A DNA stretch of 64,000 bases from contig NZ_JACICC010000005.1 of NCBI RefSeq assembly GCF_014195635.1, positions 62,001 to 126,000 on the forward strand, given 5' to 3'. A model generated the notes under the pieces. The model worked only from the letters and a program-made list of their open reading frames with translations. It made no database searches and was not told the origin of the DNA. This stretch comes from Pseudochelatococcus contaminans (GTDB lineage Bacteria; Pseudomonadota; Alphaproteobacteria; Rhizobiales; Beijerinckiaceae). The stretch's first letter is position 1; every line of letters begins with the position of its first letter. Position numbers and translations under genes: made by a program. Shown here piece by piece: positions 1-64,000 of this stretch.

Positions 1-1433
1 TCCGCACGCCATGGAATATAAACGCGCCAGAATTCGAGCGGGCTGGACGGAGGATGCAATTCCACCAATGCTTCGGGATCGACAGTTGCCATGAAGGCCG
101 GTTCATCGCCAATCAGTTGCGGGGACGCACACGCCACAGTCTCACCTCGGTTCCAGACGGCATCATAGCGCCGCATGTCATCGGCAACGACCGCGTTATG
201 CAGGAACACAAGCGTCGCAACAGCGCCTGTTGCAATACAGACCGCACCGATAAAAACGCGTCGAAACGGCAACTGTCCGATGATGGCGATGATACCCATC
301 AAGGTTGCCACCGCCGGAAGGTACGACATCCGGCTATCGAGATAGCCGCATTTGCTCCAATCCATGCACTCGATCTGGTACTTCGCGCTGATGGCGATGG
401 GAAGACTGACATAGATCGTCAAAAGGAATGCCACAACGGCCACGGCCCACGGCGTGCGGATACGCAGAACAGGCCCGGACAAGTAATAAAGGCAAGCGGC
501 CACGACAATGCCGAAAGCAACTGCAACCCAAACGTCTGGGCCTTCAAGCGGCGGCAATGGCTGGTCGAGAAAACGCAGCGGCGTCCCTTGCTTGATATGC
601 CCGAATGCCGTTCCTAAAAGCCGCCTGATGTGGAGCAGAGAGCCGACCGAATTGCCCTCATAGAGGCTCGGATTGAACCAACGGAAAATGCCGTATGGCA
701 CCAGCACGATAAAAACCGCCAGCCCGTCCGATACAAGATAGCGGCGCGCAAACGCCGAACGGAGTGCAGCTTTCCACCCTGATCCCGCTTCTCTGCCCCA
801 TTGAAACCGCGCGAGATATTCAGCAATCAGCAGCCCTGTTCCAAGAGCTACCACGAATTCGCTGACAAACATGCCGATCATGAATGCTATCTGCGCAAAC
901 AGAATCTGCGCACGCGAAGGTACTTCCCTCTGTCGCTGGCGGATAACGATCAATCGCGCCGCCAGAACAACGATAAACGGAAGAGTATTCTGAAGCGGAT
1001 AGGCATTCGGAGGCATATTTTCGAAAGCCAGTGGATGCAAAGCGACCAGCAGCAGGAAGAGGAAAAGCGTTATATCTTGCCGCAACAGCCGGGATACAAA
1101 AATCGCAAACAACAGCAGCTGGAGAACATACAGCGCGAGAAAAGCGACACGCCACGCGGGATCGCCCACCAGAAACGCCCCAAGAACATTGAGCGGCAGC
1201 ATAAAAATCTGGCCGATGCGTCCCTGGTCGACAGCGACTGATGAGGCGTGATCCCAAACCTTCCAGAACCCTTCGGTACTGGCCATGAAAAACCAGACGT
1301 CGTCCCGTGAAAGCCGATAGCCGAAATAATAAGGCTGGAAAGCGACAATAACGATGGCTGCAACGACGATAAGCACAAGAATACTGTTCAGCGAACGCTG
1401 TTTTTCGCCGGCCGGAGTGTTCATCATAGTCAT
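1..1433 (-). CDS. Multi-pass membrane protein of unknown function, 3' end beyond the window
   Basis: 477 codons are visible from the ATG at 1433 to the window edge, where the frame is still open. A GAGG lies seven bases before the ATG; two more in-frame ATGs follow within nine bases. After a polar N-terminus (MTMMNTPAGEKQRSLNS) comes a hydrophobic helix (ILVLIVVAAIVIVAF), then SRDDVWFF, and then many hydrophobic segments separated by Arg-rich loops, so it is an integral inner-membrane protein. A first helix followed by an Asp-Asp pair is typical of GT-C type glycosyltransferases that use lipid-linked sugars, and of uncharacterised relatives. That is a guess, not a recognised family. It lies 93 bases downstream of ychF on the same strand, beyond a hairpin, so it may be transcribed separately. 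Confidence 0.75.
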   Translation of the reverse strand, partial: MTMMNTPAGEKQRSLNSILVLIVVAAIVIVAFQPYYFGYRLSRDDVWFFMASTEGFWKVWDHASSVAVDQGRIGQIFMLPLNVLGAFLVGDPAWRVAFLALYVLQLLLFAIFVSRLLRQDITLFLFLLLVALHPLAFENMPPNAYPLQNTLPFIVVLAARLIVIRQRQREVPSRAQILFAQIAFMIGMFVSEFVVALGTGLLIAEYLARFQWGREAGSGWKAALRSAFARRYLVSDGLAVFIVLVPYGIFRWFNPSLYEGNSVGSLLHIRRLLGTAFGHIKQGTPLRFLDQPLPPLEGPDVWVAVAFGIVVAACLYYLSGPVLRIRTPWAVAVVAFLLTIYVSLPIAISAKYQIECMDWSKCGYLDSRMSYLPAVATLMGIIAIIGQLPFRRVFIGAVCIATGAVATLVFLHNAVVADDMRRYDAVWNRGETVACASPQLIGDEPAFMATVDPEALVELHPPSSPLEFWRVYIPWRA

Positions 1434-1469
1434 GCTCAATCCTCGACCTCAAGACCATTCAAGATTGAA

Positions 1470-1493
1470 CGGCACGGAAGACATCCCGTGCCG
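1470..1493 (-). terminator. Hairpin after ychF, probable terminator
   Basis: An 8-bp perfect inverted repeat (CGGCACGG / CCGTGCCG, loop of 8) lies 34 bases past the ychF stop. On the minus strand it is followed by a weakly T-rich stretch (TTCAATCTT) rather than a clean T-run, so termination is inferred. Confidence 0.45.
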
Positions 1494-1526
1494 CTGACAG
1501 CGATTGAATGGATTGCAGTGGCGGTA

Positions 1527-2624
1527 TCAGTTCGCGAAGCGGAAATGCAGGACGTCACCGTCGCTGACGACGTAATCCTTGCCTTCCAGACGAAACTTGC
1601 CCGCCTCGCGCGCCCCTGCCTCGCCCTTGAAGGCGACATAGTCATCGTAGGCGACCGTTTCGGAACGGATGAAGCCTTTTTCAAAGTCGGAATGAATGAC
1701 CCCAGCGGCCTGCGGCGCACGCGTGCCGGCGGTAATCGTCCAAGCACGGGCCTCTTTGGGGCCGATGGTGAAATACGTCAGCAATCCCAACAGACTGTAA
1801 CCGGCACGAATGACGCGGTTGAGGCCCGGTTCCTCAAGGCCGATGGCATCGAGATACTCCGTCTGCTCATCTGGCGGCAGCACCGCGATCTCACTTTCGA
1901 TCTTCGCCGACACAACCACAGCCACCGCGCCTTCTGCTTTGGCCCGCTCGAAAACCTTGGCCGAAAAGTCATTGCCGGAATCAGCGGCGCCCTCCTCGAC
2001 ATTGCAGACATAAAGTACTGGCTTCGACGTCAGCAGGCCAAGCTGCGAAAACGCACGTTCCTCTTCCGGCTTCAACTCCACGAGACGCGCCGGCTTGCCA
2101 TCACGCAGCAGCGGCAGCGTGCGGTTGATAAGATCAAGCGTTTCCTTCGCTTCCTTATCCTGCCCGCGTGCGCGCTTTTCCAGCGCGACGACGCGCTTCT
2201 CAAGGCTGTCGAGATCGGCCAGCATCAACTCGGTTTCGATTGTCTCGATATCGTTGATCGGATCGATCCGTCCCTCGACGTGCGTAATATCGCCATCCTC
2301 GAAGCAGCGCACGACATGGGCGATCGCATCCACTTCGCGGATATTGGCGAGAAACTGGTTGCCAAGCCCCTCACCGCGCGAGGCGCCGCGAACAAGACCG
2401 GCAATATCCACAAATGTCAGGCGCGTCGGGATGATCTGCCCCGAACCAGCAATCTTTGCCAACACGTCAAGACGCGAATCCGGCACGGCGACATCACCGA
2501 CATTCGGTTCAATGGTGCAGAACGGATAATTCGCCGCCTGTGCTGCCGCTGTTTGCGTCAGAGCGTTGAAAAGAGTGGACTTGCCAACATTCGGCAGTCC
2601 GACAATGCCGCATTTGAAACCCAT
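1527..2624 (-). CDS. ychF: Ribosome-binding ATPase YchF (Obg-like)
   Basis: A universally conserved P-loop protein of the OBG family that binds ribosomes and hydrolyses ATP. The 365-residue length is normal. Visible motifs are the Walker A GLPNVGKST (residues 9-17), the G3 motif DIAGLV (about 73) and NVEE in place of the GTP-specific NKxD, which is the family hallmark for ATP over GTP. The C-terminal part (about 280-365, with VIHSDFEKGFIRSETV) is the TGS domain. The ATG at 2624 follows GAGG by four bases; an in-frame TTG twelve bases upstream is a less likely start. The gene follows pth on the same strand, as in many Hyphomicrobiales. Confidence 0.96.
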   Translation of the reverse strand: MGFKCGIVGLPNVGKSTLFNALTQTAAAQAANYPFCTIEPNVGDVAVPDSRLDVLAKIAGSGQIIPTRLTFVDIAGLVRGASRGEGLGNQFLANIREVDAIAHVVRCFEDGDITHVEGRIDPINDIETIETELMLADLDSLEKRVVALEKRARGQDKEAKETLDLINRTLPLLRDGKPARLVELKPEEERAFSQLGLLTSKPVLYVCNVEEGAADSGNDFSAKVFERAKAEGAVAVVVSAKIESEIAVLPPDEQTEYLDAIGLEEPGLNRVIRAGYSLLGLLTYFTIGPKEARAWTITAGTRAPQAAGVIHSDFEKGFIRSETVAYDDYVAFKGEAGAREAGKFRLEGKDYVVSDGDVLHFRFAN

Positions 2625-2744
2625 ATTGCCTCGCAAGCGGCGCGATCCGAACGCCGCATCCCCTGATAGCCAAGCTCCCGCAAGGAGCAGATGATGCCGG
2701 GCGCATGCTTGCCCCAGAGCACAACCGGCGTCAACCGGCCACGA

Positions 2745-3383
2745 TCAGTCTGGCCGCTTGCCTCCAGCCGAAGCGCCGGGAACAGACTCGGCCGCGCGCG
2801 CGTCAGTCCACCCTCTGGCCTCCATGCCAAGATGAACCTTGTTCTGAAATGATGCATCCTCGCCGCGGGCAAGTAACGGCGCGTTATCGGCGCCAAGACG
2901 AACAAGGTCGTCGACCCACTCCATCTCGGCCTTCGAAAAGTCGCCCAGAACATAGCCATGCACGCGGGCTTTGTCGCCCGGATGACCAATGCCGAGCCGC
3001 ACACGGCGATAATCATTGCCGAGATGCGCGGTGATCGACCGCAGGCCGTTGTGACCGGCATTACCCCCGCCCGTCTTGATGCGCAGCTTACCGGGCGCAA
3101 GATCAAGCTCGTCATGAAGGACAGCGATATCAGCCAGCGGTATCTTGTAAAACTGCACCGCTTCGGCCACCGAGCGGCCGGATTCATTCATATAGGTCTG
3201 GGGCAACAGCAGCAGCACGCGTTCGTTGCCGATCATTGCCTCAGTGGCGAGCGCCTGAAACCGCTTGCGCCATGGCGCTGCACCATGAGCACGCGCGATG
3301 GCTTCAATCGCCATGAAGCCGATGTTGTGACGGTTCCGCGCATAACGATCACCCGGATTTCCCAGTCCGACAATGAGCTTCAT
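2745..3383 (-). CDS. pth: Peptidyl-tRNA hydrolase
   Basis: Cleaves the ester bond of peptidyl-tRNAs released from stalled ribosomes. 212 residues starting at [11 protein letters not shown]. The start of this motif is invariant in the family, so the in-frame upstream extension is rejected. Visible signatures are GLGNPG (residues 6-11), the catalytic His of RHNIGF (about 19), the DELDLAPGK segment with the catalytic Asp, and [12 protein letters not shown]. The last ~25 residues are a variable Gly/Ala/Arg tail. It sits between rplY (63 bases upstream) and ychF, forming a translation-related rplY-pth-ychF cluster. Confidence 0.96.
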
Positions 3384-3446
3384 CGCACCCGCCGTTTCTC
3401 GTGCAAAAACCGGAGCGGCCCAGCATGTGGCCGCTCCGGTCAATCA

Positions 3447-4052
3447 TCATGCCTCAGCAGGCGCTTCTTCGGTCTCTTCAGAAGCAGCCGGCGGCACAAT
3501 CGTCACGACAGCTTCGCTCTCGTCGACGCCGGGAGCGAACTCGATTCCGGCGGGCAACGCGATAGCAGTGAAGTGAATCGAATCGCCGATTTCCAGTTTG
3601 CTGACGTCGATCTCGATCGAGCCCGGGATCTTCTCCGGCTCAACCAGAATGGCGACCTTATGGTGAACGATGTTCAGCGTGCCACCGTTCTTGACACCGG
3701 GAGCGTCTTCGTCGCCAACGACGTGCAGCGGCACTTCGACTTCGATCTTCGCACCCTTCGCGACGCGCAGGAAGTCCACGTGCAGCGGGAAATCCTTCAC
3801 CTTGTCGAGCTGGTAGTCACGCGGAATGACGCGCGTCTTCTTGCCCTCGACCTCGATCTCGAAAAGCGTGCTGAGGAAGCCTCCGGCGTAGATCAGACGC
3901 TTCGTTTCATTGAAATCGAGCGAAATCGGCTGGGCAGGAGCACCGAGACCGTAGATGACGGCGGGCACGCGGCCCTGACGGCGGATTGCACGGGCGGCCC
4001 CCTTGCCAACTCCCTCGCGCGCCGTAGCATTGAGCTGTTTTGCAGCGGACAT
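3447..4052 (-). CDS. rplY: 50S ribosomal protein L25/general stress protein Ctc
   Basis: Binds 5S rRNA in the large subunit. This is the long (Ctc-type) form: an N-terminal L25 domain (about residues 5-95, with GKGAARAIRRQGRVPAVIYG) followed by the C-terminal beta domain and an acidic Glu/Ala tail (EETEEAPAEA). The 201-residue length fits alphaproteobacterial homologues. The ATG at 4052 follows GAGG by nine bases. The open frame continues 51 codons upstream, but the family begins at MSAAKQLNATAR. A long 5' leader with a hairpin and a promoter-like pair are annotated separately. Confidence 0.95.
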   Translation of the reverse strand: MSAAKQLNATAREGVGKGAARAIRRQGRVPAVIYGLGAPAQPISLDFNETKRLIYAGGFLSTLFEIEVEGKKTRVIPRDYQLDKVKDFPLHVDFLRVAKGAKIEVEVPLHVVGDEDAPGVKNGGTLNIVHHKVAILVEPEKIPGSIEIDVSKLEIGDSIHFTAIALPAGIEFAPGVDESEAVVTIVPPAASEETEEAPAEA

Positions 4053-4076
4053 GTCTAATAACCTCAAAAATCCAGC

Positions 4077-4109
4077 GCGCTCCTGAGTCGATAAACTCCG
4101 CAGGAGCGC
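4077..4109 (-). promoter_or_regulatory. Stem-loop in the rplY leader
   Basis: A 9-bp perfect inverted repeat (GCGCTCCTG / CAGGAGCGC, loop 15) ends about 24 bases before the rplY start codon, just ahead of its Shine-Dalgarno sequence. The position suits translational control by a ribosomal protein, but that is inference. Confidence 0.45.
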
Positions 4110-4219
4110 GATACAATGACGAATACCGAAATACAAACAGCCGCGCACGATGCACGGCCGCAACCTTTCGGTCCATGAATACGCCCGTGCCTCCAAGGGT
4201 GTCACGCGGACGATGGGGC

Positions 4220-4247
4220 TTTATAAAACGTCCGCCGGAAAATACAA
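4220..4247 (-). promoter_or_regulatory. Candidate rplY promoter
   Basis: Read on the minus strand, TTGTAT and TATAAA are separated by 16 bases. Transcription from here would give a leader of about 160 bases before the rplY ATG. Sequence match only. Confidence 0.4.
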
Positions 4248-4300
4248 CAGCATTGTCCGTTCAAAAGCGGGCAAACCAGATGCGCAGATGGGATAACACT

Positions 4301-4915
4301 TCAATCCCGGGATGCGATATCGGACATCTCACCCTCAGGCGTCAACGGGAGCCGGCGCATCATGAAGCACGCATCATTATCATCATAACTTTGTAGCGCC
4401 AAAGAGAGGCCCCGGCTTTCGATGACCTCGAAGCCCTGACGCAACCAGAAAGGCCGCGACGCATTCACCGACACCAGTGACAAATCGGCAAGGCCGATGG
4501 CTTCCGCATGTGCGACGAGATAGCTGACGGCAAGCGCTCCAGCGCCACTGCCTCGCGCCACGGGCATCAAGGCAAGATCGTGAATATAGAAAGTTGCTGG
4601 GCTTGTCGGCATGGCCACCAGCAGGCTGTCCAGTTTGGGGGGGCGCATCGGATGCCATGGATGGCTGATGACATAGCCTGCCATCTGTCCATCAGCCTCC
4701 AGCACCCGACATCCGGGTGCATAGAGCCTTAGCCTCTCGGTAAAAACCTCGATCCGCTCCGGAAAACCCGGATGCACCTGCTCGCCGATGGCGTGTACCG
4801 TTTCCAGATCATCCCGCTCCATTGCGCGCCAGACGAACTGCTTGCGGGTCGGGGCGAAGGCTCCGGCCTCCTGTCCACCTGCCTCGTTATCCGCCACGCT
4901 CTCGGAAGACGTCAT
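4301..4915 (-). CDS. GNAT family N-acetyltransferase
   Basis: 204 residues. The first ~28 are a polar lead (MTSSESVADNEAGGQEAG...), then a GNAT fold begins at FVWRAMERDDLETVHAIGEQ. YIHDLALMPVARGSGAGALAVSYL (described in pieces: beta-4 strand YIHDLALMP, then RGSGAGA) matches the acetyl-CoA pyrophosphate loop R/QxxGxG/A, and LSLVSVNASRPFWLRQGFEV matches the C-terminal GNAT segment with the usual Asn and FWLRQGF. The acceptor substrate cannot be deduced. It is 24 bases upstream of def's stop on the same strand order (def first), so the two may be cotranscribed. The start is supported only by a weak GTGGGAT. Confidence 0.85.
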   Translation of the reverse strand: MTSSESVADNEAGGQEAGAFAPTRKQFVWRAMERDDLETVHAIGEQVHPGFPERIEVFTERLRLYAPGCRVLEADGQMAGYVISHPWHPMRPPKLDSLLVAMPTSPATFYIHDLALMPVARGSGAGALAVSYLVAHAEAIGLADLSLVSVNASRPFWLRQGFEVIESRGLSLALQSYDDNDACFMMRRLPLTPEGEMSDIASRD

Positions 4916-4939
4916 ATCCCACTTATACTCCGGTTTGAA

Positions 4940-5506
4940 TCATAGCTCGTCGTGCCGCTCGTCCGCGTCGGCCTTCAGATCATTTGCGCCACGACCGGCG
5001 GATTTTGCGGCCTTGGCAAACCTGCGGTTAACCCTGTCGCGCTTGAGCCTCGACAGGTGATCGATGAACAGCACGCCATTCAGATGATCAATCTCGTGCT
5101 GCAGGCACGTAGCAAGCAGGCCGTCGGCATCTATTTCCTGCGCGGCCCCTTCCAGATTCGTAAATCTGACGCGGATTCGCGCCGGGCGCTCCACTTCCTC
5201 GTAATACTCGGGGATGGACAGACAGCCCTCCTGATGGATACGAAATTCGTCATCCGACGCCCAGAGGATCTCCGGATTGATAACGACAAGCGGCTGCTGG
5301 CCATCTTCGCGGCTGCCGATATCCACAACAAGCAGACGTTTCGCCACGCCGACCTGAATCGCCGCCAACCCGATGCCGGGTGCGTCGTACATGGTCTCGA
5401 ACATGTCGTCCACGAGCTTGCGGACATCGTCAGTGATCGCCTCGACAGGCTCGGAAACGAGTTTCAGGCGGGAATCGGGAATAACAAGGATGGGAAGGAT
5501 CGTCAT
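4940..5506 (-). CDS. def: Peptide deformylase
   Basis: Removes the N-formyl group from nascent proteins. All three metal-site motifs are intact: GIGLAAIQ (residues 44-51), EGCLSIP (93-99, Cys95 ligand) and QHEIDH (136-141, His137 and His141 ligands, Glu138 catalytic). The length of 188 residues is normal, with a Lys/Arg/Asp-rich C-terminus. GAGG lies ten bases before the ATG. The fmt gene that often follows def is not here; instead a GNAT gene follows, and rmuC is divergent. The 103-base gap to rmuC must hold both promoters. Confidence 0.96.
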   Translation of the reverse strand: MTILPILVIPDSRLKLVSEPVEAITDDVRKLVDDMFETMYDAPGIGLAAIQVGVAKRLLVVDIGSREDGQQPLVVINPEILWASDDEFRIHQEGCLSIPEYYEEVERPARIRVRFTNLEGAAQEIDADGLLATCLQHEIDHLNGVLFIDHLSRLKRDRVNRRFAKAAKSAGRGANDLKADADERHDEL

Positions 5507-5562
5507 GCTGGCTTTACCTCGGAGTCACGCCACTTAATCAATCTCGCGCCGCAGGTCAATAT

Positions 5563-5577
5563 GTTCTTTTTTTGTTC
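5563..5577. promoter_or_regulatory. LexA (SOS) box upstream of rmuC
   Basis: An exact GTTC-N7-GTTC direct repeat, with spacer TTTTTTT, lies 33 bases before the rmuC ATG. GTTC-N7-GTTC is the established alphaproteobacterial LexA operator. It could also touch the divergent def promoter. Confidence 0.65.
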
Positions 5578-5609
5578 GACGGATGAACCGAATCGGCTAG
5601 TGTGCCGTC

Positions 5610-6707
5610 ATGAATGACAGCATTGTGCTTTTTGGCCAAACGCTGCCACCGGGGCATCTTATTGCGGCCGCCGGTGCGGCTGTTTTCGCGCTTCTCGCCG
5701 CCCTTCTCTGGCAGGTGGGCGCGCTGTCGCGCCGGCGCCGGGACGAAGCGCAGGAACTGGACGCCCGCCTTATGGAAATGCAGGCCCTTCAGGCGCAGCT
5801 CACGGGGCGGATGCAGACTGTCGCCGAGATTTTCGGCACGCGGCAGAACGATCTCGCGCGTTTTGTAGCTGAGCGTGTGGAGGGTTTGCAACAACGGGTC
5901 GGGCAAAACCTCGATGCCTCGACCCAGCGAACGGCGGTGCATCTGGCCAGTCTCAATGAGCGACTGGCCGTCATCGACGCGGCGCAAAAGAATCTTGGAG
6001 AGCTGACGGGACAGGTGGCCGGTCTTCGCGATGTGTTGGCCAATAAGCAGGCGCGCGGGGCTTTCGGACAGGGCCGGATGGAAGCCATCATCCGCGACGG
6101 CCTGCCATCCAGCGCGTATCAGTTCCAGCCCACGTTATCCACCGGCAAACGTCCCGACTGCGTTGTCCACCTGCCGGGCGACACTCCCCTCGTCATCGAC
6201 GCCAAATTCCCGCTGGAAGGCATGACGGCTTTCCGGGATGCGAGAGACGCGGAATCACGCAAGCGGGCGGCACAGCGTGTTCGCATTGATATCGGACAGC
6301 ACATCCGCGACATTTCCGAAAAATATTTGATACCGGGCGAGACGCAGGATATCGCGCTGCTGTTTGTGCCCTCCGAATCCATCTACGCTGATTTGCATGC
6401 CGCATTTGAAGATGTCGTGCAGCGGGCGCATCGGGCGCGTGTCGTCATCGTATCGCCCTCGTTGCTGGCGCTCGCCATCCAGCTCGTGCAGTCGCTGGTG
6501 CGTGATGCGCGCATGCGGGAAGAGGCGCGCGTCATACAGGTGGAAGTGCGCCGCCTCCTTGATGACATCGGCCGGTTGCGCGACCGTGTGGACAAACTCG
6601 ATACCCACTTCCGGCAAGCACAGGAGGATGTTGGACATATCCGCATTTCAGCGGAAAAAGTCACACGACGGGGAGAAGCCATCGCATCCCTTGAATTCGA
6701 CGATTAA
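5610..6707 (+). CDS. rmuC: DNA recombination protein RmuC
   Basis: RmuC-family protein (DUF195), implicated in limiting DNA rearrangement at inverted repeats and carrying a PD-(D/E)xK-like nuclease core. 365 residues: an N-terminal membrane anchor (about 17-36, LIAAAGAAVFALLAALLWQV), a long coiled-coil (about 40-125), and the conserved core with the segments QGRMEAIIRDGLP, FQPTLSTGKRPDCVVHLPG, VIDAKFPLEGM and FVPSESIYADLH. VIDAKFPLE supplies the Asp and Lys of the nuclease-like site. Upstream is an exact LexA box, consistent with SOS control. The Shine-Dalgarno is weak. Confidence 0.93.
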   Translation: MNDSIVLFGQTLPPGHLIAAAGAAVFALLAALLWQVGALSRRRRDEAQELDARLMEMQALQAQLTGRMQTVAEIFGTRQNDLARFVAERVEGLQQRVGQNLDASTQRTAVHLASLNERLAVIDAAQKNLGELTGQVAGLRDVLANKQARGAFGQGRMEAIIRDGLPSSAYQFQPTLSTGKRPDCVVHLPGDTPLVIDAKFPLEGMTAFRDARDAESRKRAAQRVRIDIGQHIRDISEKYLIPGETQDIALLFVPSESIYADLHAAFEDVVQRAHRARVVIVSPSLLALAIQLVQSLVRDARMREEARVIQVEVRRLLDDIGRLRDRVDKLDTHFRQAQEDVGHIRISAEKVTRRGEAIASLEFDD

Positions 6708-6874
6708 ATGCGCATTGAAATCCGAAAATCGTAGAAGAAAATTGATCTGGCAAGATACATAAATTCTGATTCCAATCTGGAACCAAAACATGACGTATGA
6801 TTTTGGTATGTATATGCTAATCTAAAATGGACATTCTCACTTTCATACAACAGATAATGACCCGCCCAGAAAAT

Positions 6875-6905
6875 TTGAAAGCAAATTGTCTGGAATTCAT
6901 ATAAC
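6875..6905 (+). promoter_or_regulatory. Possible promoter for the DUF805-to-RDD operon
   Basis: In the AT-rich 227-base gap after rmuC, TTGAAA and TATAAC are separated by 19 bases, slightly too long for a good sigma-70 site, ending about 30 bases before the DUF805 ATG. No terminator for rmuC is evident in the gap. Confidence 0.25.
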
Positions 6906-6934
6906 CCCGACTTTAGACATAGACGGAGTGGAAA

Positions 6935-7384
6935 ATGGGATTCACTGAGGCAATTAGAACTGTTCTGACAAAGAAATACGCGACCTTTTCCGGCCGCGCA
7001 TCACGTTCCGAGTATTGGTGGTTTCAACTTTTCTACTGGCTGGTGCTCGTCGCGGTTTCACTTTTTGCCGGTTTGCTGCTGGCGCTGTTTTCCAGCGACA
7101 ATGACGAACTGTCGGCCGTGCATATCTCGATCGGACTTCCGATCGGTATTATCTTCCTGGCCCTGATTGTTCCTTTGATCGCTCTTCAGGTCCGTCGCTT
7201 TCATGATCGCAATATCTCCGGCTGGTGGTATCTGGCGCTGGCCGTGCTCAGTCTCATTCCGTATATCGGCGCTGTCGTCGGCATCGCAATTCTCGTTATT
7301 TCGGTGATGCGCGGCACCGATGGCGCGAACAAGTTCGGCCCCGATCCGCTACGCCCAGAGGCAACGGCAGACGTTTTTGCCTGA
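6935..7384 (+). CDS. DUF805 membrane protein
   Basis: A small four-helix inner-membrane protein of the DUF805 family; its biochemical role is unknown. 149 residues with the family signatures FSGRASRSEYWWF near residue 20, RRFHDRNISGWWYL after the second helix pair, and DGANKFGPDPL near the C-terminus. GGAG lies seven bases before the ATG. It is three bases upstream of the DUF4129 gene, so it is the first gene of a seven-gene plus-strand operon that ends with an RDD protein. DUF805 and RDD proteins are both small four-helix membrane proteins, and having both in one operon suggests an envelope function. Confidence 0.88.
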   Translation: MGFTEAIRTVLTKKYATFSGRASRSEYWWFQLFYWLVLVAVSLFAGLLLALFSSDNDELSAVHISIGLPIGIIFLALIVPLIALQVRRFHDRNISGWWYLALAVLSLIPYIGAVVGIAILVISVMRGTDGANKFGPDPLRPEATADVFA

Positions 7385-7387
7385 GCA

Positions 7388-8125
7388 ATGATCATCCGCC
7401 TCGCCTGCGTGCTGGTGCTGAGTCTGTTTTTGGCTGTAACGCCACAACTCCTGTCAGCACTGGCACAGAATGTCGGCCCTGTTGCCAATGAAGCTGCTCT
7501 TCAACTCGGGAGCGCAACAAACGCCGAATATACCACTCAATGCCGGCGGGAGGGGCTGAGTTGTTCGCTCGTTTATGCCGAGAGCTCATCGGAGCGGGCG
7601 AAGATAACCGACACGCCGCAGATTATTCCGAACGAGCCCGTCATTAGCGGGCCGCTTGCGATTATCGTGGTGGTCCTGGCTTTGGTGGCAATCATCGGTT
7701 TATGGCTGCGTTTTGGCGGCGGCGGTGTTCTGCTGTCTTCCGCACCGCGCGTGATGAAACGGCCGCAGGGAGAGGCTCCGGAAAGTTGGCGCACGTCACT
7801 GCAAGAAGAAGATGAGAAGCCGGAGCAATTTCTGCGGCGGATAGCCGTCATGGAAGATCGACGGCAAGCGCTTATTCAGTTGCTGCGGCGTTGCCTTCTT
7901 CATGCAGCCGACATGACTGGAACACGGCTTTTTCGCGCGGATACCGAACGCACCGTCATGGGCCGGTTGCCCGCTGACATGCCGGGAAGAAACGGTCTCG
8001 AAACGCTGCTGCGCGACACGCAACTTGTTCATTATGGCGGGCGCGTGCCAGGCGAAAGCCAGTTCGCGGCGCTGCTCGCAACTGCGCAAGACCTGCTCCT
8101 GAACGGGGGACGTGCCGATGCATAG
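7388..8125 (+). CDS. DUF4129-type membrane protein
   Basis: 245 residues. It has a signal-like N-terminus (LACVLVLSLFLAVTPQLLSALAQ), a periplasmic segment of ~65 residues with two Cys (QCRREGLSC), one transmembrane helix (about 89-110, PLAIIVVVLALVAIIGLWLRF) and a cytoplasmic domain of ~130 residues. That domain ends with RADTERTVMGRLP and LVHYGGR, which match the DUF4129 helical domain that commonly precedes DUF4350/MoxR/DUF58 genes. The two extracytoplasmic Cys may form a disulfide. The stop overlaps the next start by eight bases, showing tight translational coupling. Function is unknown. Confidence 0.75.
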   Translation: MIIRLACVLVLSLFLAVTPQLLSALAQNVGPVANEAALQLGSATNAEYTTQCRREGLSCSLVYAESSSERAKITDTPQIIPNEPVISGPLAIIVVVLALVAIIGLWLRFGGGGVLLSSAPRVMKRPQGEAPESWRTSLQEEDEKPEQFLRRIAVMEDRRQALIQLLRRCLLHAADMTGTRLFRADTERTVMGRLPADMPGRNGLETLLRDTQLVHYGGRVPGESQFAALLATAQDLLLNGGRADA

Positions 8126-9398
8126 AAGTGGCCCGCTCCTCTTTGTGCTTTTGCTGCTTGGTCTGGCAGCATTGCTGTTGGCTGCGCCATGGCAAAATGT
8201 GGCCTATGACCGTTCTGCCGTTGGCAGCAAGGGACTTGAAACATGGTTACAGTCCAACGGCATAGCCGTCAGCCGTTCTGGATCGCACGTTTCGCAGGCT
8301 CGATCTGAATTATCCTTTCGCATCTTGCCGTTGCGGCCACCGCTGACGAATGCCGGCACGGATGACGCCTCGGACACCGGCACGCCGATCGAAGCGGAGA
8401 CCATCGAGGAAAAGCTGCACGAATTGCCTACGCTGATCGTGCTGCCCAAATGGCGGGACGCTATCGTGAAGGAAGGCATCGCACGTGGTTCGATGCTGGC
8501 TTCTGCTGACGGCATTTATCGCATGCTTGATGATCTTTATATCCCGGAATTGCGCATCAGACGTATCGGGCCTGTGTTTACGGAAACCAGTCTTTCCCTT
8601 GCGCAGGAACCTCCAGCGAAGGTTTCGCTTTATCGGGCGCAGCTATTTGACCGGCCTGGCGTGCCGGAGTTCTGCAAGGAGTTGGCGGGATTTTCGTCCG
8701 GTGCGCTGCTGTTGCAGTGCGAGGACGGAATTACGTTTTACCTGCTGTCCGATCCGGATATCCTGAATAATCACGGGCTGGCTTTGGCCGAAAATGCCAA
8801 CTTCGCGCTGTCGCTGATCCGCAACCTGCGTGGCCTCGAAGATACCCGCCCCATCTATCTGGATACGGATTCACGCCTGCTGGATGAAGAAAAGCCTGTT
8901 GACGAAGGGCGAACCTACGAGCGTTCGATTTCGGACGTAGAGCGGCTTTTCGATTATCCACTGACGGCCATCTGGGTCTCTATTTTGCTCGTAACGGCGA
9001 TTTGCTTCTGGCGAGGCGCTTATCGTTTCGGCCCACCGCTTGATGAAGCCGCCGGCCAGTCGTCCGGCAACGTCGAGATATCGAAGACGGCGGCAGTCGA
9101 CGCCATGGCGCGGTTGCTGCGCATTTCCGGCAATGACGGCCGTATGGTGGCGCAATTCGTCCAGCATCTGCTTATGGACGCGGCTGTGCGGGTGTTCGGC
9201 TCGGGTGCGGGCAATCAGGCCGGCGTGGAGCGGCTGTTTCAACGCCTGTCCCGCCGGGATGAAGCACGGGCGAGCGAATTGCGGTCCGTGTCGCAAACGC
9301 TGATTGAGCATGGACCCACGATGCAGCCTTCGGAATTGCATCATAATCTTGAGACATTCAGGCAATTAATGAGGAGCACCGACCTTGGATCTGGATGA
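8118..9398 (+). CDS. DUF4350 domain membrane protein
   Basis: 426 residues. An N-terminal helix (LLFVLLLLGLAALLLAAPW) is followed by a periplasmic Rossmann-like DUF4350 region (about 30-275, with SKGLETWLQSNGIAVSRS and PTLIVLPKW) that resembles ThuA/GATase-like folds. A second helix (about 280-300, LTAIWVSILLVTAICFW, followed by RFGPP) leads to a helical cytoplasmic tail of ~120 residues. I chose the ATG at 8118 because GGGGGA lies seven bases ahead; an in-frame GTG at 8112 is too close to that site. The 3' end overlaps moxR by 14 bases. In other genomes DUF4350 sits beside MoxR/DUF58, as here; its role is undetermined. Confidence 0.8.
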   Translation: MHRSGPLLFVLLLLGLAALLLAAPWQNVAYDRSAVGSKGLETWLQSNGIAVSRSGSHVSQARSELSFRILPLRPPLTNAGTDDASDTGTPIEAETIEEKLHELPTLIVLPKWRDAIVKEGIARGSMLASADGIYRMLDDLYIPELRIRRIGPVFTETSLSLAQEPPAKVSLYRAQLFDRPGVPEFCKELAGFSSGALLLQCEDGITFYLLSDPDILNNHGLALAENANFALSLIRNLRGLEDTRPIYLDTDSRLLDEEKPVDEGRTYERSISDVERLFDYPLTAIWVSILLVTAICFWRGAYRFGPPLDEAAGQSSGNVEISKTAAVDAMARLLRISGNDGRMVAQFVQHLLMDAAVRVFGSGAGNQAGVERLFQRLSRRDEARASELRSVSQTLIEHGPTMQPSELHHNLETFRQLMRSTDLGSG

Positions 9399-10341
9399 AT
9401 TTCGTAACCTGATCGCCGCCGTGCGTGGCGAAATCGGCAAGGCGGTTCAGGGGCAGGAAGCGCTCGTCGACCTCGTGCTGATCTCGATCTTCGCACGCGG
9501 CCACTGTCTGGTGGAAGGTCCGCCGGGCACGGCAAAGACATTGCTCGCGCGTTCCGTTTCGGCGGTGATGGATCTGGAGTATCGCCGCATCCAGTTCACA
9601 CCGGACCTGATGCCCGGCGACGTGCTGGGCGTCAACCTCTTCAACTTCCAGACGAGTCAGTTTCATCTCACCAAGGGGCCGGTATTCACCGATATCCTGC
9701 TGGCCGACGAAATCAATCGCGCCCCGCCGAAAACGCAGTCGGCATTGTTGCAGGCGATGAACGAGCGAACCGTGACCATCGACGGCACGGACTATTCGCT
9801 TGGGCCGAATTTCTTCGTGCTGGCAACGCAGAACCCCATTGAGCAGCAGGGTACTTATCCCCTGCCCGAGGCCCAACTCGACCGCTTCCTGTTCAAGCTG
9901 GTGGTTGATTTTCCGGATCGCGACATCGAAATCGCCATTCTATCGAAACACGCCGCGCAAGCCCTGCAATCCGATCTGCGCAACGCCGGCATTCAGCAAC
10001 TCGTCTCCGCCGAGGCGCTGGCTGCCGGGCGGGCATTGGTGGATGAGATCCGTCTGGATAACACGATCCTCACTTACATCGTCGACCTCATCCGCGCCAC
10101 GCGATCAGACCCGGATATCCTGCATGGCGCCTCGACCCGTGCCGCCGATGCGCTGGCCTCGGCGGTTCGCGTCCGCGCGGCGTTTGAAGGCCGGGACTAT
10201 GGCTTGCCGGATGACGTGCAGGCATTGCTGGCACCGGCCTTGCGTCACCGCATCGTGCTCTCGCCATCGGCGGAGATCGACGGCCGCACGGCGGAAGACG
10301 TGTTGTCCAACATTAAAAACCGCGTGGACGCGCCCCGCTGA
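9385..10341 (+). CDS. MoxR-family AAA+ ATPase
   Basis: An AAA+ chaperone-like ATPase of 318 residues. Walker A is GPPGTAKT (45-52), Walker B is ILLADEINR, with sensor ATQNPIEQQGTYPLPEAQLDRF; the C-terminal lid domain ends at SNIKNRVDAPR. The start is a TTG at 9385, placed eight bases after GAGGAG and overlapping the DUF4350 gene by 14 bases. No in-frame ATG exists near this site, so the TTG start is well supported. MoxR ATPases typically act on vWA-domain or DUF58 partners to mature or activate membrane/periplasmic complexes. Here the DUF58 partner follows directly (one-base overlap), and a vWA lipoprotein is encoded convergently 5 kb away. Confidence 0.93.
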   Translation: MDLDEFRNLIAAVRGEIGKAVQGQEALVDLVLISIFARGHCLVEGPPGTAKTLLARSVSAVMDLEYRRIQFTPDLMPGDVLGVNLFNFQTSQFHLTKGPVFTDILLADEINRAPPKTQSALLQAMNERTVTIDGTDYSLGPNFFVLATQNPIEQQGTYPLPEAQLDRFLFKLVVDFPDRDIEIAILSKHAAQALQSDLRNAGIQQLVSAEALAAGRALVDEIRLDNTILTYIVDLIRATRSDPDILHGASTRAADALASAVRVRAAFEGRDYGLPDDVQALLAPALRHRIVLSPSAEIDGRTAEDVLSNIKNRVDAPR

Positions 10342-11660
10342 TGCGGCCATCGTCGAAACTCGTTGCCGCCGTTCTGGTCCTCACGGGCGCGACCGTCATC
10401 GTCAGCATCTGGCTGACGGCGGCAGGCTGGCTGCTGTATGTCATATGGGGCGGTCTTGCCGCGCTCGTACTCGCGGATCTGGTGCTGTCCATTCCGTCGA
10501 GCAGGCTGAACGTGACTGTCGATCTGCCGGAACGTGGTTTCGTCGGACAAACGGTGCCTGTCACCGTTGAGATCCTGCCGCGCAGGGGTGCCCTGCCCCA
10601 GCGGATCGCCGCGCGGCTCGACGTGGCGCACGAACTTGGCGCGGGGGACAACGACATGTCGCTGCTCGGTCCTGACGCCGGACGCAAGAGCGCGACCGTA
10701 TGGACGAAACTGCACCTGAAGCAGCGCGGTCAATATAGGGTGCGCGCGCTGTGGCTTATGTGGCAATCGCGTTTGGGGCTGCTCGATATCATCACCAAGA
10801 CACCGGTCGAGCGCGAATTAACCGTTCTGCCAGATATATCGCCGGTTTTGTCGGGCGCCATCAACACACAGATGCTGCCGCTTGAAAGCGGCCAGAAAGA
10901 CATGCGCATACGCGGCGACGGCTCGGAGTTTCACCAGCTTCGTGATTTCGCACCGGGCATGGACCCGCGCAGCATCGACTGGAAGCGCTCGGCGCGGATG
11001 CGCGATCTGGTGGTGCGCGAAACGCGGGCGGAGCGCAACCATCAGATTATCCTGTGCGTGGATAGCGGACGGCTGATGGTGGAGCGCGTGGCGGGCCTGC
11101 CCAAGCTCGACCGCGCCATTAATGCAGCATTGGCAATGTGCTGGGCCGCCGGGCTCGCGGGTGATCTTGTCGGGTTCTACAGTTTCGACAGCCGCCCGCG
11201 TGTGTTCGTGCCCGCATTTCCAGGGCGCTCGGCCTTCGCACGGTTACAGGCGGTGTGCGCGCAGTTGCGTTACGAGACACAGGAAACCAACCATACGCTG
11301 GGGTTGACGCACCTTTCCACCCGTCTGAAGCGCCGCTCGCTCATCGTCATATTCTCGGATTTTGTCGACACCATCACAGCCGAGTTGATGATCGAGAACA
11401 TGCAGGTGCTGGCCCGGCACCACTTCATCATCTACGTCGCGTTGCGCGATCCCGTACTGACGGCGCTTGCGGAACCTGCCGAGATCGACCTCGACAGCAT
11501 CGCCCGATCCGTGGCTGCCCGCCAGATCCTGCAGGAACGCCGTGCCGTGCTCGAAAAGCTCGCGCGGCTGGGCGTCATGTGCCTGGACAGCACGCCGGAA
11601 GCGCTCACCTCCGATCTGATCGCGCGTTACATCGAAATCAAATCGCGGGAGATGATATGA
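10341..11660 (+). CDS. DUF58 (vWA-like) domain protein
   Basis: 439 residues. Two N-terminal helices (about 7-45) anchor a beta-rich domain (about 50-190) and the DUF58 core. The core signature is GSEFHQLRDFAPGMDPRSID (about 193-212) followed by WKRSAR, then the vWA-like half with IILCVDSGRLM, a degenerate MIDAS (DSGR rather than DxSxS), and LIVIFSDFVD. The start ATG overlaps the moxR stop by one base (TGATG), and the stop overlaps the next gene by four. DUF58 proteins are the standard partners of MoxR ATPases; the client here is unknown. Confidence 0.88.
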   Translation: MRPSSKLVAAVLVLTGATVIVSIWLTAAGWLLYVIWGGLAALVLADLVLSIPSSRLNVTVDLPERGFVGQTVPVTVEILPRRGALPQRIAARLDVAHELGAGDNDMSLLGPDAGRKSATVWTKLHLKQRGQYRVRALWLMWQSRLGLLDIITKTPVERELTVLPDISPVLSGAINTQMLPLESGQKDMRIRGDGSEFHQLRDFAPGMDPRSIDWKRSARMRDLVVRETRAERNHQIILCVDSGRLMVERVAGLPKLDRAINAALAMCWAAGLAGDLVGFYSFDSRPRVFVPAFPGRSAFARLQAVCAQLRYETQETNHTLGLTHLSTRLKRRSLIVIFSDFVDTITAELMIENMQVLARHHFIIYVALRDPVLTALAEPAEIDLDSIARSVAARQILQERRAVLEKLARLGVMCLDSTPEALTSDLIARYIEIKSREMI

Positions 11661-12733
11661 TGCCTGCCGCCGTCGCCGAGCCAATGAACACCGGCACGCC
11701 GCTGGATAAAGATGCCAGTCAGGCAGATTTGCTGCGGTCTGCGCGCTTTCGTATGGAGCGCGAGGCGCATTGGCGGCGTCTTGATGCGCTCGTGACCCGC
11801 GCCGAAAAGGGCGGCATAATCTCGCTGAGCTATGACGAAACCCGCGATCTCGTCGAGCAATACAGGCAGGCCATGAACTCGTTGAGCGTGGCGCGGGATA
11901 TTTCGCTGGATCGCGCGTTGGTGGCCTATCTCGAAAGCCTCTGTTCGCGTGCCTATCTCGTCGTTTACGCGCCACAGGAAAGCCTCGGCGGCCTGATGGG
12001 GCGGCTGCTGACACGCGGCATTCCGCAGGCGGTGCGCCGCTCCGCCCTGCCTTTGTTCATCGGTTTTCTGGCGCTGTTGCTGGGGATGGCGGCGGGATAC
12101 AGGCTGTTTATCGAAGATGCGAGCTGGTTCTATACGTTCGTGCCGCCGGACCTCGCCGATATGCGCACACCGGAAGCATCGGCCAACTATCTGCGTTCGA
12201 CGATCTATGGCGACGAACGGCATGAAGGCAGCCGGCTGGCGGCATTTTCCTCGTCACTTTTTTCGCATAACACCCGGATCGCCATTCTGATTTTCGCGCT
12301 CGGCATTTTCCTCGCCGTGCCGAGTTTCGTCCTGACCTTCTATAACGGCCTCGTCCTAGGGGCATTTTTCGGGATGTTCGCCCAAAAGGGGCTGGGCTAC
12401 GATCTGTTTGCCTGGCTGTCGATCCACGGCGTCACCGAGCTGGCGGCCATCGCCATTGCCTGCGCTGGCGGTGCAAGGCTTGGCCTCGCCATTTTGCTGC
12501 CGGGACGACGAACCCGGCGAGCGGCATTGCGTCATGAGGCCCATGATGCCGTCAAGCTGGTCATTCTCGCAGGATTGATGCTGATTGCGGCAGCGTTCAT
12601 CGAAGGGTTTCTGCGGCAATTGGTGCAATCGCCGATATTGCGATTGACCATCGGCTGGGGCATGGGGCTGTTCTGGCTTGGCTGGCTGCTGTTTTCCGGC
12701 CGCGAGAAGAAAATCAGGCGCGGGCGCTCGTGA
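11657..12733 (+). CDS. SpoIIM-like (DUF95) membrane protein
   Basis: 358 residues. A polar N-terminal domain of ~125 residues rich in Arg/Glu (FRMEREAHWRRLDALVTRAEKGGI...) precedes a polytopic domain of the stage II sporulation protein M family (about 130-350). The family segments SLFSHNTRIAILIFALGIF, then VPSFVLTFYNGLVLGAFFG, and HGVTELAAIAIACAGGARLG are all present. The organism does not sporulate by phylogeny; this family is widespread in Proteobacteria next to RDD and MoxR/DUF58 genes. The start overlaps DUF58 by four bases (ATGA-type), with GGGAG just upstream. A second ATG follows directly, so the start could be at 11660. Confidence 0.85.
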   Translation: MMPAAVAEPMNTGTPLDKDASQADLLRSARFRMEREAHWRRLDALVTRAEKGGIISLSYDETRDLVEQYRQAMNSLSVARDISLDRALVAYLESLCSRAYLVVYAPQESLGGLMGRLLTRGIPQAVRRSALPLFIGFLALLLGMAAGYRLFIEDASWFYTFVPPDLADMRTPEASANYLRSTIYGDERHEGSRLAAFSSSLFSHNTRIAILIFALGIFLAVPSFVLTFYNGLVLGAFFGMFAQKGLGYDLFAWLSIHGVTELAAIAIACAGGARLGLAILLPGRRTRRAALRHEAHDAVKLVILAGLMLIAAAFIEGFLRQLVQSPILRLTIGWGMGLFWLGWLLFSGREKKIRRGRS

Positions 12734-13653
12734 TGACAAAAAAACGGACCAGAAAAAGCGGCCCGCGTATCGAGCAATTTGTGCCCCCGGAGGGTGTGCC
12801 GGTCAATTTCACCATCGCAACGCTCGGTTCGCGTCTTGGCGCGCAACTGCTCGACCTCATCATCACTTACCTGATCGTCTTCATCTGTGCTGCCGGGCTG
12901 TTTTATGGCGGCATGCTGCCGGTTGAGGCGGAAACAGTGCTGATCGTACTGCTCGCGTTCCTGTTCCGCATTCCCTACTACATCATCTCGGAGCTGGTGT
13001 GGAATGGCCGCACTCTGGGCAAGCGGATCGCGGGCATTCGCGTCATCAATATAAACGGACGGCGCCTTACGCCGCATCAGGTGACGGCGCGTAACCTGAT
13101 GAAGGAGGTGGAGTTTTTCACACCGCTGACAATGGTCTTTGCCGCCGCTGCGATGTCGAATTGGGGGATCGCGCTGCTGCTGGCGTGGGTGCTGGCAATC
13201 ACCATCGTTCCGCTCGCCAACCGCCGCCGGCAACGGCTCGGCGACATGGTTGCCGGCACGCTGGTAGTCAACAATCCGCGCTCCGTGCTGCTGCCCGATC
13301 TGGTCGTGGCCTCAGCAGCGTCTGTGCCGGAGGCGGAGATGTTCGATTTCCTGCCGGAGCATCTCGATATCTATGGCACCTACGAATTGCAAACGCTGGA
13401 AGAGGTGCTGCGAGACCCCGCAAGGCGCGCCGTCACTGCGGAAATCGAGAGTATCGCCCGAGCGATCGTCAGGAAAATCGGCTATACCGACCCTGTGAAA
13501 TCGGGACAGGAACTGGCATTCCTGAGCGCGTTTTACAAAGCCCAGCGCGAACATCTGGAAAAGCTGCGTCTGTTCGGCACAAGACGCGAGGACAAGTTTC
13601 ATCACGCCGAGGGCGCAAACGCCGATACTGCCGCCGATCCTGTAAAAAGTTGA
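12733..13653 (+). CDS. RDD family membrane protein
   Basis: 306 residues. After a basic start (MTKKRTRKSGPRIEQFVPPEGVP) come the RDD helices with the conserved Arg and Asp: GSRLGAQLLDLIITYLIVF, then LVWNGRTLGKRIAGIRVI and NRRRQRLGDMVAGTLVV. The last ~110 residues form a hydrophilic cytoplasmic tail longer than in minimal RDD proteins. The ATG shares its first base with the SpoIIM-like stop; a GTG three bases earlier is possible. It is the last gene of the plus-strand operon and ends 17 bases from the convergent substrate-binding protein gene. The role of RDD proteins is unsettled; some have been linked to transport. Confidence 0.88.
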   Translation: MTKKRTRKSGPRIEQFVPPEGVPVNFTIATLGSRLGAQLLDLIITYLIVFICAAGLFYGGMLPVEAETVLIVLLAFLFRIPYYIISELVWNGRTLGKRIAGIRVININGRRLTPHQVTARNLMKEVEFFTPLTMVFAAAAMSNWGIALLLAWVLAITIVPLANRRRQRLGDMVAGTLVVNNPRSVLLPDLVVASAASVPEAEMFDFLPEHLDIYGTYELQTLEEVLRDPARRAVTAEIESIARAIVRKIGYTDPVKSGQELAFLSAFYKAQREHLEKLRLFGTRREDKFHHAEGANADTAADPVKS

Positions 13654-13670
13654 CGCGCAAACACGAGTGT

Positions 13671-14777
13671 TCAGGAATCGAGACGCTGGATGAGATCCAG
13701 CATCACCGGCGCGCCGGGCAAAGGTAGCGTGGCGCTGACTTCCGGAATCAGCAGTTCCGCCAGTCCCGGCAAAGTGGTCGCGGTTTGCTCGCCGAGCGGG
13801 CCGCGGAAGCCGTGATCCGTCCAGGCAATGGCCTGAAGTTCAGGCGACAGCAAAGCGTCGATCAGCGGTGTGGCTTGCGTGCCGAGTGCAAGCAGGGGAT
13901 GGGCAGAGTAGACCGTGGGGCGCGGATAGATCAAGACTGGCTTGGTTCCCCTGCCCGACTGAATGCGCTCCCAACGCTTGGGATCGGCCTGCGCCCATTC
14001 AACGAGCTGGTTTTCGTAGCCGACGATCATCGGCTCGCTGCCGGGGCCGCCGGCGATGTATTGATCGAACAGCTTACCGGAGCTGGGCGACTTGAAGCCC
14101 ATTTCATCGAACACGGTTTTGACCGTGTTGAAATGCGCGTTGAGGTCGCCGGCATCCGGCACCGAGCCGGTGAGCGCACTCAGCACCAGCCCCGCGAACA
14201 TGAAACCGGAGTTGGAGCGGTTGGGATCGGTCGAGGAAATCCGGATTGCGCCATACAGTGATGGCACGCCCAGATCCTTCCATGGCGTGCGGGCCGCGAT
14301 GGCGGCGATCAGCGCGCGGGTGTCGATTTCGTAGTGACCGTCCGGCGTGCGGGTGACGAGGCCATTGGCCACAAGTCCGTCAACGATGTTGCTCCAGGAA
14401 TAGATCACAATCGGTGTGTTGAGGATGGTCTGATCCCGGACGACAGGCAGGCCGTTCATCTTCGCCATTTCGGTCATCACGGACGACGACGGCCAGAGAA
14501 AATCCGGCTGCTGGTCGATCAATGATTTCTGCCGCACCATTTCAACTGAGCCGGCGATGGTGCTGTGCAGCGTTATGCCCTGCTTTCGCAGAAGATCGGC
14601 CACGCGCGGATTGGCGAGATAAGGCTGCTTCTCGCCGCCGACGAACCCCTTGAGTTCCGTGGCATTGCCGGTGAGACCGCGCAGAAGCGGGTTATCCTTG
14701 AGCGCCACATAGGCGCCGGTTCCGGCAATAGCGCCACCGATCAGGACGCCACCGAGAGCGCGACGCGATAATGTCAT
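13671..14777 (-). CDS. Extracytoplasmic substrate-binding-like protein
   Basis: 368 residues, last gene of the telA operon. The N-terminus MTLSRRALGGVLIGGAIAG resembles a twin-arginine (S-R-R-x-L) signal or uncleaved anchor. The mature part has a type 2 periplasmic binding protein look: PDFLWPSSSVM, TDPNRSNSGFMFAGLVLSAL and PVLIYPRPTVYSAHPLLAL. The same WP-(A/S)-(A/S)-S and SNSG segments occur in the N-terminal half of the vWA lipoprotein two genes upstream, so the two binding modules appear paralogous. No ABC permease or ATPase is nearby, so a sensory or scaffolding role is more likely than uptake. The start overlaps the xpaC stop by four bases. Confidence 0.75.
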   Translation of the reverse strand: MTLSRRALGGVLIGGAIAGTGAYVALKDNPLLRGLTGNATELKGFVGGEKQPYLANPRVADLLRKQGITLHSTIAGSVEMVRQKSLIDQQPDFLWPSSSVMTEMAKMNGLPVVRDQTILNTPIVIYSWSNIVDGLVANGLVTRTPDGHYEIDTRALIAAIAARTPWKDLGVPSLYGAIRISSTDPNRSNSGFMFAGLVLSALTGSVPDAGDLNAHFNTVKTVFDEMGFKSPSSGKLFDQYIAGGPGSEPMIVGYENQLVEWAQADPKRWERIQSGRGTKPVLIYPRPTVYSAHPLLALGTQATPLIDALLSPELQAIAWTDHGFRGPLGEQTATTLPGLAELLIPEVSATLPLPGAPVMLDLIQRLDS

Positions 14778-15391
14778 TGCTTGATATCCTGCTTGAGTGA
14801 GGCGTCTATCAGGCGAAGCTGCACATCCAGTGCCGAGAGTTCGTTTTCGACAAGCGTATCAGCATATTGATCGAACACGGTATCGAGCCGATCCACGACG
14901 CTCGACAACTCACGCAGGCGCTCAGGGTCGGGCCGGGTGCGGCCATGCAACACGAGATAGCCCTCGGCGATGCGCACGGTTTGGGGCAGATAATAGCTGA
15001 CGAAACGCCCCACCGACGACGCCTTGCGCGGCTTTTTCTCGATATCCGCCAATATCCGCGCGCCCGTCTCTGCCAGATGGTTGAGACGTCCTGCCATTTC
15101 GCGGCCGGGCATGTCTCGCGCCAGCGCGCGCAACTTCCGCACGTGGGCGTCGCCCTCCTTTATGAGATCGCGGGCAAAGTCGAGCTGCCCCTTGCTGACC
15201 CCCGTGAAGGACAACCCCTCGAACAATCGTCTGGGAGACAGCAGCAACGTCACGCCCAGAAAGAGCACGACGCCAATGGCCGCGGAGACGAAAAGTGGAA
15301 AGCCCACGCCGACGGTGAGCAGCGGCACGCTGAGTGCCCCAACGACCCCGCCTGCAAGCCATTGCCAGTCGTTGCGCGAGAGCGCCGCCAT
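14774..15391 (-). CDS. XpaC-family (5-bromo-4-chloroindolyl phosphate hydrolysis) membrane protein
   Basis: 205 residues. Two adjacent N-terminal helices (about 10-50, GGVVGALSVPLLTVGVGFPL then FVSAAIGVVLFLGVTLLL) are followed by a helical cytoplasmic domain, with LDFARDLIKEGDAHVRKLRALAR and YYLPQTVRIAEGYLVL, that matches the XpaC family. The family name comes from an indirect phenotype in Bacillus and does not imply a hydrolase. XpaC proteins are known to neighbour TelA, as here. Its ATG shares one base with the stop of the upstream vWA gene, and its stop overlaps the downstream gene, so all are translationally coupled. Confidence 0.8.
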   Translation of the reverse strand: MAALSRNDWQWLAGGVVGALSVPLLTVGVGFPLFVSAAIGVVLFLGVTLLLSPRRLFEGLSFTGVSKGQLDFARDLIKEGDAHVRKLRALARDMPGREMAGRLNHLAETGARILADIEKKPRKASSVGRFVSYYLPQTVRIAEGYLVLHGRTRPDPERLRELSSVVDRLDTVFDQYADTLVENELSALDVQLRLIDASLKQDIKQ

Positions 15392-16956
15392 CAGTTGTAA
15401 CCCCGCATCGACCGGAAGGCGTCGATCAGGTCGCGCCGGCCATCGAAGACACGTCCGCCGGTGGCCTCAGCCAGTGCGTCGAGCTGGCGTTCGTCCGCAT
15501 CCGCGAAAGTGATGCCGAACACGGGCGGCTTCGTGCTGTCCTCCCACGCACGCAGGAATTCATCCACGTGTCCGCCGCTTTTACCGTCCGACATGATGAC
15601 GACTGCCGGCAGATATTCCTCGTTGCTGTTGATGTCGTCGATGTATTTCAGCGCCAGGGTCGCGCAGGCGTAAAGGTTGGTCCCACCGGCGGCGGAGAGG
15701 TTCTTGACGGCGGATAGCATCGCCTCCTGCTCCTCCTCGACGCCCGTCGACTGGAATTCTTCACGCGGGCGGGAGTCAAAGGGGATGATGACGATGCGAT
15801 CCTGCGGCGACCACTGCACGAGCTGCCGTTTGGTCTGCTCCGGCGTCAGCAGGAACGTCATCGCCTCACGCAATTGCTGCACGCCTTCCCCGCTCATCGA
15901 CCCGGAATAATCGAGACACATGGCGGTGACGGAGGGGCGGCGCAAGGCGCTTTGATAAAGATCCAGCGCCTGCCTGATTACATCCGGCTCCGGCATCCGG
16001 ATGGTCGAGATGAGCTTTTCCGGATTGAAGTTCCATTCGGGCTCGGCTTGCGGGGTGGCGTTGGAGGCTGAGCCGAATGGCAGCCGGCGGCCAGTATCCG
16101 CGATGCGCTTCTGGATATCCGCCGATGTCAGATGAGATTGCAGCTTGAGGAAGAAATCTTCCGTGTCCGACTGCCCGGTGCGGTCGACAAATCCTAGCGG
16201 CGAGTCAGCGACGGCAACGCCTTCGCGCGGATAGATGGCGTAAAGCAGGTCTTCGCCCTTGTCCCGAAGCTGGTTGTTGGCGTCGCGGATCGTGACCTCG
16301 TAGTTCCACATGCCGTCATAACCTGCCCCGCGCTGCGCCGAGGCGACGTAGAGATCCGCCAGCCAGCCCGATGAACCGGCTGAACGCTGGATGCCCTTGA
16401 GCAGGGTTCTCACAGTTTCGGTGGTAGCGGGATCGTCGAGATCCTGCCGCCTGATCGTGTCGCCGTGGGTGACGGCGGCGGAGAGCATGGCGAGGTAAGC
16501 GCTGGCACCAGAGTTGGACTGGGTTGCGGACGTCATCACGTAACCCAGCTTGCCGTCCCTGATGGCGTTGACGATATCGGCCATCGACACGTCGCGACCG
16601 ACCCAGCCAAGCTCACGCGCCAGAGGTTCGCGGACGCCAAGGACGACCGGATTCTGGGCGATTGAAGCCAGATGACGGACCTTGCGATCCTGATCGAAGA
16701 TGTTGATCCAGATGCTGGCAGCCGGCCATACTGCGTCATACTTCTGCTCGGCATCGGAGAGCGACAGCCCGATATCGAGCGAGCCCAGATATGTGACGGC
16801 GCACTCGCGCTTCTGCGCGGCGCAGAACTCCTGCACGATCGGCTCCAGATCGCGGTTCTCGGAGCCCGCGACGATGGTGAACGTGTCCTTGGGCGCAGTG
16901 TCGGAACATGCACCCAGCGTCAGCAGGCACAGACAAGCCGCGATGAATTTGCGCAT
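15391..16956 (-). CDS. Lipoprotein with substrate-binding module fused to a vWA domain
   Basis: 521 residues. The signal ends in a lipobox (LLTLGAC, lipidated Cys17). Residues ~25-290 form a type 2 periplasmic-binding-like module (KYDAVWPAASIWIN, TSATQSNSGASAYLAMLSA), and residues ~340-521 a vWA domain. The vWA domain has an intact MIDAS: DYSGSMS, the Thr of GGTNLYA, and the Asp of IMSDGKSGG. It should sit on the periplasmic side of a membrane and bind both a small ligand and, through the metal site, a protein partner. It starts ten bases after telA and overlaps xpaC by one base. vWA proteins commonly partner with MoxR ATPases; a moxR gene is in the convergent operon. Confidence 0.85.
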   Translation of the reverse strand: MRKFIAACLCLLTLGACSDTAPKDTFTIVAGSENRDLEPIVQEFCAAQKRECAVTYLGSLDIGLSLSDAEQKYDAVWPAASIWINIFDQDRKVRHLASIAQNPVVLGVREPLARELGWVGRDVSMADIVNAIRDGKLGYVMTSATQSNSGASAYLAMLSAAVTHGDTIRRQDLDDPATTETVRTLLKGIQRSAGSSGWLADLYVASAQRGAGYDGMWNYEVTIRDANNQLRDKGEDLLYAIYPREGVAVADSPLGFVDRTGQSDTEDFFLKLQSHLTSADIQKRIADTGRRLPFGSASNATPQAEPEWNFNPEKLISTIRMPEPDVIRQALDLYQSALRRPSVTAMCLDYSGSMSGEGVQQLREAMTFLLTPEQTKRQLVQWSPQDRIVIIPFDSRPREEFQSTGVEEEQEAMLSAVKNLSAAGGTNLYACATLALKYIDDINSNEEYLPAVVIMSDGKSGGHVDEFLRAWEDSTKPPVFGITFADADERQLDALAEATGGRVFDGRRDLIDAFRSMRGYN

Positions 16957-16966
16957 ATCGGTTTCC

Positions 16967-18046
16967 TCAGGAGGATGTCAGGGCCTTCTTCAGGTCGTCC
17001 GTCATGTGCTCAAGCTGCTTTTCAGCCTGGGCCCGCTTTTGCTGCCCTTCCTGCTGAATCCGGATAACCGACTGGATGGTATCCACAAGATCCTTGTTGG
17101 CGCTCTGCAATGCCTCGATGCTGACGATGCCCTTCTGGGACTGCTTCTCGATGGCGATGGCCTGATCCTTCATCATTTCCGCCGCCTGCTGGATCATCCT
17201 GTCGGTGGCGTCGGTCACGGCTTCCTGCAACTCCAGCGCCTTGCGCTGGCGGTGAAGGCCGAGCAGGATGACCATCTTCTGCTTCCACGCCGGCACGGTC
17301 AGCGTCGTCGTTGCCTGAAGATTCTCGATCAGCGTCTGGTCGCCGGACTGGATGATGCGGATCTGCGGCAGTTGCTGGATCGCGATCTGGCGGGCCTGCT
17401 GCAGGTAATACACCCGCTTTTCCAGCCGGTCGATGGACTGCACGGCATCCTGATATCTCTGCGCGGCAATGGCATCGCCGGAATCGGTCGCCGCCTTTTG
17501 CAGTTGCGGCAGCGTGGTGGCGCGGTATTCCTCTGCGAACGACTTACCGGCCTCGATATGCACGTCGAGACGCCGCAGGGAGGTCAGGGTGCGGTCATAA
17601 AGGTCATCGAACAGGGCTATGTCCTGCGTCAGCACATCCTTGTGCTTGTCAAGTTCAAGGCTGATGCGGTCGATCTGGCTGGCGACATCCTGAAACTGCA
17701 TCGAGAACTTTTCCAGCTCCCGCTCGGCGGAACCGAAAATGCGCGACAGGAAACCCCGCTCCTTAAGGGATGCCGGGTCCAGCCCCTTCGATTTGAGCAG
17801 GATCTCACTCAACAGCGTCCCGGCCTCGCCGATGTCCTTGGATTGGATCTGCGCAAGGATGTTGTCGACATACCGGGTGACGTCCCGCTGCGCCCCGTCG
17901 CCGTAGGTGGCAATGGCCGCACGGTCGCCGATGTCGATGGATGCCGCGATGCGCGCGACTTCAGCCGGATCGGCCACGGGAACCGGAAGCCCCTCCGCCC
18001 GTGTCTGGAGACTGTTGCGGGTGTCGGGACTGTTGGATGACGCCAT
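16967..18046 (-). CDS. telA: TelA-family (toxic anion resistance) protein
   Basis: 359 residues, mostly alpha-helical and coiled-coil, with no signal or membrane helix, so cytoplasmic. Family features include the segment GNADEIS-like region replaced here by IDIGDRAAIATYGDGAQRDV, FLSRIFGSAERELEKFSMQF, and LQATTTLTVPAWKQKMVILLGLHRQ, which matches the conserved TelA core. Founding members were linked to tellurite resistance, but the general role is membrane-linked stress tolerance. The ATG at 18046 follows AGGG by about eight bases; the open frame extends 77 codons upstream without family similarity. First gene of the minus-strand telA-vWA-xpaC-SBP operon. Confidence 0.85.
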   Translation of the reverse strand: MASSNSPDTRNSLQTRAEGLPVPVADPAEVARIAASIDIGDRAAIATYGDGAQRDVTRYVDNILAQIQSKDIGEAGTLLSEILLKSKGLDPASLKERGFLSRIFGSAERELEKFSMQFQDVASQIDRISLELDKHKDVLTQDIALFDDLYDRTLTSLRRLDVHIEAGKSFAEEYRATTLPQLQKAATDSGDAIAAQRYQDAVQSIDRLEKRVYYLQQARQIAIQQLPQIRIIQSGDQTLIENLQATTTLTVPAWKQKMVILLGLHRQRKALELQEAVTDATDRMIQQAAEMMKDQAIAIEKQSQKGIVSIEALQSANKDLVDTIQSVIRIQQEGQQKRAQAEKQLEHMTDDLKKALTSS

Positions 18047-18168
18047 GATGCAAACCCTGTCTGGAAAGCGGGAAATCGACCGTAATCGTTGTGAACAGTT
18101 AATATGACGATTTTGTTGCAAATCCCCACGCGGCAGCGTCGAAGAGCAGCCGCGCGGGGCATATTGCG

Positions 18169-19275
18169 TTAGGTTTCGTTCCAGATTGCCTTGGCGACGG
18201 TGACGACGAGTTCGAGCTTGCGCCGCTGCTCGTCCTCGGTCAACGCGTTGCCGTGCTCGGTCGATGCGAAGCCACATTGGGGCGCGATGCCGAGCTGGTC
18301 GATATCGACGTATTTCGTCGCCTCGTCGAATTTGCGCTTGATATCGTCAAGGCTTTCCAACGCCGGCGTCTTGGTGGTGATGAAGCCGGGCAGCACGCGC
18401 TTCTTGCCCTTGGGCAGCAGGCGCAAAGGTTCCAGACCACCGGAGCGCTCGTCGTCGTACTCCATGAAGTAGACGTCGACATCCGCCTTGTTGAAAATCG
18501 CGTCCGCCGCCGCGTCGTAGCCGCCTTCCGCAGCCCAGGTGGACTTGAAATTGCCCCGGCACATATGCATGCCGATGACCATATCGGCCGGACGATCCTT
18601 GATGGCCTCGTTCAGCATCCATGCGTAGCGGTCGATCAGCCAGTCAGGGTCCATGCCCTCGGCCTGCTTTTCCGCTCGGTGTTTGGGATCGCCAAGGAAG
18701 GCGAAGTAGATGTCGTCCAGTTGCAGGTAGCGGCAACCGGCATCGTAAAAAGCCTTCACAGCGTCCTTATAGGTGTCCGCGATGGCCTGAAAGAAAACTT
18801 GTGGGTCTTGGTACGGCGCGTAGCCGTTCGTCTCCTTCGTCACGCGGAAATGCACGCATGACGGACCGGGAATCGATATTTTCGGGCAAACGTGAGTGTG
18901 CGCGGCGACGAAACGGAAATGTTCGATCATCGGATGATCGGCAGGGAAGCTCAGCGGCCCGGTCACCTGCGGATAATAGGGCGGCAGATGCGTGCCGGCA
19001 AAGCTCAGGCCCTCGCCTTCGCGCCTGACGATATCGTAACCGTTCAGCAGCCCCATGAAATCGTAGTGCCAGAACGAGCGGCGAGCCTCGCCGTCCGTCA
19101 CCACCTTGAGGCCGACGTCTTCCTGCATACGGATCAGAGCCGGTATCTCACGATCCTCGACGGCTTTGAGCGCATCTCCGGTCAGGCCTTGATGACGGGC
19201 CTCGGCAATCGCCTTGGGGCGCAGCAGGCTGCCCACATGGTCGGCCCGGAAAGGCGGGTGCTGATACGTCGTCAT
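18169..19275 (-). CDS. Cobalamin-independent methionine synthase C-terminal-like methyltransferase (MetE-like, YxjG/YxjH type)
   Basis: 368 residues, half the length of MetE: only the catalytic UROD-like barrel. The zinc ligands of the family are present: His and Cys of GMHMCRGN, Glu of MEYDDERSGG and Cys of APQCGFAS. RADHVGSLLRP at the N-terminus is typical of this single-domain group, which transfers methyl groups to homocysteine from donors that are often not folate. AGGA lies six to seven bases before the ATG. It reads toward telA with a 122-base gap. A large inverted repeat lies about 100 bases upstream of the start (19377-19419). The methyl donor is unknown. Confidence 0.9.
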   Translation of the reverse strand: MTTYQHPPFRADHVGSLLRPKAIAEARHQGLTGDALKAVEDREIPALIRMQEDVGLKVVTDGEARRSFWHYDFMGLLNGYDIVRREGEGLSFAGTHLPPYYPQVTGPLSFPADHPMIEHFRFVAAHTHVCPKISIPGPSCVHFRVTKETNGYAPYQDPQVFFQAIADTYKDAVKAFYDAGCRYLQLDDIYFAFLGDPKHRAEKQAEGMDPDWLIDRYAWMLNEAIKDRPADMVIGMHMCRGNFKSTWAAEGGYDAAADAIFNKADVDVYFMEYDDERSGGLEPLRLLPKGKKRVLPGFITTKTPALESLDDIKRKFDEATKYVDIDQLGIAPQCGFASTEHGNALTEDEQRRKLELVVTVAKAIWNET

Positions 19276-19376
19276 GAAACGTCCTTTCTTCGGCATTGCC
19301 GGAACCATGCATGGTCCCGGCGCGCGTCGCCAGTCGCGGTAGACCGGCGACCCCGAAAGGCGACTGCGCATCCGCA

Positions 19377-19419
19377 GGTGGCCGGCGTGACTCAATCAGA
19401 TAAGGTCACGCATACCACC
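19377..19419. promoter_or_regulatory. Two-tier inverted repeat upstream of the MetE-like gene
   Basis: GGTGG / CCACC (outer 5 bp) enclose a perfect GCGTGAC / GTCACGC (inner 7 bp) around a 13-base loop, about 100 bases before the MetE-like ATG. It may be a regulator operator or an RNA leader hairpin. I could not match it to a known SAM or SAH riboswitch consensus. Confidence 0.4.
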
Positions 19420-19485
19420 TTGACGCTGCCGTGCAATACGAACGTGTCAGTATCAGCGTCTGCCTCCCCCATTATTGCAGCAGAT

Positions 19486-19501
19486 GCAGGTTTTAGCCTG
19501 C
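19486..19501 (-). terminator. Small hairpin after the metal-transporter operon
   Basis: GCAGG-CTAAAA-CCTGC (5-bp stem) lies 9 bases past the last permease stop. There is no T-run, so it is a weak terminator candidate. Confidence 0.25.
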
Positions 19502-19509
19502 TGAGGATT

Positions 19510-20454
19510 TTACTCCGCCGGAGCCGCTGACAACGCGCCTGCCCCTCTGATGCCGTGCCGTTTCGGCCCGATGAAGCAGACAATGCCCAGAATGATGCCG
19601 GAGACCGTCGCGATCATACCGGCGGCGCTGACGCTGGATGTCGCGCCGATCCACAACGGGCCGTAACCCGCAAGGATATAGCCGAACACCGCCGAGAGGG
19701 TTGCGAAAACCACGCTCCACGTTATCTGGGCTGGCATGCGATCCGTCATCAGACGCGCGGCGGATGGCGGGCAGATGAACATGGCGATGACGATGATCGA
19801 CCCCACCGCGTCGAAGGCCGCAACGGCGGCAACGGCAACCATCACGATCAGCCCGAAGCCCACGCCCTGCGGCCGCGCGCCGATGCTGTCCGCAAAGGCC
19901 GTATCGAACGTGCCGATCACCAGTTCCTTCCAGAAAATGGCGATGAAGGCCGAGACCGCGACCAGCACAATGGCGAGCCGTGGAAGCTGCGGCGGGATTT
20001 CGGCAAGCGCCTGCGGATCGAGCAGCGATCCCCAGCTATCGCCCGCCAGCCAGATCAGGCTTTCGAGGTTGCCGTAAAGCGCGTGCTCCACGTCCAGATG
20101 CACCTTGCTGGTGTCGGTTTGCTCAAGCAGCAGCACGCCGCTCGCGAACAGGGTTGTGAGCACCACGCCGATGGCCGCGCCCGGCTCGACATTGCCAACC
20201 TTGCGCACCAGCTCGATCAGCAGCGCCGCGACGATGGCCGCCCCCGCCGCGCCCACCAGCATGGGGCCGACATCGAGCGTGCCGGACAGGATGACAGCCA
20301 GCACGATGCCGGGCAGCGCGACATGGGACACCGCGTCGCCGATCATACTCTGGCGGCGCAGCACGAGGAAGTTGCCCAGCAGCGCGCAGGCTATGCATGC
20401 CAGCACGCCTATCGCCAGCGGCATCAGGGAGAGTTGGACGAAATCGTTGCTCAT
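19510..20454 (-). CDS. Manganese/iron/zinc ABC transporter permease 2 (SitD/TroD-like)
   Basis: 314 residues of the ABC-3 (ZnuB/TroCD) permease family with eight or nine hydrophobic segments. Family segments are SLMPLAIGVLACIACALLGN, RRQSMIGDAVSHVALPGIV and GYGPLWIGATSSVSAAGM. The start MSNDFVQLSLM fits the family; the open frame continues 19 codons upstream without similarity. The Shine-Dalgarno is poor, but the gene begins ten bases after permease 1 and is probably coupled to it. Together the two permeases form the heterodimeric channel of a SitABCD/TroABCD-type importer. Confidence 0.9.
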   Translation of the reverse strand: MSNDFVQLSLMPLAIGVLACIACALLGNFLVLRRQSMIGDAVSHVALPGIVLAVILSGTLDVGPMLVGAAGAAIVAALLIELVRKVGNVEPGAAIGVVLTTLFASGVLLLEQTDTSKVHLDVEHALYGNLESLIWLAGDSWGSLLDPQALAEIPPQLPRLAIVLVAVSAFIAIFWKELVIGTFDTAFADSIGARPQGVGFGLIVMVAVAAVAAFDAVGSIIVIAMFICPPSAARLMTDRMPAQITWSVVFATLSAVFGYILAGYGPLWIGATSSVSAAGMIATVSGIILGIVCFIGPKRHGIRGAGALSAAPAE

Positions 20455-20464
20455 GGACTTGTGC

Positions 20465-21673
20465 TCACGGCTGGGCCTGTTGAAGCGAAAGGCGGCGGTC
20501 GAGATCGGCAATCAGATCGGGCGGCAGCGCCTCCTTGATGGCCGTCACACCCTGATGCGTGGTGCCCGCCGCTTCCTCCGGATAGAGGCGGCAATAGAGC
20601 GCCCAGCGGGCTTCGTCCCGTACAACCTCGGCCCCCGCCGCCTGCCCCTGGGGAGTCGCCACGCCATCACGGCGCACGAGGCCCTTCCGCTGCAGAATGC
20701 GCAGCGTCACGGGATCGCGGATGCGCTTGCCACGCGCCAGCGCCAGCATGCCCTGCCGCTCGTGGACGTCATGCCGGAACGAGAGCTTGCGCAAATTACC
20801 GGCGAACAGCCCGCTGCGCGGCGAGAACAGCATGGAGGCGATGAATACACCGAACGCGACGAGCACGATCAGCGGGCCGGTCGGCAACCCGCCGTCCAGC
20901 GACGAAATGATGGCACCGAGATAAGCCGATACCGCGCCGATGGCCGCCGCGATGATGGGCATCGGCTCCGGCCTGTCGGTCCAGAACCGGGCTGTGACCG
21001 GGGGAATGATGGTCATGGCCACGATGAGCACGAGGCCCGCGACCTTGAGGCCGATCACGGTGATGGCGAGCAAGAGGCCGAGCATCACGAGATCCGTCAA
21101 TCTCACGTTGACACCCCGCACGGCGGCATACTCCTGATCGAAGCAGACCAGCGTAAACGAGCGGCGCATGACGAAGATCACCGCGCCAACCACCAATGCC
21201 GCAATGGCGATGGTTTCATCCTCGGAGCGCAGCATTCCGGCCGTCGAGCCGACGAGATAATCGGAAATGCCCGCCTGCCTCCCCGTTTCCATGGACTGGA
21301 TGACGGTGAGGAGCACGATGCCGAAACCGAAGAACACCGACAGCACCGAACCGATGGCCGCATCCTCGGCAAGGCGCGTATGGCGCACCATCCATTCCAC
21401 CACGACCAGACCGATACCGGCACTGATGGCGGCGCCGATCATCAGCCCGCCGACCCAGCGGCCATCCCCGGTGACGAGGGCCATAAAAATAAAGGCCAGC
21501 GCGAGACCCGGCAGCGTTGCATGGCTGATGGTATCGCTGACGAGCGAGCGCTTGCGCAGCAGCACGAATGCGCCGATAGCCCCGGCGCTGGCACCCAGAA
21601 TGGCCGAGCCGATGGAAACGACCGTGGTGTTATACCCCGCCTGAAAGACGAGAGCGGAGAGAAATGCGTCCAT
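20465..21673 (-). CDS. Manganese/iron/zinc ABC transporter permease 1 (SitC/TroC-like) with C-terminal winged-helix domain
   Basis: 402 residues. Residues ~1-285 are an ABC-3 permease (LLRKRSLVSDTISHATLPGL, GLLLAITVIGLKVAGLVLI). Residues ~290-402 are soluble and resemble the helix-turn-helix plus dimerisation part of DtxR/MntR repressors (RILQRKGLVRRDGVATPQGQ, YPEEAAGTTHQGVTAIKEAL). Such fused permeases occur in some TroC/MntB relatives. The cytoplasmic winged helix may sense metal or simply stabilise the protein. CGGAG lies seven bases before the ATG. It follows the ATPase gene by 46 bases. Confidence 0.88.
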   Translation of the reverse strand: MDAFLSALVFQAGYNTTVVSIGSAILGASAGAIGAFVLLRKRSLVSDTISHATLPGLALAFIFMALVTGDGRWVGGLMIGAAISAGIGLVVVEWMVRHTRLAEDAAIGSVLSVFFGFGIVLLTVIQSMETGRQAGISDYLVGSTAGMLRSEDETIAIAALVVGAVIFVMRRSFTLVCFDQEYAAVRGVNVRLTDLVMLGLLLAITVIGLKVAGLVLIVAMTIIPPVTARFWTDRPEPMPIIAAAIGAVSAYLGAIISSLDGGLPTGPLIVLVAFGVFIASMLFSPRSGLFAGNLRKLSFRHDVHERQGMLALARGKRIRDPVTLRILQRKGLVRRDGVATPQGQAAGAEVVRDEARWALYCRLYPEEAAGTTHQGVTAIKEALPPDLIADLDRRLSLQQAQP

Positions 21674-21719
21674 GAGCTGACTCCGACAAACTGGATTCCG
21701 TGCCTTGCACCCTGCCCGC

Positions 21720-22550
21720 TCAAGACCCGGTGGCCGCGAACTGGGCGACCTGCCCCATCTGGAGCCTGCCACCATATGCGGTCTGCAGGTTCTCATGCGT
21801 GAACGCCGTCGCGACGGGGCCGTCGGCGATCTTGCGCACGTTGACCATCAGTACATGGGTGAAGTACTCGGGCACCGTCGCCAGATCGTGGTGGACGCAC
21901 ATCACCGTGTTGCCGGCCGCGTTCACCTCCTTGAGCACGGAGATGATGGCGCGCTCCGTCGCCGCATCCACACCGGCGAAGGGCTCGTCCATGATGTAAA
22001 GGTCCGCGTCCTGCGCCAGCGCACGCGCCAGAAACACGCGCTGCTGCTGACCGCCGGAAAGCTGGCCGATCTGCCGGTGGGCGAAACTTTCGAGGCCGAC
22101 GCGCGCAAGGCACTCCATAGCCTTGTCACGGTGTTTCCTGCCGGCGAAGCGCAAGAAGCCGATCTCGCGATAAAGCCCCATGATGACAACATCGAGAACC
22201 GTGGCGGGAAAATCCCAATCCACGCTGGCGCGCTGCGGAACATAGGCAATGCGGTGACGCACGTCGGCATAAGGTTCGCCGAACACGGTGACGTCACCGG
22301 AAATCCGCGGCACGATGCCGAGGGACGCCTTGATCAGCGTCGACTTGCCGGCTCCGTTGGGTCCGATGATCGCCAGCATAGCGTCCTTCGGCGTGACGAA
22401 ATCAACGGAAAACAGCACCGGCTTCTCGCCGTAGGACACCGTCAAGCCGCTGATCGACAGAGGGCTTTCCGGATGGCCGTGAGCAGACGCGACACAATCC
22501 AGCGCCACGAGCTGCGGGTTCACGAGCTGCGGGTTATTGTCAATCGCCAT
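21720..22550 (-). CDS. Manganese/iron/zinc ABC transporter ATPase (SitB/TroB-like)
   Basis: 276 residues. Walker A GPNGAGKST (63-71), signature LSGGQQQR (164-171), Walker B LYIMDEP (184-190) and the switch His of CVHHDLATV are all present. The sequence between them, YVPQRASVDWDFPATVLDVV, is typical of ZnuC/MntB/SitB ATPases. A strong AAAGGAG lies five bases ahead of the ATG. The N-terminus contains a duplicated NPQLV caused by a 15-bp tandem repeat (annotated separately). The gene powers the two downstream permeases. Confidence 0.94.
   Translation of the reverse strand: MAIDNNPQLVNPQLVALDCVASAHGHPESPLSISGLTVSYGEKPVLFSVDFVTPKDAMLAIIGPNGAGKSTLIKASLGIVPRISGDVTVFGEPYADVRHRIAYVPQRASVDWDFPATVLDVVIMGLYREIGFLRFAGRKHRDKAMECLARVGLESFAHRQIGQLSGGQQQRVFLARALAQDADLYIMDEPFAGVDAATERAIISVLKEVNAAGNTVMCVHHDLATVPEYFTHVLMVNVRKIADGPVATAFTHENLQTAYGGRLQMGQVAQFAATGS
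22506..22535. repeat. 15-bp tandem duplication inside the ATPase gene
   Basis: Two perfect copies of CACGAGCTGCGGGTT lie head to tail. They encode the repeated NPQLV-NPQLV near the protein's N-terminus, before the ABC domain, so the frame and core are unaffected. Confidence 0.9.
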
Positions 22551-22662
22551 CTCTGCTCCTTTATGAAATGGGCATAAGCAACTCTGCTGACCGGGACGGC
22601 TCACCCGTCCCGGTTCCGGCTGGCCCGGCAAACCGCGGGGCCAGCGTGTCAGAAGCAGTGCA

Positions 22663-23634
22663 TCAGTGTGCGAGCTTGCCGTTGAGACCCGTTTTCGGAG
22701 CCTCGCCGCCAAGGGCGCGTGCGATCACGGTGGCGTTGTGATCGATCATGCCGATGTAGGTGCCCTCATAAGTGCCGGGTGCGCCCATGGAGTCGGAGAA
22801 CAGTTCGCCGCCGACGATCACCTTGTGGTCGCGTGCCGCAGCACCCTCGGTCAGCGCCTTGACGTTGCGATCCGACACGGAAGACTCGACGAAGATCGCC
22901 CCGATCTTCCTGTCCACCAGCAGATTGACGAGATCCTCAATGTGCTTCAGGCCGGCCTCGCTTTCGGTCGATACGCCCTGAATGCCCATCACTTCATAGT
23001 TGTACGCTTTGCCGAAATAGCCGAACGCGTCGTGCGCGGAAATGAACACGCGCGAGGCTTCCGGAACCGTCCCCAGAACCTTGTCGGAATAAGCCGCCAG
23101 CGCATCGATTTCAGCGATATGACGCTCCGCATTGGAAGCAAAGTCAGCCTTGCCGGCGGGGTCGAGCTTCGTCAGTTGATCGCGCGCGGTGTTGACGACG
23201 ATCTTCCACAGACGGGGGTTCATCCAGACGTGCGGATCGAAGCGGTTTTCATATTCCTCGCTGGGCAGAAGCTGGTCTTTTGGCAGATTTTCCGCCAAAG
23301 CGATCACCGGCTTGCGCTTTGCCAGATCCTCAAGAAAACCTTCGAGCTGTGCCTCAAGATAAAGACCATGCCAGAATACGGCGTCGGCCTTGACCATGGC
23401 GGCGATGTCGGAACGGGTCTGGCGGTAGACATGCGGATCGACGCCGGGCTTCATCAACGCCTTCACTTCAACCCGGCCGCCGCCCACCTGCTTTACAGCA
23501 TCGGCAATCATACCGGTCGTGGCGACGACATTGATCTTCTTGTTCTGTGCGGAAGCCGGAGCAACTGCCACCACAGCTGCCAATGCAGCACCCATCACGC
23601 CGCCCACGACAGCGCGCTTCAAAAAGTGAAACAT
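22663..23634 (-). CDS. Metal-binding periplasmic protein of the ABC transporter (SitA/TroA-like)
   Basis: 323 residues with a cleavable signal (MFHFLKRAVVGGVMGAALAA... ending APASAQ). Cluster A-I metal-binding protein: predicted ligands are His68 (DPHVY), His135 (DPHVWMNP), His201 (SAHDAFGYF) and Asp281 (FSDSMG), the His-His-His-Asp set of TroA rather than the Glu-containing set of PsaA/MntC. There is no His-rich loop as in ZnuA, which favours Mn or Fe over high-affinity Zn, though metal specificity cannot be settled by sequence. A strong GGGAGAGG precedes the ATG. First gene of the four-gene operon, behind an AT-rich control region shared with a divergent LysR gene. Confidence 0.93.
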   Translation of the reverse strand: MFHFLKRAVVGGVMGAALAAVVAVAPASAQNKKINVVATTGMIADAVKQVGGGRVEVKALMKPGVDPHVYRQTRSDIAAMVKADAVFWHGLYLEAQLEGFLEDLAKRKPVIALAENLPKDQLLPSEEYENRFDPHVWMNPRLWKIVVNTARDQLTKLDPAGKADFASNAERHIAEIDALAAYSDKVLGTVPEASRVFISAHDAFGYFGKAYNYEVMGIQGVSTESEAGLKHIEDLVNLLVDRKIGAIFVESSVSDRNVKALTEGAAARDHKVIVGGELFSDSMGAPGTYEGTYIGMIDHNATVIARALGGEAPKTGLNGKLAH

Positions 23635-24025
23635 GAAAACCTCTCCCTGCCGGCGCGCCAGCATGGCAACGCCCAAGAAATTAAAATACAGATTTTAAAA
23701 ATTTTAATGTATTTATGCGCATACAAGAGAATTTTGCATGAAAATACAACAAAAATTTAACAAAATTTCTTTGCTGTTGGATATTTTTTACATTATAAAT
23801 TATTGATTATTTTTCACGTAAGCTTGAATTTTATTTTTCAATTTTCGTCAATTTATAATATTGCCATTATTTTTATATTTAATGTTATACATATATACAT
23901 TTTATGCAAAGGATGATGTCCCGTTGAGTAGACATCCGGTACGGAGCGGGGGCAAGAATTGATCCTTGCGGGAAAGTGTCGGAGAATTGCCGTGCTGATA
24001 GCGCAAACGGTCGGGTCATATCGAG
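23635..24025. promoter_or_regulatory. AT-rich divergent control region between the metal transporter and LysR genes
   Basis: 391 bases without a gene, strikingly AT-rich between about 23680 and 23900 against the GC-rich surroundings. It contains AAATACA / TGTATTT arms (23684-23714), immediately followed by the palindrome TATGCGCATA (23714-23723). These are candidate metalloregulator operators for the minus-strand transporter, but I cannot assign them to Mur, Fur, Zur or MntR. Promoters for both genes must lie here. Confidence 0.55.
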
Positions 24026-24925
24026 ATGGATGAGATCAAAGCTTTCCGTACCTTCCTGCTGGCAGCGCAAAAACGAAATTTTGCCCAGGTCGCGCGCGAA
24101 CTGGACACGACTCCCGCGTTCGTCACCCGCACCATCGCGGCGCTTGAGGCGCAACTCGGGGTGCAACTGTTCGTCAGAACGACACGGCGTGTATCGCTGA
24201 CCACGGACGGCGCACTGTTCGCCGCCCGCATCGACCCCGCGATGCGCATGCTGGTGGATGCGCGCACCGACATGATCAATGCGCATAAGGCAGATGAAGG
24301 CCGCTTGCGGCTGAACGCGCCGATGTCGCTAGGGCAGCGTGTTTTGCCGCAAATTCTGGGCAGCTTTCGTAATCTTTATCCAAAGATCGCCATCGAACTG
24401 TCGCTGACGGACCGGCTGGTCGACATGGTCGAGCAGGACTTCGACCTTGCCATCCGGATCTCGGGGCCACCTTCGGACAAATTCACGATCTGGCGCAAGA
24501 TCTGCGAGGTCAGGCGCATCCTCGTCGCCGCACCCGGCTCCACCTGCTCCGCTGCAATGCATCCAAATGAACTCAACCCCGACGCCTGCCTCGCCTATAG
24601 CCCGGACAGCCGGCTAGAAACGTGGGAGCTTTCAGACGGCAAAACCACGGTGACCGTCTCCGCCGGCCGTTCGGTCAGCGCCAACAACGGCGAATTGCTG
24701 GCCCGGATGGCAGCCGATGGCGCGGGCGTCACGCTGCTGCCGGTGTTCATCGTTGCGGACCATCTCAAGGCCGGGCGCCTCGTCCCGATTCTGTCCGGCT
24801 GGCAACCGCCACAGCTCTGGCTGACGCTCTACTACCCGCCTTACCAGAAACTACCGCCGCGCATCGATGCGTTTTCCAACTTCGTTGAACAAAACATTCC
24901 GGCGCTGATGACAACGCTTGAATAG
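24026..24925 (+). CDS. LysR-family transcriptional regulator
   Basis: 299 residues. The N-terminal winged helix (about 1-60: AFRTFLLAAQKRNFAQVARE, then TRTIAALEAQLGVQLFVRTTR) and the C-terminal effector-binding domain (about 90-295) are complete. The first lines of the domain, GRLRLNAPMSLGQRVLPQIL, and DFDLAIRISGPPSDKF place it with the broad CrgA/DsdC-like group common in Proteobacteria. It is divergent from the metal transporter; LysR regulators often control a divergent neighbour, but metal transporters are more often under Fur/DtxR-type control, so the target is open. The Shine-Dalgarno is weak. Confidence 0.92.
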   Translation: MDEIKAFRTFLLAAQKRNFAQVARELDTTPAFVTRTIAALEAQLGVQLFVRTTRRVSLTTDGALFAARIDPAMRMLVDARTDMINAHKADEGRLRLNAPMSLGQRVLPQILGSFRNLYPKIAIELSLTDRLVDMVEQDFDLAIRISGPPSDKFTIWRKICEVRRILVAAPGSTCSAAMHPNELNPDACLAYSPDSRLETWELSDGKTTVTVSAGRSVSANNGELLARMAADGAGVTLLPVFIVADHLKAGRLVPILSGWQPPQLWLTLYYPPYQKLPPRIDAFSNFVEQNIPALMTTLE

Positions 24926-24938
24926 AGCACCCCGCGGT

Positions 24939-24971
24939 CAAGTCATTTCCAGGTCATTTCCAAGTCATTTC
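24939..24971. repeat. Three near-perfect 11-bp tandem repeats after the LysR gene
   Basis: AAGTCATTTCC, AGGTCATTTCC and AAGTCATTTCA lie in tandem just downstream of the LysR stop. The 11-bp period is about one helical turn, which would put each copy on the same DNA face. Function is unknown. Confidence 0.75.
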
Positions 24972-25130
24972 ATTGAATTGAACGCAAATTTCATCAGACA
25001 ACGAAACCTCTCCGGCCGATATTTTATGCCGTCTAATCAATAATAAGCCGGTTGCCTGTGCGCAGCCGCGCGTAATCGCGTCTGGTAAAAGGCACGGTAG
25101 GGAATCGTTAACCATTTTAATTGACATATA

Positions 25131-25257
25131 TGTCGTGCAATGCGACATCATCAGCGCGCGGATGCACTGAAAGAATCGGCGACATCAAGACTTTCCCGAT
25201 TCTTTCACGAATATTGATAGCTGCAATCATATCAACGGCTTAACCGTCTATGATTGC
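25131..25257 (+). promoter_or_regulatory. Hairpin-rich leader upstream of the cellulose operon
   Basis: The 367-base gap 24926-25292 carries three inverted repeats ahead of bcsN: TGTCG / CGACA (25131-25147); a perfect 12-bp TGAAAGAATCGG / CCGATTCTTTCA with 16-base loop (25168-25207); and GCAATCAT / ATGATTGC enclosing ACGG / CCGT (25223-25257). A TTGACA occurs at 25121-25126, but no convincing -10 follows at 17 bases. None of the hairpins is followed by a T-run, so they look like operators or an RNA leader rather than terminators. No c-di-GMP riboswitch consensus was recognised. Confidence 0.5.
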
Positions 25258-25292
25258 CTCATAATCGTGAAGCCGAAAGGCATTGGTGAAAC

Positions 25293-26309
25293 ATGTCATC
25301 CGGTCGATCGCGCCATTCCCCGCATTTTAAACCGCATCGTACCTTCACGACGACCCGATATGCGTCGTATATGCGGACAATAATGGCACTTGGCATCGGC
25401 TTGTCCTGTATGACGGCCTGCGCGCCGCGTTTCGATCCTCAGTCGCTTGAAATCATCAGTGAAACAAGTCAGGTGTCGCTCAGCCGCGCCATGCTCGTTC
25501 CATCCATCGGCACGACGCCGATCATCGGCGTGCTCGAAAGCCGGTACACCAACGCCTATGTGCAGGAACTGATCCTCCAGACCGACTCACGCCGGCCCGG
25601 ACAAAGCCGCTATCACGTTACCTTCATGCTGCCGGGGGAAACCGGCGGCCCCGGCACCCGGGATCTCGAAGTGAGGCGTATCGATCCGTTCTTGATCCAG
25701 AAAGAGCTTGCGGAACGCTTCCCCGATGTCGCGATGGAGATGTCGGCTTATTTCGTCCAGAACCGCTTCGGGCCTTTCGGATTCGCCACGGGCCGGACGA
25801 CTGCGGGCGACACGTGCATCTATGCATGGCAGACGATCACCCGCAGCCGGGCGGCATCCCTCATCGACGGTGTCGGCGGAAGGATCGATATTCGCCTGGA
25901 TATGTGCGACTCCGGCGCCAGCGTCGGCGATCTGCTGGAGATGATGTACGGCTTCACCATCAATGCCTATCTCGCGCGCTGGAACTGGCAACCTTATGAC
26001 GGCACGCCGTCGCTCAATCCCGATATCGGCACGCCTGGCGAGGATATCCGGCCGCCCGTACTGACCCCGCCCGATCCGCAGCCGCTATCGCGCTCTCCCG
26101 TCAGACCGGCTGCGGCAAGGGAAGCTGCGGCAAGAGAGGCTCCCGCAAGGTCGGGCCGGCAAGATGCGCCGCTTGAACTAATCGATTTCCTCGACGTGCC
26201 ACCCCCTGCCACGCGGAACACCGCCACCGGGCGGTGGCCTGCCGAAAGCCGGGGCGACGATCCCGTCGATCTGCGCAACTACCCCACCATTCCACTGCCT
26301 CCGCCCTGA
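25293..26309 (+). CDS. bcsN: Cellulose biosynthesis protein BcsN
   Basis: 338 residues. A hydrophobic stretch ending in a lipobox (MALGIGLSCMTAC, Cys at about 43) marks it as an outer-membrane or periplasmic lipoprotein. An alternative start at 25371 (MRTIMALGIG...) would give a standard-length signal, but neither start has a good Shine-Dalgarno. The middle (about 60-230) is a conserved domain with two Cys pairs (DTCIYAW, LDMCDSG). The C-terminal third is Pro/Ala/Arg-rich and low complexity, with a 15-bp tandem duplication. Position directly ahead of bcsA is the main support: BcsN genes precede bcsAB in rhizobial cellulose loci. Exact function is unknown. Confidence 0.7.
   Translation: MSSGRSRHSPHFKPHRTFTTTRYASYMRTIMALGIGLSCMTACAPRFDPQSLEIISETSQVSLSRAMLVPSIGTTPIIGVLESRYTNAYVQELILQTDSRRPGQSRYHVTFMLPGETGGPGTRDLEVRRIDPFLIQKELAERFPDVAMEMSAYFVQNRFGPFGFATGRTTAGDTCIYAWQTITRSRAASLIDGVGGRIDIRLDMCDSGASVGDLLEMMYGFTINAYLARWNWQPYDGTPSLNPDIGTPGEDIRPPVLTPPDPQPLSRSPVRPAAAREAAAREAPARSGRQDAPLELIDFLDVPPPATRNTATGRWPAESRGDDPVDLRNYPTIPLPPP
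26109..26150. repeat. Imperfect 15-bp tandem repeat in bcsN
   Basis: GCTGCGGCAAGGGAA, GCTGCGGCAAGAGAG and a partial third copy (GCTCCCGCAAGG) encode AAREAAAREAPAR in the low-complexity C-terminal region. Confidence 0.75.
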
Positions 26310-26354
26310 CCTGTCCGCGAATTTCGTCAGCCGCCTGCTCCGAAGGAAAATGAC

Positions 26355-28571
26355 ATGAACAAAGCCGGTGCCGGACTGTTATGGGCAAGCGTTGCGCTGA
26401 TCGTCGCCGCCCTTGCAATGCTGCCCATCAGCGTGCAGGCCCACCTCGTGTATTCCTGCGCGGTGATCATCGTCATGAGCGTGCTGAAGGCGTTCAGGGC
26501 ACAGGGGCCTTGGCGGCTGATTTTCATCGTGCTCGGCGTCAGTATCATCATGCGCTATGTCTACTGGCGCACGACAAGTACGCTTCCCCCCACGGGTGAG
26601 TTGCACAACTTCATTCCCGCCATTCTGCTTTATTCGGCAGAGATGTACGTCATCTTTACTGTCGGGCTGAACCTGTTCATCGTGTCGCTTCCCCCACGGC
26701 CGCGCGAGTGTCCGGTCATCGCCCGCGACGATCTGCCGACGGTCGATGTCTTCGTGCCAACCTATAATGAGGAACGCGCGCTGCTCGCAGCCACGCTCGC
26801 GGCAGCGCGGGGCATGGACTATCCCGCCGACAAGCTGACGATCTGGCTGCTGGATGATGGCAGCACCGATGAAAAGACCAATTCCGACGACGCCCTCACC
26901 TCGATAGCGGCCAGACGCCGGCGCGAGGATTTGAGCCGGTTGTGCGAAGATTTCGGCGTGCGTTACCTCACCCGCGCCGAGAACAAGCATGCCAAGGCCG
27001 GCAACCTCAACAACGGCCTGGCCCATTCCACCAGCGAACTCATCGCCGTCTTTGACGCAGACCATGCGCCGGCGCGAAATTTCCTGATGGAGACCGTAGG
27101 CTTTTTCCCTGGCGACAAGAAACTGTTTCTTGTGCAGACGCCGCACTTCTTCATCAATGCCGACCCGATCGAGAAGAACCTCGATACTTTCAGGAAGATG
27201 CCGTCCGAGAACGAGATGTTCAACAGCATCATCCTGCGCTCGCTCGACAAATGGAATGCGGCATACTTCTGCGGGTCGGCGGCTGTGCTGCGGCGTGAGG
27301 CCATCAACGACATCGGCGGTTTTTGCCACAGCAGCATCACGGAGGATTGCGAAACCTCGCTTGCCTTGCACGCGCGGGGCTGGTCCAGCGCTTATGTCGG
27401 CAAGCCGCTGATCGCAGGGCTTCAGCCTGAAACGTATACCAACTTCATCGGGCAGAGATCGCGCTGGGCGCAAGGCATGATCCAGATCATGCTGTTCAAT
27501 TTCCCGCTGTTCAAATCCGGCCTGACGCTGGCGCAGCGCTTTTGCTACATGTCGAGCGGCTTCCACTGGATGTTCCCCGTGACGAGAGCCATATTTCTCG
27601 TCGCGCCGCTGCTGTTTCTTCTGTTCGATATGAGAGTTTTCGTCGTCTCCGGCGGAGAATTCATCGCCTATGTCTTGAGCTATATGCTCATCAGCCTGCT
27701 GATGCAGAACTACCTTTATGGCAGTTGCCGGTGGCCGTGGGTTTCGGAGCTGTATGAATATGTGCAGATGATACACCTGCTTCCGGCGGTGTTTTCGGTG
27801 CTGGCCAACCCCCACAAGCCCTCGTTCCGCGTCACGGCCAAGAACGTGACACAGAGCGAGGACAGGATCGCCGATATCGGCAAGCCGTTCTTTATTCTGT
27901 TCGCCATTCTGGCCGCCACGCTGGCGGTGTCGATATGGCGCGTGTTCGACTCTCCGCACGTCGCCGGGCTGGTATTGACCGTCGGCGGATGGAACCTGCT
28001 GAACCTCATCATCGCCGGCTGCGCGCTGGGCGCGATCTCCGACCGTCGCAACTTGCGCGGCTTCCATCGCATTCCGATCACCCGCAGATGCGAGATCACC
28101 ACGGCCACCGGCGAGGTGCTGGCCGGCACCGTGGAGGATGTTTCGATCAGCGGCGCCGGGGTGCGGATCGTCAATGCCGACGGACAACCCTTGGCCGGCG
28201 GACAGCCCTTGGCCGGCGGACAACCCTTGCGACCAGGTGACGCTCTGTCGATCACGTTCAGGATGTGCAGCGGCGAGGCCGGCACTCCCCTGCCGATGAA
28301 AATCCGCAGCGTGAAAGCGGGGCCGGAGGCGGTTTACGTCGGCTGCGCATTTGTCGCCACGCAAGCGGCCCATTACGCGATGATCGCCGACCTTGCCTAC
28401 GCCAATGCCGATCAATGGGAGCAGTTCCAGAAGGAACGCCAGAGCAATATCGGCCTCATGCAAGGCACGATCTGGTTTCTGAGGATGGCTCTTTATCAAA
28501 CGCGGCGCGGCCTGTCCTTCCTGCTGGCGCGTTCCCGGCCGGAACGAAATCTCGCGGAGGCCGGGTCATGA
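26355..28571 (+). CDS. bcsA: Cellulose synthase catalytic subunit (UDP-forming), PilZ-regulated
   Basis: Processive family 2 glycosyltransferase in the inner membrane that polymerises UDP-glucose and extrudes cellulose. 738 residues. Catalytic motifs are intact: LDDGS (166-170), DAD (234-236), TED (329-331) and QRSRW (367-371). Transmembrane helices flank the GT domain. The C-terminal PilZ domain has RRNLR (564-568, the RxxxR motif) and DVSISG (595-600, DxSxxG), so c-di-GMP activation is expected. Directly after DxSxxG, residues 610-625 are a GQPLAG tandem repeat within the PilZ fold (annotated separately). It follows bcsN by 45 bases and overlaps bcsB by four. Confidence 0.96.
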   Translation: MNKAGAGLLWASVALIVAALAMLPISVQAHLVYSCAVIIVMSVLKAFRAQGPWRLIFIVLGVSIIMRYVYWRTTSTLPPTGELHNFIPAILLYSAEMYVIFTVGLNLFIVSLPPRPRECPVIARDDLPTVDVFVPTYNEERALLAATLAAARGMDYPADKLTIWLLDDGSTDEKTNSDDALTSIAARRRREDLSRLCEDFGVRYLTRAENKHAKAGNLNNGLAHSTSELIAVFDADHAPARNFLMETVGFFPGDKKLFLVQTPHFFINADPIEKNLDTFRKMPSENEMFNSIILRSLDKWNAAYFCGSAAVLRREAINDIGGFCHSSITEDCETSLALHARGWSSAYVGKPLIAGLQPETYTNFIGQRSRWAQGMIQIMLFNFPLFKSGLTLAQRFCYMSSGFHWMFPVTRAIFLVAPLLFLLFDMRVFVVSGGEFIAYVLSYMLISLLMQNYLYGSCRWPWVSELYEYVQMIHLLPAVFSVLANPHKPSFRVTAKNVTQSEDRIADIGKPFFILFAILAATLAVSIWRVFDSPHVAGLVLTVGGWNLLNLIIAGCALGAISDRRNLRGFHRIPITRRCEITTATGEVLAGTVEDVSISGAGVRIVNADGQPLAGGQPLAGGQPLRPGDALSITFRMCSGEAGTPLPMKIRSVKAGPEAVYVGCAFVATQAAHYAMIADLAYANADQWEQFQKERQSNIGLMQGTIWFLRMALYQTRRGLSFLLARSRPERNLAEAGS
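28182..28229. repeat. 18-bp tandem repeat in the PilZ domain of bcsA
   Basis: Two full copies and a 12-base partial third copy of GGACAACCCTTGGCCGGC (one base differs in copy 2) encode GQPLAG-GQPLAG-GQPL in a loop shortly after the DxSxxG motif. The frame is preserved. Confidence 0.9.
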
Positions 28572-30964
28572 AAAGGCTTGTCATCTCCCTGCTGACGCTG
28601 GGCATGGCGGTGTTTTCCGCCCTCACTCTGCACGCACAACTGGCTCCTGACGCTGGCGAACGGGCAGCATCACCCGCGCCGTTCAATATCGGCGGAAACG
28701 GAGCGCCCCCGGCCACCCGGCAGAAGGATGACACCGCTCCGTCTTCTCCGGACATGCGCGTCGGCAGTGGCGGTGAGGCCCGCTCCCGGACAAGCAGGTA
28801 TCTTCTGCCAATGGGCAACCTGCGCCTTGACGGCGAGCGCAACACCCGCGCGTGGAACATCTTTTTGACCGGCGACGAGGCGGAAACCGCTACCGGATTG
28901 CAACTGGCCTACATCAATGCCGTGTCGGTGATGCCGGAAGCGTCGCGTCTCAAGGTGGAGATCAACGGGCGATCCGTTCTCGACGTCGCCATCGACTCGT
29001 CCGACGCGCAGCGCATCGTGAGGGTTCCGGTCCCCGCTGGATTGCTGCGTGCGGGGGCGAACACAATCGACATCACGGCCGAGCAACGTCACCGCGTTGC
29101 CTGCACCGTGGAAAGCACATATGAGCTATGGACCGATATCGACGCCGCACGCACCTATCTGACATTCGCAAGCGGCGCCCGTCCCGGACGGCTGCAATCG
29201 TTGGACGATATTGCCGCCGTGGGCTTCGATGCCTTCGGCGAGACCACCCTGACCATCGTCGTGCCATCGCCGCGCGATTCCGTGCTGGGCGAAGAGATCT
29301 TGTATCTGTCACAGGCTCTGGCGGTGCGGGGGCGCTTCGCTCATCCGGTCGTATCCATCACAGGTAACCTGCCGGGCGGCTCCCGCCCAGGTGAACTGGT
29401 GGTGCTTCTGGCGCCGTCCCCACAACAATATGCCGCGACGGGCCCCGACGCGCCCGTTCTGCCGCACGCCACCTTCAGGAGTCTGCGGGACGGGAGCACC
29501 GCACTCGTCATCGCCGGCGAGACGCCGGAAGAGATCTACAGGCGGATCGCGCTCATCGTGCCGCAGAACATCCGCGATCCGAGCCCCTCGTCCACCGTCG
29601 ACACAGCTTCGCTTTACAGCCCCGAGACGACCTTCAGCAAAGGGGCAAGCAAGCTTGCGTTCGGCATGCTTGGGGTCGAGACGCAGGAATTTTCCGGCCG
29701 GCGTTTCACCACATCGATAACCGTGGCCCTGCCGATGGATTTCTACACGCAAGCCTATGGGGAGGCGCGGCTGCTTATCGACGCCGGTTTCGCTGTCGAT
29801 ATGCAGCCGGGGAGTTACTTCATCGTGTCGGTCAACGGGCGCACATCCTCCGTGCTGCCGCTCGATATGACAGCGGGCAAAATGGTGACGCAAATGCCGA
29901 TCCGCATTCCAATGCACCATTTCCGCCCCGGCGTGAATACCATCGAACTCAGCGGCGTGTTCAGAACCGCTCAGGATGCCGACTGCGCACCGGGAACCAC
30001 ACTGCAACGCGATCCGCGTTTTGCGCTGTTCGACAGCAGCAGCCTCGTCATTCCGGATTTCGGCCGCATGGGCACCACGCCCAATCTGGCGGCATTCAGC
30101 GCACGCGGCTTTCCTTACTGGCGCAAGGAAAGCACGCTTTACGTCTATCTTGCCGATCAGGAAAGCGCCACGGTCGCCGCCGCGGCAACGCTGTTGGCCA
30201 ACGTCTCCTTTCATGCGCAGCGCGTCATGCCGGTGGATATCGTGCCGCACATCAATGCCATCCAGCAGCAGAATGCCCTGCTGATCGGCGCGGCGGGAAA
30301 GCTGCCGCCGGTGGCACTGGCCCAGACAGGGCTGGCGTTTGATATGCCGTCGCTACAGGAAAGCGCCGATACTCTCCTGCCCGGCAGCGGAACGGTCGAC
30401 ACGGACGCGCCCTTGAGCCGGCCCGGCATCAACCCGGCCAACGCCGAAGATATCCGCGAGCGCTGGCAGAAGCGCACCGGGCCGGAGGGGGATGCGCCCG
30501 GAACCTTCGCAGCCTTTCAGCAATGGCTCCGTTCCACTTTCAACCTGACGGTCGACGCCGTTTTCCCGCGGCTGAACACCCCTCCTTACTCACCGCCCAA
30601 CGGAACGCTGATCGTTCTGGCGCAGGGCCACAGCATGCTGGGCAATTATACGTGGACGGTGATGACAGCAGGCTCAGCCGAGGCTCTGGAAGTCGGCATC
30701 AAAGAGCTGACGGAGCCGGTGATGTGGCCGCAAGTGGACGGGAAGATCACCGCGTTCCGCCAGTCGACCTACACAGTCGACGTGGTGATGCCCGCATGGG
30801 TGGATTTCATCCCCATGCATCCGCCGGAGTTGTTCAACCTGCGCATGGTGGCGGCCAACTGGCTCTCCTCCAACCTGTCCAGCTACGCGCTTGTCATGCT
30901 GCTTGCCTGTGCGCTGCTGGGCCTCGCCAGCTATCTGGTTCTGATCCAGGTGGGGAGGCGATAA
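28568..30964 (+). CDS. bcsB: Cellulose synthase periplasmic subunit BcsB
   Basis: 798 residues, periplasmic partner that guides the glucan and stabilises BcsA. It has a signal peptide (MKRLVISLLTLGMAVFSALT...HAQ), two carbohydrate-binding-like/flavodoxin-like repeats (first near RYLLPMGNLRLDGERNTRAW, second from ~395) and a C-terminal membrane anchor (about 770-795, SSYALVMLLACALLGLASYL). GGAGG lies seven bases before the ATG, which overlaps the bcsA stop. The stop shares a base with the bcsZ start, so bcsA-bcsB-bcsZ are translationally coupled. The first ~60 mature residues are Pro/Gly/Ala-rich. Confidence 0.92.
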   Translation: MKRLVISLLTLGMAVFSALTLHAQLAPDAGERAASPAPFNIGGNGAPPATRQKDDTAPSSPDMRVGSGGEARSRTSRYLLPMGNLRLDGERNTRAWNIFLTGDEAETATGLQLAYINAVSVMPEASRLKVEINGRSVLDVAIDSSDAQRIVRVPVPAGLLRAGANTIDITAEQRHRVACTVESTYELWTDIDAARTYLTFASGARPGRLQSLDDIAAVGFDAFGETTLTIVVPSPRDSVLGEEILYLSQALAVRGRFAHPVVSITGNLPGGSRPGELVVLLAPSPQQYAATGPDAPVLPHATFRSLRDGSTALVIAGETPEEIYRRIALIVPQNIRDPSPSSTVDTASLYSPETTFSKGASKLAFGMLGVETQEFSGRRFTTSITVALPMDFYTQAYGEARLLIDAGFAVDMQPGSYFIVSVNGRTSSVLPLDMTAGKMVTQMPIRIPMHHFRPGVNTIELSGVFRTAQDADCAPGTTLQRDPRFALFDSSSLVIPDFGRMGTTPNLAAFSARGFPYWRKESTLYVYLADQESATVAAAATLLANVSFHAQRVMPVDIVPHINAIQQQNALLIGAAGKLPPVALAQTGLAFDMPSLQESADTLLPGSGTVDTDAPLSRPGINPANAEDIRERWQKRTGPEGDAPGTFAAFQQWLRSTFNLTVDAVFPRLNTPPYSPPNGTLIVLAQGHSMLGNYTWTVMTAGSAEALEVGIKELTEPVMWPQVDGKITAFRQSTYTVDVVMPAWVDFIPMHPPELFNLRMVAANWLSSNLSSYALVMLLACALLGLASYLVLIQVGRR

Positions 30965-32202
30965 TGCATCGTCATCGATCTCGTCTGCGCTACGGGCTGA
31001 AGCGTTTTCAAGCAAAGCGGATACCGCTTTTCTTGGAGAAAACGCGTAAAACCAACAAGATAGAGCATTTCCGCGTTTCAACGAAATGCCGAAATGCTCT
31101 GGTCATGGCTCTCTCTGCCTTTCTGGGTGCCGGTCCGATGTCTGGCGCGTTGATGTCTGGCGCGTTGATGGCCGCCCCGCCCGGCGCCACATCGCAACCT
31201 GCGGAATCCACGGTCGTCGCAGGGCTGATCCGCGCCGACGAATGGGCGCAGTATCGCGACCGCTTCATCATTTCGGGCCGGGTCGTCGACAATGCCAACG
31301 GCGATATCACCCACAGCGAGAGCCAGGGCTACGGCATGATGCTCGCGGTGATGGCCGATGATTCAGCCACCTTCTCCGCGCTCTGGGGCTTCGTGCGCTC
31401 GCAGATGATGGTGCGTGACGACGGGCTGACAGCATGGCGCTGGCACCCCGCCACGCGGCCGCATGTCACAGATATCAACAACGCCACGGACGGCGACATC
31501 CTCATTGCCGGCGCGCTCCTTCTCGGAGCAAATGCCTGGGAAAAACCCGAACTGGCAGCGGCGGCACGCACCATCATGAATGCCGTGGCGGGCAATACCG
31601 TCATCCGTGCTGGCGGGCAAACCCTGCTGCTTCCCGGGGTCGAGGGGTTTCATCGCGGCGCGCGCCCGGATGCGCCCGTGATCAACCCATCCTATTGGGT
31701 TTTCGAGGCACTCGCCCTGTTCGCAAAGCATCGACCGCAACAGCCGGTCTGGCAAAAGTTGACGGAAAGCGGCCTGATGCTGATCGACCATACCAGCTTC
31801 GGCCCTGCCGGCGCCCCGTCCGAATGGGTGTCGGTGCGCGATGCCGCACGGCCGAGGCCCGCAGCGGGTTTCAACGCCGAATATGGCTATAATGCATTGC
31901 GCATTCCGCTCTACCTGATGCGGGCGGGTATCGACGACAGGCCCCGCCTTGCCCGCTTCAGAAAGCTCTGGAGCAGGAACGGACAACACGCGCCCGCCAT
32001 CATCGATATTCATAGCGGCCGCTCCAGATACGACCTCGACGACAGCGGCTATGCAATGATCGTCGCAAGCCTCGACTGCGCCCTCGACGGCACGCCCATT
32101 CCGGAAACGCTGCGACGCTTCAGCCCGGCGCTCTACTATCCTTCGACGTTGCATCTGCTCGGCCTGTCGCTCGTCCGGCAAAGGTATCCTCAATGTCTCT
32201 GA
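30964..32202 (+). CDS. bcsZ: Periplasmic endoglucanase BcsZ (GH8) with a repeat-encoded N-terminal insertion
   Basis: 412 residues. Family 8 glycosyl hydrolase that trims cellulose during export. Core motifs are present: YRDRFIISGRVVDNANGD, THSESQGYGMMLAV (catalytic Glu), and NAEYGYNALRIPLYL with YDLDDSGYAM near the end. The ATG at 30964 follows GGGAGG by five bases and overlaps the bcsB stop. Unusually, codons 13-46 are encoded by a palindromic repeat element (annotated separately). Remove it, and MHRHRSRLRYGL joins VMALSAFLGAGPM..., a normal basic-then-hydrophobic signal peptide. An ATG at 31105 could start a shorter form with a cleavable signal, but it lacks a Shine-Dalgarno. A 15-bp duplication follows. 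Confidence 0.88.
   Translation: MHRHRSRLRYGLKRFQAKRIPLFLEKTRKTNKIEHFRVSTKCRNALVMALSAFLGAGPMSGALMSGALMAAPPGATSQPAESTVVAGLIRADEWAQYRDRFIISGRVVDNANGDITHSESQGYGMMLAVMADDSATFSALWGFVRSQMMVRDDGLTAWRWHPATRPHVTDINNATDGDILIAGALLLGANAWEKPELAAAARTIMNAVAGNTVIRAGGQTLLLPGVEGFHRGARPDAPVINPSYWVFEALALFAKHRPQQPVWQKLTESGLMLIDHTSFGPAGAPSEWVSVRDAARPRPAAGFNAEYGYNALRIPLYLMRAGIDDRPRLARFRKLWSRNGQHAPAIIDIHSGRSRYDLDDSGYAMIVASLDCALDGTPIPETLRRFSPALYYPSTLHLLGLSLVRQRYPQCL
31000..31101 (+). repeat. Palindromic repeat element (Bru-RS-like), copy 1, inserted in frame in bcsZ
   Basis: About 102 bp (34 codons) made of two hairpins: GCGTTTTC ... AAAGCGG / CCGCTTT ... GAAAACGC (31002-31045), and AGAGCATTT ... AAATGCTCT (31072-31100). 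Its first 48 bases match the reverse complement of 56035-56082 at 43 of 48 positions. Size and hairpin layout resemble the ~105-bp Bru-RS elements of Brucella, from memory and not by search. Confidence 0.75.
31141..31170. repeat. 15-bp tandem duplication in bcsZ
   Basis: Two perfect copies of TCTGGCGCGTTGATG encode SGALM-SGALM in the presumed signal-peptide region. Confidence 0.9.
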
Positions 32203-34277
32203 AAGCGCTTCTTCCCTACGCACTGGTGGCGGCGGCCGGCGCATTTCTGCTCCATCAGGCAGGTTGGCTGTATCCCGCGCCGGAGACGAGCGCGCCCGTG
32301 GCCGAAACAACCCCTGGGCCGGCCAGATCGCGCGCTGCCACCGACCGGCGCGTCGATGAAAGCGCCATTTATTATTATGCCGCGCAGGGAGACCGGGAGC
32401 GAATGCTGGCCGAGATCGCGCGGCTGAAGGCGCTTTACCCCGGATGGGTGCCCCCGGAAGATCCGGAGGCTGGCCCCCACCGTCAGGATACCGATACCCA
32501 GCAATTGTGGACGCTGTTCTCGGAAGGCCGCTTCCCCGAAACCCGGGATGCCATCGCAAGACGCCGCCAGAGCGATCCCGCCTGGTCGCCGCCCGCCGAT
32601 CTCGTCGCCAAGCTGTCCGACGGCGAAATGCGGGTTCGCCTGATCAACGCGGCGGAGGCCCGGCAATGGGAAACAGTGCTGAAAGCGGCCAGAGAAAAGC
32701 CGGACATTTTGGTATGCGACAACATGGAGGTGCTCTGGCGCGTCGCAGAAGCCTTCATCGAAACCGGCAATACAGAACGCGGACGCGATGTCTATAAATA
32801 TATCATCGACAATTGCCGCAACAGCAACGAGCTTTCCGCCACGGTCGCGAAGGCCATGGCGCTGCTACCCTTGCAGGACGCCGCGCAGTTGCTGGCCAAC
32901 TATGACGGCGATGGCGCGGCAGACGCGCACGATACGCTGGTGCGGCGTCGCATCGGCGAAGCGGCGCGAACTGACACACCCGAAGGCGCGCAAACAGTCG
33001 TGACCGACGCGGATGTCACCCGCATGGAGCAACTCGCCACAGCCGATGCCGCGACACCGGACGACGCCATGCTGCTGGCCTACTACCTTCGCAAGGACGG
33101 CAAGACAGAGCGTGCGGCGCAATTGTTCAAATCCGCTCTGGATCGGGGCGCCGGCGCCAAGGCGGCGGAAGGTTATGTACTGAGCCTCAACTCGCTGGGA
33201 CGCCACGCCGAGGCAGAGCCGATCGCGTTCGAATGGCACGACAAGAGCGAGGATAATCTCAAAGCGTATCTCGACACCATGACGGCCTTGCTGACACAAG
33301 ACCCGCCGCCCCGCCTGCAGGAAGCGACCATCGCCCGTTTCGTGCCTCTGGTTTTGCAGGAACGGTCAGTGGAGGCCGCGCAGGCTTTGGGCTGGTATGC
33401 CTATAACTCGGGCCAGACAACCGCCGCGGAACGCTGGTTTATCCAGGCCCTGCGTTGGGACAGGGATAGCGAGCCTGCCGCATATGGCCTCGCCATCGTG
33501 CGCCAGCACCTGCGGGACCGCGACGGGATGATGGCCGTCATGAATGCGTGGTCCGGCCGGTCGCAGCGCATCGCTGAAATCGAAACCCCTTCCGCTCGTC
33601 GGCGCACGGCATCGGCAAGCCCACAGACTGTGCGAACAACCAGCCGCGATGATCGGGAGCTGTTCGGGGGTGCAGCCCCCGCAACTGCCCGCGACAATGC
33701 GAGACGCCCCTCCAGCAGTAGCGTCGGTGGCAGTATGGGCACGCGGTCTTGCGCGTCGTCACAATCGTTGCAAGGACTGTCGCGTCTGTCCGGCGACGCG
33801 GCGCTGGCGCTCGGCTGGTGTTTGTTGACGCTCGACCGACCGCTGGATGCCGTAAAGGCATTCGAGGTCGCTATGAACAACGCCGCCGGCGCACAAAAGC
33901 GAAGTGACGCCGCTTACGGCAAAACTCTCGCCTATCTGCGGTCCGGGCTGACAAGCGAAGCTGCCATCGCCGCCTCCGAAGCACGTCTTGGCCCACAGAA
34001 GAAGAAGGAACTGACGGCGATGTTGCTCGCGCAGCAGGCCATCGCCGCCTTCAACGGCGGGCGCTATGCGGAAACGGTCTATTCGCTCGACGCGCGGCTG
34101 CGGTACGCGCCCGAGCAAACCGACCTCATGGTGCTGCGCGGATGGAGCTACTTTCACCTTGGGCAATATTCGCAGGCGGAAAAGGTGTTCAGCGCGCTGA
34201 AACGCGCCGGCACGTCGGCCGACGGAGCCAAGGGCCTGAATGCCGTCGCAGAACGCCTCAATCGTTACAGGTATTAA
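32193..34277 (+). CDS. TPR protein of the cellulose locus
   Basis: 694 residues, starting ten bases inside the bcsZ coding end, with AAGG nine bases ahead. An N-terminal hydrophobic segment (LLPYALVAAAGAFLLHQAGW) is a signal or anchor. The rest is mostly TPR-like helical repeats (for example PDDAMLLAYYLRKDGKTERA, and the last ~60 residues). A Ser/Arg/Thr-rich low-complexity linker interrupts them at about 465-525. Its position matches that of BcsC, but it lacks the C-terminal beta-barrel of BcsC, so the outer-membrane pore must be elsewhere or different. I therefore do not call it bcsC. Confidence 0.8.
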   Translation: MSLKALLPYALVAAAGAFLLHQAGWLYPAPETSAPVAETTPGPARSRAATDRRVDESAIYYYAAQGDRERMLAEIARLKALYPGWVPPEDPEAGPHRQDTDTQQLWTLFSEGRFPETRDAIARRRQSDPAWSPPADLVAKLSDGEMRVRLINAAEARQWETVLKAAREKPDILVCDNMEVLWRVAEAFIETGNTERGRDVYKYIIDNCRNSNELSATVAKAMALLPLQDAAQLLANYDGDGAADAHDTLVRRRIGEAARTDTPEGAQTVVTDADVTRMEQLATADAATPDDAMLLAYYLRKDGKTERAAQLFKSALDRGAGAKAAEGYVLSLNSLGRHAEAEPIAFEWHDKSEDNLKAYLDTMTALLTQDPPPRLQEATIARFVPLVLQERSVEAAQALGWYAYNSGQTTAAERWFIQALRWDRDSEPAAYGLAIVRQHLRDRDGMMAVMNAWSGRSQRIAEIETPSARRRTASASPQTVRTTSRDDRELFGGAAPATARDNARRPSSSSVGGSMGTRSCASSQSLQGLSRLSGDAALALGWCLLTLDRPLDAVKAFEVAMNNAAGAQKRSDAAYGKTLAYLRSGLTSEAAIAASEARLGPQKKKELTAMLLAQQAIAAFNGGRYAETVYSLDARLRYAPEQTDLMVLRGWSYFHLGQYSQAEKVFSALKRAGTSADGAKGLNAVAERLNRYRY

Positions 34278-34302
34278 GCTGTATCATGGAATGGCAAAGC
34301 AT

Positions 34303-35907
34303 TTATAAGCCAAGCAAGCGCTTTGCCACGCGGGCAACATCATCAGGGCCACCAGCCGTCTCAAGCCTGTGCCATGTTACATCGCCATAATCGTAATCTG
34401 CCTGTCTGCGCACAACGCGGGCATCAGCATCCGATGCATCACCAACACGCGCGGTAACACGCGATTCAAGCGTCTCCAGCGGCGCTTCCAGCCACACCCC
34501 CGCGAAAGGTACTCCGGCCTCGCGGGCAACGGCTTCCAGCGCCTCGCGTTCGTCCGCACGCGCATGCACTGAATCGACGATGACGCTCTGCCCTGCCTGC
34601 AAGGCCAATCCGGCCAACGCTCGCAACTTTGCATAAACGCGCGCACTCATTTCCGGTGTGTAGGACTCGGGGGGAAGACGCTGCGTTTCGGCGACACCGG
34701 CGATATTCTTGCGAATGATGTCGGAAGGCAGGTGCACAGCTCCAACGCCCCCAGGAATGCTCGCTGCAAGTGTCCGCGACAACGTGCTCTTTCCGGTGCC
34801 GGACAGTCCTCCAATCGCAATCAATCGTGGCGGTGGCGGGGCAATGAACTCTTCCGCCAGCTCCACGTAGCTGCGCACTTCGTCTCGCGCCCGCGGCAAG
34901 TGTTCCGCCGTGAAATGTTTCAGGCCGCTTGCCGTCACCATGGCACGCACGCCTGCACGCAGACTGAGGAACAAAGGCATCGCAGCAAGGCCGTCGATAT
35001 CCTCGTCGCAATTCCGTGCCCAGAGATAACGGTTGAACACTCCATTCGCGACGGCCCGCAAATCCCGCGCCCATAAATCCATCAGCAGAAAGGCGAGATC
35101 GTAAAGCAAATCAATGCTGGCGATGCTTTCGTCGAACTCGATAGCGTCGAACAGAACCGGCTTGCTATCGATCAGCACGATATTGCGCAAGTGCATATCG
35201 CCATGACATCGCCGCACGAACCTCTGTTGCGCCCGCGCGATCAGGAGATCACGTTGGCGGGCATGCGCCGAAAGGCTGGCCTCTTTCAAGGCCAGAACCC
35301 GATCAATCGAGACGATATCAGGACAGGCACCTACGCCTTCAGCGTTGCGCCTGATATAACGTGCAAGCTCACCCACACTGGCCACAGGATCTTCAACGAG
35401 CGGCGCGGCGGCGTGCGCGCGCACCACCATTTCAGCCAGCCGGCGCGTGATATCGGCGGGAAGAGCGCCGCGCTCGGCCAACCTGTCGAGAGTGGCGTCC
35501 TCATCAAAGCGCCGCATATGGACGGCCCACTCGACGACTTCATCCGGCGCGACGTCAGCAGCACCCTGCCCATCCTTGCCAAGCGCAAGCCGCCCCTTCA
35601 TCGATTGCCGCTCGTCGGCCGCACCGCCGAAAGCCCGCCGGATGATTGGTACAACGCCCAGATACAGATCCGGCGCATTCACACGGTTGACGGCGATTTC
35701 CGCTTCACAAATCCTGTGCCGCTTGTCCAACGTGGACATGTCCATAAACGAATAGAGCACGGCGCGCTTGACCTTATAAACATGGCGGCCATGCAGAAAA
35801 ACCGCCGCGCCATGCGTGTCGATTCGCTTCACCGGCGCATCATCCTCATGAAGCCCTTCCTGCGCGAGAAATGCGAACACCTCTTCCTGATCGCCTGTCT
35901 CATTCAT
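34303..35907 (-). CDS. Fusion of aminoglycoside-phosphotransferase-like kinase and P-loop kinase
   Basis: 534 residues. The N-terminal ~340 residues are an APH-like kinase fold: HVYKVKRAV (nucleotide-binding Lys), RCHGDMHLRNIVL (catalytic HGD) and LFDAIEFDES (metal-binding Asp). The C-terminal ~175 residues are a separate P-loop domain: IAIGGLSGTGKSTL (Walker A, about 365), DSVHARADEREAL. This two-kinase architecture is widespread in Proteobacteria and annotated as AAA-family ATPase; the substrate is unknown, and drug resistance should not be assumed. GGAGG lies eight bases before the ATG at 35907. Convergent with the cellulose TPR gene, 25 bases apart. Confidence 0.88.
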   Translation of the reverse strand: MNETGDQEEVFAFLAQEGLHEDDAPVKRIDTHGAAVFLHGRHVYKVKRAVLYSFMDMSTLDKRHRICEAEIAVNRVNAPDLYLGVVPIIRRAFGGAADERQSMKGRLALGKDGQGAADVAPDEVVEWAVHMRRFDEDATLDRLAERGALPADITRRLAEMVVRAHAAAPLVEDPVASVGELARYIRRNAEGVGACPDIVSIDRVLALKEASLSAHARQRDLLIARAQQRFVRRCHGDMHLRNIVLIDSKPVLFDAIEFDESIASIDLLYDLAFLLMDLWARDLRAVANGVFNRYLWARNCDEDIDGLAAMPLFLSLRAGVRAMVTASGLKHFTAEHLPRARDEVRSYVELAEEFIAPPPPRLIAIGGLSGTGKSTLSRTLAASIPGGVGAVHLPSDIIRKNIAGVAETQRLPPESYTPEMSARVYAKLRALAGLALQAGQSVIVDSVHARADEREALEAVAREAGVPFAGVWLEAPLETLESRVTARVGDASDADARVVRRQADYDYGDVTWHRLETAGGPDDVARVAKRLLGL

Positions 35908-36023
35908 TGCTTGAGCCTCCACGGAAATCGCACGCACCTCAAATAACACAACAGCATGACACCCGCGTCTAGCAATCCGATCACCCTGACGACGTGGAAA
36001 ACGCGGCAGGCACCCTTTACAAT

Positions 36024-36038
36024 GTTCATTGCATGTTC
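36024..36038. promoter_or_regulatory. LexA (SOS) box upstream of the radical SAM gene
   Basis: An exact GTTC-N7-GTTC repeat (spacer ATTGCAT) 139 bases before the radical SAM start, next to TTATAA at 36042. This is the alphaproteobacterial LexA operator pattern. The site is also between the divergent kinase gene and the radical SAM gene, so either could be controlled. Confidence 0.6.
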
Positions 36039-36097
36039 TAGTTATAAGCGCAATATGTTCTTGGGCGTTTCCATCTGAGCGGCCATCACCGTATGAG

Positions 36098-36112
36098 ATG
36101 AAAACGTTTCAT
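36098..36112. promoter_or_regulatory. Palindrome ATGAAAACGTTTCAT
   Basis: A near-perfect 15-bp palindrome between the LexA box and the radical SAM gene; a possible operator of an unidentified regulator. Confidence 0.3.
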
Positions 36113-36133
36113 ATCAAAATCTTATCGCTTTCC

Positions 36134-36151
36134 AACCTTCTATCGAAGGTT
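36134..36151 (+). promoter_or_regulatory. Small leader hairpin of the radical SAM gene
   Basis: AACCTTC-TATC-GAAGGTT, a perfect 7-bp stem with 4-base loop, 27 bases before the ATG at 36178. Not followed by a T-run. Confidence 0.35.
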
Positions 36152-36177
36152 AAAAGCTGCGCCAGGTGCCGCCCGCC

Positions 36178-37368
36178 ATGCAGATGTCTTCCGGATCCGG
36201 GTCATCCCGCCGTCCACCCGCCCATCCGGATGCGCTTGCCGGCCAAATGCGGAGTGCAGGCGAGGATATGGATGAAGCGCCGCCCCCCGATACGCCATTG
36301 GGTATAGATCCGCGCCGCCGGCGGGGACGTGGTGCGGTCTCCAATTCCACCGGGCGATTTGAGCCAACGCAGCACGAAGCGATGGATGACGGCTGGGGCG
36401 AGCCGGATGAACTGCCGCCCCTGCGCACGGAAGTACTGATCGACAAAGCGCGCAGCGTCATCGCCCGCAACTCCTCGCCGGATATTCCTTTCGATCGTTC
36501 CATCAATCCTTATCGCGGCTGCGAGCATGGCTGCGTTTATTGCTTTGCCCGGCCGACGCATGCCTATCTTGGCCTTTCGCCGGGGCTGGACTTCGAAACG
36601 CGTCTCTTCGCCAAGCCAGATGCGGCTGTATTGCTTGAAAAGGAATTGATGCGCCCCGGCTACACACCGCGCACCATCGCCATCGGCACCAATACAGACC
36701 CGTATCAGCCTATCGAGCGGCAGTACCGTATCATGCGGCAGATTCTGGAAGTGCTGTCCCGCATGGGGCATCCGGTCAGCATTGTAACGAAATCGGCACT
36801 CGTGGCGCGTGATATCGATATTCTGGCGCCGATGGCCGAGCGCGGACTGGCCTGTGTCGCGTTGTCAGTAACAACTCTCGATCCGCACCTCTGCCGAACC
36901 ATGGAGCCGCGTGCCGCCGCGCCTCACAAACGGCTGGAGACGATCCGCAAACTGAGCCAGTCCGGCATTCCGGTGTCGCTATTGGTCGCTCCCATTGTGC
37001 CAGCCATCAATGACAGCGAAATCGAGGCCATTCTTGAAGCTGGGTATGAGGCCGGGGCGCGTGAAGCGGGATACGTCATCCTGCGTCTGCCGCTCGAAGT
37101 GCGCGATCTCGTGGTGGAGTGGCTGATGGAGCATTATCCGGGCAAGGCACGCCACGTATTATCACTGCTGCGCGAAATGCGCGGTGGCAAGGATTATGAC
37201 GCGCGCTGGCACGAACGGATGACCGGCAACGGTCCCTATGCGGAGATGATCGCCCGCCGCTTTTCACTGGCGCTGAAACGGATAGGCTATCTCAAGAGGC
37301 ACCCACGGCTGCGGACAGACCAGTTTCAAGGTGCGCCGAAGCTGGCTGAACAATTGAGTTTGTTCTGA
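36178..37368 (+). CDS. PA0069-family radical SAM protein (SplB-related)
   Basis: 396 residues from the chosen ATG; the start is uncertain (a GTG at 36166 and ATGs at 36184 and 36268 are in frame). The [4Fe-4S] motif CEHGCVYCF (CxxxCxxC) is followed by ARPTHAYLGLSPGLDFETRL, which identifies the PA0069 group related to spore photoproduct lyase. The radical SAM barrel spans about residues 100-320, and the N-terminal ~80 residues are Arg/Pro-rich and probably disordered. An exact LexA box upstream supports a DNA-repair role, consistent with the SplB relationship, but no substrate is known for PA0069 proteins. Convergent with lysK, 88 bases apart. Confidence 0.87.
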   Translation: MQMSSGSGSSRRPPAHPDALAGQMRSAGEDMDEAPPPDTPLGIDPRRRRGRGAVSNSTGRFEPTQHEAMDDGWGEPDELPPLRTEVLIDKARSVIARNSSPDIPFDRSINPYRGCEHGCVYCFARPTHAYLGLSPGLDFETRLFAKPDAAVLLEKELMRPGYTPRTIAIGTNTDPYQPIERQYRIMRQILEVLSRMGHPVSIVTKSALVARDIDILAPMAERGLACVALSVTTLDPHLCRTMEPRAAAPHKRLETIRKLSQSGIPVSLLVAPIVPAINDSEIEAILEAGYEAGAREAGYVILRLPLEVRDLVVEWLMEHYPGKARHVLSLLREMRGGKDYDARWHERMTGNGPYAEMIARRFSLALKRIGYLKRHPRLRTDQFQGAPKLAEQLSLF

Positions 37369-37417
37369 TGTCAACAGTAATATATCGCCAACCTGACAGC
37401 GCCGTAGCAGGAAATGA

Positions 37418-37448
37418 CCGTGGCAGGACATTCTCATTCCAGCCACGG
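37418..37448. terminator. Hairpin between convergent genes
   Basis: CCGTGGC / GCCACGG (7 bp, 17-base loop) in the 88-base gap between the radical SAM and lysK stops. It could terminate either transcript; no strong T-run on either side. Confidence 0.35.
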
Positions 37449-37456
37449 TTTCGCGA

Positions 37457-39196
37457 TCAGACCTTGCCGCGCTCGATGAGGAATGCTTCGTGAGCGCGCT
37501 TCAATTCGCCGGAAAGACCAGCCTCGATCAGTGCCCGGGTTTCAGCCACACCGTAAAGCGCGACGAAGGAACCGAAGCGAGGGCCGCGCTCCTCGCCGAA
37601 CAGAATGCGATAGAGCGTCGCGAACCACGTCTGCGACACGCCGGGACGACCGTCGGGGCTTTTCGTCTTGCCGCTGGTATCGGGAAAATGCGTTCGGCCG
37701 ATTTCATAAACGACGTTCTGCAACTCCTCGGCGTCGGTCGAACCCTCATGCGCCGCCAGTTCGGCTGCCAGATTGGCCAACGCTGCTCGTTCGGCTTCGG
37801 TGGGCTCGGCATAGGTCTTGGCCGGCTTGACGAAATCGCGGAAGTAATTGATCGCGTAGCCGACCAGCTTGTCCAGTTGCGGGTGCGTCTGCGGCGAAGC
37901 GCCCGGCGCATAACGACGGATGAAGCCCCACAACACGGCCTTGTCCTCGGAATTGGCGACGGCGGCAAGGTTCAGAAGCATCGCAAAACTGAGCTGCGCG
38001 CCGCCCTGCCCGGCAGAAGCGGCAATCGTCTCGGGCGCTGGCGGGTTGCCTGCGTGCAGATGCCAAACCGGGTTGCCAAGCCTGTGCTTCCACTCCTGCC
38101 GGCCATAGTTGCCGAGAAAGGCAAGATAGTCGTCGACGTGCCGCGGAATGACGTCAAAATAAAGCCTCTTCGCCTCACGCGGCTTGTTATACATGAAGAG
38201 AGCCAGACTTTCCGGCGTGCCGTAAGTCAGCCACTCATCGATGCTGAGTCCGTTGCCCTTCGACTTCGAGATCTTCGTTCCGCTCTCATCGAGGAACAAT
38301 TCGTAGTTAAACCCTTCCGGCGGCTCGAAACCGAGGGCACGCGTGATCTGGCCGGACAGCTTGACCGAATCGATGAGATCCTTACCGGCCATTTCGTAAT
38401 CGATGCCCAGCGCCATCCAGCGCATGGCCCAGTCCGGCTTCCATTGCAGCTTGACATGCCCGCCGGTGACGGGAGTCTCGAAACGCTTGCCCGTTTCCGG
38501 ATCGCGCCACACGATAACCCCTTCATCAGGCCGCACCTCATCCACGGATACCTGCATCACAACGCCGGTATCGGGATGGATGGGCAGGAACGGCGAATAG
38601 CTCTGCGCCCGCTCGGACCGCAGGCTTGGCAGCATGACTTCCATCACCCTGTCGTAATTGCGCAGGATGAGCAGCAGCGTCTCGTCGAAAGCGCCGCTGC
38701 GATAGAATTGCGTGGCGGATCGGAATTCATAATCGAACCCGAATGCATCGAGAAACGTCTGCAGTCGCGCGTTGTTATGCGCGCCGAAGCTGTCGTGCGT
38801 GCCGAACGGATCGGGCACCTGCGTCAACGGCCTGCCGAGATATTGCCCGACCAGTTCCTTGTTCGGGATGTTGTCCGGCACCTTGCGCAGACCGTCGAGA
38901 TCGTCGGAAAATGCAATCAAGCGCGTGCGGATATGATCCTGCGTCAACACGCGGAACGCATGGCGCACCATGGAGGTGCGCGCCACTTCGCCGAACGTGC
39001 CGATGTGCGGCAGGCCCGATGGGCCATATCCGGTTTCGAACAGCACTTCGGTATCGCCAACCGGGGCGCCATCGGCGTCAACACGCTTCTGCCGCTGCAA
39101 CCGCGCCACGAGTTTTCGCGCTTCCTCGAATGGCCAGGCAGCCGAGGTGCTGGCAGCCTCGACGAGCGCGGGATCGAGATCGAGCGGAGCGGTCAT
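37457..39196 (-). CDS. lysS: Lysyl-tRNA synthetase, class I
   Basis: Charges tRNA-Lys in the cytoplasm. 579 residues with the class I signatures: [15 protein letters not shown] (HIGH-like, about residues 52-66) and KISKSKGNG (KMSKS-like). The class I form, instead of the bacterial class II LysRS, is characteristic of archaea and of a few bacterial groups including Alphaproteobacteria. The start [16 protein letters not shown] follows an AGAG-rich stretch. Neighbours are convergent radical SAM and divergent aminopeptidase P. Confidence 0.95.
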
Positions 39197-39367
39197 GACA
39201 TATCTCTTTCGGCAGGAAGCACCCGTCGATTCCGGCGGGCGTATGGTCGGATGGCATCATCAAAGCTGGCAGGATGCAGAAACACGAGCGGAGGGCGTTG
39301 TTTCCGGATTGCGGAGTATTCTTCAACCCGCTCACGTTTCTATATTTTCCTGCAACTTGCGGACACT

Positions 39368-39396
39368 TTGCAAACAGGTCTAACACGAATTGCTAT
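39368..39396 (+). promoter_or_regulatory. Candidate promoter for the aminopeptidase P gene
   Basis: TTGCAA and TGCTAT with 17-base spacing, 138 bases before the ATG. The rest of the 337-base gap 39197-39533 holds no gene or clear structure; the divergent lysK promoter should also be here. Confidence 0.4.
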
Positions 39397-39533
39397 AGAA
39401 ACTGTGCGCCGCCGCGTCAACGCACATGCAACATCAACCGTCATCGAATCCGGCCGGGGGGTGCCCGTCGCGGAATTATCGGAGTAGGTTTCTCCGGTGT
39501 CAGGAAAACGAATCGTAGCAGGAAGCCATTCCA

Positions 39534-41384
39534 ATGAGCAGCCTCTTCCAGTCTTTTGACGAGCCCGCTTACGCGTCGTCATCCGCATCGGCAGGCCGCA
39601 TTGCGGCCTTGCGGCAAGCCCTTTCCCAGCAGGGGCTTGCCGGTTTCATCGTGCCGCGCGCGGATGAACATCAGGGCGAGTACGTGCCCCCCGGCGCTGA
39701 ACGGCTGGCGTGGCTGACGGGCTTCACCGGCTCTGCCGGGACGGCGATCGTATTGGCAGACGAAGCGGCAATTATCGTCGATGGGCGTTACACCATTCAG
39801 GTGCGGGAACAAATCGACGCGGCAGCTTTTGCTCCGGTTACTCTGTCCGACACCACGCCCGACAAATGGCTTGCGCGGCATCTGCCGCATGGGGCTTCTT
39901 TCGGCTACGATCCATGGCTGCATACGGATGCACAGGTCAAACGCCTGCAGAAAGCCGTTGCGGAGGCTGGTGGAAAGCTCGTTGCCATCGCCAGTAATCC
40001 TGTTGATGCCATATGGGAGGATCGCCCCGCGCCTTCCCGCAACCCTGTCCGCCTGCACCCGCTGTCGGTCGCAGGGGAAACGGTAGCGGATAAACTGGCG
40101 CGATTGCAGAACGAACTTGAGAAGGCTCAGGTCGATGGGCTGATCGTCAGCGATCCTCACAATATCGCGTGGCTGTTCAATATCCGGGGCAGCGATGTGC
40201 TCCATACGCCTATCGCGCTGGGATATGCGCTTCTACCGGCTAAGGGCCGCCCGACGCTGTTTTTCGCTCCCGACAGGTTCGACGCAAGCGCGCTTGGGGG
40301 CGTTGCGCAAATTGCGGATATTGGCGGGGAAGATCATGCGTTGTTCGCGGATGCGATAGCCGCGCTCGCCAGCAAAAGCGACAAGCCCGTCAAGCTACGG
40401 ATCGATCAGGACACGGGTGCCTCTGCATTACAGAAAGTAGTCACGTCTGCCGGAGCGGCATTCGACATCGGACCAGACCCGATCACGCGCCTCAAGGCCG
40501 TCAAGAACAGCCGCGAAATTGAAGGCGCGCGTGCAGCCCACCGCCGCGACGGTGCAGCGGTCACGCGCTTCCTCGCCTGGGTTACACGTGAGGCGGCGGG
40601 TGATGGGCTCACCGAAACCTCGGTCGTTGAGGCGCTTGAAGAGTTTCGTCGGGAAACCAACCTGCTGGTGGATATATCGTTTCCCACAATCGCAGGCGCA
40701 AATGAAAATGCCGCACTGCCGCATTATCGTGTCACCCGCGCCAGCAGCAGGCCTGTGTCTCGCGGTATCTTGCTGGTCGACTCCGGTGCCCAGTATACCG
40801 ACGGCACCACGGATATCACGCGCACCGTCGCCATCGGCAAGCCAACGGCTGAAATGCGAGATCGTTTCACGCGGGTTCTGAAAGGCCATATCGCCATTGC
40901 CACCGCCGTCTTCCCGGCTGGCACGACGGGAGCGCAGCTTGATCCGTTCGCGCGCCGGGCGCTGTGGGAAGCCGGCCTCGACTTCGACCATGGCACCGGC
41001 CACGGTGTCGGCTCGTTTCTCTCCGTGCACGAAGGGCCACAGCGCATTTCGCGGCTCGGCCATGTCGCACTTGAACCGGGCATGATCCTGTCAAACGAAC
41101 CGGGATATTATCGTGAGGGCCATTTCGGCATCCGCATCGAGAATTTGGTTGTCGTTGAAGAGAGGCAGATCGAAGGTGCCGAGCGCCCGACGCTGGGCTT
41201 CGAGACGCTGACGCTTGCCCCCATCGACCGAACGCTGATAGACCGCGCTCTGTTAAACAGGCAGGAGATCGAATGGCTCAATGCCTATCACGCCCGCGTG
41301 CACAGCGTGATCGCCCCACTTGTCGATGAGGATACCCGCAACTGGCTGGGCAAGGTCACCGCTCCCATAGATCGTGCATCCTGA
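39534..41384 (+). CDS. pepP: Xaa-Pro aminopeptidase (aminopeptidase P, M24B), long form
   Basis: Cleaves N-terminal residues before proline. 616 residues, the three-domain eukaryotic-like length: two creatinase-like N-terminal domains (about 1-310), the M24 pita-bread domain (about 315-545) and a C-terminal extension. Metal ligands: Asp of LVDSGAQY, Asp of GTTDITRT, His of GTGHGVGSF, Glu of SNEPGYY and Glu of IRIENLVV. GCAGGAAG lies eight bases before the ATG. No signal peptide, so cytoplasmic. The downstream carbonic anhydrase starts 43 bases past the stop on the same strand. Confidence 0.94.
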   Translation: MSSLFQSFDEPAYASSSASAGRIAALRQALSQQGLAGFIVPRADEHQGEYVPPGAERLAWLTGFTGSAGTAIVLADEAAIIVDGRYTIQVREQIDAAAFAPVTLSDTTPDKWLARHLPHGASFGYDPWLHTDAQVKRLQKAVAEAGGKLVAIASNPVDAIWEDRPAPSRNPVRLHPLSVAGETVADKLARLQNELEKAQVDGLIVSDPHNIAWLFNIRGSDVLHTPIALGYALLPAKGRPTLFFAPDRFDASALGGVAQIADIGGEDHALFADAIAALASKSDKPVKLRIDQDTGASALQKVVTSAGAAFDIGPDPITRLKAVKNSREIEGARAAHRRDGAAVTRFLAWVTREAAGDGLTETSVVEALEEFRRETNLLVDISFPTIAGANENAALPHYRVTRASSRPVSRGILLVDSGAQYTDGTTDITRTVAIGKPTAEMRDRFTRVLKGHIAIATAVFPAGTTGAQLDPFARRALWEAGLDFDHGTGHGVGSFLSVHEGPQRISRLGHVALEPGMILSNEPGYYREGHFGIRIENLVVVEERQIEGAERPTLGFETLTLAPIDRTLIDRALLNRQEIEWLNAYHARVHSVIAPLVDEDTRNWLGKVTAPIDRAS

Positions 41385-41427
41385 TAAACAGAAACATAAA
41401 TTAAGAATATCTCAGAGAAGGATACGC

Positions 41428-42099
41428 ATGTTTCCGAAGAAATTGAGTGAAGGATACTTATCGTTCATCAACGGGCGCTTCAGCAATGAGCGGTCCCGCT
41501 ATGAAACGCTGGCGAGCAGCGGCCAGAAGCCGGAAATCATGGTGATAAGCTGCGTCGACTCCCGCGTTTCGCCGGAAGTCATTTTCGATGCTTCTCCCGG
41601 TGAGCTGCTGGTCGTGCGCAACGTCGCCAATCTCGTTCCCGGTTATGAGAGCGGCAGCGATTCCCAGCATGGCACCAGTGCGGCTCTGGAGTTTGGCGTG
41701 CTGGCGCTCAAGGTTCGGCACATTATCGTATTGGGACACGAATCCTGCGGCGGCATCCGTGCTTTTGCGGACGAAAGCAAGCCCCTCAGCGCAAGTGATT
41801 TCATCGGCAACTGGATGTCGCAGATTGCTCCGGCGGCTGAATCGATCGAGAAGTCGGAAGGGCTGGATCTGACGGCTTTTCTGCGTCGACTTGAACTGGC
41901 CTCTGTCGAACTCAGCCTCAAGAACCTGATGACTTTCCCCTTCGTCGCCGCGGCCGTGGCGCGGGGCGACACCGCACTGCACGGTGCCTATTTTGGCATT
42001 CGAAACGGACAATTGCTGATTCATAATCCGGACACAGGAGCCTTCGAGCCTCCTTCAGGCATGCCGGAAAGGGTTTCTCCCTTTTATTGCTCTCCCTGA
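41428..42099 (+). CDS. Beta-class carbonic anhydrase
   Basis: Interconverts CO2 and bicarbonate. 223 residues. Zinc ligands and catalytic residues are visible: CVDSRVSPE (Cys, and the Asp-Arg dyad), and HESCGGIRA (His and Cys). The start ATG at 41428 follows GAAGGA by six bases; the frame extends 18 codons upstream into the aminopeptidase gene but without a plausible start. The length and FVAAAVARGDTALHGAYFGI are typical of proteobacterial enzymes. Cytoplasmic. Confidence 0.95.
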   Translation: MFPKKLSEGYLSFINGRFSNERSRYETLASSGQKPEIMVISCVDSRVSPEVIFDASPGELLVVRNVANLVPGYESGSDSQHGTSAALEFGVLALKVRHIIVLGHESCGGIRAFADESKPLSASDFIGNWMSQIAPAAESIEKSEGLDLTAFLRRLELASVELSLKNLMTFPFVAAAVARGDTALHGAYFGIRNGQLLIHNPDTGAFEPPSGMPERVSPFYCSP

Positions 42100-42195
42100 G
42101 CGCGATCAGCGTTTGATTGGATAGACAGGCGTCAACAGGAAAATCCAAAAAACGATTTTTATCAATTACATATCATCGAATGTGAAGAAGTAAAT

Positions 42196-43071
42196 CTAGC
42201 GCAAAACAACCGGCTTTATCCACCATGCAGGACGATGGTGATGCATCATGCGTGCGGCACGAGATGCATCTTCACGGCTGTCGAAGAGGCCAAATACCGT
42301 TGCGCCGGAGCCGGACATGCGCGCCAGTCGGCAGCAGGCTGCGGCCCGAAGCAACGATAGTACCTCTGCGATGATGGGAGCATGCCGCAATGCCGGGTCT
42401 TCCAGATCATTGCCTGTATCGGCCAGCAGACTGGCCAATTCCCCGCGCGAAAGCCCAGCTCTTACTGGCGTGTGAGCGACGCCGGAGATGGTTTCGCCCT
42501 TCGGCAAAGCCAGAGTCTTGAAAATATCGGCGGTCGAAACCGCGACACGCGGGTTTATGAGCACGGCAAACAGGGGGGGCAGATCGAGCGCGGGGCCAAT
42601 CCGCTCCCCGGCACCAGACATCCGCCGGGCACGAGGATGCAGGCAGACCGGCACATCGGAACCTGTGGCACGGGCAGCGTCCTGCAGGACAGGATTGTCT
42701 GGCGCAATGCCATTGACGCGAGCCAAGAGCCTCAAAGCCGCGGCGGCATCAGAGGAACCACCTCCTATCCCCGCCGCAACGGGCAGCAGCTTCGTAAGTT
42801 GGAACGCTCCGGTCTTCAGCCCATGATGCCGGGCCTGCAAAGCGCGCGTGGCACGCAGGACCAGGTTATCCTCACCATCCCCCGCCTGCGGCGCGGTGGG
42901 ACCGTCGACAACGAGCGACAACCCTGCGCCCGGGATTAAACGAAGCCAATCTCCGGTGCCCGTAAATGCAACAAGGCTGTCCAACTCATGATAGCCATCA
43001 GCCCGCCGGCCAATGACGCGCAACGTCAAATTGACTTTTGCCGGAGCGCGTTCCGTGAGCACGGTCATCAT
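42196..43071 (-). CDS. ispE: 4-diphosphocytidyl-2-C-methyl-D-erythritol kinase
   Basis: GHMP kinase of the MEP isoprenoid pathway. 291 residues with RAPAKVNLTLRVIGRRADGYHEL at the start (described in part: APAKVNL and GYHEL), the ATP-binding glycine loop PVAAGIGGGSSDAAAAL and the C-terminal MSGSGATVFGLF. Two adjacent ATGs (43071 and 43068) are possible starts; neither has a clear Shine-Dalgarno. It follows the TPR gene by 33 bases, an arrangement seen in other Hyphomicrobiales, so the two are probably cotranscribed. Confidence 0.95.
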   Translation of the reverse strand: MMTVLTERAPAKVNLTLRVIGRRADGYHELDSLVAFTGTGDWLRLIPGAGLSLVVDGPTAPQAGDGEDNLVLRATRALQARHHGLKTGAFQLTKLLPVAAGIGGGSSDAAAALRLLARVNGIAPDNPVLQDAARATGSDVPVCLHPRARRMSGAGERIGPALDLPPLFAVLINPRVAVSTADIFKTLALPKGETISGVAHTPVRAGLSRGELASLLADTGNDLEDPALRHAPIIAEVLSLLRAAACCRLARMSGSGATVFGLFDSREDASRAARMMHHHRPAWWIKPVVLR

Positions 43072-43104
43072 TGGATGCGTATTGGGATGAAAGCTGCGTT
43101 GCCG

Positions 43105-45123
43105 TCAATCCGCCGGCGCCGGAGACTTTTCCGGTTTGGGCGGGTTTTCAGGTTTTGGAGCGTCGGCTGGGGTTTTATCCCCTGACGGCTTTACCTCGTC
43201 GGCAGGTTTGGGCTCGCTGGCAGATGCAGGTACCTTGTCCGAAGAACCCGGCTCTTTCGGCGGCGTGTTTACATTCGCCGGCTTGCCTTGATCGCGCTCG
43301 CCATTGTCCGTCTTTTCGGACTTGCGCGACTTGTCGCCAGCGGCATTTTCGACCTTGATGATCTTGTCGGTTTTCTTGCCGCCAAGGCTGCCTTCCTTGT
43401 CATCCTCGTCGGGAAGGCCATTCTTGATTTTCTCAAGGATCTTGGGCAGATCTTCCGGCTCCGGATTAAGGTCGCGGGCGTGGTTCCACTGGAATACGGC
43501 CTCGATGCGCCGACCGACGCGCCAGTAAGCATCGCCAAGATGGTCGTTGATGACGGACTCTGACGGTTGCAACTCTATTGCACGCTCAAGCTCCTTGACG
43601 GCGTCGTCATAGCGCCCGATGCGGTAGTAAGCCCACGCAAGGCTATCTACGATGTGCCCGTCGCGCGGGCGCAACTCTGCCGCGCGCTTGAGCATGCCGA
43701 GCGCCTCTTCCAGATTCTCGTTTCGGTCTACCCACGAATAACCGAGGTAGTTCAGAATGTGAGCGCGGTTGCTACCGATGGAATCGCCGGCAAGTTCCAG
43801 CGACTTCTTGAGGTCGGCCTCGGCCTTCGGCCATTGCTTGGAGCGCTCGTAGGCAGTTCCGCGAGAAAAGAAGAGTTCCCAGTGGCTTGTATCGGGTTTT
43901 TCAATCAGATCAATAGCGCGGGTGTAGGTTTGCGCAGCATCTGGAAACAGCTTGCGTGCGCGCTGCACGCCACCGAGCGCGGAGAGCAGATCGATGTTAT
44001 CAGGCTCGCGTTTCAACACATCTTCGAGAAAGGCGATGGCATCGTCGTAACGCTCGCGTGCGCTCAACGCCCCGGCGATTTGCACATCAGCAACGACGCG
44101 CATCGGCGAATCCAGTGGCACCTTGTTGAAAGCCGACACCGCGGATTCCTGCTGGCCAATGCGGGACAGGATGTCGCCGCGCGTCATGGAGGCGAACGCG
44201 TGGTCAGGGTCCAGCGCCAAGGCCAGATTGAGATAGATCAGTGCGGCAATCTCATCACCCTGCCCGTTTCCGGCTGCGCCGAGGCCGTACAACACCTCCG
44301 CCGCGCCCTGCTGAGGCGACGACACCAGCGGCGTCAACTTGCGGCCCGCATTCAGTTGCGCCAGCGCATCCCGCACCTGCGGATGGCGGGGCAGCAACTC
44401 CTCGAACCGCTGATAAACAGCTTTTGCCTCATCCTGCTTGCCGCGCCGCGAGAGAATGCGACCGAAGGCATCGACAACCCGCAGAGTGGTGTTTTCGGCT
44501 TGATGGGCGGCGCGCAACCGCTCTTCCCCCTGACGGACGCTGCCGAGGTATGACGCGATCAGCCCCGCGTGGAAATCGCGAAATACGTTGTAAACGTTGT
44601 CGCCGCTGAGGCGGTCGACGGTGCCGATGGCTTCGGGAAAATTCTTCGACCCCGCCCAGCTCCACGCATTGAGAAGCGTGGCGGTGATATCGGCGGAATT
44701 GCCACGCCCGCCCCGATCGAAAAAGCGACGGGCGGTTCCGTATTGCTTCTTCTTCAGCGCATCGACGCCGAGAACGAGCTGGGCCAGTCCGTTATTGCGA
44801 TCGGCGCGGGCGATATCGCGCGCCACATCGACGGCTTCCTGAAACGATCCATTGGCCAGAAAGGCCACGAAAGCGCGCTCGCGCAGTTCCGCATTGCGCG
44901 GATCGGAGCGCAGCGCCTCGCGGAAATAAACCGCAGCCGCCTCTGGATTGCGAGACGAGCCGGCGATGTTCGCGGCAAGGAAATTGCCATCCAGCGTCTC
45001 GGCCGGGACATATTCCGGTATGATTTCTTCGATAATGGAGGTTCGTGCGGCGGCATGAGGCACGCTCAGACCTGTCAAAGCGGACGCAAGCAAAGCAAGA
45101 CGCGCAACGCGCGCAATAGTCAT
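43105..45123 (-). CDS. Secreted TPR protein with Pro/Lys/Asp-rich tail
   Basis: 672 residues. A signal peptide (IARVARLALLASALTGLSVP...AAA) is followed by about 15 TPR-like helical pairs (for example NPEAAAVYFREALRSDPRNA and DAVKELERAIELQPSESVIN), then from ~595 a charged, Pro/Lys-rich low-complexity tail. Such tails may contact peptidoglycan or be disordered. Periplasmic or outer-membrane association is likely. The ATG at 45123 is chosen for the signal peptide; the frame continues 38 codons upstream. Conserved upstream of ispE in the order; function unknown. Not a canonical BamD or LapB. Confidence 0.85.
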   Translation of the reverse strand: MTIARVARLALLASALTGLSVPHAAARTSIIEEIIPEYVPAETLDGNFLAANIAGSSRNPEAAAVYFREALRSDPRNAELRERAFVAFLANGSFQEAVDVARDIARADRNNGLAQLVLGVDALKKKQYGTARRFFDRGGRGNSADITATLLNAWSWAGSKNFPEAIGTVDRLSGDNVYNVFRDFHAGLIASYLGSVRQGEERLRAAHQAENTTLRVVDAFGRILSRRGKQDEAKAVYQRFEELLPRHPQVRDALAQLNAGRKLTPLVSSPQQGAAEVLYGLGAAGNGQGDEIAALIYLNLALALDPDHAFASMTRGDILSRIGQQESAVSAFNKVPLDSPMRVVADVQIAGALSARERYDDAIAFLEDVLKREPDNIDLLSALGGVQRARKLFPDAAQTYTRAIDLIEKPDTSHWELFFSRGTAYERSKQWPKAEADLKKSLELAGDSIGSNRAHILNYLGYSWVDRNENLEEALGMLKRAAELRPRDGHIVDSLAWAYYRIGRYDDAVKELERAIELQPSESVINDHLGDAYWRVGRRIEAVFQWNHARDLNPEPEDLPKILEKIKNGLPDEDDKEGSLGGKKTDKIIKVENAAGDKSRKSEKTDNGERDQGKPANVNTPPKEPGSSDKVPASASEPKPADEVKPSGDKTPADAPKPENPPKPEKSPAPAD

Positions 45124-45250
45124 CCCAGACACCGGCAACTTCCCCGATAACGAATCCGGCGAAGCGCCGATCCGAACACCGTTGACCAGAATGGCTCTTT
45201 CCGCGCTTGCGAGCAAGCCACTACCGGCGCAACACACGAAAAAGTGGCCT

Positions 45251-45278
45251 CGGCGCGCAGATTGTGGTGAGCGCGCCG
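45251..45278 (-). terminator. Probable terminator of glcDEF
   Basis: Read on the minus strand, CGGCGCGC / GCGCGCCG (8 bp, 12-base loop) lies 30 bases after the glcF stop and is followed nine bases later by TTTTT. Confidence 0.5.
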
Positions 45279-45307
45279 TTAAGAACCGTCGAGTGATTTG
45301 TCATCAC

Positions 45308-46669
45308 TCAGGATGCAGCGGCCACGGCGGAGATTTCAGGGGCGCGGATTTCCGGCTTGGCGGAAAGCGCCGCAGGCCGTGGGCCGCCGTTGGCCCAGTC
45401 CAGCAATTCTATCGTATGCAGCACGGGCGTTGCTGCGCCTGAAAGGGCCATTCCCTGCCTGATCTGGGTGATGCAGCCGATGTTGCCGGTGACGACGATG
45501 TCCGGGCGGGTTCTGGCGATATTCTCCACCTTGCGGTCGCGAAGGCGGGCGGAAATCTCCGGCTGAAGCATGTTATAGGTGCCCGCCGAGCCGCAACAGA
45601 TATGGCCCTCCGGAACATCCTTAACCTTGAACCCTGCCGCCTTCAGCAGCAGCTTCGGTTCCTCGCGTATCTGCTGGCCGTGCTGCATGGAACAGGCGGA
45701 ATGATAAGCCACCGTCGCCTTGTTAGCGGCTGAAAAATCTAGGTTGAGTGACCCCAGATATTCCGTGATGTCCCGCGCAAGTGCCGATACACGCGCGGCT
45801 TTTTCGGCCCATGCCGCATCGTCGCGGAACATGAAGCCGTAATCCTTGATCGTGGTGCCGCAACCGGACGCGGTGATGATGATCGCGTCCAGCCCCTCGC
45901 CGTCGATCTCGCGCGTCCAGGTGTCGATCGTCGCGCGGGCCAGCACATGCGACTGATCTTCCCGGCCCATGTGATGCACCAGGGCACCGCAGCAGCCTTC
46001 GCCCGCCAGCACCACCTCGATGCCGTTGCGTGTCAGCAGCCGGATGGTGGCGGCGTTGATGCCGGGATCGAGCACCGGCTGGGCACAGCCGCCGAGTAGC
46101 GCCACGCGCCCTCGCCGCTGCCCATGCGCCGGAATGACCCGCCGGCCCGCCGCTTCCGCCGGCGGCAGATGCGTGGGAGTAAGCGCCAGCATCGCGCCAA
46201 GCCGCTTTCCAACGCCCGGAACGCGTGCAATCACCCGTGAAAACGGGCGCGCCAACGCCGCCGCCCTGACGGCGAAACGGAAGCGCTCACGATACGGCAA
46301 TACATGCGCGATCAGCGTTCGCGCCAGCCGGTCAGCCCATGGCCGCCGCCAAGTGGCCTCGATATGAGCGCGGGCATGATCGACCAGATGCATATAATTG
46401 ACGCCCGAAGGGCACGTCGTCATGCATGACAGACAGGACAGGCAGCGATCCACATGCTTGACCACCGCCTCGGTGGCCGGCTTGCCGCTTTCCAGCATGT
46501 CCTTGATCATATAGATGCGCCCGCGCGGCGAATCCGCCTCGTCGCCCAGCAGCAGGTAGGTGGGGCAAGTCGCCGTGCAGAAACCGCAGTGAACGCAGGT
46601 GCGCAGGATATTATCCGATTCCTGCATGCGGGGAGTGTCGAGTTGTTCGGGCCGGAAATTCGTCTGCAT
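45308..46669 (-). CDS. glcF: Glycolate oxidase iron-sulfur subunit
   Basis: Transfers electrons from the flavin subunits toward quinones. 453 residues. Two [4Fe-4S] motifs: CVHCGFCTATCPTY (about 22-35) and CLSCLSCMTTCPSG (about 72-85). Two CCG domains follow (GCCGALVHH, and HICCGSAGTYN with SACSMQHG). The start MQTNFRPEQL is a single base after the glcE stop (TGACATG). The C-terminus is Ala/Pro-rich. Loss of either Cys cluster would disable it; both are complete. Confidence 0.94.
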   Translation of the reverse strand: MQTNFRPEQLDTPRMQESDNILRTCVHCGFCTATCPTYLLLGDEADSPRGRIYMIKDMLESGKPATEAVVKHVDRCLSCLSCMTTCPSGVNYMHLVDHARAHIEATWRRPWADRLARTLIAHVLPYRERFRFAVRAAALARPFSRVIARVPGVGKRLGAMLALTPTHLPPAEAAGRRVIPAHGQRRGRVALLGGCAQPVLDPGINAATIRLLTRNGIEVVLAGEGCCGALVHHMGREDQSHVLARATIDTWTREIDGEGLDAIIITASGCGTTIKDYGFMFRDDAAWAEKAARVSALARDITEYLGSLNLDFSAANKATVAYHSACSMQHGQQIREEPKLLLKAAGFKVKDVPEGHICCGSAGTYNMLQPEISARLRDRKVENIARTRPDIVVTGNIGCITQIRQGMALSGAATPVLHTIELLDWANGGPRPAALSAKPEIRAPEISAVAAAS

Positions 46670-46670
46670 G

Positions 46671-47888
46671 TCAAACTCCCGCAGCCATGCGGCCGGGTTC
46701 GAGAATGGCGTCGGGATCGAAAGCGCGCTTGAGGTCGACCGAGATTCGCGCCAGCGGCCCGGAAGACGGCTGGAAGACCGGCACGCTTTCACGCACGGAC
46801 ATCGGGGCGCGGATCAGCGTTGCATACCCGCCGTGCGCGGCGACCGCCTGCCTGACGATGGCCTCGCCGGCATTGCCCTTGGACGACGTCGATACCCACA
46901 CGAGACCGCCGCTCCAGTCATAAAAATGGCGGATATCCAGTTGCGACGCGATAGCGTGAACCACATCCGGCCCACGCGTCGGCGCGGTGGAAATGCGCCA
47001 GATGGCGCGATCTTGCGGCCGCGCGATTGGAACGCAATCACGGACACCCACCCACATCGCGCGGCTGTCGTCGGCATCCAGTAGCGAATGGCCGTTATGG
47101 TTTGCCGGGTTTTCCGCCAAGTGCTCGATCAGGTAATCGGTGAGCGCGCGGATGCGGTGGGCGACGGAAAAGGCCGATCCTTCCAGCCGTATCAACGTCA
47201 GCGCATCGGCAGTGCCCTCGCCGGGAACATGGGCCGCGCCGGACACGCCATAGGGCGACCCCATTGCATGACACATTGCCGCCACCGCGCGGCGATCATC
47301 CAGACCCGCGAGCACCAATGTCGTCTCGGCTTCGGCAACAGGCGCAACCTTGAACGTGACTTCGGTGATGAAACCAAGCGTGCCCCACGAGCCAGCGACC
47401 AGCTTCACCAGATCAAGCCCGGTCACGTTCTTCATCACCCGCCCGCCGGTCTTGACCACCTCGCCGCGCCCGTTGACGAAACGGACGCCGATCAGGCTGT
47501 CGCGGCAAGCTCCGGCCTGGATGCGGCGCGGTCCGGACCAGTTGGCAGCGACAATACCGCCCACCGTCTGCTCGCCGTCGTTGCCGAAAAGCGCCGCCGG
47601 GTTTGGCGGCTCAAACGTCAAGCGCTGGCCGCTGGCGGCCAGATGCGCCTCCAGCTCGGAAAGCGGCGTACCGGCATGAGCAGCGATCACCATTTCCGAC
47701 GGCTCATACAACGAAATGCCGCTCAACCCGGCTGAACTCAGCCGCGCACCGGCCGTGGCCGGATGCCCGATGCCCGCTTTGGATGCCCGTCCCGTTATCG
47801 TCAGACGCACACCCGCATCGCGCGCCGTGCTTATGATGTCAGCCGCCTCGGCTTCCGACGCGGGTATGCCAACTGTTTCGTTGTCCAC
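46671..47888 (-). CDS. glcE: Glycolate oxidase FAD-binding subunit
   Basis: 405 residues from the GTG at 47888 (VDNETVGIPASEAEAADI); a TTG at 47936 would add 16 residues. The PCMH FAD-binding domain includes LTITGRASKAGIG, EPPNPAALFG, GTLGFITEVTFKV and TGGRVMKNVTGLDL. The usual C-terminal domain is shortened, as in other GlcE proteins. It pairs with GlcD and GlcF to oxidise glycolate to glyoxylate, with acceptor in the membrane. The gap to glcD is 156 bases, so the genes may be cotranscribed. Confidence 0.92.
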   Translation of the reverse strand: MDNETVGIPASEAEAADIISTARDAGVRLTITGRASKAGIGHPATAGARLSSAGLSGISLYEPSEMVIAAHAGTPLSELEAHLAASGQRLTFEPPNPAALFGNDGEQTVGGIVAANWSGPRRIQAGACRDSLIGVRFVNGRGEVVKTGGRVMKNVTGLDLVKLVAGSWGTLGFITEVTFKVAPVAEAETTLVLAGLDDRRAVAAMCHAMGSPYGVSGAAHVPGEGTADALTLIRLEGSAFSVAHRIRALTDYLIEHLAENPANHNGHSLLDADDSRAMWVGVRDCVPIARPQDRAIWRISTAPTRGPDVVHAIASQLDIRHFYDWSGGLVWVSTSSKGNAGEAIVRQAVAAHGGYATLIRAPMSVRESVPVFQPSSGPLARISVDLKRAFDPDAILEPGRMAAGV

Positions 47889-48044
47889 CTTGCGTTCCCG
47901 TCCCTTATGCCGGCCGCTTTGCCCTTCATGCCCCAAGCAACGGATGGAAGATCACGGGCCGGCTGTTCAATTATCGTTACGCATCAAAACAATGAGATAG
48001 TGCTTTGAAGTTTATCCATTTTCTATCGGATAGCTCTCCAGCTC

Positions 48045-49481
48045 CTACGGCTGAAACCGACCTTCCAATGGAAACACCTTGGCGGGGTTGAGCAGCCAGC
48101 GCGGATCGAAAACGGCGCGCGCCCGCATCTGTTGTTCGAGGTCCACCGGGTTGTACTGGTAGGACATGAGATCGCGCTTTTCGATGCCCACGCCGTGCTC
48201 GCCCGTGAGGCAACCGCCGACGTCGACGCATAGTTTGAGAACTTCCGCCCCCGCCACTTCGGCCCGTTCGAGATCGCCCGGTTTGGCTGCCTCGTAGAGA
48301 ATCAGCGGGTGCAGGTTGCCGTCGCCCGCGTGGAAAATGTTGGCCACACCCACGCCGTTCTCTGCGCAGATTTCGGCGATGCGCCGCAGCACCAGCGAAA
48401 GCTGGCCAGTGGGAATGGTGCCGTCCATGCACAGGTAATCGGCGATGCGCCCCATCGCGCCGAAGGCGGATTTCCGGCCTTTCCAGATAGCCGCGCTCTC
48501 GGCAGGCGATTGCGACACACGCAATGCCAGCGGGTTGAACTGACGCGCGATGGCCTCGATCTTCGTCAGTTCGTCTGCGATTTCAGCCTCGGAGCCTTCA
48601 ACCTCGACGATCAGCAGCGCTTCGGCTTCCACGGGATAACCGGCCTTGGCGAAATCCTCACAGATACGAATCGCCGGGCCGTCCATAAATTCCAGGGCCA
48701 CCGGCACAATGCCGGCTGAGATGATGGCGGTGACGCATGCGCCCGCAATCTCGCTGGACGCGAAACCGATCAGCAACGGCCGCGCGCCCTCCGCCTTCGG
48801 CAAAATGCGCACAGTTGCTTCGGTCACGATGCCGAGCTGCCCCTCCGAGCCGGTGAATAGGCCCAGCAGATCGTAACCGGGCGAATCGAGATAATCGCCG
48901 CCGATGTCGACGATGCTGCCGTCCATCAACACCACCCGCAGCCCCATGAGGTTGTTTGTGGTCACGCCATATTTAAGACAGTGCGCGCCGCCCGAGTTCA
49001 TGGCGATGTTGCCCGCGATGGTGCAGGCAAGCTGGCTCGATGGATCGGGGGCGTAGAAAAAACCATCCGCCGAAACGGCGTCGCTGATCGCCAGATTGGT
49101 GATGCCGGCTTCAACGCGCGCGGTGCGGTTTGGATAATCCACCTCCAGCACACGACGCATGCGCGACAGGCCGATGATGACTGCATCCTCCTGCGGGATC
49201 GCCCCGCCGGCAAGCGACGTGCCAGCGCCGCGCGGCACCACTTTGACGCCCTCACGGTTGCAGTAGGCCAGCACGGCTGACACCTCCTCCGTCGAGGCAG
49301 GCAGCACGACCGCCAGCGGCACCTGCCGGTAGGCGGCAAGGGCATCCGTCTCGAAGGCGCGCCGTTCTTCCTCACTGGTGATCAGGCCACCAGCGGGCAT
49401 CAGCCGGGCAAGATCAGCCCAGATGGCCTCGCGGCGTGCAAGGATAGCGGGATCGGGAGCGGGAAAGGCGATTGTCGACAT
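48045..49481 (-). CDS. glcD: Glycolate oxidase FAD-linked subunit
   Basis: 478 residues. Catalytic FAD-binding (PCMH) domain with VPRGAGTSLAGGAIPQED, DPSSQLACTIAGNIAMNSGG and GLFTGSEGQLGIVTEATVR, followed by the FAD-oxidase C domain with IFHAGDGNLHPLIL and GGCLTGEHGVGIEKR, which carries the substrate-site residues. AGGA lies a few bases before the ATG at 49481; the frame extends 22 codons further upstream without similarity. First gene of glcDEF. Glycolate in a non-phototroph usually comes from 2-phosphoglycolate salvage or from phytoplankton exudate. Confidence 0.95.
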   Translation of the reverse strand: MSTIAFPAPDPAILARREAIWADLARLMPAGGLITSEEERRAFETDALAAYRQVPLAVVLPASTEEVSAVLAYCNREGVKVVPRGAGTSLAGGAIPQEDAVIIGLSRMRRVLEVDYPNRTARVEAGITNLAISDAVSADGFFYAPDPSSQLACTIAGNIAMNSGGAHCLKYGVTTNNLMGLRVVLMDGSIVDIGGDYLDSPGYDLLGLFTGSEGQLGIVTEATVRILPKAEGARPLLIGFASSEIAGACVTAIISAGIVPVALEFMDGPAIRICEDFAKAGYPVEAEALLIVEVEGSEAEIADELTKIEAIARQFNPLALRVSQSPAESAAIWKGRKSAFGAMGRIADYLCMDGTIPTGQLSLVLRRIAEICAENGVGVANIFHAGDGNLHPLILYEAAKPGDLERAEVAGAEVLKLCVDVGGCLTGEHGVGIEKRDLMSYQYNPVDLEQQMRARAVFDPRWLLNPAKVFPLEGRFQP

Positions 49482-49559
49482 GGTCCTGCCGTCTTGTCTG
49501 TGTTTCAGGCTTTTTGCGCCGATGCGCCGAAGTCTGTAACGATTCAAACAATGAACAGC

Positions 49560-49591
49560 GCCCGCCCGTGCAAGTCAATGCACGGGCGGGC
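49560..49591 (-). terminator. Strong hairpin after exbD
   Basis: A 13-bp perfect stem (GCCCGCCCGTGCA / TGCACGGGCGGGC) with a 6-base loop, 28 bases after the exbD stop. Downstream on the minus strand is GCTGTTCATTGTTTG, T-rich but without a long T-run. Its position between exbD and glcD makes it a likely terminator of the exb operon. Confidence 0.6.
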
Positions 49592-49618
49592 GATGGACCT
49601 TTAACGAAAACGGAATGA

Positions 49619-50107
49619 TTACGGCGCGGGCGCAACCGGCTCGGCGGCGGGCAGAGCATCGCCGGTGGGCGCAGGCGCGGCGGGTGCGCCGCCTGGCGCT
49701 GCCTCGGCGGCAACGAGCGCCACCTTGAGGTAACCTGCCGAGCGCAGCAGGTTCATTACTTCCATCAGCTCGCCGTAAGGCACTTCCTTATCGGCGCGCA
49801 GGAAAATGCGTTCTTCGCGGTTGGAGCCGGTAAAGCGATCAAGCTCAACCTGCAGGATATCGCGAACGACAGTCTGCTCGCCCACTGAAAGCGTGAGGTC
49901 GCCCTGCACGGTGAGATAGAGCGGCTTGTCCGGCCGCTGCTGCGGCTGGGCATTGGAGGCAGGCAGGTCCACCTGCACATCGACCGTTGAAAGGGGCGCG
50001 GCGACCATGAAGATGATTAGCAGCACCAGCATCACGTCGATAAAGGGGGTGACGTTGATCTCGCCGTTTTCGGTCAGATCGTCGCCGTCATCGAGACGTC
50101 CCGCCAT
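49619..50107 (-). CDS. exbD: ExbD-family biopolymer transport protein with Ala/Pro-rich C-terminus
   Basis: 162 residues: one transmembrane helix (about 23-43, FIDVMLVLLIIFMVAAPL, with the functionally essential Asp24 of FIDVM) and a periplasmic domain (DKPLYLTVQGDLTLSVG, RADKEVPYGELMEVMNLLRSAG). The last ~25 residues are an APGGAPAAPAP-type tail not found in E. coli ExbD. It starts five bases after exbB, forming the proton channel pair that energises TonB. No tonB gene is present in the window. Confidence 0.9.
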   Translation of the reverse strand: MAGRLDDGDDLTENGEINVTPFIDVMLVLLIIFMVAAPLSTVDVQVDLPASNAQPQQRPDKPLYLTVQGDLTLSVGEQTVVRDILQVELDRFTGSNREERIFLRADKEVPYGELMEVMNLLRSAGYLKVALVAAEAAPGGAPAAPAPTGDALPAAEPVAPAP

Positions 50108-50112
50108 AAGCT

Positions 50113-51405
50113 TTACTCCGCTGCCGAACGCAGGTTCGACACACGCGGATTGCCCGGCTGATGGCCGGTCGCGGCACGGTCGAGATCGCGCGACAGGTGA
50201 CGCTGGACTTCAGCCGAGGCATCGCCAAGCAGCGCCCGGTAGCCGGAGATGGAACGCGCGAACATGTTGTAGATCACCACCGCGGGAATAGCGGCTACGA
50301 GGCCGATGGCGGTGGCCAACAGTGCTTCGGCGATACCAGGCGCAACGACGGCAAGGTTCGTGGTGTTCGACTTGGCGATGCCGATGAACGAGTTCATGAT
50401 GCCCCACACCGTGCCGAACAGACCGACGAACGGCGCGACGGAGCCGATGCTGGCGAGAACGCCCGTGCCAACCCCCATGCGCCGGCCGGCGCGCGCTTCA
50501 ATGCGCGACAACAGGATTTCCGCGCGCTCCTTGATGCCTTCCGCCGGCAGATCGGCAGAGCGCTTCGCCTCGTCGATGGCGCCGCGCACCAGTTGCGGCA
50601 CCGTGCCACCCGCCCGGTTGATGCGGAAAGTGGCTTCGGATTCGCCTAAGGTCTGCGCCTGGCGCAGCACCTCGATCCCCTTGCGCACACGCCGCCGCGC
50701 GAAGAACAGTTCCAACGATTTGGCAACCCAGATCGTCCAGGTCGCCAGCGACGCCAGCACGAGGCCGATCATGACCGCCTTGACGACGATATCAGCCTGC
50801 TGGTACATGCCCCACGGGGACAGGTCGTGCAGCCCCTGCTCGCCTTCCGGCGGGGTCAGCGGCGGCAAGTCTGGCAGGATTTCGGTTTCGGATTCCGTGA
50901 TGACAACGCTCTCTCCTGCCGGACCGCCCAGCGGCGCGGATGGCAACACCGTCTGTGGCTGGGGCTGGGGCTGAGGCTGCCCCGCATCACTCCCGAAGGG
51001 TGCGGCGGCTGCCGGCGATGCAGGCTGCTGCACCGATCCGGCCGGCTCCTGCGACGCGGGAGCGGCGGGCGCTGCGCCCGGTGCGGGGGCCTGAGACGGA
51101 GCCGAAGGCTGAATCTGGGGAGCCTGAACCTGTGGGGCAGGTGTCTGCGCGGCAGGGTTCTGCGTCGCGGGGGCCTGAACCGATGCGGGCTGCGTCGTCG
51201 TGGTCGGCGCGGGCTGAGTCTGAACCGGCTGTGCGGGCGTGACTTCAGGAGCCGCCACCTGCGCCATGACAATCGACGTACAGACCGGCGACAGGCACAT
51301 CCCTATCGCAGCCGCAAGGGCGGTGCGGCGCAGAGAAGGAGCCGCGCGCGACACGCGCAGGCAGGAAGCCGGTTTTGTAGCCATCGGTTCGGTTCTCACT
51401 CTCAT
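50113..51405 (-). CDS. exbB: ExbB-family proton channel with long Pro/Gln/Ala-rich N-terminal extension
   Basis: 430 residues. After a signal-like segment (ALAAAIGMCLSPVCTSIVMA) comes a ~140-residue periplasmic low-complexity region of Pro, Ala, Gln and Thr, then the three ExbB helices with WGMYQQADIVVKAVMIGLVL, PFVGLFGTVWGIMNSFIGIA and EALLATAIGLVAAIPAVVIYN. Long N-terminal extensions of this kind occur in rhizobial ExbB proteins. An alternative start lies at MATKP (51384). It is the first gene of exbBD; an ICE-like site is 180 bases upstream. Confidence 0.9.
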   Translation of the reverse strand: MRVRTEPMATKPASCLRVSRAAPSLRRTALAAAIGMCLSPVCTSIVMAQVAAPEVTPAQPVQTQPAPTTTTQPASVQAPATQNPAAQTPAPQVQAPQIQPSAPSQAPAPGAAPAAPASQEPAGSVQQPASPAAAAPFGSDAGQPQPQPQPQTVLPSAPLGGPAGESVVITESETEILPDLPPLTPPEGEQGLHDLSPWGMYQQADIVVKAVMIGLVLASLATWTIWVAKSLELFFARRRVRKGIEVLRQAQTLGESEATFRINRAGGTVPQLVRGAIDEAKRSADLPAEGIKERAEILLSRIEARAGRRMGVGTGVLASIGSVAPFVGLFGTVWGIMNSFIGIAKSNTTNLAVVAPGIAEALLATAIGLVAAIPAVVIYNMFARSISGYRALLGDASAEVQRHLSRDLDRAATGHQPGNPRVSNLRSAAE

Positions 51406-51922
51406 TTCTTACAGCACAGACGCACTGGATATCCATGTCCACTGGATACACACGACGACATACAGATGCCCGGCACCCTGAGGCAGAGATCCTCCTGATC
51501 GCCGGTATTGGTGAACCAAGTCTTCGATATGTCACTGTCGGGGTTGTACGCGCAAGAAAAGCAGCAATCAACAACGATCTATTTTAACTATTCTAATATA
51601 AATATACATTCTGCCACTCACTTCATGCCTCGGAGTAACGACAGAAGGTATAAGCGACAGAGCTATCGATTGCATGTGAAAGATTATGCTGGAGCCATTT
51701 CCGCTCAGATGAGGGCCACTGATCAACAGACCCCTATCAAGATCAAAAAGTTAAACGCCTACCACCTTTCAATGCCGCGCGATTATTATGTAACGGCATG
51801 TTGTTGCCGGATAAGAGAGGTGCAATGGCCGAGACTGATCAATTGAGCAATATTGCGAGGTTTATTATCCTCCGCGCTTGCCCTATAAGCACGGCATTGT
51901 TTCTCGTGCTTTGGATATCACC
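51406..51922. promoter_or_regulatory. Control region of exbBD with an ICE-like site
   Basis: 517 bases without a convincing gene, AT-richer than its surroundings. At 51582-51595, TTTTAACTATTCTAA resembles the Irr/ICE iron-control palindrome (TTTAGAA...TTCTAAA) in one half. exbB/exbD being iron-regulated in Rhizobiales makes this reasonable, but the match is partial. A 112-codon open frame on the plus strand (51508-51846) has no recognisable features and is not called. Confidence 0.35.
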
Positions 51923-52090
51923 ATGCTGCGCCTTGTTTCCGTGCTCTCTCTCGCCCTCATCACCGGCGCACTTGCAGGCTGTGCCGGCCTTACATTGACA
52001 CCGCAGCAACGGGCGGAGCGTCAGGCTGGTGTGCCGGAATACGTTCAGGTGCAGACGCGCACTGCAGGCCCGACCGATCCGTTCAGGTAA
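51923..52090 (+). CDS. Small lipoprotein
   Basis: 55 residues: a short signal peptide (MLRLVSVLSLALITGALAG), a lipobox LAGC and a ~35-residue mature part (AGLTLTPQQRAERQAGVPEY and VQVQTRTAGPTDPF). The conserved-looking tail and lipobox support a real gene. The start is chosen at 51923 because the upstream in-frame ATG (51878) would put 15 polar residues ahead of the signal. It overlaps the convergent Nudix gene by eight bases at their 3' ends. Function unknown. Confidence 0.65.
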   Translation: MLRLVSVLSLALITGALAGCAGLTLTPQQRAERQAGVPEYVQVQTRTAGPTDPFR

Positions 52091-52649
52091 AAAGCTCCGG
52101 ACGCCTGATCCGCAAGGTCTGGATGCAGGCAAAACTCTTCATGTCCATGAGTTTGCCGCTGTCGGCCATCGCCGCAAGCTCTGCCAGCGGCAACTCGATG
52201 ATCGTGATGGCCTCGTGCTCGCTTGCAAGCCCGCCACCATCGCCTACATGATCGCGAATCGTGTACGGAGCCAGATAGAGCGTTATGCGCTCCGTCGAAA
52301 TGCCGGGTATGGGCAGCGCCTCGACAAGCTTTTCGAGCGTTCCAAGGCGCAGGCCACCCTCTTCCATGGCCTCGCGGCGGGCGCATTCTTCCTGGCTTTC
52401 GTCTTCAAGGCAGCCGGCAATAATCTCAAGCACCGCCTCGTCGCCGGATGTGAGATAGGCCGCCGGCCTGAACTGGCTGACGAACAGCGCCACGCGCCTT
52501 TCCTCGTCATAGGGCAGCACCGCAACCGCCGAGCCGTGATCCTCGATCTCGCGGCGGATGATCTGCCCGTCCGGCAGGCGGATGGAAGCAATCAGGAAGC
52601 GCCCCCAGCCCTCATGAACGATCCGGGTCTCGACGACTTCAAACGACAT
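52083..52649 (-). CDS. Nudix hydrolase (NudF/ADP-ribose pyrophosphatase-like)
   Basis: 188 residues. The Nudix box reads GCLEDESQEECARREAMEEGGL, in which the C-terminal part REAMEEGGL is canonical but the segment from the first Gly to the Glu is one residue shorter than in NudF-type enzymes. The upstream region (VAVLPYDEERRVALFVSQFR, VLEIIAGCLE) and downstream LDMKSFACIQTLR fit the ADP-sugar pyrophosphatase group. GGGAG lies six bases before the ATG. Substrate unknown. It is downstream of ilvD, separated by a hairpin. Confidence 0.85.
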   Translation of the reverse strand: MSFEVVETRIVHEGWGRFLIASIRLPDGQIIRREIEDHGSAVAVLPYDEERRVALFVSQFRPAAYLTSGDEAVLEIIAGCLEDESQEECARREAMEEGGLRLGTLEKLVEALPIPGISTERITLYLAPYTIRDHVGDGGGLASEHEAITIIELPLAELAAMADSGKLMDMKSFACIQTLRIRRPELFT

Positions 52650-52661
52650 GGATAACTCCCT

Positions 52662-52680
52662 GTGGGGGGCAAGCCCCCAC
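52662..52680 (-). terminator. GC hairpin between ilvD and the Nudix gene
   Basis: GTGGGGG-GCAAG-CCCCCAC (7-bp stem, 5-base loop). It could terminate ilvD or, being within 13-31 bases of the Nudix start, fold near its ribosome-binding site. Confidence 0.4.
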
Positions 52681-52728
52681 TTCGCTGATGAGTCTCGTCG
52701 GCTGAGCTTGCCGGTTAGCTATTGCCGG

Positions 52729-54588
52729 TTATTTGCGCCTTGCCAGAGCGCCCTCGACGTCTCGCACCGCACCGCGCGCGGCGGATGTCGTCATTGCAGC
52801 ATAAGCCTTCAACGCCGCTGTGACATTGCGCTTGCGCGGGCCGGGATGCCACGCGTCCGCACCGCGCGCGTCCATCTCGGTGCGGCGGCGTGCAAGCTCT
52901 TCATCGGATATCGCCAGATGAATGCGCCGCTTCGGGATATCGATCTCGATGGTGTCGCCTTCTTCGACCAACCCGATGGTTCCGCCTTCCGCCGCCTCAG
53001 GCGAGACGTGGCCAATGGACAGACCCGACGAGCCACCGGAGAAGCGGCCATCGGTGATGAGCGCGCACGCCTTGCCCAGCCCCTTCGATTTCAGGTAGCT
53101 TGTGGGGTAAAGCATCTCCTGCATGCCGGGTCCGCCGCGCGGTCCTTCATAGCGGATCAGCACGATGTCGCCCTTGTTGATACGCCCGCGCAGGATGGCA
53201 TCCACCGCCGTATCCTGACTCTCGAAAATGCGGGCAGGACCGGAAAACACCAGAATGGATTCGTCCACGCCCGCAGTCTTCACGATGCATCCGTCTTCGG
53301 CCAGATTGCCATAGAGCACCGCAAGGCCGCCGTCCTTCGAAAATGCATGCTCCGCGCTGCGGATAACACCATTTTCGCGGTCGGAGTCGAGTTCGTCCCA
53401 GCGCGATTCCTGGCTGAAGGCGACCTGCGTCGGCACTCCGCCCGGCGCGGCGCGGTAAAACTGGTGCACGCTCTCGCTGTTGGCGCGGGTGATGTCCCAA
53501 CGATCGATAGCCGCGCCCAGCGTCGGGCTGTGAACCGTGGGATTACCCGAACGCAGCAACCCGGCCCTTTCGAGTTCACCGAGAATGGCGAAAATGCCGC
53601 CCGCCCGGTGAACATCCTCCATGTGCACGTCTCCGACAGCCGGAGCCACCTTGCACAGCACCGGCACCTGACGGGACAGGCGGTCGATATCGGCCATAGT
53701 GAAATCCACGCCGGCCTCGTTGGCCGCCGCCAGCAGGTGCAGCACGGTGTTGGTGGAGCCGCCCATCGAAATATCCAGCGCCATGGCGTTCTCAAACGCC
53801 TCGAACGTGGCGATGGAACGCGGCAGGACGGTATCGTCATCCTGCTCGTAATAACGACGCGCCAGATCCACGATGAGATGCCCCGCCTCGACGAACAGCC
53901 GCTTGCGGTCCGCGTGGGTGGCGAGCGTGGAACCGTTTCCGGGGAGCGACAGGCCGAGCGCCTCTGTGAGGCAGTTCATCGAGTTGGCCGTGAACATGCC
54001 GGAGCACGAACCGCAGGTCGGGCATGCCGAGCGTTCGATTGCATGCACATCGGCATCCGAAACGCTGTCATCGGCGGCGGCGACCATGGCATCGACGAGA
54101 TCGAGCGCCTTCGTCACGCCGCGCAGCACCACCTTGCCCGCTTCCATCGGCCCGCCAGACACGAAAACCGACGGGATATTAAGGCGCAACGACGCCATCA
54201 GCATGCCGGGGGTGATCTTGTCGCAGTTGGAGATGCAGACCATCGCGTCGGCGCAGTGCGCGTTGACCATATACTCAACCGAATCGGCGATGATCTCACG
54301 CGAAGGCAGGCTGTAGAGCATGCCGTCATGCCCCATGGCGATGCCATCATCGACAGCAATGGTGTTGAATTCCTTGGCGACGCCACCGGCCTTTTCGATC
54401 TCGCGCGCCACGAGCTGGCCGAGATCCTTGAGGTGCACGTGGCCCGGCACGAATTGCGTGAACGAGTTGACCACCGCAATGATCGGTTTGCCGAAATCCT
54501 CGTCCTTCATGCCTGTCGCGCGCCAGAGACCGCGAGCGCCCGCCATGTTGCGTCCATGGGTGGTGGTTCGGGAACGATAGACAGGCAT
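52729..54588 (-). CDS. ilvD: Dihydroxy-acid dehydratase
   Basis: Third step of branched-chain amino acid synthesis and pantothenate precursors. 619 residues. Iron-sulfur ligands: Cys of [11 protein letters not shown] and [11 protein letters not shown]. The [Fe-S]-binding segment, [14 protein letters not shown], and the C-terminal [27 protein letters not shown] (described in parts) are intact. GAGG lies five bases before the ATG (54588), and the frame extends ten codons further. The 394-base upstream region carries several inverted repeats. Not linked here to ilvC, which is 7 kb away. Confidence 0.96.
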
Positions 54589-54982
54589 TCTGACCTCACA
54601 AAAGACATGCACGCCCAAAAAGTGTCTGCCTCACGGCGACATTGATGGCGGCATGGGTGCATACGCACGATACGTCTGATCGGCAGCGCCAGCTTGTCAT
54701 TTGTTTTCGGGCGTGGCGTGCCGGCAATGGCTCGATTGCCGTTCCTCCCCGGTCAGGCGCATCGAAACATGCTGTTTATAACAATTTCATCGTAACGGAA
54801 ACCGGCAGTTGAGGAAAACCAGCCATGCGCCAATGCTGCAGGCTTAAGCGCTGCAGACCACTTCCCCATTTCTCGGAAACGCGGAAGTGGCCCGGTTTTC
54901 CATTCCTCGGCGTGAGCAAAATGGCGGCCGGCGCAGATGTTTCCATCCGATCGAACACACTTCACCCACCAGGCATGCCGTA
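54589..54982 (-). promoter_or_regulatory. Intergenic leader of ilvD with inverted repeats
   Basis: 394 bases without a gene. Three inverted repeats stand out: CGGCAAT / ATTGCCG (54722-54741, 6-base loop), CTGCAG with its copy (54836-54856), and a perfect 8-bp CCACTTCC / GGAAGTGG (54858-54890, 17-base loop). A short leader ORF was looked for and none was rich in Ile/Leu/Val codons. The SIMPL gene ends at 54983, so part of this region could include its terminator. Confidence 0.4.
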
Positions 54983-55774
54983 TCAGTCCACAAGTTCCCA
55001 CGTGACTTCGACGGAGGCGCGGAATGATTGCTCTCCCGCCTCTACAGGCACCGGCGCGCTGGGGGACAGCGAGTCCGCCCGTGCGGCCAGTGCAACGCCG
55101 CGCGGCTGAGGTGTCCAGCGGTGCGGGCCGGTTTCGATGGCCAATACCCGGCCAAGCTGGACGCCCGCGGCCTTGGCGAAGATGTCAGCCTTGCGGCGCG
55201 CGTCGGCAACGGCCTCGGCGCGGGCCTGATCCAGCAGCGGGGCGCTGTCCGCCACATCGAAGCTGATGCCGCCAATCTGGTTCGAACCTGTCGTGACGGC
55301 CGAATCGAGAATACCGCCGAGTTTCGACAATTCACGCACTCGCACGTTCAGCGTGTTGCGAGCCTCGTATCCCTCGATCTTCGGAGCCTCGCCGCCGTTG
55401 CGGCTGTAATTGTAGCGCGGCTGAACGGAGAACCCGCTCGTCGCGATGTCGCGCTTCTCAACAGCGGCCTCGCGCAGCGAGTTGATGACGGCTTCGGTCG
55501 CGGTGGTGTTTTCGGTCACGGCCTCACGCGCGGTTTTGGCCTGCGTGACCACGCCGATCACGATGCTGGCCGTATCCGGAACGGCTTCCATGATGCCTTC
55601 ACCCGAAACGCTGATGACCCGCGGCGCGGAGGTGGTAGCTGCGGCGCTACCCTGCTGGGCCAGCGCCGCCAACGGCAGCGCGGCGAGCCCTACGATTGCG
55701 CCACCGGCGAAAGCAGCCAATGTCGCGGCGCGGACTCCGCGCGGCTTGCGTTCCGATCGAACCGTGAAAGCCAT
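54983..55774 (-). CDS. SIMPL domain (DUF541) periplasmic protein
   Basis: 263 residues with a signal peptide (GVRAATLAAFAGGAIVGLAA...LAALAQ). The SIMPL/DUF541 signatures are ISVSGEGIMEAVPDTASIVIG, IATSGFSVQPRYNYS, and DQARAEAVADARRKADIFAKAAG; the C-terminal strand ends FRASVEVTWELVD. BP26/OMP28 of Brucella belongs to this family, which forms channel-like oligomers; the physiological role is unclear. AAGGA lies six bases before the ATG at 55774; the frame continues 12 codons further upstream without family similarity. Confidence 0.92.
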   Translation of the reverse strand: MAFTVRSERKPRGVRAATLAAFAGGAIVGLAALPLAALAQQGSAAATTSAPRVISVSGEGIMEAVPDTASIVIGVVTQAKTAREAVTENTTATEAVINSLREAAVEKRDIATSGFSVQPRYNYSRNGGEAPKIEGYEARNTLNVRVRELSKLGGILDSAVTTGSNQIGGISFDVADSAPLLDQARAEAVADARRKADIFAKAAGVQLGRVLAIETGPHRWTPQPRGVALAARADSLSPSAPVPVEAGEQSFRASVEVTWELVD

Positions 55775-55910
55775 GAGACATCCTTCCTGCATCTGTTGCA
55801 ATTCCCGCATCTGAGGCTTTGCCGTGCGGGGTGCGAGTCGCGCTTATCATGGCGCAAAAAGCCGTCATCGTCATCATTGCGCAGCGCCTGAACGGAACTG
55901 GCGCACGCGC

Positions 55911-55976
55911 GTTGATATGGAAACATCCTCATGCAAGGCAAAGCCCTTTTATGCGAGGAAAGCGCTTTATATCAAC
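55911..55976. repeat. Large inverted repeat in the SIMPL/DUF2254 gap
   Basis: GTTGATAT and ATATCAAC (8 bp perfect) flank a partly self-complementary interior (CCTC...GAGG). Adjacent to the repeat copy at 55982-56082; the 366-base gap 55775-56140 otherwise has no gene. Confidence 0.5.
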
Positions 55977-55981
55977 ACTAT

Positions 55982-56082
55982 GCAGCATTTCAGCGTTTAA
56001 TGGCAATTTGGAGACGCCAACCTATTTCGGTGTAACGCGTTTTCTTCACGCAAAGCGGTATCCACTCTGCTTGAAAACGCTT
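55982..56082 (-). repeat. Palindromic repeat element, copy 2 (degenerate)
   Basis: The half at 56035-56082 (hairpin GCGTTTTC ... GAAAACGC) matches copy 1 at 31000-31047 in reverse orientation at 43 of 48 bases. The other half shows a decayed AGCATTTC...GC hairpin. It lies intergenic between the divergent SIMPL and DUF2254 genes. Confidence 0.7.
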
Positions 56083-56140
56083 TATACCCCTCCGAAGATG
56101 CCAATCGGCGGAAATCCTGAAAACGTGCGGGGAAATTGAA

Positions 56141-57451
56141 ATGTCGCGCTGGCAATGGATATTGTCGCGTATCACGCGGCGCTTGTGGGTGCGGGCATCG
56201 CTGATTGGCGCGCTCGGAATCGTCGCCGCCGTGCTGTCGGCGGTTGTCGAGCCTTATATACCGTGGCAGCTTCCGGGCACGATCGGCGTCCATGCCGTTG
56301 ACAGCATTCTGACGATCATCGCATCGAGCATGCTTGCGGTCACCACCTTCTCTCTCAGCGTTGTCACGTCGGCCTATGGCGCGGCGGCGAGCCAGGTGAC
56401 GCCGCGCGCCACGCGGCTGTTGATCGAGGACCGGGTCACGCAGAACGTCCTCTCCACCTTCATTGGCTCATTCCTGTTCGCCATCGTCGGCATCGTGGTG
56501 CTGAAGACGGGCGCTTACGATGCGCGCGGGCGTGTGATTCTCTTCATCGTCACCATCGCCGTCATCGCGCTCATCGTGGTATCGTTGCTGCGCTGGATCG
56601 ATCACCTGACGCGGCTTGGCCTCGTGCCGGAAACCACCAGCCGGGTGGAAGATGCAACACGGCGCGCCATCCGCAGTCGCCTCAGCCAGCCGTATCAGGG
56701 CGGCAAGCGGCTGGAAGGACTTCCGCCTTCCGCCGTTTCCGTTCTGGCGGGCGACGTGGGATATGTGCAGCATATCGATATGGCCGCATTGGCGGCACAA
56801 TGCGAGGATGTCGACGCCGACATCTACGTGACCGCCCTGCCGGGTGCATTCCTTTATCCGGACACGCCGATTGCCTGGATCGGCTCATGTGCCAGCGCGG
56901 AAACCGATCAAAACGACGAGGACTTGCACGAAGAAGTGCGCAGTGCCTTCAGCATCGGGGCCGAGCGCAGTTTCGATCAGGATCCCCGTTTCGGGCTCGC
57001 CGTCATGAGCGAAATCGCCTCGCGGGCGCTGTCCCCGGCCACCAACGATCCCGGAACAGCCATTGACGTCATTGGCCGCCTGACGCGTCTTTTGACATTA
57101 TGGGCCAAAGGCCCGCCCACCATTCCAGAGGACAAGATAGCCTATCCGCGCGTCTACGTGCAGCCGCTGCGGTCGCAGGACATGTTCGAGGACGCCTTCA
57201 TGCTGCTGGCACGGGACGGTGCGGAACACGTCGAGGTGCAGATACGGCTGCAAAAGTCGCTGGGTGCGCTTGCACGGACGGGCGACAGCGACTTCCGCGA
57301 GGCCGCTCTCCAGCAGGCGGGACTGGCTTTGAGCCGCGCCGAAGCCGGTTTGTCCCTCGACTTTGACAAGCAGCGCGTCCGCGAAGCCGCGCATCGGGGC
57401 GGCGTGCTGGAAGGGCTGAACCACGCAAACGCCGCCGCCAACGGACAATAA
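56141..57451 (+). CDS. DUF2254 membrane protein
   Basis: 436 residues. Four N-terminal transmembrane segments (about 15-155, e.g. LIGALGIVAAVLSAVV and LSTFIGSFLFAIVGIVVLKTG) are followed by a soluble domain (about 165-436). Characteristic DUF2254 segments are SILTIIASSMLAVTTFSLSV, GAAASQVTPRATR, and SEIASRALSPATNDPGTAID (the last strongly conserved). ORF starts at MSRWQWILSRITRR with no clear Shine-Dalgarno. Role unknown. Its upstream region holds the repeat element copy, which could influence expression. Confidence 0.88.
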   Translation: MSRWQWILSRITRRLWVRASLIGALGIVAAVLSAVVEPYIPWQLPGTIGVHAVDSILTIIASSMLAVTTFSLSVVTSAYGAAASQVTPRATRLLIEDRVTQNVLSTFIGSFLFAIVGIVVLKTGAYDARGRVILFIVTIAVIALIVVSLLRWIDHLTRLGLVPETTSRVEDATRRAIRSRLSQPYQGGKRLEGLPPSAVSVLAGDVGYVQHIDMAALAAQCEDVDADIYVTALPGAFLYPDTPIAWIGSCASAETDQNDEDLHEEVRSAFSIGAERSFDQDPRFGLAVMSEIASRALSPATNDPGTAIDVIGRLTRLLTLWAKGPPTIPEDKIAYPRVYVQPLRSQDMFEDAFMLLARDGAEHVEVQIRLQKSLGALARTGDSDFREAALQQAGLALSRAEAGLSLDFDKQRVREAAHRGGVLEGLNHANAAANGQ

Positions 57452-57700
57452 CGCGTTCCGGTTAGCGGTCTGCTCTTTGCGGCAAGCGGGTTATGGCACA
57501 GCGCGTGGAAGTGCGCTATTTCTGCCGCGAATGGTGGCTTTCTTCGCCCTGTTGCCGGCAAACTGGTGCATTGGCAACGAGTTCGTGGCATTGAAGCCTC
57601 TGGAGTGTCGTCGTCTCGGGCCGGGCGCTCGATGTTCTGGCTGCGCAATGCCGTGGCCGTGTTGACCGGATCGTGCCCGCTGCCAGCAGACGGACTTCCG

Positions 57701-60409
57701 ATGAGCACATATAATCTGGAACACCTGTTTTCTCCCCGCTCCATCGCCATCGTTGCTGACGAGGGAGCCGACGCCGGGCTTGTCGACAAGCTGGCGCGCA
57801 ACATTGCTGCCTCCGCATTCTCCGGGCAACGCGGGTTCGTTGGCCACGAGATCGATAAATCGGTCAACGGCAATCTGGCGGATTTCGAGCTGGCGCCATC
57901 ACTCAAGGCGCTGACGTTCACTCCGGACCTCATCATTATCGCGTCGCCTGTGGGCGAGGTGCTGAACCGCGTCGCGGAAGCCGGCGCGAAAGGGGTGCAT
58001 GGGGCGGTGATCGTGACGGAAGCGCTGGCGCACGACGCGGAGCTTCTCGCACGGGTGGAGGCGGTTGCGCGCAGCCATAGCCTGCGCCTCGTCGGCCCCA
58101 ACAGCATCGGCATTATCGCGCCGCACGCGAAGTTGAATGCCAGCTTTGCCGGCAGCACACCCATCCCCGGCGATCTCGCGCTCATTACGCAATCCGGCGC
58201 GCTGGCGGCGGGCGTGATCGAATGGGCGACGACCAACGCCATTGGATTTTCCGCCGTCGCTTCCATAGGCGGACAGATCGATGTCGATTTCGGCGACCTG
58301 CTGGATTATTTCGCGCTCGACCGGCACACCCGCGCCATCCTGCTTTATGTGGAAACCGTGGAGGACGCGCGCAAATTTATGTCCGCCGCGCGCCTTGCCG
58401 CCCGTGCCAAGCCGGTGGTGGTGATCAAATCCGGCCGCCATGAAGACCGTCAAAAGGTGGCCGATACGCACACGGCTGCGCTCGCCACGCCGGATGCGGT
58501 CTACGACGCCGCGTTCAGGCGCGCGGGTCTGCTGCGCGTCATTGATCTTGACGAGTTGTTCGCCGCCGCCGAAACGCTGGGCCGGGTGCGGCCTTTCCTG
58601 GGCAAGCGGCTGGCCATCGTCACCAATGGCGGCGGCATCGGCAAGCTCACCGTCGACAGGCTGATCGATTTTGGCGGCGCGCTGGCGGAAATTTCACCCC
58701 TCACCCTTGAGGCGCTGGACAAGGATCTGCCACCCGGACGCTGGTCGCGCTCCAACCCCATCGATCTGGGCGGGGATGCCGACGCGGCGCGTTACGCCAC
58801 CACCCTCCAGCACGTTCTTGCCGACCGCGCCAATGACGGCGTGCTGGTGCTGAACGTGCCGCTTGGGGCGGCATCGTCTGTGGATGTGGCGCGCGCGGTG
58901 ATCGAGGCGGCCGCCACTTATCGCCGCCAGCGCCATTCCGCCAAGCCGATCCTCACCGTGTGGTACGGCGATGCAGGTGAGGCCAGCGACCAGTTCGCCG
59001 CGGCGCGCATCCCAAACTACGCCACGGAGGCGGAGGCCGTGCGCGGCTTCACCCATCTCGTGCGTTACCGGGAAGCTCTGAACCAGCTCATGGAGACGCC
59101 GCCGAGCCTGCCGGCGGACTTCAACCCCGACACCGCAGCCGCTCGCGGCGTCATCGACAGCGTGCTTGCGTCCGGACGAAACTGGCTTGACCCTGTTGAA
59201 ACCGAAGCCCTGTTCGACGCCTATCAGATCCCGATCACGCCGGTACGTTCGGCGAAAAATGCCGATGAGGCCGTTGAAGCTGCCGAGCATTTCTTCGCGC
59301 AGGGCCTGCCGGTGGCGGTGAAGATTCTGTCGCCCGATGTCGTGCACAAGTCCGATATCGGCGGCGTGCGCCTCAACCTCGTCAACGGGCAGGCGGTGCG
59401 CGCGGCCACTGAGGAAATCCTTGAGCGCGCCGCGAGGCTACGTCCCGAAGCGCGTATTCACGGCGTCACCATCCACCCCATGATGGTGCGGCCCAAGGGC
59501 CGGGAGCTGATCGCGGGCATTGCCGACGATCCGGTGTTCGGGCCTGTTGTCGTGTTCGGGCGGGGCGGCACCGCCGTCGAGGTCATCAACGACCGCGCCA
59601 TCGCCCTGCCGCCGCTCGATCTGCGGCTGGCGCATGACCTTATCTCCCGCACACGCGTCTCCCGTCGCCTCAAGGCGTATCGCGACGTGCCAGCGGCAGA
59701 CGAGCGCGCCGTGGCTCTCACGCTGGTTAAGCTGGCGCAACTCGCCGCCGACCTGCCGGAGGTGCGTGAGATCGATATCAATCCCCTGCTCGCGGATCAC
59801 ACCGGCGTCATCGGCGTCGATGCGCGGGTGAAGATCGCTCCTGTGGTCGGCAAGGCCAAGGGGCCGTCGGGGCATCCGCGCTTCGCCATCCGCCCCTATC
59901 CGCAGGAGTGGGAGCGCCTGATGCGCCTGTCTGACGGCACGCCGATAACCATGCGTCCCGTGCGGCCAGAGGACGAGGAAATGTTCCGGCACTTCTTCAC
60001 ACAGGTCACGCCGGACGATCTGCGGCTGCGCTTCTTCACACCGATCAAGGATTTCAGCCACACATTTATCGCCCGGCTGACGCAGCTCGATTATGGCCGC
60101 GCCATGGCCTTCGTGGCGGTGGACAAGGCAACCGGCGAGATGCTCGGAGCCGTCCGCCTGCATGCCGATGCCAATTATGAAGCTGGCGAATACGGCATCA
60201 TGACCCGCACGGATATGCGCGGCAAGGGTCTGGGCTGGCTGCTGATGAACTCCATCATCGAATATGCCCGCGCCGAGGGGCTAAAGGCGGTGGAAGCGCA
60301 GGTTCTGCGCGAGAACACCATGATGCTGGCGATGTGCGCCCAGCTCGGGTTCAAATCCCGCCCGGACCCGGACGACGCGGGCGTGCGGCTGGTCAGGCTC
60401 GATCTGTAA
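57701..60409 (+). CDS. Fused acyl-CoA synthetase (NDP-forming)-GNAT protein acetyltransferase, Pat-like
   Basis: 902 residues. Residues ~1-690 are an acetyl-CoA synthetase (ADP-forming) region: CoA-binding domain (LFSPRSIAIVADEGADAG), succinyl-CoA ligase-like domain, and ATP-grasp (PVAVKILSPDVVHKSDIGGV, INPLLADHTGVIGVDAR). Residues ~735-895 form a C-terminal GNAT domain with RPVRPEDEEMFRHFFTQV, MTRTDMRGKGLGWLLMNSII and VLRENTMMLAMCAQLGFKS. The order matches Salmonella Pat, which acetylates acetyl-CoA synthetase and other enzymes. The histidine of the synthetase SHTG(A/S)L segment appears as THTAAL. The frame stays open 45 codons upstream (57566), but MSTYNLEHL fits the family start. Confidence 0.88.
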   Translation: MSTYNLEHLFSPRSIAIVADEGADAGLVDKLARNIAASAFSGQRGFVGHEIDKSVNGNLADFELAPSLKALTFTPDLIIIASPVGEVLNRVAEAGAKGVHGAVIVTEALAHDAELLARVEAVARSHSLRLVGPNSIGIIAPHAKLNASFAGSTPIPGDLALITQSGALAAGVIEWATTNAIGFSAVASIGGQIDVDFGDLLDYFALDRHTRAILLYVETVEDARKFMSAARLAARAKPVVVIKSGRHEDRQKVADTHTAALATPDAVYDAAFRRAGLLRVIDLDELFAAAETLGRVRPFLGKRLAIVTNGGGIGKLTVDRLIDFGGALAEISPLTLEALDKDLPPGRWSRSNPIDLGGDADAARYATTLQHVLADRANDGVLVLNVPLGAASSVDVARAVIEAAATYRRQRHSAKPILTVWYGDAGEASDQFAAARIPNYATEAEAVRGFTHLVRYREALNQLMETPPSLPADFNPDTAAARGVIDSVLASGRNWLDPVETEALFDAYQIPITPVRSAKNADEAVEAAEHFFAQGLPVAVKILSPDVVHKSDIGGVRLNLVNGQAVRAATEEILERAARLRPEARIHGVTIHPMMVRPKGRELIAGIADDPVFGPVVVFGRGGTAVEVINDRAIALPPLDLRLAHDLISRTRVSRRLKAYRDVPAADERAVALTLVKLAQLAADLPEVREIDINPLLADHTGVIGVDARVKIAPVVGKAKGPSGHPRFAIRPYPQEWERLMRLSDGTPITMRPVRPEDEEMFRHFFTQVTPDDLRLRFFTPIKDFSHTFIARLTQLDYGRAMAFVAVDKATGEMLGAVRLHADANYEAGEYGIMTRTDMRGKGLGWLLMNSIIEYARAEGLKAVEAQVLRENTMMLAMCAQLGFKSRPDPDDAGVRLVRLDL

Positions 60410-60494
60410 AGCGTCGCTGCCCACAACTGCTCTGGTGACAAACCGGCCGGGACAATGGGATAAGAAAGGGACGATCAACCGAGGTGACCGTCTC

Positions 60495-61334
60495 ATGTCT
60501 CGCCCCTTTCAACTCGTGGATGTTTTTGGCTCCGGTGCATTCTCCGGCAATCCGCTTGCGGTCATCGCCGCCGCGCAGGATCTGACGACGGATGAAATGC
60601 AGCAGATCACACGCTGGTTCAACCTGTCGGAAACCACGTTCCTGCTACCGCCGACACAGCCGCAGGCTGACTATCGCGTCCGTATTTTCACGCTGGCACA
60701 TGAGCTGCCATTTGCCGGTCATCCCACGCTGGGCAGCGCCCATGCATGGCTTGAGGCGGGCGGCACACCGCACAATGCCGATGTCATCATTCAGGAATGC
60801 GGTGCTGGCCTCGTGCCCATCCGGCGCGGACATGGCCGCCTCACGTTCGCCGCCCCGCCCCTGTTGCGCAGTGGCGAGCCGGAAGAGGCAGACCTCGCCT
60901 TCGTCGCCGAGGTGCTGCGCATACCGCGCACGGCGATCCGCGATGCCGCATGGGTGGACAACGGCCCCGGCTGGGTCGGTATCCTGCTTGACTCCGCCGA
61001 AGCCGTTCTCGCAATCGAGCCGGACCGCAATCCGTCACGTCGGATTGACGTTGGCATCGTCGGCCCGCACCCGGATGGCAGCGACGCGGCGTTCGAGGTT
61101 CGGGCGCTGTTCAGCGACGCCCATGGCGCGTTGATCGAAGACCCGGTGACCGGCAGCCTCAACGCTTCGCTCGGCCAGTGGCTGTTTGCGAGCGGGCGGG
61201 CGCAAGGCGCCTATGTCGCGGCGCAGGGCACGAAGATTGGCCGCAAGGGCCGCGTCTATGTCGAGCAGGATGACAGCGGACAAGTGTGGGTCGGCGGCTA
61301 CAGCCACACCCTTTTCAGCGGCCAGCAAACGTAA
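60495..61334 (+). CDS. PhzF family isomerase-like protein
   Basis: 279 residues of the diaminopimelate-epimerase-like fold. Signature segments: QLVDVFGSGAFSGNPLAVI, LPFAGHPTLGSAHAWL and EDPVTGSLNASLGQWLF. The catalytic Glu usually near residue 45 in PhzF appears in NLSETTFLL. The start ATG follows GAGGTG by eight bases. No phenazine genes are present, so the substrate is unknown. It shares a terminator hairpin with the convergent ilvC. Confidence 0.9.
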   Translation: MSRPFQLVDVFGSGAFSGNPLAVIAAAQDLTTDEMQQITRWFNLSETTFLLPPTQPQADYRVRIFTLAHELPFAGHPTLGSAHAWLEAGGTPHNADVIIQECGAGLVPIRRGHGRLTFAAPPLLRSGEPEEADLAFVAEVLRIPRTAIRDAAWVDNGPGWVGILLDSAEAVLAIEPDRNPSRRIDVGIVGPHPDGSDAAFEVRALFSDAHGALIEDPVTGSLNASLGQWLFASGRAQGAYVAAQGTKIGRKGRVYVEQDDSGQVWVGGYSHTLFSGQQT

Positions 61335-61338
61335 AAAA

Positions 61339-61367
61339 ATCCCGCCGGACGTTATGTCCGGCGGGAT
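61339..61367. terminator. Strong bidirectional terminator between phzF-like gene and ilvC
   Basis: A 12-bp perfect stem (ATCCCGCCGGAC / GTCCGGCGGGAT) with a 5-base loop. Read on the minus strand it is followed by a run of seven T, making a textbook intrinsic terminator for ilvC. The plus-strand side is less T-rich but may also stop PhzF transcripts. Confidence 0.9.
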
Positions 61368-61390
61368 GCTTTGGCGGATAGGCGTGTCGA

Positions 61391-62569
<1,179 letters not shown>

Positions 62570-62697
62570 TTAGAATCTCCGTCATGCTGGTGCGGAACGG
62601 AAACCCGGTTGAAACGTCACCCCGCACCATCCATTGTCGATGCATGGATCAGAATGTGGCCAACGGCCGCAGGACCATGCTCAAGGGAGACAACAAC

Positions 62698-63270
62698 ATG
62701 ACGGAAAACGCGGCCATCGGCACGCCTGAAGACATCCTCGCCTTCTGGCGCAACGCGGGACCGAAGCTGTGGTTCGCCGGTGACGACGCCTTCGACGCCG
62801 CCGTCCGTGAACGCTACCAGCCGTTGCTTGAAACGCTGGCGGACGAGCCGCATCTGCTCGAACGCGGTCATCCGTGGGAAACGCGCCCCGATGGTGCGCT
62901 GGCGCTCACCATCGCGCTGGACCAGTTCCCCCGGCAGATTTATCGCGGCACCGCCCGCGCGTTCGCAACCGATCCGCAGGCGCGCGCCGTGGCCAACCGT
63001 TCCCTCGCTGCCGGCTACGACCAGCGCGTGGAAACCGACCTGCGGGCGTTTTTCTATCTGCCGTTCATGCATTCCGAAAACCTTGCGGATCAGGATCGCT
63101 GCGTGGCGCTTTATGAGGCGCTCGGGAACGCGGAGGGGCTGGACTACGCACACATCCACCGCGACATCATCGTGAAGTTCGGCCGCTTCCCCCACCGCAA
63201 CCCCGCGCTGGGCCGCGAAACGACGCCGGAGGAACAGGCGTTCCTCGACGCCGGCGGTTTCAAGGGCTGA
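62698..63270 (+). CDS. DUF924 family protein
   Basis: 190 residues, mainly helical (TPR-like fold). Signatures: ILAFWRNAGPKLWFAGDDAFD, LIVLLDQFPRNIYR-type segment here IALDQFPRQIYRGTARAF, and FYLPFMHSENLADQ. GGGAG lies eight bases before the ATG at 62698. The open frame extends 38 codons upstream into the ilvC leader, without similarity. Function unknown; it lies between ilvC and ilvN on the opposite strand. Confidence 0.9.
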   Translation: MTENAAIGTPEDILAFWRNAGPKLWFAGDDAFDAAVRERYQPLLETLADEPHLLERGHPWETRPDGALALTIALDQFPRQIYRGTARAFATDPQARAVANRSLAAGYDQRVETDLRAFFYLPFMHSENLADQDRCVALYEALGNAEGLDYAHIHRDIIVKFGRFPHRNPALGRETTPEEQAFLDAGGFKG

Positions 63271-63285
63271 ACCTGTCTGGGCAAA

Positions 63286-63933
63286 TTACAGCGCGTCGGC
63301 GCCGCGGCTCAACGCCGCGATGCCGGTGCGCGACACCTCGGCCAGCCCGCATTCGGTCATCAACTCGATGAACCGGCTAACCTCGTCCGACGAGCCGGTC
63401 AGCTCGAACACGAACGATTTCAGCGTCGCGTCAACGGTGCGCGCGCCGAAAGCCTGCGCCAGACGCAGCGCTTCCAGCCGCTGCTCGCCCTGCCCCACGA
63501 CCTTGAGCAGCACCAGCTCGCGCTCCACCGCATCGCTTTCCACGGTGAGATCCGTCACCCGGTGAACCGGCACGAGGCGCGACAGTTGCGCCTTGATCTG
63601 CACGATCACCGCTGCCGTTCCAGCCGTGACGATGGTGATGCGCGACAGGTGCTTTTCGTGCTGGGTTTCGGAAACCGTCAGGCTCTCGATATTGTAGCCG
63701 CGCCCCGAAAACAGACCGGCAATGCGTGCCAGCACGCCGGGCTCGTTGTCGACGATCACCGCCAGCGTGTGGCGAAGAACCGGGGTCGGCGGCGGTGCGT
63801 CGGAATAGATCGATGACATGGGAAGGATTCCGGAAAGATGACTGCCGCCCGCAGGCCGGCTTGATAATGGCGATGGCACTCTGGAAGATGACATCTGAAA
63901 CGATGTCACCTTGGGAGGCGTGATATGCTTCAT
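63286..63933 (-). CDS. ilvN: Acetolactate synthase small (regulatory) subunit
   Basis: Valine-sensing ACT subunit. The ACT domain HTLAVIVDNEPGVLARIAGL (start of the conserved part), the RGYNIESLTVSETQHEKHLSR segment and the C-terminal regulatory domain (VERELVLLKVVG...) are present. The conserved region begins at residue ~55 if the 63933 start is used (215 residues). This start has AGGG seven bases ahead and lies 34 bases after the presumed ilvI/ilvB stop. ATGs at 63894 and 63819 are possible but lack a Shine-Dalgarno. Located next to the divergent DUF924 gene. Confidence 0.9.
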   Translation of the reverse strand: MKHITPPKVTSFQMSSSRVPSPLSSRPAGGSHLSGILPMSSIYSDAPPPTPVLRHTLAVIVDNEPGVLARIAGLFSGRGYNIESLTVSETQHEKHLSRITIVTAGTAAVIVQIKAQLSRLVPVHRVTDLTVESDAVERELVLLKVVGQGEQRLEALRLAQAFGARTVDATLKSFVFELTGSSDEVSRFIELMTECGLAEVSRTGIAALSRGADAL

Positions 63934-63967
63934 GGCATTACCCTATCGGATCTGGCTCGCACAGGTC

Positions 63968-64000
63968 TCAGACCAGCGCCTTCCCCTTGTCGTCGATGAC
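63968..64000 (-). CDS. ilvI: C-terminal end of acetolactate synthase large subunit (partial)
   Basis: Only the last ten codons and stop are visible (minus strand, VIDDKGKALV then TGA). The call rests on position directly upstream of ilvN and on a C-terminus of the type expected for this protein; the sequence alone is too short to prove it. Confidence 0.55.
   Translation of the reverse strand, partial: VIDDKGKALV

Follow-up and report, generated by a model that had tools for sequence, protein, structure and literature searches.

The cellulose operon in this window (the whole 64,000-nt stretch of DNA that was analysed) carries a palindromic repeat within the coding sequence for the signal peptide of BcsZ, which raises the questions of how the repeat came to lie there and of what it does to a conserved secreted enzyme. 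The original prediction had described it as a two-hairpin repeat inserted in frame in the signal-peptide sequence. The features on which our analysis turns are the following.

30952..30958, + strand: GGGGAGG, Shine-Dalgarno-like stretch before the native start (putative role)
30964..32202, + strand: bcsZ, GH8 endoglucanase of the cellulose operon, 412 aa
30964..30999, + strand: original signal-peptide n-region, MHRHRSRLRYGL
30998..30999, + strand: TG flanking the element on the left, where 31 of 35 end-to-end copies have TA
31000..31101, + strand: MITE-like two-hairpin repeat, a net insertion of 102 bp equal to bcsZ codons 13-46, residues KRFQAKRIPLFLEKTRKTNKIEHFRVSTKCRNAL
31002..31045, + strand: left hairpin of the element
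31062..31100, + strand: right hairpin of the element, in which some pairs covary between copies
31100-31101, + strand: right flanking dinucleotide of the bcsZ copy, TG
31102..31170, + strand: original hydrophobic core and following residues, VMALSAFLGAGPMSGALMSGALM
31105..31107, + strand: in-frame ATG, candidate alternative start, judged unlikely
55981..56082, - strand: second copy, left half, matching element positions 1-54 at 87%

The element starts 36 nt past the bcsZ start and remains in frame throughout its 34 codons, at exactly the coordinates predicted. Both predicted hairpins were located, the left with arms at 31009-31020/31024-31035 and outer arms at 31002-31009/31038-31045, the right with arms at 31062-31079/31083-31100; folded alone, they reach -20.4 (left) and -21.7 (right) kcal/mol, with z-scores of -4.3 and -5.7 against shuffled sequences. 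An Rfam search of the window returned no match at the gathering score. The enzyme downstream is intact in its domain: BcsZ matches PF01270 (GH8) with an E value of 1.3e-45 and aligns to solved GH8 enzymes, the bcsZ ATG overlaps the bcsB stop codon by one base, and a BcsB domain and a cellulose-synthase-type glycosyltransferase with PilZ lie upstream. Separately, three in-frame 18-bp units (GQPLAG repeats) occur in bcsA at 28176-28229, inside the PilZ-matched stretch. At the motif EYGYNALRIPLY, Asn is found in BcsZ, in the paralogue encoded by this genome and in 26 of the 29 relatives L012-L040, while the three solved GH8 enzymes aligned have Asp (YDA/FDA). The Asp at this position is the GH8 catalytic base, so this BcsZ clade may be inactive or rely on a different base.

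The repeat is common in this genome. A 33-nt core pattern (≤3 mismatches) was found at 41 places, compared with 0 for the reversed control, and a search with the bcsZ copy and short flanks returned at least 70 match pieces at E ≤10 among the best 40 of 75 candidate places, a recurrence far beyond chance. The predicted 48-base copy at 56035-56082 was recovered with 43/48 identities as the reverse complement, the direct strand giving 26/48; the left-half copy to which it belongs is probably intergenic, flanked by a frame that ends at 55810 and another that starts at 56141, although one 106-codon TTG frame overlaps it. At L046 1420-1600 (G000:C4:312626-312813), a full copy adjoins a partial copy in the opposite orientation. 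Two congeners both carry the repeat (at least 34 matches in one and at least 40 in the other), as do 62 of the 199 family genomes searched, representing 18 of 43 genera. One family member, G092, gave 256 first-look candidate places (4 scored) versus at most 143 in any other member listed. Similar sequences were found on 15 plasmid records from Bradyrhizobium, Agrobacterium, Rhizobium, Shinella, and Xanthobacter, and a pattern scan of genome contigs matched only contigs of one Chelatococcus MAG. The Brucellaceae setting originally supposed was not supported, the organism being very probably Chelatococcus-like; Chelatococcus belongs to the Chelatococcaceae (Hyphomicrobiales).

The 35 end-to-end copies in the stretches fetched showed a net length of 102 bp (AAG to terminal TA) in 31, with 97, 99, 99, and 103 bp in the others. 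TA is present at both ends in 25 of the 35, while the bcsZ copy has TG/TG in place of TA/TA, as does one other copy. A pyrimidine precedes the left TA in 28/31 copies and a purine follows the right TA in 23/26, suggesting a YTAR target with duplication of the TA. These statistics agree with the behaviour described for IS711 in PMC2266754, where a YTAR site has its TA duplicated. Compared as candidate inverted repeats, the ends TAAAGCGTTT and TAGAGCATTT match imperfectly: across 31 copies, 7.5 of 12 positions agree on average. The repeat is small, multi-copy, and stem-loop forming with TA termini, properties that PMC2229807 tabulates for MITEs together with terminal inverted repeats and target-site duplication. 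GANTC occurs in none of the 31 aligned copies. A MITE would be expected to be mobilised by a resident IS with the same ends. Our search for a parent transposase covered the DUF4096 family, and the TARAGCRTTT end motif occurred in 0 of its 7 loci in this genome. The clearest IS found is a DUF4096-type element (L153 1350-2197; G000:C11) whose inverted ends are 23 nt long and which sits at a CTAG site, flanked by TA on either side; it shares the repeat's TA target rule and differs in its ends.

To ask whether the element was added to a pre-existing gene, we compared bcsZ with its relatives. Matches to bcsZ were found in 66 of the 199 family genomes, this one included, and the loci of 29 others were compared, with the upstream frame taken as bcsB by position and length. 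The bcsZ start lies on the upstream frame's stop (offset 0 or -3) in 25/29 relatives, in the paralogue, and in the window; the exceptions are L014 (+6 or more), L023 (+2), L032 (no upstream frame found), and L040 (-9). The 34 element residues were present in none of the N-termini inspected, whether of relatives or of the paralogue. Since the start geometry is so widely shared and the additional residues are absent from these N-termini, comparison of the sequences indicates that the element in bcsZ is an insertion, as had been proposed. The two congeners gave no bcsZ match, and hence no DNA-level empty site of this gene; where the congeners were aligned with two intergenic loci, L060 and L068, the sequences were too diverged to place the junction.

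Hydropathy, on which all our statements about signal peptides rest, places the best 15-residue hydrophobic stretch of BcsZ after 44 residues with a net charge of +13 before it. When the element residues are left out, the stretch begins after 10 residues with a net charge of +4, an ordinary signal peptide as the original prediction held. Among the 25 relatives sharing the start, 24 have 3-14 residues ahead of the hydrophobic stretch, and one, L031 (G107:C150, start 1351), has 34; the basic n-region of L031 has a net charge of +8 and does not contain the repeat. Because this long n-region is free of the repeat, it supports tolerance: long basic n-regions are rare at bcsZ yet not unique to the window, which favours an insertion that could be accommodated. 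The paralogous locus (L041; G000:C3:438500-443600) is a second bcsB-bcsZ pair whose BcsZ is 66% identical and has an ordinary signal peptide, the hydrophobic stretch following 16 residues and the upstream neighbour being BcsB-like by eye. A second length change lies beside the insertion, a perfect 15-bp tandem duplication at 31137-31170, in frame, that gives MSGALMSGALM directly past the core.

We favour, with a probability of roughly 0.8, a chance and tolerated insertion of a non-autonomous MITE-like repeat, with translation through the repeat, core-driven export, and an unchanged mature enzyme. A repeat common between genes here would have inserted at a YTAR-type site in the part of bcsZ encoding the signal peptide. 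Duplication of the TA would bring the gain to 102 bp, or 34 codons, and the frame would have survived because the target was a leucine codon of YTA type and the repeat has no stop in that phase. Initiation would still occur at the ATG at 30964 by coupling to the bcsB stop, and translation would continue across the repeat, so that pre-BcsZ would carry a basic n-region of ~44-46 residues rather than the ~10-12 before, followed by the original hydrophobic core. This unchanged core should still direct the protein into the Sec pathway, and the entire extension should be cleaved off by signal peptidase. The insertion would thus be an accident that is tolerated, affecting at most how strongly BcsZ is expressed or how fast it is exported. 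Export of BcsZ with the extended leader is likely.

A serious though unlikely rival is that the insertion crippled BcsZ export, the second bcs operon supplies the secreted enzyme, and this copy is heading toward a pseudogene. The paralogue with its ordinary signal peptide would provide the required backup, the extension carries 11 Lys/Arg and 2 Asp/Glu and is encoded by two strong hairpins, and the hydrophobic core scores 1.75 over 15 residues against 2.75 in the paralogue. However, the core itself was not altered by the insertion, the frame is full with the GH8, BcsA, and BcsB domains intact, and L031 has an n-region of 34 residues at net +8.

We consider it quite unlikely that the hairpins regulate the operon by acting early in bcsZ as a ribosome brake or a target of RNase, which would hold BcsZ and the TPR protein encoded downstream at a lower level than BcsA and BcsB. 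Two strong hairpins are present, and RNase III action on the hairpins of a Neisseria MITE has been proposed, as related in the available text of PMC2229807. Support for the fold comes from covariation: with the bcsZ-copy structure applied to 31 aligned copies (30 distinct), 5 of 35 pairs are changed on both sides, compared with a mean of 2.2 in shuffles; in this control, which is uncorrected for relatedness, 0/500 shuffles reached the observed 5, and slid structures reach at most 2. This covariation is nevertheless family-wide, can reflect selection on transposition, and is not tied to bcsZ; moreover, the tested pair 12-34 is unpaired in 26/30 copies, and no terminator-like or promoter-like site was found in 30800-31400.

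A more ambitious version of the tolerated insertion grants the repeat a built-in coding tolerance, such that landing on a YTA leucine codon yields 34 stop-free residues either way and one third of in-gene landings are frame-silent; bcsZ would thereby have gained a working, unusually long basic signal peptide that alters the timing or amount of BcsZ export relative to the paralogous operon. Of the six phase and orientation placements of the consensus, four contain stops and two are stop-free, one per orientation, both with YTA in phase, and 29/31 copies of 102 nt are open in the + frame. As read from the consensus, the TA-target rule and this particular repeat sequence can together make insertions frame-safe in both orientations. 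The + frame contains a stop in 25/27 (G001) and 26/36 (G002) of the congener copies listed; the open frame is therefore not conserved in the genus, whereas many of the copies listed for G092, a member of another and more distant genus, are open in it. The bcsZ copy differs from the consensus at 8 positions in 8 codons, with 2 synonymous and 6 nonsynonymous changes, and in 67% of trials the frame stays open under 8 random substitutions; the extra residues therefore bear no sign of selection or of conservation. We regard this larger proposal, taken as a whole, as a long shot.

Initiation at the ATG at 31105 behind the element, which would make the repeat a leader rather than protein and had been offered in the original prediction, is very unlikely. 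An in-frame ATG does lie 3 nt behind the element. However, the 18 nt before it (tgccgaaatgctctggtc) contain no Shine-Dalgarno-like stretch, whereas ggtggggaggcgata precedes 30964; the right hairpin ends just upstream of it; its product would have no positive residues before the best hydrophobic stretch; and the native start geometry is the one common to the 25/29 relatives.

We also asked whether bcsZ is one of many genes hosting the repeat, as it would be in a system resembling the Rickettsia palindromic elements (RPE), in which the repeat is selected as protein-coding and spreads through genes. The places fetched numbered 84, of which 43 came from elsewhere and 41 from this genome; one of the latter is a partial copy that adjoins another. 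A codon-usage scan took 79 of the 84, since 5 had too short a flank (2 in this genome, 3 in others), and the 84 include 4 duplicates of copies already fetched; the half copy at 56035-56082 and the core match at C2:42213 lay outside the scan. Among the 39 own-genome places scanned, bcsZ was the only in-gene copy recognised, with a native start and a mature domain around it, and none convincing was found by the scan of flanks among 36 distinct places from other genomes, many of which had been picked for long open frames, a choice favouring in-gene finds. The other copies were called intergenic from codon-usage scores together with the positions of starts, as assessed visually. Long open frames run through L047, L049, L060, L065, L068, L105, L122, L124, L130, L136, and L140; by eye, these are antisense shadow frames or start behind the element. 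Two plasmid matches annotated under genes, a Xanthobacter helicase and a Rhizobium regulator, overlap the gene by just 3 bases at its end. The stop-free consensus, the open frame in the 102-nt copies, and the open G092 copies are what an RPE-like system would predict, but the lack of a recognised second in-gene copy, the stops in most listed congener copies, and the mostly nonsynonymous changes of the bcsZ copy make it highly improbable, and this part of the original prediction was not borne out.

That two loci were wrongly joined at the repeat during assembly is hardly credible: the genome is a draft of 46 contigs with tens of repeat copies, but the sequences on either side come from a single operon, with the bcsB stop and the bcsZ start before the repeat and the GH8 domain behind it, and the bcsZ copy is distinct, standing 7 substitutions from its nearest relative and having two bases absent from the 30 other aligned copies, one of which is present in one further copy of the 35-copy set.

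Among known repeats, the RIME of rhizobia (Rhizobium-specific intergenic mosaic elements, those of Osteras 1995) have a two-palindrome layout. By description, the repeat resembles RIME as a repeated intergenic element of rhizobia, annotated in Sinorhizobium (PMC2573895). The Bru-RS1 and Bru-RS2 elements of Brucella (Halling and Bricker 1994) are likewise palindromic, repeated, alphaproteobacterial, and ~103-106 bp long, and IS711 is reported to favour them as targets, according to the accessible parts of PMC10800456 and PMC2266754; they come from a different bacterial family, and the likeness is one of description. The CIR of Caulobacter and Brucella (Chen and Shapiro 2003, as summarised in the available portion of PMC2229807) are also similar in size and plan, at ~110 bp with two independent stem-loops and a linker. 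CIR carry GANTC and stops in all six frames in that same account, whereas the repeat has no GANTC in 31 copies and leaves two of six frames open, which rules out identity with CIR. RPE provide the precedent for a palindromic repeat of ~100-150 bp read in frame inside a gene, as seen here (PMC2229807, PMC10969869), and share with the repeat an open frame through the element (29/31 copies). Nearly half of the first reported RPEs lie in ORFs, according to PMC10969869; because a single in-gene copy was recognised here, an RPE-like system is not supported.

In the open literature we found no description of a repeat inside bcsZ, nor of this repeat in Chelatococcus. Protein-coding MITEs are already known, one of them in a signal peptide, as described in the portion of PMC2759123 available; the bcsZ insertion is hence a new example of a phenomenon known in other bacteria and by itself shows no new system. 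In the case of RU-2/YPAL in Yersinia YPO1552 (Delihas 2007, PMC2759123, and PMC2229807), the repeat helps to create the signal of a small putative protein, whereas in bcsZ it interrupts a signal that a conserved enzyme already had, and the hydrophobic core stays intact. Compared with that precedent, bcsZ offers a clean natural case in which a mobile repeat lengthens the signal peptide of a conserved secreted enzyme with the gene unbroken, and for which the unaltered paralogue serves as a control. It opens to experiment the simple question of how far a basic n-region can be lengthened before the Sec pathway no longer accepts it.
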